From a virus: DNA of 43,445 nt. The notes under the pieces are model-generated. The model saw nothing but the letters and a program-made list of their open reading frames with translations. It was not told the origin of the DNA and did no database searches. The position numbers and the translations under genes were made by a program. The number at the start of each line of letters is the position of its first letter. The stretch's first letter is position 1. This document shows positions 1 through 43,445 of this stretch, one piece after another. The DNA lies in the IMG/VR virus record IMGVR_UViG_3300033144_008466, positions 1 to 43,445 of that record, one strand, 5' to 3'.

Positions 1-888
1 ATCTATTTTAAAATAAATATTTATATCACCTGGTCTGGTAAATTTTACATTTTGAGGAAAGCCTTGATCATCTGTTATTACTACAGTTGTGGCCCCAAAT
101 GATAATATTCCTTGTGGAGTATTGCCCCATATAACAGCGGCAATTTCATCATTATCTCCACCAATAATTGAAGACAAAAATTGATGAGCTGGAATACCAT
201 CTACTACAGCATCAGTTCCATTACTTATAACAACAGCATCTTCTACTCCATCAATATTAAGTAATTGGCCAAATAATGAATCAACAAGATTTTGACCAAG
301 TGCCTGTGTAGATAATTCTCTTCTGATACGAAGTTCAGCATCTGTTTCTTCATCTCTACCTACTGATGCATCAGAACTATTTGTAATACTTGTCCACCCA
401 AAAATAGGAGTTTCAATAACAGTAAGAGTGCCAGCAGCAGCTTCAATTGAACCAGCATCTACACTCTGCATATTAACAGATACACTTCCACCACCCCCAA
501 TAATTGCTTCAGATAAAGTTTCAAAAATTAATCCAGTTGAAACTACACTTGCTTTACTACCTATTGGAATAATAGTTCCAGCAACTCCGCTGATAGTTGC
601 TATTACTGTAGAATTTGTAGCATCTTGTCTTTCTATTCCATTATACATTACTACATTTGATAATTGATTCCCATCAGAAGTAGATGGATATTGAGAATTA
701 TATATATTTTCTTGACTTTCCCATTGATCAGAAATTGATTCAGACAATATACCAATAAATTGTCCAAATCCACTTTGTGGAGTCAAGTCTATATTGTCAC
801 TAAAAGCTAATTTTAAAGCTGTTTCGATTTCAGTTTTTATATCAATTAATCTTTTTCTTTCAAATCCAGCAGCAGTTAAACCACTCAT
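1..888 (-). CDS. Baseplate J-like protein, N-terminal part (runs off left edge)
   Basis: Begins at ATG 888 (MSGLTAAGFERKRLIDIK) and stays open to base 1. The opening segment, with a QSGFGQFIGILSESI-type helix, and the following beta-rich region with RDEETDAELRIRRELS are characteristic of the Mu gp47/baseplate J family, which forms the wedge that surrounds the tail hub. The remaining C-terminal 88 residues are at 43177-43445 at the other end of the window; together they give about 384 residues, a usual length for the family. The start overlaps the stop of the upstream gp25-like gene in an ATGA, so the two are translationally coupled. The family assignment is confident. Confidence 0.9.
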   Translation of the reverse strand, partial: MSGLTAAGFERKRLIDIKTEIETALKLAFSDNIDLTPQSGFGQFIGILSESISDQWESQENIYNSQYPSTSDGNQLSNVVMYNGIERQDATNSTVIATISGVAGTIIPIGSKASVVSTGLIFETLSEAIIGGGGSVSVNMQSVDAGSIEAAAGTLTVIETPIFGWTSITNSSDASVGRDEETDAELRIRRELSTQALGQNLVDSLFGQLLNIDGVEDAVVISNGTDAVVDGIPAHQFLSSIIGGDNDEIAAVIWGNTPQGILSFGATTVVITDDQGFPQNVKFTRPGDINIYFKID

Positions 889-1244
889 ATAGTCACCTCT
901 ACAGATCCAGATAAAATTCCATCATTAACTGAAAAATCAATTCTCAAACCTTTTTCAGAAGCATCAGGAGTTAAATTCAATTCAGTAATATTCTCTACAC
1001 CTTCTGTATCATTTATTTCTTTTCTAAATAATTCATATACATCTTCAATACTACTACCTTGCTCAAAAATAAATTGAGTAAAAGGCAACCCAGTCCTATT
1101 ATCAAGGAACCATTCTTCAAGTAAAAATTGAAGTCTTATTTTCAATCTTTGAATTACTACATCTGATTCAGCAGCAAAAGAAATATCTGAACCATCTAAA
1201 AACATATCATGATTATCATCAAATTTTATATCAAAAATTGTCAT
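885..1244 (-). CDS. gp25-like baseplate wedge protein
   Basis: This 119-residue protein has the GPW/gp25 family pattern: an LDG segment, then a long helix with RLKIRLQFLLEEWFLDNRTG, and a C-terminal beta part. In contractile-tail phages the protein joins the baseplate wedge to the sheath start and contacts the J-like protein encoded next. It lies between spike and J genes with ATGA overlaps on both sides, the usual order spike-gp25-J. The family name 'lysozyme' is historical; no lysozyme active site is visible. Confidence 0.88.
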   Translation of the reverse strand: MTIFDIKFDDNHDMFLDGSDISFAAESDVVIQRLKIRLQFLLEEWFLDNRTGLPFTQFIFEQGSSIEDVYELFRKEINDTEGVENITELNLTPDASEKGLRIDFSVNDGILSGSVEVTI

Positions 1245-1915
1245 TATGAAACCTTTACATCTGTAACTTCAGCAGCTGTCATATCTGCTGTAGTAGAAAC
1301 TGCTTGTGGAACTACACCAGCTGAGTGATCATGTCCATTATAAGCAGTAATAAAATTGTTAAAATCTGTTACAAGTTGATCAAATGCAGCTTTCATATCA
1401 GTAAAAGCAATTACTGAATCAGCACTTCCATTTAAATAAATATCTCCAGCAGGAGTTATTTTTATTGACCCTGATCCATCATTGGTTTTTATCTCCAAAT
1501 TAGTAGAATCAAAATTTGGTATAACATCCTTTTGGTGATACATAACAGGCTCAGCAAAAGCATCACTTAAAGAAAATTTTCTAACATCAAAAGGATTTTG
1601 AATTCCACCTTTAGTAAGCCAAGTGTCAATTGATCTTTCTGTGAAAAGAATTTTTACATGATCACCTACTTCTATTGGAAAAGTAATTGAAAATGTTTTA
1701 CTTCTCCAGTATCTAATTGGAACATTTACAAGCAATGGAAGATTAACCAATACACCATTCATTTTCCGCTGTATAGTTATCTGGGCATCAATCAACTGTT
1801 CTGAATGATTTACTTTTGTTACTACAGCAGGCAGACAAGTGTGAATCTCTTTAAGAGCAGAATCAATAGCTGTTTGAATTACTTTTTCCAAAGAAGTTGT
1901 TGCTTTATCTGCCAT
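1244..1915 (-). CDS. Baseplate central spike, Gp138-type N-terminal domain
   Basis: The 223-residue product has an OB-fold-like N-terminal domain (INAQ-like DAQITIQRKMNG, then PLLVNVPIRYWRS and FPIEVGDHVKILF) typical of the phi92 gp138 spike family, followed by a short beta region and a C-terminal part with NGHDHSAG. The spike caps the tail tube and punctures the outer membrane. I chose ATG 1915 because it forms a TAATG with the hub stop; an upstream in-frame TTG at 1948 would overlap the hub by 34 bases. The HDH sequence resembles the HxH iron-binding tip of non-PAAR spikes, although here about 25 residues follow it. Family call confident, metal role inferred. Confidence 0.82.
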   Translation of the reverse strand: MADKATTSLEKVIQTAIDSALKEIHTCLPAVVTKVNHSEQLIDAQITIQRKMNGVLVNLPLLVNVPIRYWRSKTFSITFPIEVGDHVKILFTERSIDTWLTKGGIQNPFDVRKFSLSDAFAEPVMYHQKDVIPNFDSTNLEIKTNDGSGSIKITPAGDIYLNGSADSVIAFTDMKAAFDQLVTDFNNFITAYNGHDHSAGVVPQAVSTTADMTAAEVTDVKVS

Positions 1916-2766
1916 TAAAATATTCTCGCATTTATTTGAGTTGACCAAGGATTATCATGTGTATCCCCAGTATGGATTAATTTATCAATCCGGTATATTC
2001 CTTTGTTTCTAATAGGTGGTATTTTTCTAAAGAATAAATTGCCAACATTTATTTTTTCACTTATTGATTCCACTTTTATAGTTCTTGCTAATTTTAATTC
2101 AGGAAGTAAAAGGTTGACAACATTAATCCCAACTTCAGTTCTTTCTGGACTTCCAATCATCCCACTGCCCTGATTTATTACTACAGGTGGAACATCACTT
2201 AGCGGGAAGCCAGTTGGAGTTGTTTCAATTACTTCATCATTTACTGAATATTCAAAACCACAATCTTTAGATATTTTGTCCAGCCAATCTTTAATATTTC
2301 CAGACACTTGTAATGCTCTTAATAATGATTTTTTACCAGATAGACAGTTTTTTAATCCTTCAGTGGCACCTTTTGAAATCCCTTGCATTTGCCCTACTAA
2401 TTCATTATATATTTGCTCTGTATCTACTCCAGCTGGTAAAGTTTTATTTATTGTAGCAGCACTTAATATATTTATTCCATCAGCAGCAAATATTTCACTG
2501 ATCCAATCTGGGCCAGTTTTTAAATGAACAACATTTATTATATCTCCAGTAAAAAGTAATGGGATAGAATTGTCTTCATATCCAGCATATAATTGAAGTT
2601 TTAATCCTTTTGCCTCAATATTATTTCTACTGCTTTCAGACAAATTATATATTTTTATATTTCCAAGATTTGGATATCCAACTAAGCTTTTTTCAATTTT
2701 GAAATTAATCCTTAAATCGGTTATTTCAAATCCTGGTATTAAAATTTTAGCTTTTCTATTAAACAT
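1915..2766 (-). CDS. Baseplate hub protein
   Basis: The 283-residue protein starts with beta strands reading LIPGFEITDLRINFKIEK and contains NLGNIKIYNLSESSRNNIE, a pattern of small contractile-phage hub proteins (gp27/gp44 type). It would form the trimer that connects tube and spike, and it lies directly upstream of the spike gene. I use ATG 2766; a TTG 9 bases upstream is also possible. It overlaps the plug gene by 8 bases. No catalytic motif is visible. Function rests on the sequence pattern and on conserved gene order. Confidence 0.78.
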   Translation of the reverse strand: MFNRKAKILIPGFEITDLRINFKIEKSLVGYPNLGNIKIYNLSESSRNNIEAKGLKLQLYAGYEDNSIPLLFTGDIINVVHLKTGPDWISEIFAADGINILSAATINKTLPAGVDTEQIYNELVGQMQGISKGATEGLKNCLSGKKSLLRALQVSGNIKDWLDKISKDCGFEYSVNDEVIETTPTGFPLSDVPPVVINQGSGMIGSPERTEVGINVVNLLLPELKLARTIKVESISEKINVGNLFFRKIPPIRNKGIYRIDKLIHTGDTHDNPWSTQINARIF

Positions 2767-3043
2767 CTTTATCAATTACTTCAAGTAAAAAGGGTTCAAG
2801 GTCTTGTCTTCCTGGATCATTATTATTTTCACTTTTTAAATCAAATGGAATTTGGGGATATTGTTGAAGTATATATTCTTGTGTTATTATTTTTACTCCA
2901 TAAACTAAAATATTTCCATCAGCATCTTTTATATCAATAGTCCAAAACCCAATTTCATTCCATAGTTGTCTAAAAATATATATAATATCAGATATAGAAA
3001 CATTGAAATTTTCTTCTGGATTATTTGTTAATGGTAAATACAT
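2759..3043 (-). CDS. Baseplate plug-type protein
   Basis: This 94-residue protein has the signature of the phage baseplate plug family (described in cyanophage Pam3): a short strand-rich domain with RQLWNEIGFWTIDIKDADGN, then VYGVKI and a proline-containing C-terminus. It lies between the Dit-like and hub genes, where the plug gene is found in related small myophages. Its start overlaps the Dit-like stop by one base (TAATG). Confidence 0.75.
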   Translation of the reverse strand: MYLPLTNNPEENFNVSISDIIYIFRQLWNEIGFWTIDIKDADGNILVYGVKIITQEYILQQYPQIPFDLKSENNNDPGRQDLEPFLLEVIDKDV

Positions 3044-3576
3044 TATACTCCACCTAAACTTTTTAGTCCACCTGAAACAGATGGAACCATTTTATCAGCT
3101 ATATTTGAATCATTGAATTGTTCTTCTGTTATTATTTCTGCTCCAGCAAAAATAATTCCTTTCATAGTAGCAGTAAAAAATAAACCATTAGCAGTATCTT
3201 TATCTTGCTTTTCTGTGATACTGATTATTACAATATTTCTATATTCCTTTAGCCCTTGGATTAAAGTAAATGGAGTTTTATTTATTTGAAGCTCCAAAAG
3301 CTCTTCCCATGCTTCTTTACTCTTTGAAGTACTCTTTGAAAAAACAGTAGGTATCTGTAAAAATTGACCAACCTTGCTGGAACTAATATCACTAACAACT
3401 CCAGAGACAGTAAATGTCATAGGTTCAACAATAATATGATCATTCATATTAGCACCAAACTCAACTGGATTTTCTGTCACTCTTACAGTAGCTGCTGCAC
3501 TTTCGCTTATAATTATATCAAGAGAAACAGTTGATATAAAATTTCCTTTTTTAAAAAACAATTGAGCAATAGACAT
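3043..3576 (-). CDS. Dit-like tail/baseplate protein
   Basis: The 177-residue product matches the Dit-like N-terminal domain seen in small contractile phages: a beta barrel with conserved ITE..VEFGA (here VTENPVEFGANMNDHIIVEP) followed by TFTVSGVVSD. Dit-like proteins form the ring at the distal end of the tube. The gene starts immediately after the tape-measure stop, which is the standard order. The last ~30 residues (ending in VSGGLKSLGGV) are glycine/serine-rich. Confidence 0.78.
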   Translation of the reverse strand: MSIAQLFFKKGNFISTVSLDIIISESAAATVRVTENPVEFGANMNDHIIVEPMTFTVSGVVSDISSSKVGQFLQIPTVFSKSTSKSKEAWEELLELQINKTPFTLIQGLKEYRNIVIISITEKQDKDTANGLFFTATMKGIIFAGAEIITEEQFNDSNIADKMVPSVSGGLKSLGGV

Positions 3577-5037
3577 TTAAACATCCACCTGTGATCCCAA
3601 ATTGGTTTGAGCTCCGCTATACTGCTCATTCAAAACATCTTTGATAGTGGTTCTTATTTTATCAGTATCCCCACCATGAATACTTATGGATATACTTGGC
3701 TTATTAACTGTATTATTTGATGTAGTACTATTTTGAGTAGAATTTGGTGAACGGTTTTGATCTGTTCTTTGTCCAGCCAGTGAAATTGCTGCCATATTTA
3801 TTCCAGGAATTTTATTAATCAGAGCAATGGCATCATTTAAAGGAATAATAAACCAATTAGCTATGGCATTGCCAGCATCTCTTATCATCATCATCATACC
3901 TTCAAAAGCTTCACCACCATCAGTAAAAATTAATGTCCAACCATCTCTTACCATGGCAAGTAAATCAAGTATGGTTCTTAAAACTGCATCAAGTACAGGA
4001 AATTTATTTGCCAGTTGGCCAATAGCTGAATCACCACCTTCAGCAAATTTAATAATATCTTCCAGCACAAGAAGTATAGCAGCAGCTACAGCAATTATTA
4101 GAATAGGCATCAGAAGAGCAGAAGCATTCATAGCAAGTAATAATCCGGTTACCACTATAATCGTATTTTTAAGCCCACCCATCGCATTAACCAGGCTTAA
4201 AACAATGTCTACAACCCTTTTAACAACGGTAAAAATTACTTTAATAGTACCTATTACCCTATCCAAAAAAAGGCTTAAATTCTGCTGTATAAGAGCTTTA
4301 TTTACTTTGAACCATTCTATGAATAATCCATTTGACTCATTAAATTGTTTAATAAGTCTTGTACCAACAGCATTGGCCACCCCAGAAACAACCTTCGTCA
4401 TCCTAAGCATTTCATCATTAAAATCAGCCGCAGCCTTAGCAGCATCTTGATCAATAACAAATCCAAGTGACCTTGCTTCTTCCCTTTGCCTTTTTATTGC
4501 ATCACTACCTTCTTGAATAGCCAGAAGTAAATCACTACCAATTCCCAGCTTCTGGGCAAACTCTAATCTCTCAGCTTGAGTTCCCAGTCTGGATATAGCA
4601 TCAGATACATCATCAAGCATAACATCTGCTTCTTTAAGTCTTCCATTAGCATCTGTTACAGAGATACCCAGCATGCCAAATACTTCTACTCCAGCACCCA
4701 TTCCTCTTGCTGCTTCTGAAGATATTCTGGCAAGATTTTCTAAGGAGCTATTCATGGAGTCAATAGAGCCACCATTTAGCTCAGCAACAAATCCCAATTC
4801 CTGTAAAGCTTTAATATTGATGCCAGTTCTTTGGGCAAATTTTCCAAGCTCATCATGGGATGCTGCTATCTTTTTTGTAAAAATAAAAATAGCAGTAGCA
4901 GCAGCAGTAGCTCCCGCAACAATAGCAGTTAAGCCTTTAGCAGCAGTACCAAGAAACTCATCAAACTTTTCTAATTTTTCATCATCAAAGTCAAAGGTTA
5001 ACTTAGTTATTAAATTCTCAATTACTGTATCAGCCAT
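3577..5037 (-). CDS. Tail tape measure protein
   Basis: At 486 residues this is a short tape measure. The N-terminal part is helical with an Ala-rich hydrophobic stretch (about residues 35-55), followed by the recurring ELGKFAQRTGINIKALQELGF motif block found in many tape measures, a membrane-like hydrophobic region near residues 275-330, and a Ser/Asn-rich tail. Using the general rule of about 0.15 nm per residue, the tail would be roughly 70 nm; this is an inference. Position directly after the frameshifted chaperone pair and before the Dit-like gene supports the call. Confidence 0.9.
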   Translation of the reverse strand: MADTVIENLITKLTFDFDDEKLEKFDEFLGTAAKGLTAIVAGATAAATAIFIFTKKIAASHDELGKFAQRTGINIKALQELGFVAELNGGSIDSMNSSLENLARISSEAARGMGAGVEVFGMLGISVTDANGRLKEADVMLDDVSDAISRLGTQAERLEFAQKLGIGSDLLLAIQEGSDAIKRQREEARSLGFVIDQDAAKAAADFNDEMLRMTKVVSGVANAVGTRLIKQFNESNGLFIEWFKVNKALIQQNLSLFLDRVIGTIKVIFTVVKRVVDIVLSLVNAMGGLKNTIIVVTGLLLAMNASALLMPILIIAVAAAILLVLEDIIKFAEGGDSAIGQLANKFPVLDAVLRTILDLLAMVRDGWTLIFTDGGEAFEGMMMMIRDAGNAIANWFIIPLNDAIALINKIPGINMAAISLAGQRTDQNRSPNSTQNSTTSNNTVNKPSISISIHGGDTDKIRTTIKDVLNEQYSGAQTNLGSQVDV

Positions 5038-5237
5038 TTACTTCCCTTTATTTTGAAGATAAATTTGCTCTTCTTTTATGTCCAATACTTCACTTAAATA
5101 ATATGCATCAGATAAACTGTATACTGTTTTCAATTCGTGTAAGGTTGCCATCTCCCCATTTATTAACCGAGCTATAAATGGATCAACATTTAATTCTCTG
5201 GAGTCAGACTCTCCTTTTCTATGATGGGCAAATCTGA
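5038..5237 (-). CDS. Tail assembly chaperone, -1 frame extension (gpT-like part)
   Basis: Downstream of the chaperone gene the -1 frame is open with no good start and encodes a segment reading ARLINGEMATLHELKTVYSL, followed by SDAYYLSEVLDIKEEQ. That pattern (initiating helix, then LxDAYxLxEVLDxKEE) is typical of the second part of frameshifted tail chaperones. The frame ends with a TAA immediately before the tape-measure ATG. Slippage at CAAAAAG (5238-5244) would give a fusion of about 189 residues. An independent start at the internal ATG would yield only 37 residues. Confidence 0.75.
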
Positions 5238-5606
5238 CTTTTTGAACTCCCCCAGATTAAAATTCACCTCCATTATGAAACCAACTACCTTCCACATCTC
5301 AAATGGCTTGCCTGCAAAATGAGTAGAAAAATCTACTACCTTTGGGACATCTCCATCTTGTACAAATACTCCTTTTTCAAAAAGAGATAGTACAAGGTCA
5401 TTCACTAAGCCATCATCAAAATTTTCCATCAGCTTAGGAATAAGAGCAGCCAATTTTTCTTTCACAGGCTTAGAAGTATCCATTAAAGGAAGAGCACCTT
5501 TGCCCAAAAGTTTAATAAGTTTGGTCTGTACTTTCAATGCCCTCATAGCATCCATCTGAGTCACCAAATAAATAGTAGTACCAATTGATTTACTTTTCTG
5601 TTCCAT
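5190..5606 (-). CDS. Tail assembly chaperone (gpG-like)
   Basis: A 138-residue protein between the tube and tape-measure genes with a sequence typical of tail assembly chaperones of DUF3383-sheath phages: N-terminal TTIYLVTQMDAMRALKVQTKL, then ALPLMDT and a KPFEMWKVVGFIMEVNFN segment. Such proteins bind the tape measure during tail assembly. The reading frame ends inside a region where the -1 frame carries the expected second chaperone part, so a small fraction of ribosomes probably makes the longer fusion. Confidence 0.82.
   Translation of the reverse strand: MEQKSKSIGTTIYLVTQMDAMRALKVQTKLIKLLGKGALPLMDTSKPVKEKLAALIPKLMENFDDGLVNDLVLSLFEKGVFVQDGDVPKVVDFSTHFAGKPFEMWKVVGFIMEVNFNLGEFKKSDLPIIEKESLTPEN
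5238..5244 (-). other. Candidate -1 ribosomal frameshift site (C AAA AAG)
   Basis: On the minus strand the zero-frame codons read TTC AAA AAG TCA. A one-base backward slip lets the A-site tRNA re-pair on AAA, while the P site would re-pair on CAA with one mismatch. From here the -1 frame is open to the stop before the tape measure. A second less ideal run (A GAA AAG) occurs about 27 bases downstream and is an alternative. Confidence 0.5.
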
Positions 5607-5622
5607 ATTTTCCTTTCAAATA

Positions 5623-6045
5623 CTACACAATAGCAGGAGTTAAAAAATCACCTCTGAATACCCATTCCATAGCATTTATTCCTTGACCTCTTGAAACAGT
5701 TGGATACTTTTTTATCCAAGCATTATTTATTACATAGGTCTCACCAGTTTCTTTGTCTTCAATAACCAGCGGATTCACTCCTGTGCCAAGTTCTTTATCA
5801 GCATTATAAATTACAGTTAACTCTTTATTACTTCCTGAATTTTGAAGTAATTTAACAGTAACTGTACACCGATTATCATTGGTCTGTGATCTAACAACAT
5901 CCCCTTTAGCCCCAGCCAAATCATTAAATTGATCAGCTTCTGGTTCAATAACTACTACATCATCTCCTTCTGCAAAACCTTGAAGCTCAAGGATGCCAAA
6001 GATTGCATTAACATTTGAGAAGGAATAGGTTTTAAATTTTGGCAT
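5623..6045 (-). CDS. Tail tube protein (DUF3277 family)
   Basis: The 140-residue product starts KFKTYSFSNVNAIFGILELQ and contains EGDDVVVIEPEADQFNDLAGAKG, which is the DUF3277 pattern found next to DUF3383 sheath genes. It forms the inner tail tube. A clear AAGGAGA ribosome site precedes ATG 6045. Gene order sheath-tube-chaperones-tape measure is intact. Like other tube genes it is probably strongly expressed late. Confidence 0.85.
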   Translation of the reverse strand: MPKFKTYSFSNVNAIFGILELQGFAEGDDVVVIEPEADQFNDLAGAKGDVVRSQTNDNRCTVTVKLLQNSGSNKELTVIYNADKELGTGVNPLVIEDKETGETYVINNAWIKKYPTVSRGQGINAMEWVFRGDFLTPAIV

Positions 6046-6076
6046 ATCATTTCTCCTTATAAAAATGAATTATTAA

Positions 6077-7558
6077 TTATATAAAAACTGTTCCACGAAC
6101 AACAACTTTATTTATGCCACCCTGAAGCTCCGCTGTAAATGTCCCATCAGGAAGTAGTCGATCATCTCTGTCTGATTGAGATACTTCTGACCTTTTTGGG
6201 AAAGAAGTATTGATTGAGCCTTCTACCAAGATGCCTTGCTTTACTCCATATTCATCAAGCCTGCTTTTAAGCCTGGTATCGACAATAGTAATTCCAGCAT
6301 TGGTAAAAGGGATAATGTCTTTTTCAAGAAGTAAAGACATCAGACCTTCTTCAGTTCTGGCCTGAAGAAAATCAATGTTCCTTATGATGTCAATAAATTC
6401 ACCTTCTTTATCTACATTTTTGCCACCACCCATAGTTCCAAGGTAAACAAAATCAGCAGCAAGCACAGTAGTATAGACATTACAATTTACATCCAGAGCA
6501 GCATCCTTTTGAAGCTCAGATAGTACTACAGGCGGGATATCAACTTCAGCACCTTCAGCTATTCCTGCCAATTCTTTAAAAGCCCAGTTTGTAGAGCCAA
6601 CATCTTTAGGTAATTGCTGACCCATCCATGAAGTATCTGGATAAAGAGTATCATTATCATGATAGATACCTGCTGACCTTTTGTAATTGGCATTTTTAAG
6701 GTAGTACAGAAAAGTTGAAGTATCACCCAGAACTAAAGTATTGGCATCATTGGTAGCAATAAGAAACATTTTCCTTCTGCTTTCAATTTCATCAGCCATA
6801 TCTTCAGTTACTGTATCATCACGATATTTTTTCAAAGCTCCCATAGCAGACCAATCACTATTAACATTTTCAATAGCAAGTAATGCCACATCAAAATCTT
6901 CAGCTATCTGACCCTGGGAAAGAATTGAACCACCAAGATTTGTTGGCCCAACTATTACATCTCCATCAAGATAACCAGTTCCACTTATATCTGTTCCAGC
7001 AGGAATGGCTACTGTATCCAAAAGAGTAATTGTGGAAGCTACTCCGGTAGTACTACTGATAATATTAAAACGATTGATTAAGAAATAACAGTCTCCGTTT
7101 GCTCCAAGAGCAGTATCAATTACTGCTGCTACATCAGCCATACTGGTTACAGAAGAAAAATCCAGCCCAGGTAATTCAACCAATCCAGCATCAATAGTAA
7201 CAGCAAACTCACCATCAGAAATTAACTTCCAGACTTCAAAATCAGTTTCAGGTGAACTACCACACTCCAGAAGGGCAGCAATAGCAGCATCTACAAATCT
7301 ACCAAATTGAAGTTCATTCGGCTGATTCTCCAGAAAAGGATTTTGAAAAAAGAAAGCATCTGCAGCTAAAGACTCCTCAGAAGCATCTCCAAAAAAGGCA
7401 TCAACTGCAGCAGCTGAAAGAAAACTTTTGTGTCTTACTGTAGAAGAAAGTAAAAGGGAATCAGTAATCATCATCAGGATACCAAAGCCAGCTGCTGAAA
7501 CCCTGGGAGTATCTTTTCTGATTTCTACATCAACAAATCTTTTTATTGGTCTGGTCAT
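6077..7558 (-). CDS. Tail sheath protein (DUF3383 family)
   Basis: The 493-residue protein has the DUF3383 sheath signature: N-terminal VDVEIRKDTPRVSAAGFGI, an AAAVDAFFG segment, the SAGIYHD/SWMGQQLPKDVGSTNWAFKEL middle region and a C-terminal region ending in NKVVVRGTVFI. Sheath subunits polymerise around the tube and contract. The gene sits between the terminator-type neck gene and the tube gene. An AAGGAGAT ribosome site precedes the start. Confidence 0.92.
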   Translation of the reverse strand: MTRPIKRFVDVEIRKDTPRVSAAGFGILMMITDSLLLSSTVRHKSFLSAAAVDAFFGDASEESLAADAFFFQNPFLENQPNELQFGRFVDAAIAALLECGSSPETDFEVWKLISDGEFAVTIDAGLVELPGLDFSSVTSMADVAAVIDTALGANGDCYFLINRFNIISSTTGVASTITLLDTVAIPAGTDISGTGYLDGDVIVGPTNLGGSILSQGQIAEDFDVALLAIENVNSDWSAMGALKKYRDDTVTEDMADEIESRRKMFLIATNDANTLVLGDTSTFLYYLKNANYKRSAGIYHDNDTLYPDTSWMGQQLPKDVGSTNWAFKELAGIAEGAEVDIPPVVLSELQKDAALDVNCNVYTTVLAADFVYLGTMGGGKNVDKEGEFIDIIRNIDFLQARTEEGLMSLLLEKDIIPFTNAGITIVDTRLKSRLDEYGVKQGILVEGSINTSFPKRSEVSQSDRDDRLLPDGTFTAELQGGINKVVVRGTVFI

Positions 7559-7570
7559 AATGTCATCTCC

Positions 7571-8089
7571 TTATGGTTTTTCGATTATTATAGTATCACC
7601 ATCATCATTTATATTATTGGTCATTTCAACTTTTTGAATAGTCTCAATATTCTCTTCATCTAAAGACCGAGTAAAAAAGAAACAATCAAACTGTGCTCTT
7701 TCTTCCCATTGTTTATTTATTTCTTCAGGGATATCATTAATAACAGTTGCTTTATTATATCCAAGCCCAGCAACAAAAAGTTGATCAGTCACTGTTACTC
7801 TTCCAAGACTATCTTTTAATTTGGTAGCAGTCTGATAAGCTCCAGCATAATAAGTATTTATACTCACAAATAATTCTTCAACATTAGAATAATCAATATC
7901 AACAGAATCATCTCCAAGTAGTGTTAACTCTGATTCTTGAATACCAATTGGAGCATTCTGAATAATATTAATCAACACATAAGGAGTAATAGGCCTGGGA
8001 GCATTTGGATGAGCAAATATAGTTTCAATCCCTGATATTCCAAAAGCCCAAACTCTTATAGCATTTTCTATGTTAACAATATTTAACAT
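7571..8089 (-). CDS. Tail terminator / neck protein (LIC_12616-like)
   Basis: The 172-residue product contains IFAHPNAPRPITPYVLINI followed by a VEELFVSINTYYAGAYQTA region, a pattern shared with the LIC_12616 family of phage neck/tail-terminator proteins. Such a protein caps the tube and sheath before head joining. Position between connector genes and the sheath fits. An AAGGA site lies 7 bases before ATG 8089. The intergenic space upstream (8090-8170) is unusually long for this operon and holds a dispersed promoter-like repeat on the opposite strand. Confidence 0.68.
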   Translation of the reverse strand: MLNIVNIENAIRVWAFGISGIETIFAHPNAPRPITPYVLINIIQNAPIGIQESELTLLGDDSVDIDYSNVEELFVSINTYYAGAYQTATKLKDSLGRVTVTDQLFVAGLGYNKATVINDIPEEINKQWEERAQFDCFFFTRSLDEENIETIQKVEMTNNINDDGDTIIIEKP

Positions 8090-8101
8090 TAATTAATCCT
8101 T

Positions 8102-8165
8102 AAAACCACAGCCCTTAAATCGTGTTTATCAAACTTTCTTATACTCCCCTATACTAAGGTATAGG
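8102..8165 (+). promoter_or_regulatory. Dispersed promoter-like element, copy 1 (antisense to late genes)
   Basis: Contains TATCAAACTTT (8127-8137) and CCTATACTAAGGTAT starting at 8148, with the TATACT box at 8150-8155 exactly 17 bases after TATCAA. The same two blocks at the same spacing recur at 22797 and 39235. The block AAAACCACAGCC (8102-8113) is also shared with copy 3 at the same offset. CTATAC-TAAG-GTATAG forms a perfect inverted repeat. If this is a promoter, it would transcribe the plus strand, against the head-tail connector genes. Confidence 0.6.
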
Positions 8166-8170
8166 TTTAT

Positions 8171-8521
8171 TTATCGCCTTATAGCTATGGCCTTATGATA
8201 TCCGCCTATGTATCTGTGGGCAACATTATACACCAACCAATTTTTACTTTTATATAAAATCAAATCCCCCTTAGTAGTATTATCAACCTGAGGAATTAAT
8301 TCAAATGTAGTATGAATTTTAATTGCCTCTTCAGTTCTTTCCCCTTCTCCAAGTACTTTTAAATCATCTGGAGTAGCATTTTGAATTACTCCTGAAAAAG
8401 AAAGTGCTGCTGGAGAAGCAGCAACCCATCTTCCGGCTGTATAACTTCCAGTATTTCGTGTTCCAGTTATAGTTTGAAGCCAACCATCAAAAGCATCAGA
8501 TACATCATTAAAATTTTCCAT
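8171..8521 (-). CDS. Probable head closure / connector protein
   Basis: This 116-residue protein (TARNTG-like TRNTGSYTAGRWV, then FSGVIQNATPDDLKVLGEGERT) resembles small head-tail joining proteins located between a DUF4054 adaptor, a minor tail-completion protein and the terminator. KGDLILYKSKNWLVYNVAHRYIGG near the C-terminus is typical of stopper/closure proteins. It overlaps its upstream neighbour by one base. The specific role (stopper) is inferred from position. Confidence 0.6.
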   Translation of the reverse strand: MENFNDVSDAFDGWLQTITGTRNTGSYTAGRWVAASPAALSFSGVIQNATPDDLKVLGEGERTEEAIKIHTTFELIPQVDNTTKGDLILYKSKNWLVYNVAHRYIGGYHKAIAIRR

Positions 8522-8973
8522 TATCTATTTACCTCATAAGTAATAGAATTTTTTAATTGTCCTGTATCAATAAGCGGATTGCTTGAGCCTTTAGCTTCTA
8601 TTGTTTCTGGAGTATTTGGTGGAGAAGTAATTGAAACGATTTTTTGAGTTATAGCATCAGACATAAATTCTCCTAACAGTCCCAATCCAGTTTCAATTTT
8701 CATACTTCCTTTTAATATTTGTTTAAAAAGTTTTTTCTGAAGGGCTATTATATCTTTTTTCTTCGCATGAATAGTACTTCTCATAAATGATCTTTCTGGT
8801 AAAGTAGCTGTACCATATTCATGAGCATAACCAATTCCTGCTACAGTAATGTCTCCAGAGATATGTTTACCGGCATCTATTATTCCAACATCAACAGTAC
8901 CAGGAGTTTTCACCCTATTCTTTAAAGCTTCAACTCCACCATCTTTCTTTACTCTTTTAAATTTAGATGACAC
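8521..8973 (-). CDS. Virion morphogenesis / tail completion protein (gp10-like)
   Basis: The 150-residue protein has AGIGYAHEYGTATLPERSFM, a mid-length helix ALQKKLFKQI, then MSDAITQKIVSI, SPPNT and NPLIDTGQLKNSITYEV, which is the pattern of HK97 gp10/Mu gpG-like tail-completion proteins. The start appears to be GTG at 8973, with AGGAG 9 bases upstream; no suitable ATG exists nearby. It overlaps the DUF4054 gene by 11 bases. Confidence 0.75.
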   Translation of the reverse strand: MSSKFKRVKKDGGVEALKNRVKTPGTVDVGIIDAGKHISGDITVAGIGYAHEYGTATLPERSFMRSTIHAKKKDIIALQKKLFKQILKGSMKIETGLGLLGEFMSDAITQKIVSITSPPNTPETIEAKGSSNPLIDTGQLKNSITYEVNR

Positions 8974-9322
8974 TTGCTGGAACTCCTAATGTTTTTCTCA
9001 AAGCCAAATATCTTTGGCCATAAGTGGTGTAAGCATAATATGAATCACTTTCGTCAGTAGGGACTGCACGAGTATAATTTACACTTGATCCATCAACTGT
9101 TCTACTGGCAACTGCTCCTTTAGAAGTAATTGATCCAGCTTCTGATTTATTTGCCAGAATAAGATAGTGGGCTGATAGATAGTATAAGCCAAGGTCATAC
9201 TTTTCACCCCAATATACTGAATTGAGAATAATGACGGAATCATCAATAAATAGTTGAATCCTTGGATCACTCTCAGATGCAAATTCTGGGAAACGAGTTT
9301 TAAATAAAGCTGGATCAATCAT
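8963..9322 (-). CDS. Head-tail adaptor protein (DUF4054 family)
   Basis: The 119-residue product begins IDPALFKTRFPEFASESDPR, contains GLYYLSAHYLILANK and ends with TTYGQRYLALRKTLGVPA. These are the hallmarks of DUF4054, an adaptor that binds the portal ring from below. It follows the capsid and coiled-coil genes in transcription order and leads the connector group. Confidence 0.82.
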   Translation of the reverse strand: MIDPALFKTRFPEFASESDPRIQLFIDDSVIILNSVYWGEKYDLGLYYLSAHYLILANKSEAGSITSKGAVASRTVDGSSVNYTRAVPTDESDSYYAYTTYGQRYLALRKTLGVPASVI

Positions 9323-9339
9323 AATTTTACCTTATGCCT

Positions 9340-9771
9340 TTACTTCTTGGAAGCTTTTTTCAATTCCTTTATTTGAGTCTGGAGGTCTTTGATAAGCTCT
9401 GCCTGTTCTTTCTGATTTTCTATTGCTGTTTCAAGATCAATTGCCTGTTCTTTCAATTCCTTTTCTTGAGCAGTAATAGTTTTATCATTTTTGGCAAGTG
9501 TTTCATTTTGGGCTTTTACTACACGCTGAGCTTTGTTCAACCTGGCATTTTTCTCTTTGGCTTTATTGGCCAATTTCTTTTCTTCAGCAGTAATACTTTC
9601 TGTCTTTACTACATCAAGATTCATTTTCTGATGAGCCAGAGCAGCTTTGTTTTGAAAATATTTGTCAAGACCTTTTTCTTCAACAGTATTATAACCAGGG
9701 AAAAGCCTTAAATTTTGCATCCCTACTGCTTTCAAAACAATTACTGCTTTTGTCTTATTATTTATAATCAT
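9340..9771 (-). CDS. Coiled-coil structural protein, function unknown
   Basis: A 143-residue protein with a short N-terminal beta domain (IINNKTKAVIVLKAVG, LFPGYNTVEEKGLD) and a long Lys/Glu/Gln-rich coiled coil from about residue 55 to the end. Similar N-terminal domains with 'LxPGxNxV' occur in genes next to major capsid genes of several phages, but no defined role is known to me. ATG 9771 has AGGAG 8 bases upstream; a TTG 6 bases earlier would be too close to it. Confidence 0.65.
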   Translation of the reverse strand: MIINNKTKAVIVLKAVGMQNLRLFPGYNTVEEKGLDKYFQNKAALAHQKMNLDVVKTESITAEEKKLANKAKEKNARLNKAQRVVKAQNETLAKNDKTITAQEKELKEQAIDLETAIENQKEQAELIKDLQTQIKELKKASKK

Positions 9772-9806
9772 GTACAATACTCCTTTTCAGTTTATAAGAT
9801 AAAATT

Positions 9807-9830
9807 AAATGGGCCATTTCTGACCCATTT
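9807..9830 (-). terminator. Rho-independent-type terminator after major capsid gene
   Basis: On the minus strand the sequence just downstream of the capsid stop forms AAATGGG...CCCATTT with a 10-base loop and is followed by a T-rich stretch (AATTTTAT). The stem is only 7 pairs, so it may attenuate and not fully stop transcription, allowing higher capsid than connector expression. Confidence 0.6.
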
Positions 9831-9833
9831 TAT

Positions 9834-10757
9834 TTAGATACCATCAGCATATCTGGCAGAACCAGGATACCGGAACTCAATCCCGCTGAGTTTGAACTCT
9901 CCAGGAACTTCAAAACCTCTGCCTTTTCTCTGTGGCTCGGTAAAGCGAAGAGGCATTGGAATATGAAATACCACCTTGTCCATATCCTTATCATAGGCCA
10001 TCATTCGATCAGTCGCACCACCCCCAGCACCAGCGAGCTCAGTAACAGGAATAATATCAGCATCTGAGGAAAGAAAAGGACTATTGGCAATTAACCAGGC
10101 CAAAAGAGTAGTATCGCTGTTATCACTTCTGGGAGTACCAGCAAGATAATTCCATTGGGCAGTAGGCAGAAGTAAAGTAGTTGGCTTCTCAACCTGAAGA
10201 GTATCAACGAAAATATCTCCCATGAAATCATTGATATCAAATAGAATCTGATTGGGAGTTTTGTTCACCCATTCAGTCCCACTACCAGGGTTCACTACAG
10301 TAGCAGAAGTAACATTGGTATTGTTAATAAAGCCAGGCAAATTATGAGTAGTATCTCCAAGCATAGCTACTCTTTGGGCAAGTTCTTCATATGCCCTTCT
10401 GGCAGTATTTGATTTTAATTGTGGAAGTGCACGCTTCAGCTGAATAGCCTGACGAAGTTCTTCATCAGAATATTCATAACCAGTAGCGCCAAGTTCTACA
10501 GGCACAGTAATTTTTTCAGTTCCAATTTCAGCAATAGGAACATTCAAAGATTTTGTACCAACAAACTCCGCTACTGCTCTTCCATCCATAAAGAAATAAG
10601 TTACAGATTCAGCCCATTCACCTGCTTCATTCGATACAGGAATGATCAGTGGATAGGTTATTGCTTTATACTTCTTCTCATACATTTTACTTTCAATGTG
10701 TGTTAATTGAGAAAGAAGAAAAGCCAGCCCAGTTGCTGCGTCATATAAAAACTTCAT
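9834..10757 (-). CDS. Major capsid protein (DUF2184 family)
   Basis: The 307-residue protein carries the DUF2184 capsid pattern: LTHIESKMYEKKYKAITYPL, then WAESVTYFFMDGRAVAEF, ITVPVELGATGYEYSDEELRQA, QRVAMLGD, LLPTAQWNYL, and a C-terminal PMPLRFTEPQRKGRGFEVPG. These map to the HK97-fold E-loop, spine helix and P/A-domains. A good AAGGAG site precedes ATG 10757. It follows the structural cement gene and is followed by a terminator-like hairpin. Confidence 0.92.
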   Translation of the reverse strand: MKFLYDAATGLAFLLSQLTHIESKMYEKKYKAITYPLIIPVSNEAGEWAESVTYFFMDGRAVAEFVGTKSLNVPIAEIGTEKITVPVELGATGYEYSDEELRQAIQLKRALPQLKSNTARRAYEELAQRVAMLGDTTHNLPGFINNTNVTSATVVNPGSGTEWVNKTPNQILFDINDFMGDIFVDTLQVEKPTTLLLPTAQWNYLAGTPRSDNSDTTLLAWLIANSPFLSSDADIIPVTELAGAGGGATDRMMAYDKDMDKVVFHIPMPLRFTEPQRKGRGFEVPGEFKLSGIEFRYPGSARYADGI

Positions 10758-10810
10758 ATCACTCTCCTTATATTATATTTGGTTATTGGTTATATTTTAT
10801 AGCCACCCTA

Positions 10811-11881
10811 TTAAGTTGCAGCAGCAGTCGGTGTTCCTTCTAACATCCAGTTAGTACCATCAGATATTAACAAAGCAGAATCAGCACCGTCAAAGGTTAG
10901 AATAGTTCCACCCAAAAATACTGCTGGAGTAATTACTTGATCACCACCATCAACCAGCATTTTCATGCTAACACGTTGACCAGGATAACCAGCTGCAATT
11001 GCTCCGGTAGAAGCACCGATTGTAGAATCAAAAATAAATACATCTACATCAAGAGGCATCACCGCAGTAGTAGCAGCAGTAATAGTTACAATTGCCAACC
11101 CTACACGAGCAATTACTTTCCAGGAACTTCCTGAAAACTGTAAAGTAAAGGAACTGAAAACATCAGTCAACCTTAATGTAGCACCAATCGCAAGATTAGC
11201 CGGAGTGATAATACAATCTCCACCATCCACAGTCATCATAATCTTTTTGATCTGGCCTTCTACCCCATCAGCTAAGCTCAAAGCCATAGCCCCCAGAGTA
11301 GTATCAACATACGTAATTGCCGTATCCACTCCAGCAACAGCAGTAGTAGCTGTAACTGTTTCAGAGCTATCAGGGGCAAGAAGTACTCCAACACCTGGAG
11401 TATTAAGATTGACTTTGGCAATCCCACCAGCAGCTGTAGTAGTTTCAAAAGAAGCACCAACAATAAGGTCGGCATCTCCACCACTTGAATCTTTTCTGAA
11501 TCGACCAACCACATCAAGCGGAGCAGTATCAGCAGTATGCCTGAAGTAAACAGCATTACCAGGAACAACACTCTGCTCGGTATAAACCCAGACTTCTCCA
11601 AAATCAATGATATTCATTTCTTTATATTGTTCATAAAGATGAAGATCACTGGCATTTTCAGACCAGGCTGTAGTCATTTCAGTAATGCCCATAAAGGCTT
11701 GACTTCCGGTAGTAGGAAGCTTTGCCTGATTATCGGCTGTCCCTCTGACAACTGCTCTGCCAAAAGGAATATCTCCATCCTGAGCAACTTTGGAAGTAAT
11801 GTTAATCAAACCAAGATTTGCCCTTTGCCCTTCATAAGCAGGGTCATGCTCTGCTTCATAAGTAGTTTGTACAGGACACAT
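10811..11881 (-). CDS. Structural cement / decoration protein (Gp24-like) with repeated C-terminal domains
   Basis: Residues 1-150 match the structural cement family: HDPAYEGQRANLGLINITS, GDIPFGRAVVRG, and DFGEVWVYTEQSVVPGNAVY. The C-terminal half holds two related beta units, VDGGDCIITPA...GSSWKVIA and VDGGDQVITPA...GTNWMLEG, that are likely surface decorations. The start is ATG 11881 (356 residues) because AAGGAG lies 7 bases upstream; ATG 11887 is only one base from it. The gene sits between the protease-scaffold and the major capsid, its usual place. Confidence 0.8.
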   Translation of the reverse strand: MCPVQTTYEAEHDPAYEGQRANLGLINITSKVAQDGDIPFGRAVVRGTADNQAKLPTTGSQAFMGITEMTTAWSENASDLHLYEQYKEMNIIDFGEVWVYTEQSVVPGNAVYFRHTADTAPLDVVGRFRKDSSGGDADLIVGASFETTTAAGGIAKVNLNTPGVGVLLAPDSSETVTATTAVAGVDTAITYVDTTLGAMALSLADGVEGQIKKIMMTVDGGDCIITPANLAIGATLRLTDVFSSFTLQFSGSSWKVIARVGLAIVTITAATTAVMPLDVDVFIFDSTIGASTGAIAAGYPGQRVSMKMLVDGGDQVITPAVFLGGTILTFDGADSALLISDGTNWMLEGTPTAAAT

Positions 11882-11938
11882 ATCCATTCTCCTTATATAT
11901 TTAGTTGTTATTAAAATTAATTTCTTGCCAAATTTGAA

Positions 11939-12481
11939 TTAATCTTCCAGATTGAGTTGATCTTTCATATACTTTTCTCTGGCAGATTCACGAGTGATCT
12001 TGTTGCCCTCTTTATCCTTGATAAAATCACCTTCCAATTTTTTCAAAGAGTCATTTGCTTTTACGGTTTTTTTAATTGCCATATCATAAGCAGCATTGAT
12101 ATAGTCTTTGGACTTTCCATCCAATTCCATATCCGGCAGAATATGGTCAATCACCGCAGTCTTAATTTCCTGCGGACAATCAGTACATTCAGGCATCTTA
12201 TCACCCAAGATGGCTTTAGCCTGAACCAGCAAGGCAGCACGTTCAGAAATAAGGTCAGATAAATCAGAATCAGACATTTTCTCTTTTTCCAAAGCATCCT
12301 TCTTTGCTTCGGCTTCATCTTTTTCTTTTTTCATCTTCTCTTTTTCTTCTTCTTCCTCAGTTAACTTTTTCTTGAGCCCTTCTACTTCAGCATCATGCGC
12401 TTTTTGCTGATTTTGAAGAGCCTGCCCCAGTTGAACATCCTCAACTTTATACTGGATGCCGTCAATTGTAATTGTGAACAT
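11939..12481 (-). CDS. Nested scaffold protein from internal start
   Basis: Met211 of the protease-scaffold ORF (ATG at 12481, MFTITIDGIQYKVEDVQLGQ) has AAAAAGGAG ending 6 bases upstream, stronger than the site of many genes here. In-frame initiation would yield a 180-residue scaffold lacking the protease domain, in the manner of lambda C/Nu3. The boundary falls exactly between the protease domain and the coiled coil, which supports a functional nested gene. Confidence 0.72.
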   Translation of the reverse strand: MFTITIDGIQYKVEDVQLGQALQNQQKAHDAEVEGLKKKLTEEEEEKEKMKKEKDEAEAKKDALEKEKMSDSDLSDLISERAALLVQAKAILGDKMPECTDCPQEIKTAVIDHILPDMELDGKSKDYINAAYDMAIKKTVKANDSLKKLEGDFIKDKEGNKITRESAREKYMKDQLNLED

Positions 12482-13111
12482 AGATGACTCCTTTTTATTA
12501 TGATCCATGGTTAATTTACAAGCAGACCCACACCGACCTGCATCAACTATTGCCAAATGGTTTGCCTTAATATCAGTTTGAATAAATTCATAATCAACTC
12601 CATCAAAAGTTCCTTTTTCTTCTTTCAGGTTATTAGAATATCCAACAGATACTTCAACTTTGCCTTCTTGAATTTTTTTAATTTGATCTTTATCAGTTAT
12701 GGTTGTAACACCAGATAATACTTCATCAATTCTTATTACTTCTGAGACCTGACCTTTTTGAAGCTTTTTAACATTATCAATTGTAACAATTTCAGTAGGG
12801 TGATCATCTGTAACAATTAAATTTACAAAGCTCTTTATACTATCTGGATGGAATACTTCTTTAGCTGGGCGCATCACCCCAATCTTTTCCATCAGCCTAT
12901 CTTTCAAACCCAGCTCATATCCCATATACTGCTGAACACCTGTACGAGCTAATATAACGGGTGCCGTTAAAAAGCCTGTAACCTTATCTATTATAGCCTT
13001 AAAAGTTTGACTATCATCGAATAAGAGTGCTTTATCAGCTGATTTTAAGATTGGTAAAGCTTCTTCTTTAGAAAGTCCATACTGTTTCATTATGTCTTCT
13101 ATTTTCATCAT
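11939..13111 (-). CDS. Prohead protease (DUF2213) fused to scaffold
   Basis: The N-terminal ~205 residues match DUF2213: ILARTGVQQYMGYELG, RPAKEVFHPDSI, VTDDHPTEIVT (His104), VEVSVGYSN (Ser155) and NHLAIVDAGRCG (His185), giving a Ser-His-type maturation protease. Residues 211-390 form a Lys/Glu-rich coiled coil (EEEEEKEKMKKEKDEAEAKK) expected of a scaffold. The start ATG 13111 overlaps a TGA that would terminate an extended form of the MuF gene. An internal ribosome site and ATG (12481) can produce the scaffold alone. Confidence 0.85.
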   Translation of the reverse strand: MMKIEDIMKQYGLSKEEALPILKSADKALLFDDSQTFKAIIDKVTGFLTAPVILARTGVQQYMGYELGLKDRLMEKIGVMRPAKEVFHPDSIKSFVNLIVTDDHPTEIVTIDNVKKLQKGQVSEVIRIDEVLSGVTTITDKDQIKKIQEGKVEVSVGYSNNLKEEKGTFDGVDYEFIQTDIKANHLAIVDAGRCGSACKLTMDHNKKESSMFTITIDGIQYKVEDVQLGQALQNQQKAHDAEVEGLKKKLTEEEEEKEKMKKEKDEAEAKKDALEKEKMSDSDLSDLISERAALLVQAKAILGDKMPECTDCPQEIKTAVIDHILPDMELDGKSKDYINAAYDMAIKKTVKANDSLKKLEGDFIKDKEGNKITRESAREKYMKDQLNLED

Positions 13112-13137
13112 TGAACCTCAATGATAGGTGAATAAGT

Positions 13138-14079
13138 TCACCTACAGTTTATGTCGGTTATTCCAGGTTGTATAAATTTACTACAACTTTTTGACCAAGC
13201 TCCTTTAGCTATAACAAATTCAATCCCATCCAATTCATCATGACACTTTCTGACTCTTTCATCTTTAGATGTTCTGAATATGCCTTTTTTAATTCCAAGG
13301 CTTTCACTTCTTCTTAAAGTAATTTGAGAATTAATTGTTTGAACTTCATTTCTTGCTATGGTCTTTATCCGGTTGGCTAATTTACTATTGGCTCCAGTTT
13401 TAGCAATTATCTCTTTTTCAATAGTTGTGTATTTTGCTCCGCTTACTACTCCATTATTGACTATTGTCTCCACCTGTTTTAAATACTCTTCTGGCAAAGA
13501 CTTTATCAAACTTACATTTTTATTTATGCTCAATGCAGTAAAATCTTCCAGCCCTTCTGAAGTAATTATACTACCAAGGTCAACTCCTGTAGCTCTGGCA
13601 ACTGTTCTATCAAATTTATTTTTATTAGCAAGACCAACTTTTTCAACCATTTGAGAAGCTGCTACTTGAGCAAAACTTATAGTAGCATTACCAGTAAATA
13701 AGCCATTTAGCCTTCTAAAAATAACACCAAGTTGATCACCAATTCCATCTCTTGTTCTAAAGTATTTTATTTTTTTCTGGGAGTCTTTTAACAGCTCATC
13801 AGTATATTCAGAATATTCATCCCATAGTTCATATTCCCCATCCATATTAAAACTATCAGATATGAATTTTAATTTACTTTCAGTAATAGTAGTAATCAAT
13901 CCATCAACTACATATGAAGATTGGTTGACCTTTAAATAGGCAAGTACTTCTTTTCTAATGGCTATGATTAAAGTCTTGCCCAATTTGTTAAGCTGTTTCC
14001 TGTATCTTATTTCAATGCCCTTTTGACTCTTTACTGGAGCAGCTATTTTTGTTTTTTTATTTTTTTTCTTTTTTGGCAT
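13138..14079 (-). CDS. Phage head morphogenesis protein, MuF/SPP1 gp7-like
   Basis: The protein has a Lys-rich N-terminus, a helical middle, and a C-terminal MuF domain with IARNEVQTINSQITLRRSES, FRTSKDERVRKCHDELDG and PGITDINCR. It is a minor head protein packaged near the portal. The ORF stops at TGA (13138-13140) exactly where the family normally continues INCRC; the next codons read TYSPIIEVQ and end at a TGA overlapping the protease start. The visible 313-residue product thus lacks the last conserved Cys and about 9 residues (see findings). Confidence 0.82.
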   Translation of the reverse strand: MPKKKKNKKTKIAAPVKSQKGIEIRYRKQLNKLGKTLIIAIRKEVLAYLKVNQSSYVVDGLITTITESKLKFISDSFNMDGEYELWDEYSEYTDELLKDSQKKIKYFRTRDGIGDQLGVIFRRLNGLFTGNATISFAQVAASQMVEKVGLANKNKFDRTVARATGVDLGSIITSEGLEDFTALSINKNVSLIKSLPEEYLKQVETIVNNGVVSGAKYTTIEKEIIAKTGANSKLANRIKTIARNEVQTINSQITLRRSESLGIKKGIFRTSKDERVRKCHDELDGIEFVIAKGAWSKSCSKFIQPGITDINCR

Positions 14080-15603
14080 TTATTTTTCATACTTCTCTTT
14101 GTCATGCCCATTTGAGCCATGGCAGGATTGACAATACCACTTTACTTGAAGTGGCTTAGAATAGTCTTTATGATGAGCCTGTAATTTTTTTTCTTTTTTA
14201 CAACCATCACATTTAATTGGTTTTGTTATTACTCCCTGCCTCAATGCTGAATTTAAAGCATTTTGTGCACGAACTTGACTTGGAGTCCCAATCCTTGATT
14301 CTTTTGAGTCCTCTATTTTTCCCTCAAATGAAAGCTCCTCAGCTTCCTTTTCAGTTTCTACTCTATTCTCATCAATGGAGACATAAGTACCTTGTTCAGC
14401 CAACTCAGCCAGAACATCACTACTTTCAATTATATCCTGATCAAGATATATTTGATCTCTTTGAGCATTTTGATAATCAACAGTGGCTTGCTCGATTTCT
14501 GTAAGCTGTTTTAAAGGCTTAAACTCATATTCAAATGGCTCATCAAAATTAGAGGATGCTAAAATAATACTATCCATCCAATCAATTACTGGTCTCAAAT
14601 CATTCTCTTGAAGAGATTGAACAAAATCATAATAATTTAACATATCTGCTTCACCAGTAGCATTTTGACCAGCTGGAGATATACCAAGCAATCTTGTTAC
14701 TGGTATATTAGACGCACCCGAAACCTTCTGTATAAAGCGGTCATCTATTTGAGGAAGTTGATTAAAAGTATTTGCTTTTTTATCATATTCATCTTCTTTA
14801 TCAAGGGCAATTCCATTTATAATACTCTTCATTTCATGAGCTAATTTTAACCGCTTTACTACAAGCTCATCTCTTCCTTCAGCTACCAGAGCATTCAAGC
14901 CATTTATTCGATACACATCTATATTGGATTCATAAATCAAATTATTAATAGATTGAGATACTATTTGACTGTCTGATATGGGCTCAAATAAATTAGTGAA
15001 AATTGAATTGCCCCAATAGTTCTGCTGTTCCAATTCCATTATAGTGGATAGTGCTCCATCAAGTTTATATAATCGGCTATGATGGATTTTTTGACCATTT
15101 CTTGATACAGTGTAGTATTCAGGCTTACCAAAATTAATTGATAATATATTTCTGTTTATTTCAGCTGGATATATATTATATCTATCCAAAACAATAAAGT
15201 TTTTCAATGAATCTGGTCTTATGCTTTCTACAACCAATGGCTCTTCTGGGTCATCCCCTTCTATAATAGCAAGTATTACTGCCCCACCAAATACTCTTGC
15301 CCATTTTGAAGCCAAATTTACTTTGCCTTTTACACCAAACTCTTTTAATGCTTCTTCAATTTCTTTTTTCTTATCAGCATCAGGAATAAGTAAATTGCGC
15401 CATTTGCGAGTAGCATCATCAATAGGTATATCTACAACCTTAGCAGCCAACCAATTATATACATAAAGATTATTAGCAGTGACCTGGGTTATTCTCACCC
15501 CCATTTCATATAAAACATTATTTCTTGGGTCTTTAGAAGTGCCAAGCCCTTTCATGATGTTCTTAAAGCCATCTTTAATAAAAGCAGTAATTGGATTTGT
15601 CAT
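14080..15603 (-). CDS. Portal protein (DUF1073) with C-terminal HNH-like zinc module
   Basis: Residues 1-430 match the DUF1073 portal family: YNWLAAKVVDIPIDDATRKW near the N-terminus, WARVFGGAVILAIIEG, HHSRLYKLDG, and SGASNIPVTRLLGISPAGQNATGE. It forms the dodecameric ring at the capsid vertex. Residues ~462-500 carry CDGC-x7-LQAHHKDYSKPLQVKW-YCQSCHGSNGH, a treble-clef/HNH-like zinc finger usually found in separate phage proteins. Portal proteins of this family do not normally carry it. The family is sometimes labelled Acb1-like in databases, but nothing here supports a phosphodiesterase function. Confidence 0.88.
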   Translation of the reverse strand: MTNPITAFIKDGFKNIMKGLGTSKDPRNNVLYEMGVRITQVTANNLYVYNWLAAKVVDIPIDDATRKWRNLLIPDADKKKEIEEALKEFGVKGKVNLASKWARVFGGAVILAIIEGDDPEEPLVVESIRPDSLKNFIVLDRYNIYPAEINRNILSINFGKPEYYTVSRNGQKIHHSRLYKLDGALSTIMELEQQNYWGNSIFTNLFEPISDSQIVSQSINNLIYESNIDVYRINGLNALVAEGRDELVVKRLKLAHEMKSIINGIALDKEDEYDKKANTFNQLPQIDDRFIQKVSGASNIPVTRLLGISPAGQNATGEADMLNYYDFVQSLQENDLRPVIDWMDSIILASSNFDEPFEYEFKPLKQLTEIEQATVDYQNAQRDQIYLDQDIIESSDVLAELAEQGTYVSIDENRVETEKEAEELSFEGKIEDSKESRIGTPSQVRAQNALNSALRQGVITKPIKCDGCKKEKKLQAHHKDYSKPLQVKWYCQSCHGSNGHDKEKYEK

Positions 15604-15606
15604 AAT

Positions 15607-16413
15607 TTAATCCTGAACTATGTGTCCATTGACAGTAATATCAAAAAGAGTTAAGTCTGTTAAATCATCTCTAATAAGACATTGAAATTCATCATTAGTA
15701 CTACCATCAAGTCTTATTGAAATTCCATTTATCTCATGATAATTTTTCTTTGCTTGGAATCCATATACTCCAGCCGGTGCTTTTGGATCATATTGAATAT
15801 TAAAACCTTGTTCTGAAAAGCCAATATTATTAACTACCAAAGGCAAATTTTTGATAGTACTATTTACTACTCTAAAAAGTATTCCATTAGTCAGCGCAGC
15901 TATTCCACCAAACTTAGCACTATCCATGTCTACATTATCAGTAATAGAAACATTGATTTGATAAATATCAATTTCAGCAGTGGTTGGCGGCAGAATATGA
16001 GCTATTTGAGTAGTGCCACTACCATCAACTGCTAAATTCCAAGTCCCAATATGAACTATTGCTGCAGTAGTAAAAGCAAAATCCAAAGGCGAAGCAAGAT
16101 TGATAGTAAGTACTGCTGCTGATGCTACTATGGATTGATAAAATCTATTCCCTTCACAAATAAGAATTACATCTCCAGGAGCTACAGAAGCAATTGAATC
16201 AACAACAATAGATTCATCATATAAAGTAGTATCAACTGTTATTGATGGATTAACTTTATCAATATGCGCATACAAATCAACAGACTCTGTATATTGGTCT
16301 TGTATTTCTACTTGAAAATTGCCTTTCTCACTAAGCATATTTTTTGGAGTAGCAGTAGCAGGATTCCACCAGTATGGATTTATAGGAGTTTGCTGTAATG
16401 GATTTAATGCCAT
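15607..16413 (-). CDS. Unknown virion-associated protein between terminase and portal
   Basis: A 268-residue, beta-rich acidic protein with no motif I recognise. It begins ALNPLQQTPINPYWWNPAT, has a Val/Ile-rich central part (SIASVAPGDVILICEGNRFY) and ends DLTLFDITVNGHIVQD. It overlaps the terminase stop by one base and is followed by the portal after 3 bases, so it belongs to the head operon. The absence of membrane segments or enzyme motifs and its composition suggest a head fibre or decoration protein; this is inference only. Confidence 0.6.
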   Translation of the reverse strand: MALNPLQQTPINPYWWNPATATPKNMLSEKGNFQVEIQDQYTESVDLYAHIDKVNPSITVDTTLYDESIVVDSIASVAPGDVILICEGNRFYQSIVASAAVLTINLASPLDFAFTTAAIVHIGTWNLAVDGSGTTQIAHILPPTTAEIDIYQINVSITDNVDMDSAKFGGIAALTNGILFRVVNSTIKNLPLVVNNIGFSEQGFNIQYDPKAPAGVYGFQAKKNYHEINGISIRLDGSTNDEFQCLIRDDLTDLTLFDITVNGHIVQD

Positions 16414-17882
16414 TAGTCTGCCTCCATAGCTGCCTGTAACATATTAGCCTTATCCTTATTTATAAAAGCAACCTCAACAGCGGTCATAAGAGTGTCTATA
16501 TCATCATCAAACTCTCCATTTGGAAATTCTCTAGCTTCTTTAGTAAGGTTGCCAACACCTGGTATCTCTGTATTTAAAACCACCCTGCCTGCTTGTATTT
16601 CTGGAGCTACATCCTCAGCCCTGAAGTACTTATCACTATGTCTTGGAACTTCAATTACTTTCATCCTTAATTTTCTTAGCTCTTGAAGTAAACCAACTCC
16701 AGATGATTTGTCTTCAATATACATTCCCCTTAATACTGGATCATCTACTTTCATTTTTGGTTGATTATGTTTCCGATAAAATATTTCAGCTTCTACTCTG
16801 AGCTCAGGAGCTTCAAGCTTTTCTCTGAATTTATCTATCAAGTATATGCGACCATCAATCCCCATTCCCCAACATTGAAATATAGTCCAGTCATGTTGAG
16901 TCTTTACTTTTTGAGCTGTATCAGCAGTAATAAATTTATACTTCAGCAGAGGCAACCTGGTGTACCATTCCCACCAATTATCTTTAAAAAGGTTGCCACC
17001 TGTGATAGTTGGATTTCCTTGATACAAAGACTCCCAGCTTGCTTCGGCCATTATAGCTTTTTTACTCTTTAAAAACTCAAGAGATTTTAATTCAGGGAAA
17101 AGTGCTTCACCTTCATTTCGATTTACTTCATCTTTAGTAGCAATTGCTTGGTAATTTACTACAGTGAACTTTCCATTAAACTGTTTTTTAATTTTAATCA
17201 GTCTTGCTATAATATCATGAGTTGTCCATCGAGTCATTATAATAAGGAGTCCAGCCTTGTCAGAAAACCGTGTCATATAATCATCAGTAAACCATTCCCA
17301 ATTTTTTTGACTCCCTGTTATACTGTTGGCTTGTTCCCTACCTTTTACTGCATCATCAATTACTCCAAGGTCAAGACTCTCACCAGTGACTGGGCCACCA
17401 GTTGTAGTATTACGAAATTGACCATCTGTAGTAATACCATCTTCATCTACAAACTCAAGGTGATTCATAGTTCTTACTGCTTCACCCTTTTTACTACTCA
17501 GCTTTGTCCCTGGAAATATTTTCTTATACTTCTCACTATCCATCTGCCGCTGTTGTGAGAGATTGCCACGCACCCCCAGGGTGTCTGAATAGGTAGCATA
17601 TATAGATTTGATCTCAGGCCATTTACCAGATATCCAAGCAATAAGGTCAGCCACTGCCCAAGATTTACCATGCTGGGGTGGAGTTTGAACAAGAAGTATA
17701 GGCCGGTTGCCAGCTCTTAAATCAAGATAGAATTGTTGGAACTGTTTACAAAGGTCAGTCATAAACCAACTATTGAAGTACTTCTCATTTCTCATATACT
17801 GTCTATAAGCAAGGAAGTTGACTCTGGATTTTTGTATCCACCAGTCTTCATAAAGGTCTATGTCTTCAGAAGTTAATTCCAT
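16413..17882 (-). CDS. terL: Terminase large subunit
   Basis: The 489-residue protein contains the packaging ATPase and nuclease. Walker A is QTPPQHGKSW (66-75), Walker B is LGVIDDAV (172-179), and an IIMTRWTTHD coupling segment follows. The RNase H-like nuclease begins with FITADTAQ (Asp321) and continues with YIEDKSSG and a FDDDIDTLM segment carrying the other acidic residues. It starts right after the Acb2-like gene and is separated from the small subunit by the lysis cassette. Confidence 0.93.
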   Translation of the reverse strand: MELTSEDIDLYEDWWIQKSRVNFLAYRQYMRNEKYFNSWFMTDLCKQFQQFYLDLRAGNRPILLVQTPPQHGKSWAVADLIAWISGKWPEIKSIYATYSDTLGVRGNLSQQRQMDSEKYKKIFPGTKLSSKKGEAVRTMNHLEFVDEDGITTDGQFRNTTTGGPVTGESLDLGVIDDAVKGREQANSITGSQKNWEWFTDDYMTRFSDKAGLLIIMTRWTTHDIIARLIKIKKQFNGKFTVVNYQAIATKDEVNRNEGEALFPELKSLEFLKSKKAIMAEASWESLYQGNPTITGGNLFKDNWWEWYTRLPLLKYKFITADTAQKVKTQHDWTIFQCWGMGIDGRIYLIDKFREKLEAPELRVEAEIFYRKHNQPKMKVDDPVLRGMYIEDKSSGVGLLQELRKLRMKVIEVPRHSDKYFRAEDVAPEIQAGRVVLNTEIPGVGNLTKEAREFPNGEFDDDIDTLMTAVEVAFINKDKANMLQAAMEAD

Positions 17883-18074
17883 TTATAAAGCAGCCCTCAC
17901 AGCACAGTCTTTAGCTTCAAGAAGTTTTCTCAAAGCCATATCCATTTCAGCTTTATCAGCTTGAACATTACCACTTAGAAAGCAAGCAAGTTTTTTAAAT
18001 GGCCTACTTATTCTTTGAACATGTGGTGGTAAATGATCAAACTCAAAATATTTTAATAGTGAGCTATCTTCCAT
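17883..18074 (-). CDS. Acb2/Tad1-hairpin-type anti-CBASS protein
   Basis: This 63-residue protein matches the Acb2 family hairpin domain: YFEFDHLPPHVQRISRPF and LACFLS in the first helix region and ALRKLLEAKDCAVRAAL in the second. Characterised members (for example T4 Vs.4 and PaMx33 Acb2) are hexameric sponges that bind cyclic di- and trinucleotides and block CBASS and sometimes Thoeris signalling. It acts in the host cytoplasm. It lies between a 57-aa ORF and terL in the late arm. The assignment rests on recognised conserved residues; activity is not shown. Confidence 0.8.
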   Translation of the reverse strand: MEDSSLLKYFEFDHLPPHVQRISRPFKKLACFLSGNVQADKAEMDMALRKLLEAKDCAVRAAL

Positions 18075-18237
18075 TTCTAATATTATACAGTATCAGATCA
18101 AGTCCACCTATAGGACACCAGGGTTCAGGTGGCCAATTAATTCTTTTTGAATTATGATGAGCAAGTACTTGGAGATGAATCGAATTTTTAATCTGCTCAT
18201 TATTCAACTGTAGTGTTTTATACTTTGGTGGCATCAT
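18064..18237 (-). CDS. Small 57-aa protein, function unknown
   Basis: An ORF starting at ATGATG (18237/18234) after AAGGAAG encodes 57 residues, with KINSIHLQVLAHH-like and WPPEPWCPIGGLDLI segments. It ends in a TAG that overlaps the Acb2-like start by 11 bases and begins 9 bases after the holin stop, so it fills what would otherwise be a gap in a tight operon. I recognise no family. Confidence 0.6.
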   Translation of the reverse strand: MMPPKYKTLQLNNEQIKNSIHLQVLAHHNSKRINWPPEPWCPIGGLDLILYNIRNGR

Positions 18238-18245
18238 TTACTTCC

Positions 18246-18704
18246 TTATTTAAAAAGGTTTGTCAAACCAGACAGGGCTGAAGGTTTAGCAGAAAGTATT
18301 TTTCCTTTATCAACACTTCTCATAGTACTATAACCTAAATATCCAGCACCAAACAAAGCATACAATTCTCCAGGTATAGCTTCCAACCAAAGTTTCATTC
18401 CAGTAATTATGGCAGCAACAAATAAAGGCTTAAAAGCTGATAGTACTCCCATTGGGACTGCCATCAAAATCATAAAATACATTACATATAAAAAAGATGG
18501 CCTTGCTCTGCTTGTCCATTTGTCATTACTTTTGGCTTCCATCACAATAGCACTCATACCAATTTCAAGTTCTTTTAAATCACCACTCTGTCTTGATATT
18601 TCTAATTGCGCAGTAATTTTAGCAGCTTCTGTTTTATCAGGGAAAGCTTTATCTATAACTGATTTAACTAAGCCAAATCCTGCTGTAAATGGATCAAATG
18701 CCAT
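18246..18704 (-). CDS. Holin, GTA 3-TM type
   Basis: The 152-residue protein matches the GTA_holin_3TM family: a charged N-terminal helix (KAFPDKTEAAKITAQLE), the hallmark DKWTSRARPSFLYVMYF at the first membrane segment, then AVPMGVLSAF and a second hydrophobic region ending in ELYALFGAGYLGYSTMRS. It forms the inner-membrane lesion for lysis. It directly follows the M15 peptidase gene (4-base spacing). Confidence 0.85.
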   Translation of the reverse strand: MAFDPFTAGFGLVKSVIDKAFPDKTEAAKITAQLEISRQSGDLKELEIGMSAIVMEAKSNDKWTSRARPSFLYVMYFMILMAVPMGVLSAFKPLFVAAIITGMKLWLEAIPGELYALFGAGYLGYSTMRSVDKGKILSAKPSALSGLTNLFK

Positions 18705-18707
18705 CTT

Positions 18708-19136
18708 TTACTCCTTTATTACTTCAATATGTGGAAGATCATGAAAGGTTTGGTCTGAGACTTGAAAATCATTATCCCAGTCTGCTCCTGCTCTAATAGG
18801 GATACCAAGCTCAAAGGCTATCCCCTTTACATATCCAACAAACATATATAGCCGACCCAAATCCAAAGAGTACTTCTCAATTGTATCTTTTATATTGGGC
18901 CAAATAACCGGATATGGAATTACATCCGCTGCTAATGATGGATAAATATTATGCTTACTATCTGGCCATTGAACTTTACTTCTTTTTAAAACATACATCC
19001 TATTTTGTTCTGCTTTATTTCTATGGCCACATTCATATCGGCAATCCACTTCCCTTAGTACTTCATCAAATAGCCGTTTTATATCATGGCAACAAGTACT
19101 TCTGTGCTTTAAAGAATGAGGAGACCAGTCAAACAT
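18708..19136 (-). CDS. Endolysin, M15-family L-alanyl-D-glutamate-type peptidase
   Basis: This 142-residue protein carries the M15C zinc-peptidase pattern: SKHNIYPSLAADVIPYP supplies His62 and Asp71, and DLPHIEV supplies His136 with the nearby acidic residue. T5-type endolysins of this class cut the peptide stem of peptidoglycan. There is no signal peptide, so it needs the adjacent holin. Its start overlaps the upstream TM-protein stop by one base. Confidence 0.87.
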   Translation of the reverse strand: MFDWSPHSLKHRSTCCHDIKRLFDEVLREVDCRYECGHRNKAEQNRMYVLKRSKVQWPDSKHNIYPSLAADVIPYPVIWPNIKDTIEKYSLDLGRLYMFVGYVKGIAFELGIPIRAGADWDNDFQVSDQTFHDLPHIEVIKE

Positions 19137-19423
19137 TATTTTAATTTTTCCATAATAAGTTGAATATTTGATTTTATAGATACCATTTCATGAAGCACTT
19201 TACTATTTGACTGATAAACCAAGCCAAAAAGAGTACTCATTAAAGTCACTATTATTATACAAAAAGTCACTACCATTCCTTTTGACACTTTCTTTTCAAT
19301 TCCTTCCCATATTCGATCAATAGTCCCAATTCCACTTGCAGTCATTGATCTTTTAAATTCACAAAGTTCTCGAATATTTTCTTTATGACCTTCATGTTTT
19401 AAACAAAAACATTTTTCACTCAT
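19136..19423 (-). CDS. Single-TM protein in lysis cassette
   Basis: The 95-residue product has a Cys/His-rich N-terminus (CFCLKHEGHKENI), an amphipathic helix, one hydrophobic segment (MVVTFCIIIVTLMSTLFGLV, about 50-69) and a short polar C-terminal helix. It precedes the endolysin and holin. A holin-associated or inner-membrane spanin-like role is possible, but no lipoprotein partner is seen. Confidence 0.6.
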   Translation of the reverse strand: MSEKCFCLKHEGHKENIRELCEFKRSMTASGIGTIDRIWEGIEKKVSKGMVVTFCIIIVTLMSTLFGLVYQSNSKVLHEMVSIKSNIQLIMEKLK

Positions 19424-19907
19424 CTTCAGTATCCTCTATATCTACAGAAGGAAATGGAATACCACGCTCCTTCATTTCTTTTTCTGGATTTGAATTATGA
19501 GTATGAACTACTACAGTTGGTGAGATATCTTCTTTAATACCATAGACATTTGAGGAAAGTAATTTGATAAGACCATTGTTTACTTCTGATGCTGGACTGA
19601 AAGCATGTTTCCTGATTTTTTCACGCCACCTTGCCTTGCCAATATCTAATCCACTTTCTATAGCAAGTTTAAATTCAGGATATTTTTTCATCCATCCTAA
19701 CAGTGTTGGTTTGCTGCATAGTAAAGCCTTGCAACAATGAGCTTTGGTTTTAGCTCCATCATCACTGGATAGTAAATCAAAAACAATTTCACAGTAGTGC
19801 TCTTGATAAGAAAATTCACCGTATTTTTTAAATCTATTCCTATCAATTGGACCAATCAATGGTTCTTGTTCATCCGCATTTATTAGTGTCTCCTTTTTTT
19901 TAGCCAT
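19416..19907 (-). CDS. terS: Terminase small subunit
   Basis: The 163-residue protein has a helix-turn-helix-like region (AKTKAHCCKALLCSKPTLLGWMKKYPEF) followed by GLDIGKARWREKIRKHAFSP, the usual DNA-binding and oligomerisation pattern of this class of small terminases, and an acidic C-terminus (DIEDTEDE). It would recognise the packaging site. Its AAAGGAAGT ribosome site lies in the proximal arm of a long inverted repeat, and a dedicated promoter sits at 19939-19967. Confidence 0.75.
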   Translation of the reverse strand: MAKKKETLINADEQEPLIGPIDRNRFKKYGEFSYQEHYCEIVFDLLSSDDGAKTKAHCCKALLCSKPTLLGWMKKYPEFKLAIESGLDIGKARWREKIRKHAFSPASEVNNGLIKLLSSNVYGIKEDISPTVVVHTHNSNPEKEMKERGIPFPSVDIEDTEDE

Positions 19908-19910
19908 AGT

Positions 19911-19964
19911 ACTTCCTTTAAAAAATAGTATATTTCTGTCTATACTATATTTTTTAAAGGAAGT
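19911..19964 (-). repeat. 22/24-bp inverted repeat covering terS promoter and ribosome site
   Basis: Arms 19911-19932 and 19941-19964 are perfectly complementary apart from a 2-base insertion, separated by an 8-base loop. The arm next to terS contains AAAGGAAGT, its ribosome site; the far arm contains the promoter spacer. RNA reading through from upstream genes would fold and hide the site, while RNA starting at the internal promoter begins near 19932 and lacks the far arm. Confidence 0.85.
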
Positions 19965-19967
19965 AAA
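19939..19967 (-). promoter_or_regulatory. Promoter for terS and the late arm
   Basis: On the minus strand GCTTTACT ends at 19962, followed by a 17-base spacer and TATAGA (19944-19939). The same extended -35 and spacing occur at 22649-22677 and 23548-23576. Expected start near 19932, leaving a leader of about 25 bases before the terS ATG. Confidence 0.75.
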
Positions 19968-19985
19968 GCTTTTTTTACTGACTCT

Positions 19986-20243
19986 TTAAAATTTTTTTAA
20001 TTTACACCCTGGACACTCTTTTCCGCTTAAATGATACAGTTCACAAGTCCTACAGTATTCCATATCCTCTTCCTCTACAATATGATACTCTTCACCCTCT
20101 GGCACATCAATATGAATATTAAAATCAGACCTATCAGAACTTATACTACAGTCAGGTACTTTACCAGTTAATATTTTAACATCATAATCATCATGTAACT
20201 TTAAAGCTTCATCTATCTTGTTTTTTAGCTCTGTTAATTTCAT
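19986..20243 (-). CDS. Small acidic zinc-ribbon protein, function unknown
   Basis: The 85-residue protein has an N-terminal helix (KLTELKNKIDEALKLHDD), a central beta part and a C-terminal CRTCELYHLSGKECPGCKL with four Cys suited to bind one zinc. It follows the primase-helicase gene across the repeat array, and AAAAGGAGT precedes its ATG. It could be an early regulator, but I see no diagnostic family. Confidence 0.65.
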   Translation of the reverse strand: MKLTELKNKIDEALKLHDDYDVKILTGKVPDCSISSDRSDFNIHIDVPEGEEYHIVEEEDMEYCRTCELYHLSGKECPGCKLKKF

Positions 20244-20274
20244 CTTTTTACTCCTTTTTTATTATCAGTATTTT

Positions 20275-20528
20275 AGGAAACTTTTAGGAAACTTTTAGGA
20301 AACTTTTAAGGATTTATTTTTATAACTTATCGAATTTATTACTTAAAAAAAAGTTTCCTGGAAACTTTCTTCTTTAAAAAATGCCCGGTAAAAGTTTCCC
20401 TTCCCCCCTTTAGGGGAAGGAAACCGGAAACTTTTAGGGAAATTTGGGACTTAACTTACTAATATAATTAGAAAAAACCCCATTTTTACTACAGGAAACT
20501 TTCACCCTAAAAACCACAAAAAGTTTCC
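20275..20528. repeat. Array of nine GGAAACTTT sites (iteron/operator-like)
   Basis: Three direct copies of AGGAAACTTTT at 20275, 20286 and 20297 have an exact 11-base period. A 19-base palindrome (AAAGTTTCC-T-GGAAACTTT) covers 20350-20368. Further single sites are at 20391 (inverted), 20426, 20494 and 20520 (inverted). The array fills the only long gap (20244-20539) in this arm, next to the primase-helicase gene. Such layouts are typical for replication origins with iterons or for repressor operators; which one cannot be told. Confidence 0.8.
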
Positions 20529-20539
20529 TCTGTAAACAG

Positions 20540-22405
20540 TTAGCTATCGAATATATTTTCAGCACTCTGTTTCCCTATTAATTTATTTGTTTTTTTATCT
20601 AATAATCCAGTACTGATCAATTTATTTTTTATTTTACTCACTTGCCCTTTTGTTATCCCAATAACATCTGCTATCTCTGATTGATTAAGACCACCATCAT
20701 GAAGTAAAGCTGCCACCTGATCCTCTGATGCGGTTTTTGAGTTCTTTACTTCCCATTTTTTATTGACCAACTTAAATTCTAAATCACTAATGGCTTCTGG
20801 GTCTTCAACATCTTGCCGGTGCTTAGTAAAAACAACCTGAAAGCGGGCTTTATCTGTTACCTTATAGTTTTTAGGTTTTTTCAATATTATACTTATATCA
20901 ATATTATCTTCACGACCAGAAGTGCCTCTGGCTGATATTTTATCTTTTCCTAAATGGTGAATAAGTATAGTACTTATACCAAGGTGTTTTAATCTAATCA
21001 ACCATTGATTAATATCATCCCAGTCCTCTTTACTATTTTCATTTAGTCCAGGACAAAGACAAGAAACATTATCTACAGCAAATACTTTTACTTCTTTTTC
21101 AAGCATCTCTTTTTGTAACCAATCTCTATATCCTTCATTAGTAATATTGGCTGTTACTCCACCATCATCTAATGTTTTATGATTATTTAAGATATAAAAA
21201 TTTTCACTATTTATTTTTAAAATCTCCAGCCTTTTTTGGATCATCCTCTTGCCCATTTCTCCATCAAGATAAAGAACTGGTACAGCATTTATTCCTTCCC
21301 ATGGGCCAAATTTTTCTTTGGAAGTAATAGCCTTTAATACTCCAAATACAAACCAACTTTTCCCACAGCCTCTTTCACCAGATATTAAAGTTATTGTCTC
21401 TTCAGATAACCAGGGTTTAAGATATAGTACTTCATCAGGAAAATCAAATTCATTAAAAGCTTTAGCTGTAGTGAAACTTGTCTTTTCATAATCACCAACT
21501 AAAGTATTTTCATCCCTTTTATAGATATTATTCAAATCACGAATCATATCATTGTAGTATCTCTTATGATAATCATCTTGTGGCCAATTATGAATAAAAG
21601 CTCTGAGGTTTGCTAATACTGTAGCCTTTTTTACTCCATCTTTTTTTTGCCCTGATATGTACTTAGTCATAGCTATATGAACACCCGTATCTGGAGTACC
21701 ATTCATAATAATAAGTACCATATCATCCATACTTATTTTATCATCAGACAAAGTAGTATCAGAAGTAATAGACTCAGGCTCAGAAGCTTCAAAATCATCT
21801 CCACTATAATAACTATAAAATTCAAACTTACCATCTTCAGGCTCATCACGAGTAGGTAAGAACCAGGGAACAGACCATGTTTTACTTTCAGTTGCCATAG
21901 CCAAATCTTCACAACCATTTTTAGAGATAAGGCCATAAAGATTTACTACAGAAGGAGCAAGCTGACCTTCTTCTTTCATACTACAGGGCAGAAATAATCT
22001 CCATCTGATTTTGTCTGGATGTTCTTTAGTTCTATGAGAGTGAGTAGTATAAATACAATGAGTGAGATTTTTCTCTTTTAAAGCTTGATGGATTAATATT
22101 GGCTCAATACAGCATCCCGCTTTACTTTTGGAATTATCTCCATCAAAGGGGATTAACCCAGCGGTTATTTGAGAAGGATTATTGCGGTGGAAATGGTCTT
22201 TATATTTATAGCTTTTAAAGTGAGCTTTTGGATCACCTTTAGTAATTTTATAATCACTACCAATAGTAATATAGCCTTCAAATTTACTACCAGCAGTGCA
22301 CTTCTTTAATCCCTTTTCACAGAAGTCTGCGAAATCAAAAAATTGATATTTTATCAATTCAGCAGTGGGAGCACTCTTGTAGCTTTTACCTTTAAAAATA
22401 TTCAT
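20540..22405 (-). CDS. Primase-helicase (prim-pol-like domain plus RepA-type AAA ATPase)
   Basis: The 621-residue protein has an N-terminal primase-like domain with PFDGDNSKS (87-94) and HSHRTKEHPDKIRWRLF (122-138), then a RecA-fold helicase with Walker A GERGCGKS (343-350), EMGKRMIQKRL, Walker B VKVFAVDNVS and IHHLGKD, and finally an HTH near residues 575-605 (LNQSEIADVIGITKGQVSKIK). It should unwind and prime phage DNA. It is next to the GGAAACTTT array, which its C-terminal HTH might bind; that is inference. Confidence 0.85.
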   Translation of the reverse strand: MNIFKGKSYKSAPTAELIKYQFFDFADFCEKGLKKCTAGSKFEGYITIGSDYKITKGDPKAHFKSYKYKDHFHRNNPSQITAGLIPFDGDNSKSKAGCCIEPILIHQALKEKNLTHCIYTTHSHRTKEHPDKIRWRLFLPCSMKEEGQLAPSVVNLYGLISKNGCEDLAMATESKTWSVPWFLPTRDEPEDGKFEFYSYYSGDDFEASEPESITSDTTLSDDKISMDDMVLIIMNGTPDTGVHIAMTKYISGQKKDGVKKATVLANLRAFIHNWPQDDYHKRYYNDMIRDLNNIYKRDENTLVGDYEKTSFTTAKAFNEFDFPDEVLYLKPWLSEETITLISGERGCGKSWFVFGVLKAITSKEKFGPWEGINAVPVLYLDGEMGKRMIQKRLEILKINSENFYILNNHKTLDDGGVTANITNEGYRDWLQKEMLEKEVKVFAVDNVSCLCPGLNENSKEDWDDINQWLIRLKHLGISTILIHHLGKDKISARGTSGREDNIDISIILKKPKNYKVTDKARFQVVFTKHRQDVEDPEAISDLEFKLVNKKWEVKNSKTASEDQVAALLHDGGLNQSEIADVIGITKGQVSKIKNKLISTGLLDKKTNKLIGKQSAENIFDS

Positions 22406-22429
22406 GTGGCTGGCCTTTATATTTAGAGA

Positions 22430-22606
22430 TTAATTATCAGCCACTTTTCTATTTTCTATCATATTCAAAAAATCAGATTTCTTCCATAAAGCTATTTTCC
22501 TTGTTATCCGGTATAAAGGATAATTTTCCATAATCTCTCGAACAGATTGAGGCTGGATTCCCAGGATGTCGGCTATCTCTTTAATATTAATGTATTCAGT
22601 TTCCAT
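22430..22606 (-). CDS. Small helix-turn-helix protein
   Basis: A 58-residue ORF with AAGGAG 6 bases upstream of ATG 22606 encodes YINIKEIADILGIQPQSVRE, a clear HTH, followed by YRITRKIALWKKSDFLNMI, the wing-like pattern of MerR/excisionase-type HTH_17 proteins. It is the first gene of the minus arm, directly behind a promoter in the divergent control region. It is a good candidate for the early regulator of the two arms. Confidence 0.78.
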   Translation of the reverse strand: METEYINIKEIADILGIQPQSVREIMENYPLYRITRKIALWKKSDFLNMIENRKVADN

Positions 22607-22648
22607 TTTGTTCTCCTTAGTTAAAAGTTAAAAATCGAATAAAGGCTA

Positions 22649-22677
22649 TCTATAACTTATTAAAAAACCGAAGTAAA
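22649..22677 (-). promoter_or_regulatory. Promoter for the HTH/primase operon
   Basis: Minus-strand GCTTTACT (TTTACT at 22677-22672), 17-base spacer, TATAGA (22654-22649). Matches the terS promoter in both boxes and spacing. The predicted start near 22642 leaves a leader of about 36 bases before ATG 22606. Confidence 0.72.
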
Positions 22678-22793
22678 GCTTTATTTTAATTTTTTATAAT
22701 AAAAACAATGGTTTATAAATAACCTTTGATATAATTTTCTCTAATATCCGGTATTTAATAGATAATCAATAAAAATAGGCTTTGTCAGAGCTT

Positions 22794-22834
22794 GTATATC
22801 AAACTTTCTCAGCATAGCCTATACTAAGGTATGC
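22794..22834 (+). promoter_or_regulatory. Dispersed promoter-like element, copy 2
   Basis: TATCAAACTTT at 22797-22807 and CCTATACTAAGGTAT at 22818-22832, with TATACT at 22820-22825, in the same spacing as copies 1 and 3. It points toward the plus arm; the right arm of the inner inverted repeat is imperfect here. Confidence 0.65.
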
Positions 22835-22843
22835 GTTAAAAAG

Positions 22844-22857
22844 CCTTATATATAAGG
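22844..22857. promoter_or_regulatory. Palindrome CCTTATATATAAGG, possible operator
   Basis: A perfect 14-base palindrome just downstream of the expected start of element copy 2. Related perfect palindromes lie inside promoter spacers at 23555-23570 and 33208-33221, which suggests one protein binds all three. Confidence 0.5.
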
Positions 22858-22974
22858 TAAAGGATCAAAAACGGACATAAACTCAGGAAAATGGTATAAA
22901 TATACAGAATACAAAATAGTTAAAAATAATTATATAATGAATTCAATCACTTATAAAAATAACAAAAATAAATG

Positions 22975-23003
22975 TTTACTAATTGATAAAAAAGGCTTAT
23001 TAT
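22975..23003 (+). promoter_or_regulatory. Promoter for first plus-arm genes
   Basis: TTTACT (22975-22980), 17-base spacer, TATTAT (22998-23003). Start expected near 23010, about 45 bases before the first plus-arm ATG (23055). Shares -35 and spacing with the other promoters found here. Confidence 0.65.
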
Positions 23004-23054
23004 TTACTTAATGAAAACAAAAAATAAACAAATAAAAACTTAAAAGGAGAAAAA

Positions 23055-23306
23055 ATGAAAATGGAAAAATCAAAAAGACAAATGGCATTACTTATCACTT
23101 CTCAACTCGTTGGAAAATTAGTTCCTGCTACAGATTGGAAATTTAAGGCTATAATGAAAATGAATGAATCAAAAATTAAAGAGCTTTATGAAAAAAGTCT
23201 TGCTGTAATGGATACTAAAATTACATTAGATGTAGGTTGGGAAGTAGCACTTTCTGCTTTAACTCCAAAAATTTTTAAAGAGATTGGTGCTCCAGGAGAT
23301 TGGTAA
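23055..23306 (+). CDS. Small early protein, function unknown
   Basis: An 83-residue protein with AAAAGGAG 6 bases upstream of ATG 23055. It is mostly helical, basic in the first half (MEKSKRQMALLITSQLVGKL) with a hydrophobic, glycine-ended C-terminus (FKEIGAPGDW). It is the first gene after the divergent control region, a usual place for host-takeover proteins, but I recognise no family. Confidence 0.6.
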   Translation: MKMEKSKRQMALLITSQLVGKLVPATDWKFKAIMKMNESKIKELYEKSLAVMDTKITLDVGWEVALSALTPKIFKEIGAPGDW

Positions 23307-23307
23307 A

Positions 23308-23505
23308 ATGAATACCAATCAAAAAATATTAATAGCTAAAGCCTTAAAGCGCCACCCAGGAAAAATTCTCAAATATTGTGGTAGCAAAACAGATTGGAAA
23401 AATTGTTTTACTACTATTGAGTTAAATAATAAAAAAGAATTAATTTTCTGGTATAATTTGGAATCAGGTGCTACTTATAATGAAATTATGGTGATTTCTC
23501 AATAA
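23308..23505 (+). CDS. Small early protein, function unknown
   Basis: This 65-residue product starts at ATG 23308 (MNTNQKILIAKALKRHPGKI), one base after the preceding stop, with AGGAG 9 bases upstream. It has a basic N-terminal helix and a beta-rich second half (IELNNKKELIFWYNLESGAT). No family is recognised. A longer form from 23284 would overlap the preceding gene and lacks a better ribosome site. Confidence 0.6.
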   Translation: MNTNQKILIAKALKRHPGKILKYCGSKTDWKNCFTTIELNNKKELIFWYNLESGATYNEIMVISQ

Positions 23506-23547
23506 TATCAAGAACTTAAAAAATATTAAAAAAAATAAAGAAAAAGC

Positions 23548-23576
23548 TTTACTTTACCTTATATAAGGTATATAAT
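23548..23576 (+). promoter_or_regulatory. Promoter with palindromic spacer
   Basis: GCTTTACT (TTTACT 23548-23553), 17-base spacer and TATAAT (23571-23576). The spacer is almost wholly the perfect 16-base palindrome TACCTTATATAAGGTA (23555-23570), a likely operator. It should drive the Lys/Ala-rich protein gene at 23632. Confidence 0.8.
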
Positions 23577-23631
23577 CAGAGTTAATTAATTAAATGTTTT
23601 ACAAACTCACAAATTTAAAGGTGAAAAGAAA

Positions 23632-24369
23632 ATGAAAAAGACTACTTCTATCAAAAAAACATTGGCCAAGGCAAGTAATAAAAAAGCAGTAAAAACTACT
23701 AACAAGAAAAGGAGTAAGAAAATGACAAGACCGGATTTTATGAAAAAGTTTGAAATGACACCAAATATGGTAATTGGCAATCGTGATGCGAAAATCTGGG
23801 TTCATGGAACAATCCAGGCAATTGAAGCCAAGTCGGCAGTAAAAGAAGTAAAGGCAGTCAAGGCAGTAAAGGAAGTAAAAGCTGTTCCTGAAAAAATCGT
23901 GAATGATAAAGTTCAGCCTGCTATTAAAGCTGTAGCTCCGGTTAAAGCTGTTAAAGCGGTTAAAGCTTCTCCAGCTGTTAAGGCAGTTTCTCAAAAATGG
24001 AAGGGTGTTGCAATTGGTAACACTAATAAGATTGTTAAGGAACTTATTGCCCGTTTGGGTGACCAAGGATTTTATCCTGAAGATGAAGGGAAACAGCATG
24101 GTATTGATGAGGTAAAGTTCTGCGCCGAGTATATTATGAAAGATGTTAAAGGCTTCAGAAAAGCTTTGAAGCTTTGTAAATCTGCTGGGAAGTATAACAA
24201 TCCAGGTCTGGAAATTCTGGCTGCCAAAGAAGCCAAAGAAAAAGAATCTGAGAAAAAAGCAGCAAAGGCCAAAAAAGAAGCAGAGAAGAAAAAGGAAGAA
24301 AAGAAAGAAGAAAAACCAGCCTCAAAGAAAGAAGGTGAAGAAGCTGGTTGGCCAACTCCTGGAAAATAA
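23632..24369 (+). CDS. Lys/Ala-rich basic protein with VKA repeats
   Basis: A 245-residue, very basic protein. Residues 1-30 are Lys-rich; 65-118 contain recurring (E/A)VKAVK units (AVKEVKAVKAVKEVKAV); 119-185 look like a small globular domain (VAIGNTNKIVKELIARLGDQ, FCAEYIMKDVKGFRKALKL); the end is a Lys/Glu helix finishing in GWPTPGK. The composition is like histone H1-type or DNA-binding linker proteins. It has its own promoter and is closed by a strong terminator, so it is expressed as a single-gene unit, probably highly. Confidence 0.7.
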   Translation: MKKTTSIKKTLAKASNKKAVKTTNKKRSKKMTRPDFMKKFEMTPNMVIGNRDAKIWVHGTIQAIEAKSAVKEVKAVKAVKEVKAVPEKIVNDKVQPAIKAVAPVKAVKAVKASPAVKAVSQKWKGVAIGNTNKIVKELIARLGDQGFYPEDEGKQHGIDEVKFCAEYIMKDVKGFRKALKLCKSAGKYNNPGLEILAAKEAKEKESEKKAAKAKKEAEKKKEEKKEEKPASKKEGEEAGWPTPGK

Positions 24370-24392
24370 TATTTAGTTCCAGCCTGGCTATT

Positions 24393-24431
24393 GGTCTGGG
24401 AGTAGTTGCCTCCCTTGCTCCCAGACCTTTT
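24393..24431 (+). terminator. Strong intrinsic terminator
   Basis: GGTCTGGGAG (24393-24402) and CTCCCAGACC (24418-24427) form a perfect 10-pair stem with a 15-base loop, followed by TTTT. It lies just after the Lys/Ala-rich protein gene. Confidence 0.85.
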
Positions 24432-24477
24432 ACAAACTTAAATATAATATTTAAAAGCACAACAGGTGAATAAAAAA

Positions 24478-25042
24478 TTGTTAACTCAAAAAAAGGCTTA
24501 AAGAAGTCCTTCATTATAATCCAAATACTGGTATTTTTATTTGGATTAAAGCCATTGCTAAAAAAATAAAAATTGGAAATATAGCTGGAACTTCTCAAGC
24601 TGGTTATACTATAATTACTATTAATAAAAAAGCATACAGAGCAAATAGACTTGCTTGGTTATATATAGAAGGCTATTGGCCAGAAAATGATATTGATCAT
24701 AAAGATAGGATAAAAAATAATAATAAATGGAAAAATCTAAGACATATATCAAGAAGTTGTAATATCAAAAATTCTAAAATTAGAAAAGATAATACTTCAG
24801 GAATAACAGGAGTTCATTTTTGTAATATTTTTAAAAAATGGAGAGCAAGGCTTGGCACTATTAGTCTTGGTTATTTTACAAATTTTGACGATGCAATAAA
24901 AGCAAGATGGAAAGCTGAAAAAGAAAATAATTGGTCAAATTGTAATAGCACAAGTACTGCTTATTTATATCTTAAAGAAAAGGAGCAGCAATGGAAGAAG
25001 AAAAAAAAGTTGAATCTTGGATTCAATGGAAAGGCAAATTGA
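24478..25042 (+). pseudogene. HNH homing endonuclease with AP2 domain, frameshifted at a poly-A run
   Basis: The main frame (from 24494) encodes LKEVLHYNPNTGIFIWIK, an HNH core with DIDHKDRIKNNNKWKNLRH, and an AP2 DNA-binding domain (NTSGITGVHFCNIFKKWRA, LGYFTNFDDAIKAR), ending SAY-like TAYLYLKEKEQQ. Its natural N-terminus (MLTQK) is encoded in another frame from TTG 24478. Joining needs 6 A's where 7 are present (24488-24494). No other start serves the main frame, because TAA precedes it. It is therefore a recent pseudogene, a sequencing error or a slippage-expressed gene. The end overlaps the next gene by about 50 bases. Confidence 0.82.
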
Positions 25043-25386
25043 CAGAAGCTAAAGAAAAAGAATTATTACTCAGAAAAGAAATTTGCGAGCACATTCTCGA
25101 AGGGAAAATCAAAGGAAGTAAAAAGGGCACCATAGGCAAATATATATTAATTGCTTCTGCAAAATTAAATGATAAACTTGATGCTGAACTTTTAGAATCT
25201 ATATGGAAAGAACTATCTGAAAAAGAAAAAGCTTGTATCAAATATAAGCCCAATCTTATAGCAGCAGAATATAAAAAAGTTACAGGGGCAGTAAAACTTC
25301 ACAGATGTATAGACTCAAAGCCTGGTATCCCAACATTAACTCTTAAATCAATATCAGTACTTGATAACACAAACCCTAAAATATGA
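24991..25386 (+). CDS. Phage protein of DUF7173-like type, function unknown
   Basis: The 131-residue protein starts at ATG 24991 after AAAGGAG. It has AKEKELLLRKEICEHILEGK, then a KGTIGKYILIASAKLNDKLD beta part, a KPNLIAAEYKKV helix and a C-terminal KPGIPTLTLKS. This layout matches small phage proteins that often precede Sak4/RecA-like recombinases. The biochemical role is not known. It forms an operon with the following ATPase. Confidence 0.6.
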   Translation: MEEEKKVESWIQWKGKLTEAKEKELLLRKEICEHILEGKIKGSKKGTIGKYILIASAKLNDKLDAELLESIWKELSEKEKACIKYKPNLIAAEYKKVTGAVKLHRCIDSKPGIPTLTLKSISVLDNTNPKI

Positions 25387-25398
25387 AAGGAGAAAATT

Positions 25399-26124
25399 AT
25401 GGCTATTAAATTAACAACAACAGCACAAAGTTCAGATTTTGTAAAATGTCTGGTCTATGGAAGAGCAGGGGTTGGTAAAACAGTTTTATCAGATACTGCT
25501 CCAAATCCGCTTATCATCTCAGCCGAACAGGGGCTGCTTAGTCTTAAAGATAAGAACATTCCAGTTATTATGATTGAGAATCATAATGACCTTGATGAAG
25601 CTTATGAATTTATTACTACCAATGAAAAGGCCAAAGGATTTGAAACAATCGTTTTAGACTCTATCAGCGATATTGCTGAAGCAGTACTTGCCTATTTTAA
25701 GAAAAATCCAGTTGATGGTAATACTCATCCTCAGGCTGCTTATGGTTCTATGGCTGATGTTCTAATGCCTCTTATTAAAAAGTTCAGAGACCTTCCAAAC
25801 CGGCATGTTTACTTCATTGCCAAATCCAAACGAGTGAAAGATGATTATACTGGCATTACTTCTTGGTTACCTTCTATGCCAGGCCAGCAGCTTGGGCCAG
25901 CCTTACCTTATCTTTTTGATTTTGTACTTCCTATGAGGATTGGGGTAACAGATAAAGACGTGGAATATAGATACCTTCAAACTAAAGCAGATATTCAATG
26001 GGAAGCTAAAGACCGGTCAGGCAAATTAAATACTATTGAAGAGCCAAATCTGTCAAAGCTTTTTAACAAAGCCCTTGGAAAGAAAACAGGAATCAAAAAA
26101 AATCAGAAAAACAGCAGAAGCTAA
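25399..26124 (+). CDS. Sak4-like RecA-fold ATPase (AAA_24)
   Basis: The 241-residue protein has Walker A GRAGVGKT (21-28), LIISAEQGLLSL, FETIVLDSISDI (Walker B) and HVYFIAKSKRV. This is the AAA_24/Sak4 single-strand annealing or recombinase-type ATPase, usually encoded next to an SSB as here. The frame ends with KNQKNSRS after an 8-A run (26095-26102). In the +1 frame the coding continues to TGA 26197 with RKTAEAKMEPPQTNIEGGFN and an acidic end, a more natural C-terminus (see findings). Confidence 0.83.
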   Translation: MAIKLTTTAQSSDFVKCLVYGRAGVGKTVLSDTAPNPLIISAEQGLLSLKDKNIPVIMIENHNDLDEAYEFITTNEKAKGFETIVLDSISDIAEAVLAYFKKNPVDGNTHPQAAYGSMADVLMPLIKKFRDLPNRHVYFIAKSKRVKDDYTGITSWLPSMPGQQLGPALPYLFDFVLPMRIGVTDKDVEYRYLQTKADIQWEAKDRSGKLNTIEEPNLSKLFNKALGKKTGIKKNQKNSRS

Positions 26125-26267
26125 AATGGAACCACCTCAAACAAATATTGAAGGTGGATTTAATTCAGATGAAGAAGCTGAAAAAGGAGGTGATTGATAT
26201 AATATTTTGTTTTGATGGAATGAATGAATTAACTTTTGATTCATTACTAACATAAAGGAAAAGTAAA

Positions 26268-26426
26268 ATGGCAAACAAAATGAGAAATGAAACACATGCT
26301 AAATTTAATAAATTTTTTCTTTCAGCTTGCAAACGTATGGGAGTCAAACCAACAACCAGGCAAGCATCAAAATTTAGAAGAAAAACCGGAATAGTTTATA
26401 AAACAGTAATACTTAATAAAAAATAA
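26268..26426 (+). CDS. Small basic protein, function unknown
   Basis: A 52-residue ORF (ANKMRNETHAKFNKFFLSAC, then KPTTRQASKFRRKTG) with AAAGGAAAAG upstream. It is strongly basic with one Cys, and lies between the Sak4-like ATPase and the SSB. It could be a DNA-binding accessory protein; no family recognised. Confidence 0.6.
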   Translation: MANKMRNETHAKFNKFFLSACKRMGVKPTTRQASKFRRKTGIVYKTVILNKK

Positions 26427-26450
26427 TTTTTAACAAAAAGGAGTAGTAAA

Positions 26451-26942
26451 ATGGCAGAACTTGGAGCAGCATTTGATAGTGGAAAACACGAAGACATGAA
26501 TACTGGTTTTGACCCTATGCCAGCTGGAGAATATATGGCTCAGGTAATAGAATCAGATGTGCTTACTACAGCAAAGAAAAATGGGAAGTACATCAAGCTC
26601 AAATTCAAAATACTTCAGGGTGAATTTAAAGGGCGATTTATTTGGACAAATTTGAATATTGTTAATCCAAATCCTATCGCTGTAGAGATTGCCCAGAAAG
26701 AATTGGCAACCCTTTGCCGAGCTTGTGGGAAAGCAGTAATTCAAGACACCCAGGAGCTTCATGGCATTCCTATTAAGATGAAGATAAAAATCAAACCTGC
26801 CAAAGATGATTATCCAGCTGGTAATGAACCAATTGGTTATAAGCCTGCTACTGTAGGAGCTCAGGCTCAAGACCCATCTCAACTGGAAGGTTCAGAAAGT
26901 ACTTCTCCACCTATTGAAGATGGAGATGTGCCTTGGGAATAA
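26451..26942 (+). CDS. ssb: DUF669 single-stranded DNA-binding protein
   Basis: The 163-residue product matches DUF669: PMPAGEYMAQVIESDVLTTA, NGKYIKLKFKILQGEFKGRF, then LGTLCRA-like ATLCRACGK and GIPIKMKIKIKP. It ends with an acidic tail DGDVPWE, the expected protein-interaction tip of SSB-like proteins. Adjacency to the Sak4-like ATPase and PD-(D/E)XK nuclease indicates one replication-recombination module. Confidence 0.85.
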   Translation: MAELGAAFDSGKHEDMNTGFDPMPAGEYMAQVIESDVLTTAKKNGKYIKLKFKILQGEFKGRFIWTNLNIVNPNPIAVEIAQKELATLCRACGKAVIQDTQELHGIPIKMKIKIKPAKDDYPAGNEPIGYKPATVGAQAQDPSQLEGSESTSPPIEDGDVPWE

Positions 26943-26956
26943 TCTGATTTATTTTG

Positions 26957-26976
26957 GGGCAGCTAAGCCTGCCCCG
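26957..26976 (+). other. Intercistronic hairpin GGGGCAG/CTGCCCC
   Basis: A perfect 7-pair GC-rich stem with a 6-base loop, standing out in AT-rich DNA, lies directly before the AAGGAG site of the next gene. It lacks a following T run, so it may stabilise or process the ssb mRNA and not end transcription. Confidence 0.55.
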
Positions 26977-26987
26977 AAGGAGTAAAA

Positions 26988-27194
26988 ATGAAAACTAAAA
27001 TAGAACAAAAAATAATGAAATGTAAGAAGTGTAAAAAGAAAACTATTCATATCAGAAATATTAAAGCCTGGACAATTGGTAGGTTTTTATTTACTACTAA
27101 TATGATTGTAATAACTCTTGGTCTTTATATCTTTGTTTTATTATTCAGTAGTAAAGAAAAATGGCTTTGTGAAAAATGCCTGGAGGCAAAATGA
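26988..27194 (+). CDS. Zinc-ribbon membrane protein, function unknown
   Basis: A 68-residue protein with CKKCKKK near the N-terminus, a hydrophobic segment (TTNMIVITLGLYIFVLLF) and a C-terminal CEKCLEAK. The two CxxC knuckles flank the membrane segment, so both ends may meet on the same side. It overlaps the next gene by an ATGA. No family is recognised. Confidence 0.6.
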   Translation: MKTKIEQKIMKCKKCKKKTIHIRNIKAWTIGRFLFTTNMIVITLGLYIFVLLFSSKEKWLCEKCLEAK

Positions 27195-27409
27195 AATCTT
27201 TGATTATAAGATTAATATTATTGGTTGTCTGTAGCATTATTATTGGCTATTTTTTAAGCAAATTGGTTGGTTCCATACCAGTAGTATATTGGTCAACTTC
27301 AAAAAATGAATGTATTAAAATTTTAGTATTTGATGCTAATAAAAAAGAATGGATTGAAAAAGACTGTAATAATATACCTAAAAGATATGAAAGGATATGG
27401 GTTGAATAG
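27191..27409 (+). CDS. Small membrane-anchored protein
   Basis: The 72-residue protein starts at ATG 27191 with GGAGG 5 bases upstream. The first 25 residues (IIRLILLVVCSIIIGYFLSK) are a membrane anchor or signal, followed by a polar domain with two Cys (KNECIK, KDCNN). It could be exported to the periplasm. It may act with the preceding zinc-ribbon membrane protein, with which it overlaps. Confidence 0.6.
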   Translation: MKSLIIRLILLVVCSIIIGYFLSKLVGSIPVVYWSTSKNECIKILVFDANKKEWIEKDCNNIPKRYERIWVE

Positions 27410-28228
27410 ATGGCAAAACTACCAGTTGATACAAGAACAAAAACTGAACAAGCTATTGAAGATGGATTAATAAAACAAGACCTGCGACCATACTTAGGTA
27501 TAAGCGGGATTGGAGCAAAATGTGCCAGAGCTTTATGGTATGGATTCAGACTTTGTTCTCAATCAGCAATTACTCCAAGAGTAAATAGACTTTTTCAAAG
27601 AGGGCATAAAGAAGAAGCTATCATTCAAACAGACTTGAGAAAAATTGGAATATGGCACCATGATGATCAAAAAGAAGTACTTGCTGGGAATGGCCATATA
27701 AAAGGTCACATTGATGATCTTTTAGATTATATCCCAGATGCTCCTAAAACTACTCACCTTGGAGAATATAAAACTCACAATGATAAAAGCTTCAAAGATT
27801 TAAAAAATAAAGGAGTAAAGCTTTCAAAGCCTGTTCATTATGCTCAAATGATTTGTTATATGAAATTATTAAAACTTAAAAGAGGACTATACATAGCAGT
27901 AAATAAAAATGATGATACTCGATATTATGAAAGAATTTCAGCAGATGATGAAAAAGCTGAAGAGCTTATTCAAAGAGGCATTGATATTATTTCTACAGAA
28001 GTGCCACCAGAAAGAATTGGCAACAGCACTTGGTTTGAATGCAAATGGTGTGGGCATTATGAAATCTGTCATTTTGGAGAATTGCCTTTGAAAAACTGTC
28101 GAACTTGTGAATTTGGTGATATCCATGATGAAGGAAAATGGAAGTGTTCTGGTTATAAAATTGAACTTTCTTTTCGACAACAATTACTTGGGTGTAGTAA
28201 ACATAGATATATGAAAGGATTAAAATAA
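27410..28228 (+). CDS. PD-(D/E)XK exonuclease, Cas4-like, with Cys cluster
   Basis: The 272-residue protein shows GIGAKCARALWYGFRLC, VNRLFQRGHKEEAII, GHIKGHIDDLL (catalytic Asp), LGEYKTHND (ExK) and HYAQMICYMKLL (QxxxY), the RecB/Cas4-type nuclease set. The C-terminal region has FECKWCGHYEICHF and LKNCRTCEFG, enough Cys for an iron-sulphur cluster or zinc. It likely resects DNA for the Sak4/SSB module. The stop overlaps the methyltransferase ATG. Confidence 0.8.
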   Translation: MAKLPVDTRTKTEQAIEDGLIKQDLRPYLGISGIGAKCARALWYGFRLCSQSAITPRVNRLFQRGHKEEAIIQTDLRKIGIWHHDDQKEVLAGNGHIKGHIDDLLDYIPDAPKTTHLGEYKTHNDKSFKDLKNKGVKLSKPVHYAQMICYMKLLKLKRGLYIAVNKNDDTRYYERISADDEKAEELIQRGIDIISTEVPPERIGNSTWFECKWCGHYEICHFGELPLKNCRTCEFGDIHDEGKWKCSGYKIELSFRQQLLGCSKHRYMKGLK

Positions 28229-29010
28229 TGAAAATAAATCTTGATAAATATTATACTGATACAAAATTAGCAAAACATTGTATTCTTACTACTTTTAAAA
28301 AAATAAAAAATATAACAGAAATAATTGAACCAAGTGCTGGGAATGGATCATTTAGTTTACAAATAAAGAATTGTATTGCTTATGATATAGAACCAGACCA
28401 CAGCAGTATTATAAAACAAGATTTTTTAATTTTAAATTTGCCATATAAAAAAGGCAGATTATTTATTGGAAATCCACCATTTGGGACAAGAAATATATTA
28501 AGTGTAAAGTTTTATAAATGTGCCATTACAATGGGAGATTTTATTGCATTCATTTTACCTGCAAGTCAATTCAATAATTCCCAACAAATGTATGATTTTA
28601 ATTTGATTCATAGTGAAATGCTTCCATTAATTGAATACAGCAATAGAAAATTACTTTGTTGTTTTAATATATACAGAAGGCCAATTACAGGAATAAATAA
28701 AAAACCAATAAATTATACTTTATTTGATGTAACAGTTTTAGAGTGGCGCAGAAATGGTGGCTATTCTATACCAGAATTTTTTGATTATGGTATTTGTTCT
28801 TGGGGGGATGTTGGTAAAAGAATAGAAATACAAGGAAAATATGCACAAGAACATTATATTATAATTAATAATGATAAATATAGAAAAAAAATTATTAAAG
28901 TGATGAAAGAAACAGATTGGAAAAATTTATATCCTTGTATCAGCACCCCAAAAATACAGACTTGGAAAATATATAAATATTTAAAAGAACAAATTCCAGG
29001 ATTAAAATAA
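28228..29010 (+). CDS. DNA adenine N6-methyltransferase-like protein
   Basis: This 260-residue protein has the SAM-binding motif IEPSAGNGSFS (34-43) and the catalytic GNPPFGT (81-87), the NPPF form of amino-methyltransferases. No target-recognition domain is obvious beyond the ~100-residue C-terminal part. It may protect phage DNA from restriction or mark it. It sits between nuclease and helicase genes with 1-base overlaps or direct contact. Confidence 0.8.
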   Translation: MKINLDKYYTDTKLAKHCILTTFKKIKNITEIIEPSAGNGSFSLQIKNCIAYDIEPDHSSIIKQDFLILNLPYKKGRLFIGNPPFGTRNILSVKFYKCAITMGDFIAFILPASQFNNSQQMYDFNLIHSEMLPLIEYSNRKLLCCFNIYRRPITGINKKPINYTLFDVTVLEWRRNGGYSIPEFFDYGICSWGDVGKRIEIQGKYAQEHYIIINNDKYRKKIIKVMKETDWKNLYPCISTPKIQTWKIYKYLKEQIPGLK

Positions 29011-30549
29011 ATGATCACCCCAAGAAAATATCAAACTGAGGCAATTAATGCTATTTTCAATTACTTCTATTCAGGAAAAAGAAGCAATCCGCTTGTGGTT
29101 GCTCCTACAGGTAGTGGGAAATCAATTATGATTTCTTTGCTATGTGATACTGTCTTTAAGAAGTGGCCTGGTCAAAAAATCCTTATTATAAGCCATGTAA
29201 AAGAGATACTAAGGCAAAACCTCAGGGTCATTAAAGAGCACATGGATAACAAAGCAATAGGGCTGTATAGTGCTGGGTTAAAGAGCAAGACCTTAAAGGA
29301 TATTACCATAGCAGGCATCCAATCTATATATAATAAGCCAGAGTTATTTGATCAATTTGATATAATAATAGTTGATGAAGCTCATACAATTCCTCATACC
29401 AGGAATGGTAGATATCATAAATTTTTTTCTCAGATTAAAAAACCAGTAATTGGATTTACAGCAACTCCATTTCGTTTGGGAACAGGCTATCTTCATATTG
29501 GTGCTGGAGCTTTTTTTGATGATATTGTTTATACTATACCGATAAAAAAGCTACAAGATGAAGGCTATCTCTGCAAGCTAACTGCTAAAGGAACAAAGAA
29601 AAGACTTGATGCTACCAAAATTAGAAAACAAGCTGGAGATTATATCCTTAGTGAATTATCATTAGCTTTTGATAGAGAAAGAATCACCAGAGATATAATC
29701 TCAGAACTTTTATCATATAAAGATTTAAGAAAAAAATGGTTGGTATTTGCTATTGATATAAATCATGCTGAAAATATTACTTTTGAATTAAAAATGGCTG
29801 GAATAAAAGTAGCCTGTGTTCATTCAAGAATGGAAGGGAATAGAGATAAAATAATTCAAGATTTTAAAGATGGAGTCTATCAAGCCTTGGTATCTGTAGC
29901 TGTTTTAACTACTGGATTTGATGCTCCTGATGTTGACCTTATTGTTTTAATAAGACCTACTGCAAGTCCAGTACTTCATGTTCAGATTATTGGCAGGGGT
30001 TTAAGACCATATCCTGGAAAAGATGATTGTTTAATATTAGATTTTGCTGGGAACTTAATAAGGAATGGCCCAATTGATGCTCCGGTTATAAAATTAAAAG
30101 GCAAAGGTGGTGGAGAAGCAGTCATGAAAGAGTGTGATCATTGTTATGAAATAGTTCATGCTGCTGTTAGAATTTGTCCCTGTTGTAAAAAGCCTTTTAA
30201 ATTTAGACACAAATTAACTATGCATTCAGCAAATAAAGAAGTACTTTCAATTGAAGACTGGCACCCTGTAACTGAAGTAAAGTATTTCAACTATACAGGC
30301 TCCAGAAAAATCCCTATGCTAAAAGTGTCATACTTCTGTGGCCTGAGAAGGTTTAATGAATATGTATGCTTAGAACATAGTGGATATGCGCGCCATAAAG
30401 CTCATCATTGGTGGAAAAGAAGAAGTCCAGAGCACCCACCAGAAACAGCCCAACAAGCATTAGAACTTTCAGACAGCTTAAATACTCCAATAAAAATATT
30501 AGTTAATGAAGGTGGAAAATTTCCATCTATTAAAAAACAGGAGTTTTAA
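29011..30549 (+). CDS. SF2 DNA helicase (RadD/DEAH-type) with zinc finger
   Basis: The 512-residue protein has the Walker A APTGSGKS (31-38), DEAH (122-125), GFTATPFR, and QIIGRGLRPYPGKDD motifs. After the helicase core comes CDHCYEIVHAAVRICPCCKK, a four-Cys zinc finger, and a C-terminal domain rich in His/Trp. RadD-like helicases act in branch migration and DNA repair. It fits the replication-recombination role of the arm. Confidence 0.85.
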   Translation: MITPRKYQTEAINAIFNYFYSGKRSNPLVVAPTGSGKSIMISLLCDTVFKKWPGQKILIISHVKEILRQNLRVIKEHMDNKAIGLYSAGLKSKTLKDITIAGIQSIYNKPELFDQFDIIIVDEAHTIPHTRNGRYHKFFSQIKKPVIGFTATPFRLGTGYLHIGAGAFFDDIVYTIPIKKLQDEGYLCKLTAKGTKKRLDATKIRKQAGDYILSELSLAFDRERITRDIISELLSYKDLRKKWLVFAIDINHAENITFELKMAGIKVACVHSRMEGNRDKIIQDFKDGVYQALVSVAVLTTGFDAPDVDLIVLIRPTASPVLHVQIIGRGLRPYPGKDDCLILDFAGNLIRNGPIDAPVIKLKGKGGGEAVMKECDHCYEIVHAAVRICPCCKKPFKFRHKLTMHSANKEVLSIEDWHPVTEVKYFNYTGSRKIPMLKVSYFCGLRRFNEYVCLEHSGYARHKAHHWWKRRSPEHPPETAQQALELSDSLNTPIKILVNEGGKFPSIKKQEF

Positions 30550-30550
30550 A

Positions 30551-31567
30551 ATGAAAAAATATAATTCTGCATCAAATAGTTTAAGACCAGGACAATTGAA
30601 TAGATTAGTAGCAAAAATAAAAGATAAGGGACACATTAAAAAAGGAGAAAAAAATAAAATGATTATTGTGGGTGCAGGAATGTCAGGTTTATTAGCTGGA
30701 GCTTTAAATCCAGGCTCAATTATTTATGAAGCTGGAGAAAATAAAGAATCAGACCATCAAGCATTATTTAGATGTAGAAAGCCAGATATTGGAAAAATGC
30801 TTGGTATCCCTTTTAAAGAAATATTAGTTCATAAAGCTATTTGGTTGGATGGAAAAGAAGTAAATTCATCTCCCAGAATAACTCATATGTATTCAAAAAA
30901 GGCTACAGGGATAATATCAGCCAGAAGTATATTCAATATTTCTTCAGCAGTAAGATATATTCCACCCAAGGATTTTATTTATCAGCTAAAGAAAAGATGT
31001 AATATTAAATACAATAATCCTTTTAATATTTCAGATTTTGAAATTATTAATTTTAATGAGCCAATCATATCAACTATCCCTATTTTTAAAATGGCTGCTA
31101 TGCTTGGAGTAAAAATTGATAGCATCTGTCATTGTAATCCCATATATGTTAATCGAATTTTTATTCCAAAATGTAATTCTTATTGTACAGTCTATTATCC
31201 AGACCCAAAATTTTCAGCATACCGAGCCAGCATTACAGGGGACACTCTTATAATAGAAGGAACAAAAAAATTATGCTATAAAGATTTAACTGAAATTTAT
31301 ACTTCTTTAGGTATAAAATTTTATGATGATCCAACTCAATATAAAAATCATAAACAAAAATTCGGTAAAATTATTCCAATTGATAATAAAATACGACAAA
31401 ATATTATTACTGATTTGACTTTAAAATATGGCATATATTCTTTAGGTCGTTTTGCTACCTGGCGCCCTAAAATACTTTTGGATGATATACTTGAAGACAT
31501 TTTTGTAATTAGAAGGCTAATAGAAGAAGGCCATTATGGAAGTATTAAACATAGACAGGAGGCATGA
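30551..31567 (+). CDS. FAD/NAD(P)-binding oxidoreductase-like protein
   Basis: The 338-residue frame carries a Rossmann dinucleotide motif IIVGAGMSGLLAGAL followed by IIYEAG, as in FAD-dependent amine oxidase/mutase-like enzymes. The sequence RCRKPDIGKMLG and the C-terminal GIYSLGRFATWRPKILLDDI, with the FAD-closing GRFATW segment, fit UDP-galactopyranose mutase-like flavoproteins. Two starts have good ribosome sites: ATG 30551 (AGGAG) and ATG 30659 (AAAGGAG), the latter right at the Rossmann fold. Substrate unknown. It leads the nucleotide-chemistry cluster. Confidence 0.72.
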   Translation: MKKYNSASNSLRPGQLNRLVAKIKDKGHIKKGEKNKMIIVGAGMSGLLAGALNPGSIIYEAGENKESDHQALFRCRKPDIGKMLGIPFKEILVHKAIWLDGKEVNSSPRITHMYSKKATGIISARSIFNISSAVRYIPPKDFIYQLKKRCNIKYNNPFNISDFEIINFNEPIISTIPIFKMAAMLGVKIDSICHCNPIYVNRIFIPKCNSYCTVYYPDPKFSAYRASITGDTLIIEGTKKLCYKDLTEIYTSLGIKFYDDPTQYKNHKQKFGKIIPIDNKIRQNIITDLTLKYGIYSLGRFATWRPKILLDDILEDIFVIRRLIEEGHYGSIKHRQEA

Positions 31568-32406
31568 TGTTATTATCTATAAATTTGCCAACCAATAATC
31601 CTGATGATTATTTTAATATTCTTGATCCAAGTCTTGTTCATTTAACTTCTTTACTTGATTATTGTGCTGTTGAATTTTCTTTTATATTTCAAAGACCATG
31701 GAGTAATGAACAAGTAAAAAGAGCAAAAGGAAGTATATTGGATAATGGTTTTATATTTAAAATGAATGGTGCCACAGCAAAGAAAAAACCATCAATGACT
31801 TATTTAAGAAATATGGGGATTATTACTTCACCTGGTGCTAATTTTTATATGATAATTGATGATAATTTTAAATTTAAATCTGGTACTCCAAAATATCCTA
31901 TTGATAGTGGGATAAGATATTCTCAATGTCTTGAATATATGAAGCACTTCCCCAATTGTGGATTTGTTATGTGCGAAGGAAGTCTTGGTGGCTCCATACA
32001 AAAATTAGAAATAAGCTCCACTCAAGTTGGATTATTTGCTACCACTCGTGGATTGATTTTAAGAAATATTGGAGTATACAAAATATTTGGTAATACTTCT
32101 CATCTGTTGGGTGGTCTTGAAGAATCAATTGCTTGTTATCATATAATAGAAGAAGGGTTTTATCCAGCAAAGCAATTTAATAATCCAACTATAAATTCAA
32201 ATATGGGGAAGCCAGATGGTGGAAAATTTATTCACAGTCAAGAAATCTGGAATCAAAATTGTGCTAAATATATAAGGAATAGATATCAAGACCAGAATTG
32301 GGACTATCAAAAAAGAAAATTACCAAAGGGATTGAAAAAATGGTTTATAAAAAACAGTGGAGATAAAAGAATATTCAAACAAAGAATTTTTAAAATGAAC
32401 TTTTAA
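31567..32406 (+). CDS. Possible GT-A-type glycosyltransferase
   Basis: The 279-residue product (ATG 31567, AGGAGG 4 bases upstream; ATG 31564 is also possible) has FYMIIDDNFKF near residues 94-104, a likely metal-binding DDN in place of DxD, followed by YSQCLEYMKHFPNCGFVMCE and a GLEESIACYHIIEEGF block resembling the acceptor-side ED motif of GT-A enzymes. This recalls the TET/JBP-associated glycosyltransferases of phage modification clusters. The call is tentative; no close family is certain. Confidence 0.5.
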   Translation: MLLSINLPTNNPDDYFNILDPSLVHLTSLLDYCAVEFSFIFQRPWSNEQVKRAKGSILDNGFIFKMNGATAKKKPSMTYLRNMGIITSPGANFYMIIDDNFKFKSGTPKYPIDSGIRYSQCLEYMKHFPNCGFVMCEGSLGGSIQKLEISSTQVGLFATTRGLILRNIGVYKIFGNTSHLLGGLEESIACYHIIEEGFYPAKQFNNPTINSNMGKPDGGKFIHSQEIWNQNCAKYIRNRYQDQNWDYQKRKLPKGLKKWFIKNSGDKRIFKQRIFKMNF

Positions 32407-32419
32407 AAGGAGAAAAATT

Positions 32420-33181
32420 ATGATAAACAAAGATGCAGCAACAGTCGATTTAATCAACTATACTACTTCTGCTTTGGAGCTTCTTATTTATACAAAAAGT
32501 GGAAGATTGGCAACTGGAACAAAACTTCATGACATTTTAAATTGGTCATATGAAAAGAAAATGGAACATCTTTCTTATATGATGGATACCATTAAAACAA
32601 GTTTTGAATTTGTGGATTATATTTTTGAAATAAAAAATGTATCCAGAGCTTTTACTCATCAACTTGTAAGAACCAGAACTGCTTCTTTTCAACAACAATC
32701 CCAAAGAACTGTAGATGCCAGAAATTTTACCTATCTTGTCCCTACAGATGAAGGGCTTTATGAATATTCAATTCAAGGTGCTTTAAATACTTATGGTGCT
32801 CTTATTGACTCTGGTGTTCCTGTTCAAGATGCTCGTGGAATACTTCCAACGGCTATCCATACAGAAATTATAATCAAAGCAAATCTCCGAACACTCTCCC
32901 AGATGGCTGAACTCCGCTTATGTAAGCGGACAGCTGGTGAATACCAATCTGTTTTTAAAAAGATGGTGGCTGCTGTTTTAAATATTCATCCTTGGGCTGA
33001 ACCACTTTTAAAAGTCTATTGTGTTAAAACTGGTGTTTGTTATTTTCCAAGATATGATAAATGTCCTATCCAAAAATATTGTTTGAAGCCTAAAGTAGTT
33101 CAACGTCATATTCAAAAAGCTTGGGAAGAAAGTAATCATGTAGCAAATCCTGTAGTTAATAAAGAGGGAATGACAATGTAA
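32420..33181 (+). CDS. thyX: ThyX-family flavin-dependent thymidylate synthase, variant motif
   Basis: The 253-residue protein aligns with ThyX: SFEFVDYIFEIKNVSRAFTH, RTRTASFQQQSQR (84-96), and LRTLSQMAELRLCKRTAGE. ThyX makes dTMP from dUMP using FAD, NADPH and methylene-THF. The signature motif RHRxxSxxxxSxR has Thr at the usual His position (RTRTAS...SQR). A C-terminal Cys group (CVKTGVC, CPIQKYC) is extra. It could make a base other than thymine. It lies between the glycosyltransferase-like and Nmad1 genes. Confidence 0.85.
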   Translation: MINKDAATVDLINYTTSALELLIYTKSGRLATGTKLHDILNWSYEKKMEHLSYMMDTIKTSFEFVDYIFEIKNVSRAFTHQLVRTRTASFQQQSQRTVDARNFTYLVPTDEGLYEYSIQGALNTYGALIDSGVPVQDARGILPTAIHTEIIIKANLRTLSQMAELRLCKRTAGEYQSVFKKMVAAVLNIHPWAEPLLKVYCVKTGVCYFPRYDKCPIQKYCLKPKVVQRHIQKAWEESNHVANPVVNKEGMTM

Positions 33182-33197
33182 GAAGCTTTTAAAAGGC

Positions 33198-33226
33198 TTT
33201 TTATTTTATCCTTATAAGGATATTAA
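33198..33226 (+). promoter_or_regulatory. Promoter before HAD-Nmad1 gene, palindromic spacer
   Basis: TTTTTA (33198-33203), 17-base spacer, TATTAA (33221-33226). The spacer contains the perfect palindrome ATCCTTATAAGGAT (33208-33221), matching the one in the 23.55 kb promoter. The ATG follows 46 bases later (33272). Weaker -35 than the others. Confidence 0.6.
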
Positions 33227-33271
33227 AAATTAAAGTAAATCGAATATACAATGGATAAGGAGTGCTAACAA

Positions 33272-33994
33272 ATGAATAAAAAAGACTGCATTATAATAGA
33301 CTTAGAAGGAACTTTATCAAATTGTTCTCATAGAATTCATCATCTTAAAAATAAAAATTATGATGAATGGAATAAGCTTTTTAAATATGATACAGTACAT
33401 GAAAGTGTGGTTGAAATAATTAATCGGTATAAAGTAAATGGTGTTCAAATTATTTTATGTACTGCTAAATCAGTTAAATATATTTCTGCTGTTTTATCTT
33501 GGCTACAAAAATATGAATTACTTTCTTTTATTGATGGTTTTTATTTTAGAGTACTTGGAGATAAAAGACCAAGTGTAGAAGTAAAAAAGGGAATGCTGGA
33601 ATCAATAAGAGAAAAATATGATGTGCTGGTAGCATATGATGATAGAAAAGATATTTGTCAAATGTATTTAAAACAAGCAGTAGTACCATATTTATTTATT
33701 CCAGACAAGCATAAAACTCCTGCTGATTTTTTAAAAGAAGCTGCTGAAACTTTTAAAAATAAAAGTAAAGAATATGGCGATTCATATAAGCATTTTGGAA
33801 AAATTATGATGGCTTATTTTCCAGATGGAGTAGAATTAAAAACTGAGCAAGATTTTACTCGGTATGCTATGTTAAATATTATGATAGCTAAAACAGACCG
33901 ATATTGTAAAAACTTTATTAATGGTGGCCATCAAGATAGTTTGGTTGACTTGGCAGTCTATTCTACTATGCTACAGGAGATTGATAATGAATAA
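33272..33994 (+). CDS. HAD hydrolase fused to Nmad1 (DUF1599) domain
   Basis: Residues 1-145 form an HAD phosphatase-like domain: IIIDLEGTLSN (DxEGT, with Glu at the second acidic site), VQIILCTAKS (motif II) and VAYDDRKD (motif IV). Residues ~150-240 (KNKSKEYGDSYKHFGKIM, MIAKTDRYCKNF, GGHQDSLVDLAVYSTML) match nucleotide modification-associated domain 1. Such fusions suggest phosphate removal from, or quality control of, a modified nucleotide. It has its own promoter and its stop overlaps the radical SAM start. Confidence 0.8.
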   Translation: MNKKDCIIIDLEGTLSNCSHRIHHLKNKNYDEWNKLFKYDTVHESVVEIINRYKVNGVQIILCTAKSVKYISAVLSWLQKYELLSFIDGFYFRVLGDKRPSVEVKKGMLESIREKYDVLVAYDDRKDICQMYLKQAVVPYLFIPDKHKTPADFLKEAAETFKNKSKEYGDSYKHFGKIMMAYFPDGVELKTEQDFTRYAMLNIMIAKTDRYCKNFINGGHQDSLVDLAVYSTMLQEIDNE

Positions 33995-34940
33995 AATCAG
34001 AGAATATAAAATTTTAAGATATATTAAAAGAGTAAATACAGATGCTGATCCAGTATCTATTCAAGCAGCTATTACAGATTATTGTTTTAATAAGTGTCAC
34101 ATGTGTGACCATCATTTAAGAAGTAATAAAATTTTTATCCCAGCAGAACAATGGATTAATTTTTTAAAAGCAAGAACAGAAATTGAATCGGTTTGTTATG
34201 CGGGTGGAGACATGATGACTCATCCTAAAGTAAATAGTATAATGAAATATCATATTGCTTCAAAAAAATCATTCAGCTTTATTACTTGTGGCTATATTCC
34301 ACCAAGTGTATCTTTAAATTTATTAAAAAAGGCAAGATGGATAAGAGTGAGTCTTGATTCAATTAATTCTGAAATATATACAGACTGTAGAGGAGGCATT
34401 CAACTTTCTAAAATTTTACATAGTATTGATAAAGCAGTTGCTGTAGGAGTTAATGTTGAATTAACAATTACTGTAAGTGAAAAAACTAAAAAAGATTTAC
34501 CAAATTTACTTAAATATGCAATGCTTAATGGTTTTGATGCAGATATTCATCCAGTATATGGAAGTAGTTTTAAAGAATTACAAATTGAAGAATTAATAGA
34601 ATTATGGGTTGATTATTTTTATTCAAAAGGATTAATTCTTGCTCCATATTATCATGGAAATATTAAATTCAAAAAATGTAATGCTTCTTATTATCAAATT
34701 TATATAGACTCACTTGGAAATATATATCCCTGTTGTACTATGGGTGGAGATACCGAGCTGGCAGCTCGTATGAAGCCTTTAGGTAATATATCAAATTGGA
34801 ATAATTTTCTTAAAAAAAGAAAAATATTTTCAAATTCAAATATGCTACCTAAAGAATGCAATTATTGTATTGACCGATTTGGAGAGATAAATCAAATTGT
34901 AGACAAAATGAATTGTGATAAGTATAATTCTTTTTTTTAA
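33987..34940 (+). CDS. Radical SAM enzyme with C-terminal Cys cluster
   Basis: The 317-residue protein starts at ATG 33987 inside the end of the previous gene. It has CFNKCHMC (Cys33/37/40) for the catalytic 4Fe-4S cluster, YAGGDMMTHP (the GGE-like motif), and WIRVSLDSINSEIY. The C-terminus has NIYPCCTMGG and ECNYCIDRFGE, a SPASM/twitch-type auxiliary cluster. Enzymes of this build modify peptides or nucleosides. Substrate unknown; neighbours argue for a nucleotide or DNA base. Confidence 0.82.
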   Translation: MNKIREYKILRYIKRVNTDADPVSIQAAITDYCFNKCHMCDHHLRSNKIFIPAEQWINFLKARTEIESVCYAGGDMMTHPKVNSIMKYHIASKKSFSFITCGYIPPSVSLNLLKKARWIRVSLDSINSEIYTDCRGGIQLSKILHSIDKAVAVGVNVELTITVSEKTKKDLPNLLKYAMLNGFDADIHPVYGSSFKELQIEELIELWVDYFYSKGLILAPYYHGNIKFKKCNASYYQIYIDSLGNIYPCCTMGGDTELAARMKPLGNISNWNNFLKKRKIFSNSNMLPKECNYCIDRFGEINQIVDKMNCDKYNSFF

Positions 34941-34950
34941 GGAGTATAAA

Positions 34951-35571
34951 ATGATAACAATATTTGATCAAGAAACAACTGGTTTGTTAAGAGCAAAAGG
35001 TTCAGATATACTACACCAGCCTCATCTAACTGAAATATACGCAATACAAGTAGATGAAAAAGGTAATTTAATAAAAGAATTTGAAACCTTTATTAAACCA
35101 CCTGTCCCTATTCCAACTTTTTTAGAAAAGCAAATTGGGATTACAAATGAGATGGTAGCAGATGCTCCTACTTTTCTTGAAGTATATAAAGATATCATTA
35201 ATGTATTTTTTTGTTCTCATACTGTAGTAGCTCATAATTTATCTTTTGATGAAGGAATACTTATCAATGAGCTGAAGAGAATAGGGAAAGAACATCACTT
35301 CCCATATCCACCTATTAAATTTTGTACAGTAGAACAATCTATGCATATAAAAGGTCATCGTTTGAAAAACTCTGAGCTTTATAAAATTGCTACTGGAAAA
35401 GATATGGTGGGAGCTCATAGAGCTAAAGCTGATGTACTTGCTACATATGAATCTTACAAATGGTTAAAACAAGAAAAATTAATTTCTAATTTTGAAGAAA
35501 TTGAGCAAGTATCTTTAACTGATTTTGACAAAAAGGAATTAATAAAAGCCAATCCAAAGCAATTTATATAA
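34951..35571 (+). CDS. DnaQ-like 3'-5' exonuclease (epsilon-type)
   Basis: The 206-residue protein shows the DEDDh set: IFDQETTG (Asp6, Glu8), AHNLSFDEGIL (third Asp), and GAHRAKADVLAT (His and last Asp). ATG 34951 has AAGGAG 8 bases upstream. It is probably the proofreading subunit for the DnaE-like polymerase encoded 0.6 kb downstream. Confidence 0.87.
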   Translation: MITIFDQETTGLLRAKGSDILHQPHLTEIYAIQVDEKGNLIKEFETFIKPPVPIPTFLEKQIGITNEMVADAPTFLEVYKDIINVFFCSHTVVAHNLSFDEGILINELKRIGKEHHFPYPPIKFCTVEQSMHIKGHRLKNSELYKIATGKDMVGAHRAKADVLATYESYKWLKQEKLISNFEEIEQVSLTDFDKKELIKANPKQFI

Positions 35572-35580
35572 GGGGAAAAA

Positions 35581-35937
35581 ATGATATGTCCATATTGTAA
35601 AAAAGAAGCCAAACTTGTAACTGGAGAATATATTCATCCATTCCAACCAAGACATAAAGATAAAAAATATTATCTTTGTGATGCCTGTGATGCTTATGTA
35701 GGCTGCCATAAAGGAACTGCTAAAGCTCTTGGGACTTTAGCTAATTATGAATTGAGGATATTAAGAATGAAAGTTCATGTAGTATTTGATCATATATGGA
35801 AAAGTGGATTAATAACAAGAAAAGAAGCATATATTACTTTAGCAATGAATTTAAATATATCTTTAACAAAATGTCATATAGCAGCTTTTGATATTAACAT
35901 TTGTAATAGAGCATTGGAGATATTCAAATGTGGTTAA
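35581..35937 (+). CDS. DUF3268 zinc-finger protein
   Basis: The 118-residue product matches DUF3268: MICPYCKKEAKLV, YLCDACDAYVGCHKGTAKAL, GTLANYELRILRMKVH, FDHIW and AYITLAMNLNI. Two CxxC pairs bind zinc. The family is common in phages next to replication genes; the role is unknown. It overlaps the next small gene by 10 bases. Confidence 0.85.
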   Translation: MICPYCKKEAKLVTGEYIHPFQPRHKDKKYYLCDACDAYVGCHKGTAKALGTLANYELRILRMKVHVVFDHIWKSGLITRKEAYITLAMNLNISLTKCHIAAFDINICNRALEIFKCG

Positions 35938-36098
35938 AAATAATTCAAAAATTTTGGTGTTTTATGGTGGGTCATGATATGATACAAGAATACTCTTTAA
36001 ATAATGCAGATATGTTTGAAGGAGTTTGGCAATCATCCTGGGGCAACCATGTTTGCTTAAGATGTGGTAAAGAACATCCTTGGCAATGGGATAAATAA
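35928..36098 (+). CDS. Small DUF1660-like zinc-knuckle protein
   Basis: A 56-residue ORF begins at ATG 35928 inside the DUF3268 end and ends before the polymerase. Its sequence has KFWCFMVGH at the start and HVCLRCGKEHPW at the end; the spaced Cys/His residues resemble short DUF1660-type phage proteins. Function unknown. Confidence 0.65.
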   Translation: MWLKIIQKFWCFMVGHDMIQEYSLNNADMFEGVWQSSWGNHVCLRCGKEHPWQWDK

Positions 36099-36110
36099 TA
36101 AGGAATAAAT

Positions 36111-38927
36111 ATGTGGTTAAATATAAAAACAGGTTATACTTTTAAAGCAGTATATGGACATCTGGATAAGATAGCAGAAAAATGCGCTACTATGGCAGAC
36201 TATGGGGGCATTGCTGATTTAGGTAATACTTTTGCCCACATACCTTGGAAAAAGGCTTGTGATAAAGTAGGCATCAAACCTATCTATGGTGTTCAATTGC
36301 CAGTAGTTGAAGAATTACAAAAAGGCGAAAGAAGGTATCCATTTAATTGGATGACTTTTATAGCAAAAAATACAGAAGGTCTTCAAGAAATATATAGACT
36401 TATAGATTTATCATTCCAACAATTTTACTACAGACAAAGAATAACTTATGAACAGCTCAATAATACTTCTGATAATATTTTTATTTTTAGTGGAGTTGCC
36501 CCAAGATTTAATTTAATAAAAAGATTTATATATCATGAATTAAATCCATGTACTCCTGAAGCTCAATTCATGAATCTAACAACTCCTGCTCTGGTAGCTT
36601 GTATAGATAACTATTATGTAGATGCAAAAGATGATATTATTTATGAGCCTTTTGCAGATGAAAGATTGAGAGAAAGTAAAACAAGTCCATTACACATATT
36701 GACTAAAAAAGAATGGCTTGATATTTATCCAAGGTGTAACATCGCACTAAAAAATTTAGATTATATATCACTTCAATGTAATGTAGTACTTCCTGAAGCT
36801 CATATGGTGAAGTATATTGGAGATGATGATATTGAAGTCTGGTGTAAAAAAGGAGCTAAAGAAAAAGGAGTAATATCAAAACCAGAATATATTGAAAGAT
36901 ATAAAAGAGAAATGAAGTTGATTAAAGAAAAAGACTATGTTGATTATTTTCTTGTAGTTGCTGATGCTATTCGGTATGCTAAAACTAAAATGGCTGTTGG
37001 CCCAGCCCGTGGTAGTTCTGCTGGCTCCTTAGTTTGTTACCTTATGGGGATTACAGAAATTGATCCGCTGGAGTATGATCTTTATTTTGAAAGGTTTATA
37101 GATATTAACCGTTTTGACCTCCCTGATATAGATATAGATTTCCAAGACAGCAAGCGGCACTTGGTTATAAAATATTTGGAGAAGAAATATGGAAAAGATA
37201 ATGTTGCTCAAATAGGTAATATTAACCGATTAAAACCAAAGTCTGCTATCACTCGATTTGCTCAAGCCTTGGGCATTCCTGTAGATGATGTTATTGAATT
37301 AAAAGATGCCATTATGGAAAGAAGTGGTGGAGATGCCAGAGCTAATGATTGTATGGAAGATACTTTTACTGATACTGATGCTGGTAAGAAATTTATTAAA
37401 AAGCACCCTGCTATGGAAGTAGTAAAATATATTGAGGCTCATCCATCTCATACAGGAGTACATGCTGGTGGAATTTTAGTTTGTAATGAGCCTATAACTG
37501 ATTATTGTGGAGTAAATAGTAGAGATAAAAAAAGAATAGGTATGCTGGATAAAAAAGATGCTGAAGTGGTAAATCTTTTAAAAATAGATGCTCTTGGACT
37601 TAGGACTTTATCCATCATAGCAGGAGTGTGTGATCAAATTGGTAAGCCTTATCCATGGATGTATGAAATCCCAACTGATGACCCTGCTACTTTTAAAATT
37701 TTTAGTGATCATAGATTTAATGGTATTTTTCAATTTGAAGGTTCAGCAGTACAAGGATTGGCAAAGCAAATGCCAATAGAAAATATGGAAGATATAGCAG
37801 CCCTTGGAGCATTGGGCAGACCTGGCCCACTTATGTCTGGAGGAGCAAATGATTTTATTGGAGCCAGGTCAGGAAAAAATGGAATTAAATATTTAAGCAA
37901 TCACCAAGCTGTAGTAGCTGCTACAAAAGATACTTGGGGGATTGTAATATATCAGGAACAGATGCTTGCTATTGGTAGAAATTATGGGCATCTATCTTGG
38001 GCAGATACTCAGGAGCTAAGACATGCTGCAAGTAAAAGTCTTGGAGATGAATTTTTTGATAAATTTAAAAAGAAATTTATTGATGGAGCACTTAGCCAAG
38101 GAGAAAAAAAATCAGATACTGAAAAAGTTTGGAAGGCTATGCATACTTTTGGCTCTTGGGCTTTTAATAAATCACATGCTGTATCCTATGGACTTATAAG
38201 TTATATCTGTGCTTATCTGAAGGCTCATTATCCTTTGGAATTTGTAGTTGCTTGTTTAAATCATTCCAAGAATGATAGAAGTGCTTTGAAAATATTAAGA
38301 GATGCTGTAGAGAATGATGGAATAAAGTATAAATATTTTGACCCAGAATACTCTATTGAAGAGTGGAGTGTTCAAGATGGAGTACTATATGGTGGACTTA
38401 TTACTATACATGGGGTTGGTACAGCAATAGCCAAAATGGCTATCAGATTAAGAGCATCTGATCAACCTTATCCAGCTGGCCTCAAAAATAAAATTGATAC
38501 TGCTATAACTCCTTTTAAATATTTATATCCAGCTGAAGAATTATATGGAGATTATTATACTGATCCAGCATCTCATAATTTAAATGGCTATGTAAATAAA
38601 ATTAATGAAGCAGATCACAATGGAGATTTTACTGTAATTGGTTGTCTTATTAAAAAGAATTTAAGAGATGCTAATGAGGCTTGTTTTGTTAGTAAAAGAA
38701 ATGGCAAATTTTTAAAAGGCAATACTGCCTGGCTGAATATTACTATTGAAGATGATACTGGATCAATAATGTGTAAGATTAAAATTGAAGATTATATAAG
38801 ACTTGGCAAGATGATAGCAGAAACTGGAAAAGAAGAAAAAGATTGGTATATGGTTTATGGTCAAAAAATAAATGATTGGAGTATAATTTTTGTTAAAAAT
38901 ATTATTAAAATAACAAGGAGCATATGA
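36111..38927 (+). CDS. dnaE: DNA polymerase III alpha-like (family C) polymerase
   Basis: The 938-residue protein is a compact DnaE. It has VGPARGSSAGSLVCYLMGIT, PDIDIDFQDSKR (~338-349, catalytic Asp pair), IEAHPSHTGVHAGGI, LKIDALGLRTLSII (third acidic site), ALGRPGPLM, GIVIYQEQMLAIGR and FNKSHAVSYGLISYICAYLKA. The N-terminal PHP region (LNIKTGYTFKAVYGHLDKI) lacks the usual HxH pair, so it is probably inactive, consistent with the separate DnaQ-like gene. It replicates the phage genome. Confidence 0.92.
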   Translation: MWLNIKTGYTFKAVYGHLDKIAEKCATMADYGGIADLGNTFAHIPWKKACDKVGIKPIYGVQLPVVEELQKGERRYPFNWMTFIAKNTEGLQEIYRLIDLSFQQFYYRQRITYEQLNNTSDNIFIFSGVAPRFNLIKRFIYHELNPCTPEAQFMNLTTPALVACIDNYYVDAKDDIIYEPFADERLRESKTSPLHILTKKEWLDIYPRCNIALKNLDYISLQCNVVLPEAHMVKYIGDDDIEVWCKKGAKEKGVISKPEYIERYKREMKLIKEKDYVDYFLVVADAIRYAKTKMAVGPARGSSAGSLVCYLMGITEIDPLEYDLYFERFIDINRFDLPDIDIDFQDSKRHLVIKYLEKKYGKDNVAQIGNINRLKPKSAITRFAQALGIPVDDVIELKDAIMERSGGDARANDCMEDTFTDTDAGKKFIKKHPAMEVVKYIEAHPSHTGVHAGGILVCNEPITDYCGVNSRDKKRIGMLDKKDAEVVNLLKIDALGLRTLSIIAGVCDQIGKPYPWMYEIPTDDPATFKIFSDHRFNGIFQFEGSAVQGLAKQMPIENMEDIAALGALGRPGPLMSGGANDFIGARSGKNGIKYLSNHQAVVAATKDTWGIVIYQEQMLAIGRNYGHLSWADTQELRHAASKSLGDEFFDKFKKKFIDGALSQGEKKSDTEKVWKAMHTFGSWAFNKSHAVSYGLISYICAYLKAHYPLEFVVACLNHSKNDRSALKILRDAVENDGIKYKYFDPEYSIEEWSVQDGVLYGGLITIHGVGTAIAKMAIRLRASDQPYPAGLKNKIDTAITPFKYLYPAEELYGDYYTDPASHNLNGYVNKINEADHNGDFTVIGCLIKKNLRDANEACFVSKRNGKFLKGNTAWLNITIEDDTGSIMCKIKIEDYIRLGKMIAETGKEEKDWYMVYGQKINDWSIIFVKNIIKITRSI

Positions 38928-39052
38928 TGGAAACAATTGATCTTTTAATCTCATTTATGATTGTGTTATTTCTTTTATTTGGATTTGGATTATTTTGGGA
39001 ATTGCTGACTAAAATTTATAAAAAACTTTCAAAAAAAATAAAGGAGATATAA
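38927..39052 (+). CDS. 41-aa single-TM peptide
   Basis: ATG 38927 overlaps the polymerase TGA and has AAGGAG 6 bases upstream. The product (ETIDLLISFMIVLFLLFGFG, then basic helix KIYKKLSKKIKEI) is one membrane helix with a positive tail. Role unknown. Confidence 0.6.
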   Translation: METIDLLISFMIVLFLLFGFGLFWELLTKIYKKLSKKIKEI

Positions 39053-39225
39053 TGGAAAAGAAAACAGCAAGGAGATGGCTCATCAGAAATAAATCAAGAC
39101 TTTATAAATATGGAATGAAGGATAAAGATAAGAGACAAGTTGAAAAATGCTTTAAAGCTTTGGGCATAAAAGTAAAAGCTAAAGACAATATAATCACCGA
39201 AAATATAGGAAAACCACAGCCGTAG
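39052..39225 (+). CDS. Small basic protein, function unknown
   Basis: The 57-residue ORF starts in a TAATG with the preceding gene and after AAGGAG. It is basic (EKKTARRWLIRNKSRLYKYG, EKCFKALGIKVKAKD). Its 3' end (KPQP stop) lies in the upstream block of element copy 3. Confidence 0.6.
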   Translation: MEKKTARRWLIRNKSRLYKYGMKDKDKRQVEKCFKALGIKVKAKDNIITENIGKPQP

Positions 39226-39273
39226 GATAATGTATATCAAACTTTAAAGACTTAGCCTATACTAAGGTATAGC
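39210..39273 (+). promoter_or_regulatory. Dispersed promoter-like element, copy 3, before ligase
   Basis: AAAACCACAGCC (39210-39221), TATCAAACTTT (39235-39245) and CCTATACTAAGGTAT, with TATACT at 39258-39263. Same offsets as copy 1; the hairpin arms CTATAC/GTATAG are perfect. The ligase ATG follows at 39303, about 33 bases after the predicted start. Confidence 0.68.
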
Positions 39274-39302
39274 TTAATTTTAACCTATTTTAAGGAGCTA
39301 TT

Positions 39303-40478
39303 ATGTTAAATCTAATCAAAGAAATTGAAACAGCTATTGGCAATAATAAAATTGAAGTAATGAAAAAATATCCTCAATTAAAAAAAATACTTCGATATGC
39401 TTATGATCCATTTAAAAAATATTATATATCTGCCCCTGATATATATGGCACCCCTTCTGAAAATTATTCTCTTGATGAAGCTTTTATTTTACTTGATAAT
39501 TTATCATCAAGAAGTATATCTGGACAAGCAGCCACAGATGCTGTAGAAAATATGATATATTCTTTAATGCCTTTCACAGCGGAGTTATTTAAAATGATTT
39601 TAAATAAAGATTTAAGGTCAGGTATAAATATAAAAAGTATTAACAAAGCTTGGCCTGAACTTATCCCTTTAACATTTGATGGTTCTATTAAACCTGATGT
39701 AATGCTATTAAAAACTTTCAATCCAAAAAAAGCAAAATATCCACTTATGGCAGCAGTAAAGAAAGATGGGGTGCGTGGTCTATATACTACAACTATGTTA
39801 TCAAGACAAGGAAAGAAATTAATTGGTCATGATCATATAGAAGAATGGCTTGAAAATTTTGGAAAAGAATTTGATGGCGAACTTTGTATTCCTGGAGCAA
39901 TATTTGATGTAGCATCTGGGTTAATAAGAAATAGTAAACCAACTCCTGAATCAGTATATTGGATTTTTGATTGTCCTTCTTTACCAGGAAGTAAAAGAGA
40001 AAGATGGAATTGGTTGGCTGGTTTTTTTGATGAAACTGTTTTTATCAAATTAATTCCCCATTATACTATTTTTAATGAAGCTCAATTAATGTTATTTTAT
40101 GAACAAGCTTTATCAAATGGTGAAGAAGGAATTGTGGTTTATGATCCAGATGATATATATGAAGATAAAAGAAGTTGGAGTTGGATGAGGCTTGTTCCTT
40201 TAAAACAGGCAGATTGTGAAGTAATTGGTTTTTATGAAGGCAAGGGTAAACATGCTGGAAGTCTTGGGGGCATAATTGTAGACTATAAAGGCCATGAAGT
40301 AAAAGTTGGAGCTGGCTTTAAAGAAAAAATATCTGATACTGTAAGATGGATAAGGCAACATATTTGGGATAATAAAAGTCAATTTTTAGGAGCTATTGCT
40401 CAGTGTGAATTTAAAGAAGAAACAAAAGCTGGTAGTATGAGACAGCCAAGATTTAAGAGATGGAGGTTTGATAAATGA
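39303..40478 (+). CDS. ATP-dependent DNA ligase
   Basis: The 391-residue protein has the adenylation motif I KKDGVR (Lys153 as the nucleophile), motif III-like FDGEL, YWIFDC, motif IV GEEGIVVYDP, and motif V PLKQADCEV followed by an OB domain (GGIIVDYKGHEVKVGAG). It is a T7-like small replicative ligase. It is preceded by the third dispersed promoter-like element, so it may be transcribed separately from the polymerase operon. Confidence 0.9.
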   Translation: MLNLIKEIETAIGNNKIEVMKKYPQLKKILRYAYDPFKKYYISAPDIYGTPSENYSLDEAFILLDNLSSRSISGQAATDAVENMIYSLMPFTAELFKMILNKDLRSGINIKSINKAWPELIPLTFDGSIKPDVMLLKTFNPKKAKYPLMAAVKKDGVRGLYTTTMLSRQGKKLIGHDHIEEWLENFGKEFDGELCIPGAIFDVASGLIRNSKPTPESVYWIFDCPSLPGSKRERWNWLAGFFDETVFIKLIPHYTIFNEAQLMLFYEQALSNGEEGIVVYDPDDIYEDKRSWSWMRLVPLKQADCEVIGFYEGKGKHAGSLGGIIVDYKGHEVKVGAGFKEKISDTVRWIRQHIWDNKSQFLGAIAQCEFKEETKAGSMRQPRFKRWRFDK

Positions 40479-40651
40479 AGTGTGATACTTGTCAAAATGT
40501 AGCCCATGAACCAGCAAGTATAGATAATCCATATCATCACACTTACTGTTTAAAAGGCTATTGGGAAGGATATGATTATGGGGAAGAGCCAGAATTTGAT
40601 CCATGGGAAAATTGCAGATATTATAAAGAAGATAAAAGGAGTAAAATATGA
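40475..40651 (+). CDS. Small Cys-rich protein, function unknown
   Basis: A 58-residue ORF overlapping the ligase stop (ATGA) and the VRR-NUC start (ATGA). It has KCDTCQNVAHEP, HTYCLKGYW and ENCRYY, i.e. four Cys, and is acidic. It may bind zinc. Very tight overlaps at both ends argue that it is real. Confidence 0.68.
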   Translation: MKCDTCQNVAHEPASIDNPYHHTYCLKGYWEGYDYGEEPEFDPWENCRYYKEDKRSKI

Positions 40652-41001
40652 AAACAGAATCCCAAGAACAAATTATTTTTATTCAATGGTGTAAAAGGAA
40701 TGCTGAAAAATATCCTGAGCTGGATGAAATTTTTGCTATTCCAAACGGAGGCAAGCGACATGTAGTAACAGCATCCATATTAAAACTGGAAGGAGTTAAA
40801 CCTGGTATCCCAGATTTATTCCTTCCAATTCAGAAAAAAGGCTATGCTGGTTTATTTATTGAGATGAAAAAATTAGATGGCACTTTATCAGTGGCTCAAA
40901 AGAAAAAAATACCAAAACTCAAAGCTCAAGGTTATGCAGTAATAGTTTGTAAAGGAGCAGAAAGAGCAAAATCCCTTATAAAGAGCTATCTAAATATATA
41001 A
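40648..41001 (+). CDS. VRR-NUC nuclease
   Basis: The 117-residue protein has the VRR-NUC set: TESQEQIIFIQWCKRN, IPNGGKRHVVTASILKLEGV, PGIPDLFLPI (catalytic Asp), LFIEMKKLDG (ExK) and LKAQGYAVIVCKG. Stand-alone VRR-NUC proteins of phages resemble Holliday junction resolvases. As the last gene of the plus arm, it may resolve replication intermediates before packaging. Confidence 0.87.
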   Translation: MKTESQEQIIFIQWCKRNAEKYPELDEIFAIPNGGKRHVVTASILKLEGVKPGIPDLFLPIQKKGYAGLFIEMKKLDGTLSVAQKKKIPKLKAQGYAVIVCKGAERAKSLIKSYLNI

Positions 41002-41010
41002 GATACAGCT

Positions 41011-41050
41011 AAAATAAAGCCCTTATACACTTGTATAAAGGCTTTATTTT
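41011..41050. terminator. Bidirectional terminator between converging arms
   Basis: AAAATAAAGCC (41011-41021) pairs with GGCTTTATTTT (41040-41050), then after one mismatch TTATAC pairs with GTATAA around a 4-base loop. T-rich tails occur on both strands. It separates the VRR-NUC gene from the converging tail gene; its right arm touches that gene's stop codon. Confidence 0.9.
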
Positions 41051-41374
41051 TTATCGGAGTATAAAGACCACCAATATTTTAAAAGCTCGAATACAAGCTG
41101 CTCTCAATAGTGCTATGGTAGTTGCTCTTGAAAAAATTTGATCAATTTTATCATAAGCTTGTTGTAGGGTTGTTTTTTTTAATCCAGCAGCATCTTTTTC
41201 AACTTCAATTTCAGCAATACGATTTTTTTCAGCATCTTCTACTGCTTTTTGATTAGCAAAATGATCAATCATCTCTTGATCATCTTCTGACAATACTTCT
41301 TGGCCTTCATATTGAGGTCTTGTAAAAAGACCAACAATATTTTTATTATCTCTTTCAATATAAAAGTTTCTCAT
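41051..41374 (-). CDS. Probable tail fibre-associated protein
   Basis: The 107-residue protein from ATG 41374 has RNFYIERDNKNIVGLFTRPQ, the 'I-RD-NGNIVA-ARPQ' opening typical of small phage tail proteins encoded next to fibres, then an acidic coiled coil (EDAEKNRIAEIEVEKDAAGL). The hydrophobic basic C-terminus (AFKILVVFILR) is odd. It probably helps fibre assembly; this is inferred from its place as the last late gene. Confidence 0.55.
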   Translation of the reverse strand: MRNFYIERDNKNIVGLFTRPQYEGQEVLSEDDQEMIDHFANQKAVEDAEKNRIAEIEVEKDAAGLKKTTLQQAYDKIDQIFSRATTIALLRAACIRAFKILVVFILR

Positions 41375-41376
41375 AA

Positions 41377-42477
41377 TTAAACATCCTTTCCTCTGAAATC
41401 TGTCCAACCATTTGTATTTAGTCTAAATGTTGCAACAGACACATCAGCTCTATATCTAATCTGCCCGTTTATATTGGTCAATATTCTTAAAGTTTGTGCT
41501 ACCAACTGCGCAGCGGCACTTGTTGCTAATGTAAAGGCAGTTGTAGATGGAACTGTATCTACAGTATCAAGGGAAGTGATTAAAAGATTTGTGCTTATAC
41601 CAGATGCTGCAAGAGCTGTTATCTGTGCTATAACTTTTACACCTGATGGAACAGATAAGGTCAAAGAAACAGCCGTTGTGCCTGTCCCTGCTACATTTGC
41701 ATCTTGGGTTGTTATATCCCAAATAAATTCATCCCCAATTTGTGTAAATTGAATAATATTAGATGAGCCATCAGTAAGTACTGAACCCACTCTGCGATAT
41801 AAACTATAATCAGTAGCATCACTTAATAAATTAATAGCAGTTAAACTGGTATCAAATCCAGCATCTATTTGAGTTTTATCAGCAGACATTATAATATAAA
41901 AATGATACCAGGTATCAGCAAGTAATGTTAATCCAGAAGGAAAACCACCATCATTATCACCCTCAGCCCAATTAACATCAATTTGTTTTACTATTGCTGC
42001 TATTAATGGAATTGAAATAATATCAGTTTTATCTCTACATATTCCTATATTCATTTTTATATCATGGTCTGTATCAGTATCATTTTCTAATATTAATCCA
42101 TCAATATAACCACGAGCAGTTGGAGGTGTTACATTAATTATATCATTCCAAGTTCCAGTTACATCACCAACTGGATCTACTATTGAAGATGCTGGCCCAT
42201 TATTTATACCACACTGATATAAATTTCCATCACTTCCTACAGTATATGAAAGGTCAGCAATATAATCCGTTAAAGCATCATAACCAAGCATACCTTTTAT
42301 ATTAATTTCATTTAACCATTTCCAGACACTATTCTGCCACCAATTAAAAGATTGATAAGGTGGCTTTTCAGGTACACCTGCTGGAGCCAGCCAGCCTTCT
42401 GCTTTATGAGTTGCATTTGGTTCAACTGAATTTACTTCAGTCTCATCCCACTCTGGTAATTTTGTTGGCTTTGCCAT
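41377..42477 (-). CDS. Tail fibre protein
   Basis: The 366-residue protein has an attachment-type N-terminus (KLPEWDETEVNSVEPNATHK, then GWLAP and PYQSFNWWQNSVWKWL) found in many fibre proteins of small myophages. A beta-rich, Thr/Ser/Asp-rich shaft follows, and the C-terminus (TFRLNTNGWTDFRGKDV) probably forms the tip. No enzymatic or collagen-like repeats are seen. It should be the main host-recognition protein. Confidence 0.78.
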   Translation of the reverse strand: MAKPTKLPEWDETEVNSVEPNATHKAEGWLAPAGVPEKPPYQSFNWWQNSVWKWLNEINIKGMLGYDALTDYIADLSYTVGSDGNLYQCGINNGPASSIVDPVGDVTGTWNDIINVTPPTARGYIDGLILENDTDTDHDIKMNIGICRDKTDIISIPLIAAIVKQIDVNWAEGDNDGGFPSGLTLLADTWYHFYIIMSADKTQIDAGFDTSLTAINLLSDATDYSLYRRVGSVLTDGSSNIIQFTQIGDEFIWDITTQDANVAGTGTTAVSLTLSVPSGVKVIAQITALAASGISTNLLITSLDTVDTVPSTTAFTLATSAAAQLVAQTLRILTNINGQIRYRADVSVATFRLNTNGWTDFRGKDV

Positions 42478-42494
42478 TTTACTTCTCCTTTATT

Positions 42495-43184
42495 TTATCC
42501 AACTATTTTTGCAAAAATCCCGCCTATGTTAACATCAGTAATATCTCCAAAGCCCAACCCTGTTGGGCCTGTGTCTTCAAAAAAAGAAAAAGCTCCTGGG
42601 GGATATGTGTGGTATTCAACTTTATCTATTCCAATCAATACAGGCAAATCAACCAATAAGCCTTCTTCAAAAATAGTCAAATCTTTTAAAATATCATATC
42701 TTGGTTCTAAAAAGGCTGATTGAAAATATCTAATTATTGCCCCATCAAAAGTAAAAGAAATTAATCTCAAAGTATCCTCAACTGTCATAGCAGTTTTATT
42801 TTCTATGATTTTAGCTCGAATTAATAATCTATATAAATTATCACCAACCAGAATATAGTCTGATACTCCATCCCAAAAATTACCTCCAATTTCAGTATCA
42901 GTTATATCTCCAAATCCAAGAGCAGTAGTATCATCCAAAAAACCAAATAGCCCAGCAACACCAACTGCCTTCTCTGGTCTTGGTAATCCAACAATTTCAC
43001 CTACCCCATCAAGTTGTACTCCTATAGCAGTATTCAAATATCTTTCATTCAATAATTGAAGTTCACTTATGCTTAAATCTTGAAGCTGCTGTAGAAATGC
43101 TTCTAAAAATTCTTGAAATTTAGTACTACTTTTAAATTGATAAGCAAGTCTCGATAATCCTTTTTCAATTACTTCATCAGACAA
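42495..43184 (-). CDS. Baseplate protein (DUF2612 / gpI-like)
   Basis: The 229-residue protein has LAYQFKSSTKFQEFLEAFLQ, NERYLNTAIGVQLDGVGEIV and YRLLIRAKIIENKTAMTVED, the DUF2612 pattern of a protein linking J to the tail fibre. Two LGFGDITD-x-x-IGG repeats are visible (near 88 and 211). It starts at TTG 43184 with a strong GGAGGTGA upstream, overlapping the end of the J gene by 8 bases. Confidence 0.82.
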   Translation of the reverse strand: MSDEVIEKGLSRLAYQFKSSTKFQEFLEAFLQQLQDLSISELQLLNERYLNTAIGVQLDGVGEIVGLPRPEKAVGVAGLFGFLDDTTALGFGDITDTEIGGNFWDGVSDYILVGDNLYRLLIRAKIIENKTAMTVEDTLRLISFTFDGAIIRYFQSAFLEPRYDILKDLTIFEEGLLVDLPVLIGIDKVEYHTYPPGAFSFFEDTGPTGLGFGDITDVNIGGIFAKIVG

Positions 43185-43445
43185 TATTCACCTCCACTCT
43201 TGATATATCATATTTAGATATTTCATCAGAGTCAATAGTTAAATTTGAAGTACCAGCAGGACTTGGAGCAAGACCAATAAATAAATCAATAGTAAGTATT
43301 CCAGGAATGGAATTTATTGGAGTATAAAATTCTGTTCTTATAACATCATCTGATATTTTAAAATTAGCAAGCCCATAAGCTACTACAGCAGCTTTTATAT
43401 CAGCGGAACCAGTCCCAGGAAATTCAGTTGCATCAATAGTAATAT
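43177..43445 (-). CDS. Baseplate J-like protein, C-terminal part (enters from right edge)
   Basis: Codons from 43443 to the TGA at 43177 encode ITIDATEFPGTGSADIKAAV, FKISDDVIRTEFYTPINSIPG and DLFIGLAPSPAGTSNL, the standard C-terminal region of baseplate J. It continues the N-terminal part at 1-888: KID at base 1 joins ITIDATEF, the expected sequence, if the two bases 43444-43445 overlap bases 1-2. It ends overlapping the DUF2612 start. Confidence 0.9.
   Translation of the reverse strand, partial: ITIDATEFPGTGSADIKAAVVAYGLANFKISDDVIRTEFYTPINSIPGILTIDLFIGLAPSPAGTSNLTIDSDEISKYDISRVEVNIV

Follow-up and report, generated by a model that had tools for sequence, protein, structure and literature searches.

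What does it mean when a stop codon lies where the relatives of a protein carry an invariant cysteine? The question is raised by a gene on the minus strand of a viral DNA of 43,445 nucleotides—the whole stretch analysed here, called the window below—which is an IMG/VR virus record in its own right. As called, the gene (14079..13138) encodes 313 amino acids ending in GITDINCR, followed by TGA. Its product is a Phage_Mu_F (MuF) protein (PF04233, E=4.6e-14, residues 201-316), scoring 53.6 bits against a curated cut-off of 29.6 and covering positions 1-111 of the 112 in the profile. The MuF family consists of minor head proteins, of which SPP1 gp7, for example, binds the portal and is present at one or two copies per capsid (PMC5576092). 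With SPP1 gp7 and the rest of its family the present gene shares both sequence and a position beside the portal gene (PMC5576092): a portal gene (PF06381) lies on one side and a DUF2213 gene (11939..13111, minus strand; PF09979, E=1.6e-44) on the other. It differs from its Phage_Mu_F relatives at the second cysteine of an NCRC motif, where they have Cys and it has UGA.

Translation past this UGA (codon 314; 13138..13140, minus strand) yields the C-terminal extension TYSPIIEVQ (13111..13137, minus strand) and then a TGA (13108..13110, minus strand), which overlaps the DUF2213 start codon (13111..13109) in an ATGA junction. The extended frame (13108..14079, minus strand) spans 323 amino acids, with residue 314 a candidate selenocysteine (Sec). 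The original prediction, which had singled out the UGA, the tail and the junction, was correct in all of these coordinates, and the tail and its overlap with the next ATG are confirmed by the translation. It had left two accounts of the codon side by side, a Cys codon mutated to TGA and a UGA that is read through or recoded, and it is between these and several further possibilities that the following evidence has to decide.

An in-frame UGA at an invariant cysteine

Ten close relatives were found in IMG/VR, and about thirty loci were gathered by profile. An alignment of 31 rows, when UGA is taken as Cys, shows no variation at residue 314, at H280, at C312 or in the run TDINCRC, which confirms INCRC as the family motif. 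Two of the homologs, L001 and L002 (76 and 73% protein identity to the window MuF), also have TGA at codon 314, and in both it is followed by TYSPVIEVQ and a further TGA; all other homologs have TGT or TGC at this codon. The UGA-containing MuF genes thus number three, on three separate contigs, which speaks against a one-off mutation or a misread base. The tail TYSPIIEVQ aligns with the tails of the Cys homologs, so that homology runs on beyond the UGA. A sister phage whose protein ends at INCR with unrelated sequence behind it, named beforehand as possible counterevidence, was not found.

A search for the TDINCR-TGA pattern through all IMG/VR contigs and 84,980 GTDB genomes returned no further UGA MuF; upstream of the remaining matches the frame stays open for no more than 55 codons and does not look like MuF in any of them. 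Broader patterns in the same two collections added no UGA MuF either, and a search for HPNCR-TGA, directed at other MuF subfamilies, gave two matches, neither of them within a MuF frame.

The phage does not read UGA as sense throughout its genome. TAA closes 42 of its 52 listed genes, TGA eight and TAG two, and among the eight TGA genes MuF is the only one with a conserved translated tail behind the codon; in the remaining seven, TGA serves as the stop. Genome-wide reassignment of UGA (code 4 or 25) is excluded because the MuF TGA alone precedes a tail conserved across relatives. In a structure model of the MuF protein (mean pLDDT 82), residues 315-322 are placed in the final beta strand of the C-terminal sheet, and a stop at the UGA would therefore remove part of the predicted fold. 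Solved structures offered no match for MuF, by sequence or by fold.

The conserved block and its two hairpins

Among the three UGA phages, no other 36-nt window of the MuF gene is as conserved as the last 36 nt of the extended frame, which run from AGG-TGA to its stop: 3 sites vary here, where a window has 13 variable sites on average. The same 36 nt vary at 11 to 21 sites in the mixed and Cys trios tested, and there they are not the most conserved window. Two of the three changes in the UGA phages are synonymous and the third exchanges I and V at residue 319; the base concerned pairs, within a hairpin, with the last base of codon Cys312, and both change together (the pair is U-A in the window and C-G in L001 and L002).

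This first hairpin, hairpin A (GUAGGUGAA-CUUA-UUCACCUAU; 13124..13145, minus strand), contains the UGA in its 5' arm. Its inner part, AGGTGAA-CTTA-TTCACCT (13143..13126), had been pointed out in the original prediction and is real. Across the window, L001, L002 and L003, hairpin A shows one double-sided change (U-A / C-G) and one U-A / U-G. Its core is also found in the Cys homologs L003, L023 and L028, which have AGG for Arg and TCA-CCT for Ser-Pro, so that hairpin A is partly coding-driven. As a candidate for a bacterial selenocysteine insertion element (SECIS) it is less telling than the structure that directly follows it.

Hairpin B (AUCAUUG-AGGUU-CAAUGAU; 13107..13125, minus strand), absent from the original prediction, lies immediately 3' of hairpin A. 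It has 7 bp and a 5-nt loop, AGGUU, with the AGGU beginning 19 nt after the UGA; the loop is likewise AGGUU in L002 and is AGGUG in L001. Bacterial SECIS elements are described as stem-loops with a small, G-rich apical loop placed 16-37 nt after the UGA, and hairpin B conforms to the sequence, size and spacing rules of this published model (PMC13188914). The model also has an energy rule (-7.5 kcal/mol or lower), to which the folded region conforms—A and B jointly reach -14.4 kcal/mol, with a shuffle z of -2.3—and hairpin B alone, at -6.7 kcal/mol, does not. By the model rules, equally stable hairpins follow 0.6-0.7% of the TGA triplets in the window. The best SECIS candidate at the UGA is hairpin B, not the hairpin noted first.

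Comparison with synonymous sequences points the same way. When the same peptide is resampled synonymously, hairpin B gives p=0.003 in the window, 0.0017 in L001 and 0.004 in L002, three values that are not independent, as the UGA block of these sequences may have been shared by recombination; for the whole two-hairpin region against synonymous recodings, the corresponding values are 0.014, 0.008 and 0.002. The SECIS element of E. coli fdhF has a bulged U, and a bulge of this kind is missing from hairpin B. Nearly all Cys homologs lack hairpin B. The clear exception is L003, a Cys homolog with a C-terminal extension, which carries an AGGU loop on a 6-bp stem, as far from codon 314 as in the window (p=0.00015); L033 has only a weak hairpin (-3.4 kcal/mol, p=0.1). 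The L003 hairpin looks like a SECIS-like remnant, of the sort that some bacterial Sec-to-Cys reversions retain (PMC1794560). Strict column-by-column covariation of hairpin B with L003 is not a valid comparison, as L003 re-forms the hairpin in another register, with a loop of 4 rather than 5.

The position of hairpin B invites the main rival explanation, namely that the UGA is a true stop of a truncated MuF and that the hairpins serve translational coupling by hiding the ribosome-binding site and start codon of DUF2213. Hairpin B does enclose both signals, the GAGG of the ribosome-binding site at its loop and the ATG in its 3' arm, and only 26 nt separate the UGA from that ATG. However, in L001 the insertion of a small ORF has moved the DUF2213 gene about 240 nt downstream, where it retains the same GAGGTGCAATGATG but without the 5' arm, while an intact hairpin stays behind at the UGA. 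In L003 no start codon lies near the hairpin resembling hairpin B, and such a hairpin is absent from the Cys phages L009, L010 and L004, whose gene junction is the same. Nor would coupling account for a stop in place of the invariant Cys or for the survival of the tail peptide, and we regard it as unlikely.

Read-through without selenium is another conceivable use of the same arrangement, with the UGA read at a low level by tRNA-Trp or another near-cognate tRNA, the 3' structure acting as stimulus and a minor extended form as product. Some phages, such as phage Q-beta, make use of UGA read-through, which can be stimulated by a stem-loop on the 3' side of the stop. Here, though, the codon stands at an invariant Cys, and what lies beyond it is the ordinary end of the domain rather than an addition. 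Trp in place of an invariant Cys makes little sense, whereas exchange between Sec and Cys is the usual pattern, and hairpin B carries the specific loop and spacing of a SECIS; this makes low-level read-through decidedly improbable. Selenocysteine is the best explanation, and on the comparative evidence the UGA is probably a Sec codon, at which Sec would be inserted by the SelB and tRNA-Sec of the host.

No known RNA family matched at the UGA site. The sole match in the window lies elsewhere, at 9716-9832 (minus strand), just behind the gene at 9834-10757, and scores 21.1 bits against the Rfam ribosomal S15 leader, below the gathering score of 39.5 (E=1); it is probably due to chance.

Scattered distribution of the UGA block

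Trees of MuF, built without codon 314 and the tail, do not bring the UGA members together. L001 is instead sister to L008, a Cys homolog (97/88 in the protein tree, 100/100 in the DNA tree), and an AU test rejects a single UGA clade (p=0.0003). The pattern recurs at the level of genomes: the closest whole genome to the window is G004, which carries the Cys locus L010 and mostly shares 85-90% identity per protein, and the UGA genome G002, at about 73% identity per protein, is further away. Cys and UGA have thus switched among close relatives. Either Sec and SECIS were ancestral and reverted to Cys several times, or a short block was moved by recombination; under both, independent nonsense mutation at one codon is unlikely.

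A simple mutation of Cys to TGA, one of the two accounts initially offered, fits poorly with the recurrence of one codon and tail in three phages whose MuF backbones differ, with the conservation of the block in the UGA phages and with a SECIS-type hairpin that tracks the UGA. The broader version of this idea, in which independent nonsense mutations or assembly errors have left a degenerate gene, has in its favor that TGA is one base away from TGT or TGC. Against it, the UGA is found in three contigs with the rest of the frame intact, and in the UGA phages no part of the gene is better conserved than the tail and hairpins. Among the explanations considered, this is the least probable.

Mobility of the locus suggests a further possibility, that the 3' end of MuF received a short recombining DNA or RNA element, such as a site for homing or packaging, which brought the TGA with it incidentally. 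The locus is indeed a hot spot. In L007 (2965-4740) an intein-looking insert of roughly 330 residues, beginning CFPGESELN and ending ...AMSN before CRC, lies between N311 and C312, exactly between IN and CRC and beside the codon that the window has as UGA, and has no Pfam name; in L001 (1105-1360) a small ORF sits between MuF and DUF2213 with the GAGGTGCAATGAT junction on both flanks, as if inserted with a duplication. The UGA block is moreover near-identical on different backbones. It is, however, no insertion: it aligns codon for codon with the Cys homologs and encodes the same peptide, and an inserted element is a very improbable source of the UGA.

A candidate virion selenoprotein

Selenocysteine formed part of the second account initially offered, and it gains support from the same codon and tail in three phages, from the conservation of the block and from a SECIS-type hairpin that tracks the UGA. 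The phage mRNA would be translated in a selenium-using bacterial host, where SelB, loaded with Sec-tRNA(Sec), would bind hairpin B downstream of the UGA and deliver Sec at codon 314; the ribosome would then terminate at the TGA overlapping the DUF2213 start. The predicted product is a MuF protein of 323 residues with Cys-Arg-Sec where relatives have Cys-Arg-Cys. The window locus, like L001 and L002, probably encodes a phage selenoprotein of the virion, in which Sec replaces the second Cys of NCRC, and whose UGA-plus-SECIS block of approximately 40 nt would have been gained and lost, or exchanged, among close relatives that depend on their hosts for Sec. Neither the window nor eight related contigs contain a tRNA-Sec, and the window contains no selB; the contigs tested thus offer no Sec machinery, and a host that decodes Sec would have to supply it. 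Searches of GTDB genomes for that host by MuF profile, window DNA and terminase gave no informative match.

The arrangement resembles that of known bacterial selenoproteins, for instance the formate dehydrogenases of E. coli, in having a UGA at a Cys position, a stem-loop with a G-rich loop 16-37 nt after it, and exchange of Cys and Sec in close relatives. It differs in that the gene encodes a phage head protein rather than a metabolic redox enzyme, in that the phage contigs carry no Sec machinery, and in that the SECIS candidate overlaps the stop codon and the start of the next gene. Among viruses, the glutathione peroxidases of the poxviruses molluscum contagiosum and fowlpox are likewise virus-encoded selenoproteins that use host Sec machinery (PMC8310308). 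Those, however, are captured host enzymes of eukaryotic viruses with eukaryotic SECIS elements, whereas MuF is the phage's own structural protein. We found no phage-encoded selenoprotein in the open-access literature searched, and a 2026 review of the prokaryotic selenoproteome makes no mention of phages or viruses (PMC13188914).

If the Sec reading is true, virion assembly in this phage is linked to the selenium status of the host cell. What NCRC does in MuF would also become open to experiment, since Sec is as a rule retained only at sites with a chemical or metal-binding role; the invariant residues H280, C312 and C314 point to a possible site for metal or redox chemistry. In practical terms, gene finders cut such genes off at the UGA.

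Other features of the protein and its neighbor may be recorded here. L006 and L009 have lost both C279 and C299 (at about 13241 and 13181 of the window), with Ser and Ala in their place; this joint loss suggests a cysteine pair distinct from C312 and residue 314. L003 (2989-4263), L006 (2974-4554) and L019 have MuF proteins with long C-terminal extensions past NCRC, a layout shared with MuF polymorphic toxins; Pfam recognised no domain in the extensions of L003 and L006. The C-terminus of the portal protein (14083-14300, minus strand) has an extra CxxC...HH...CxxC stretch, zinc-finger or HNH-like, outside its Pfam portal match.
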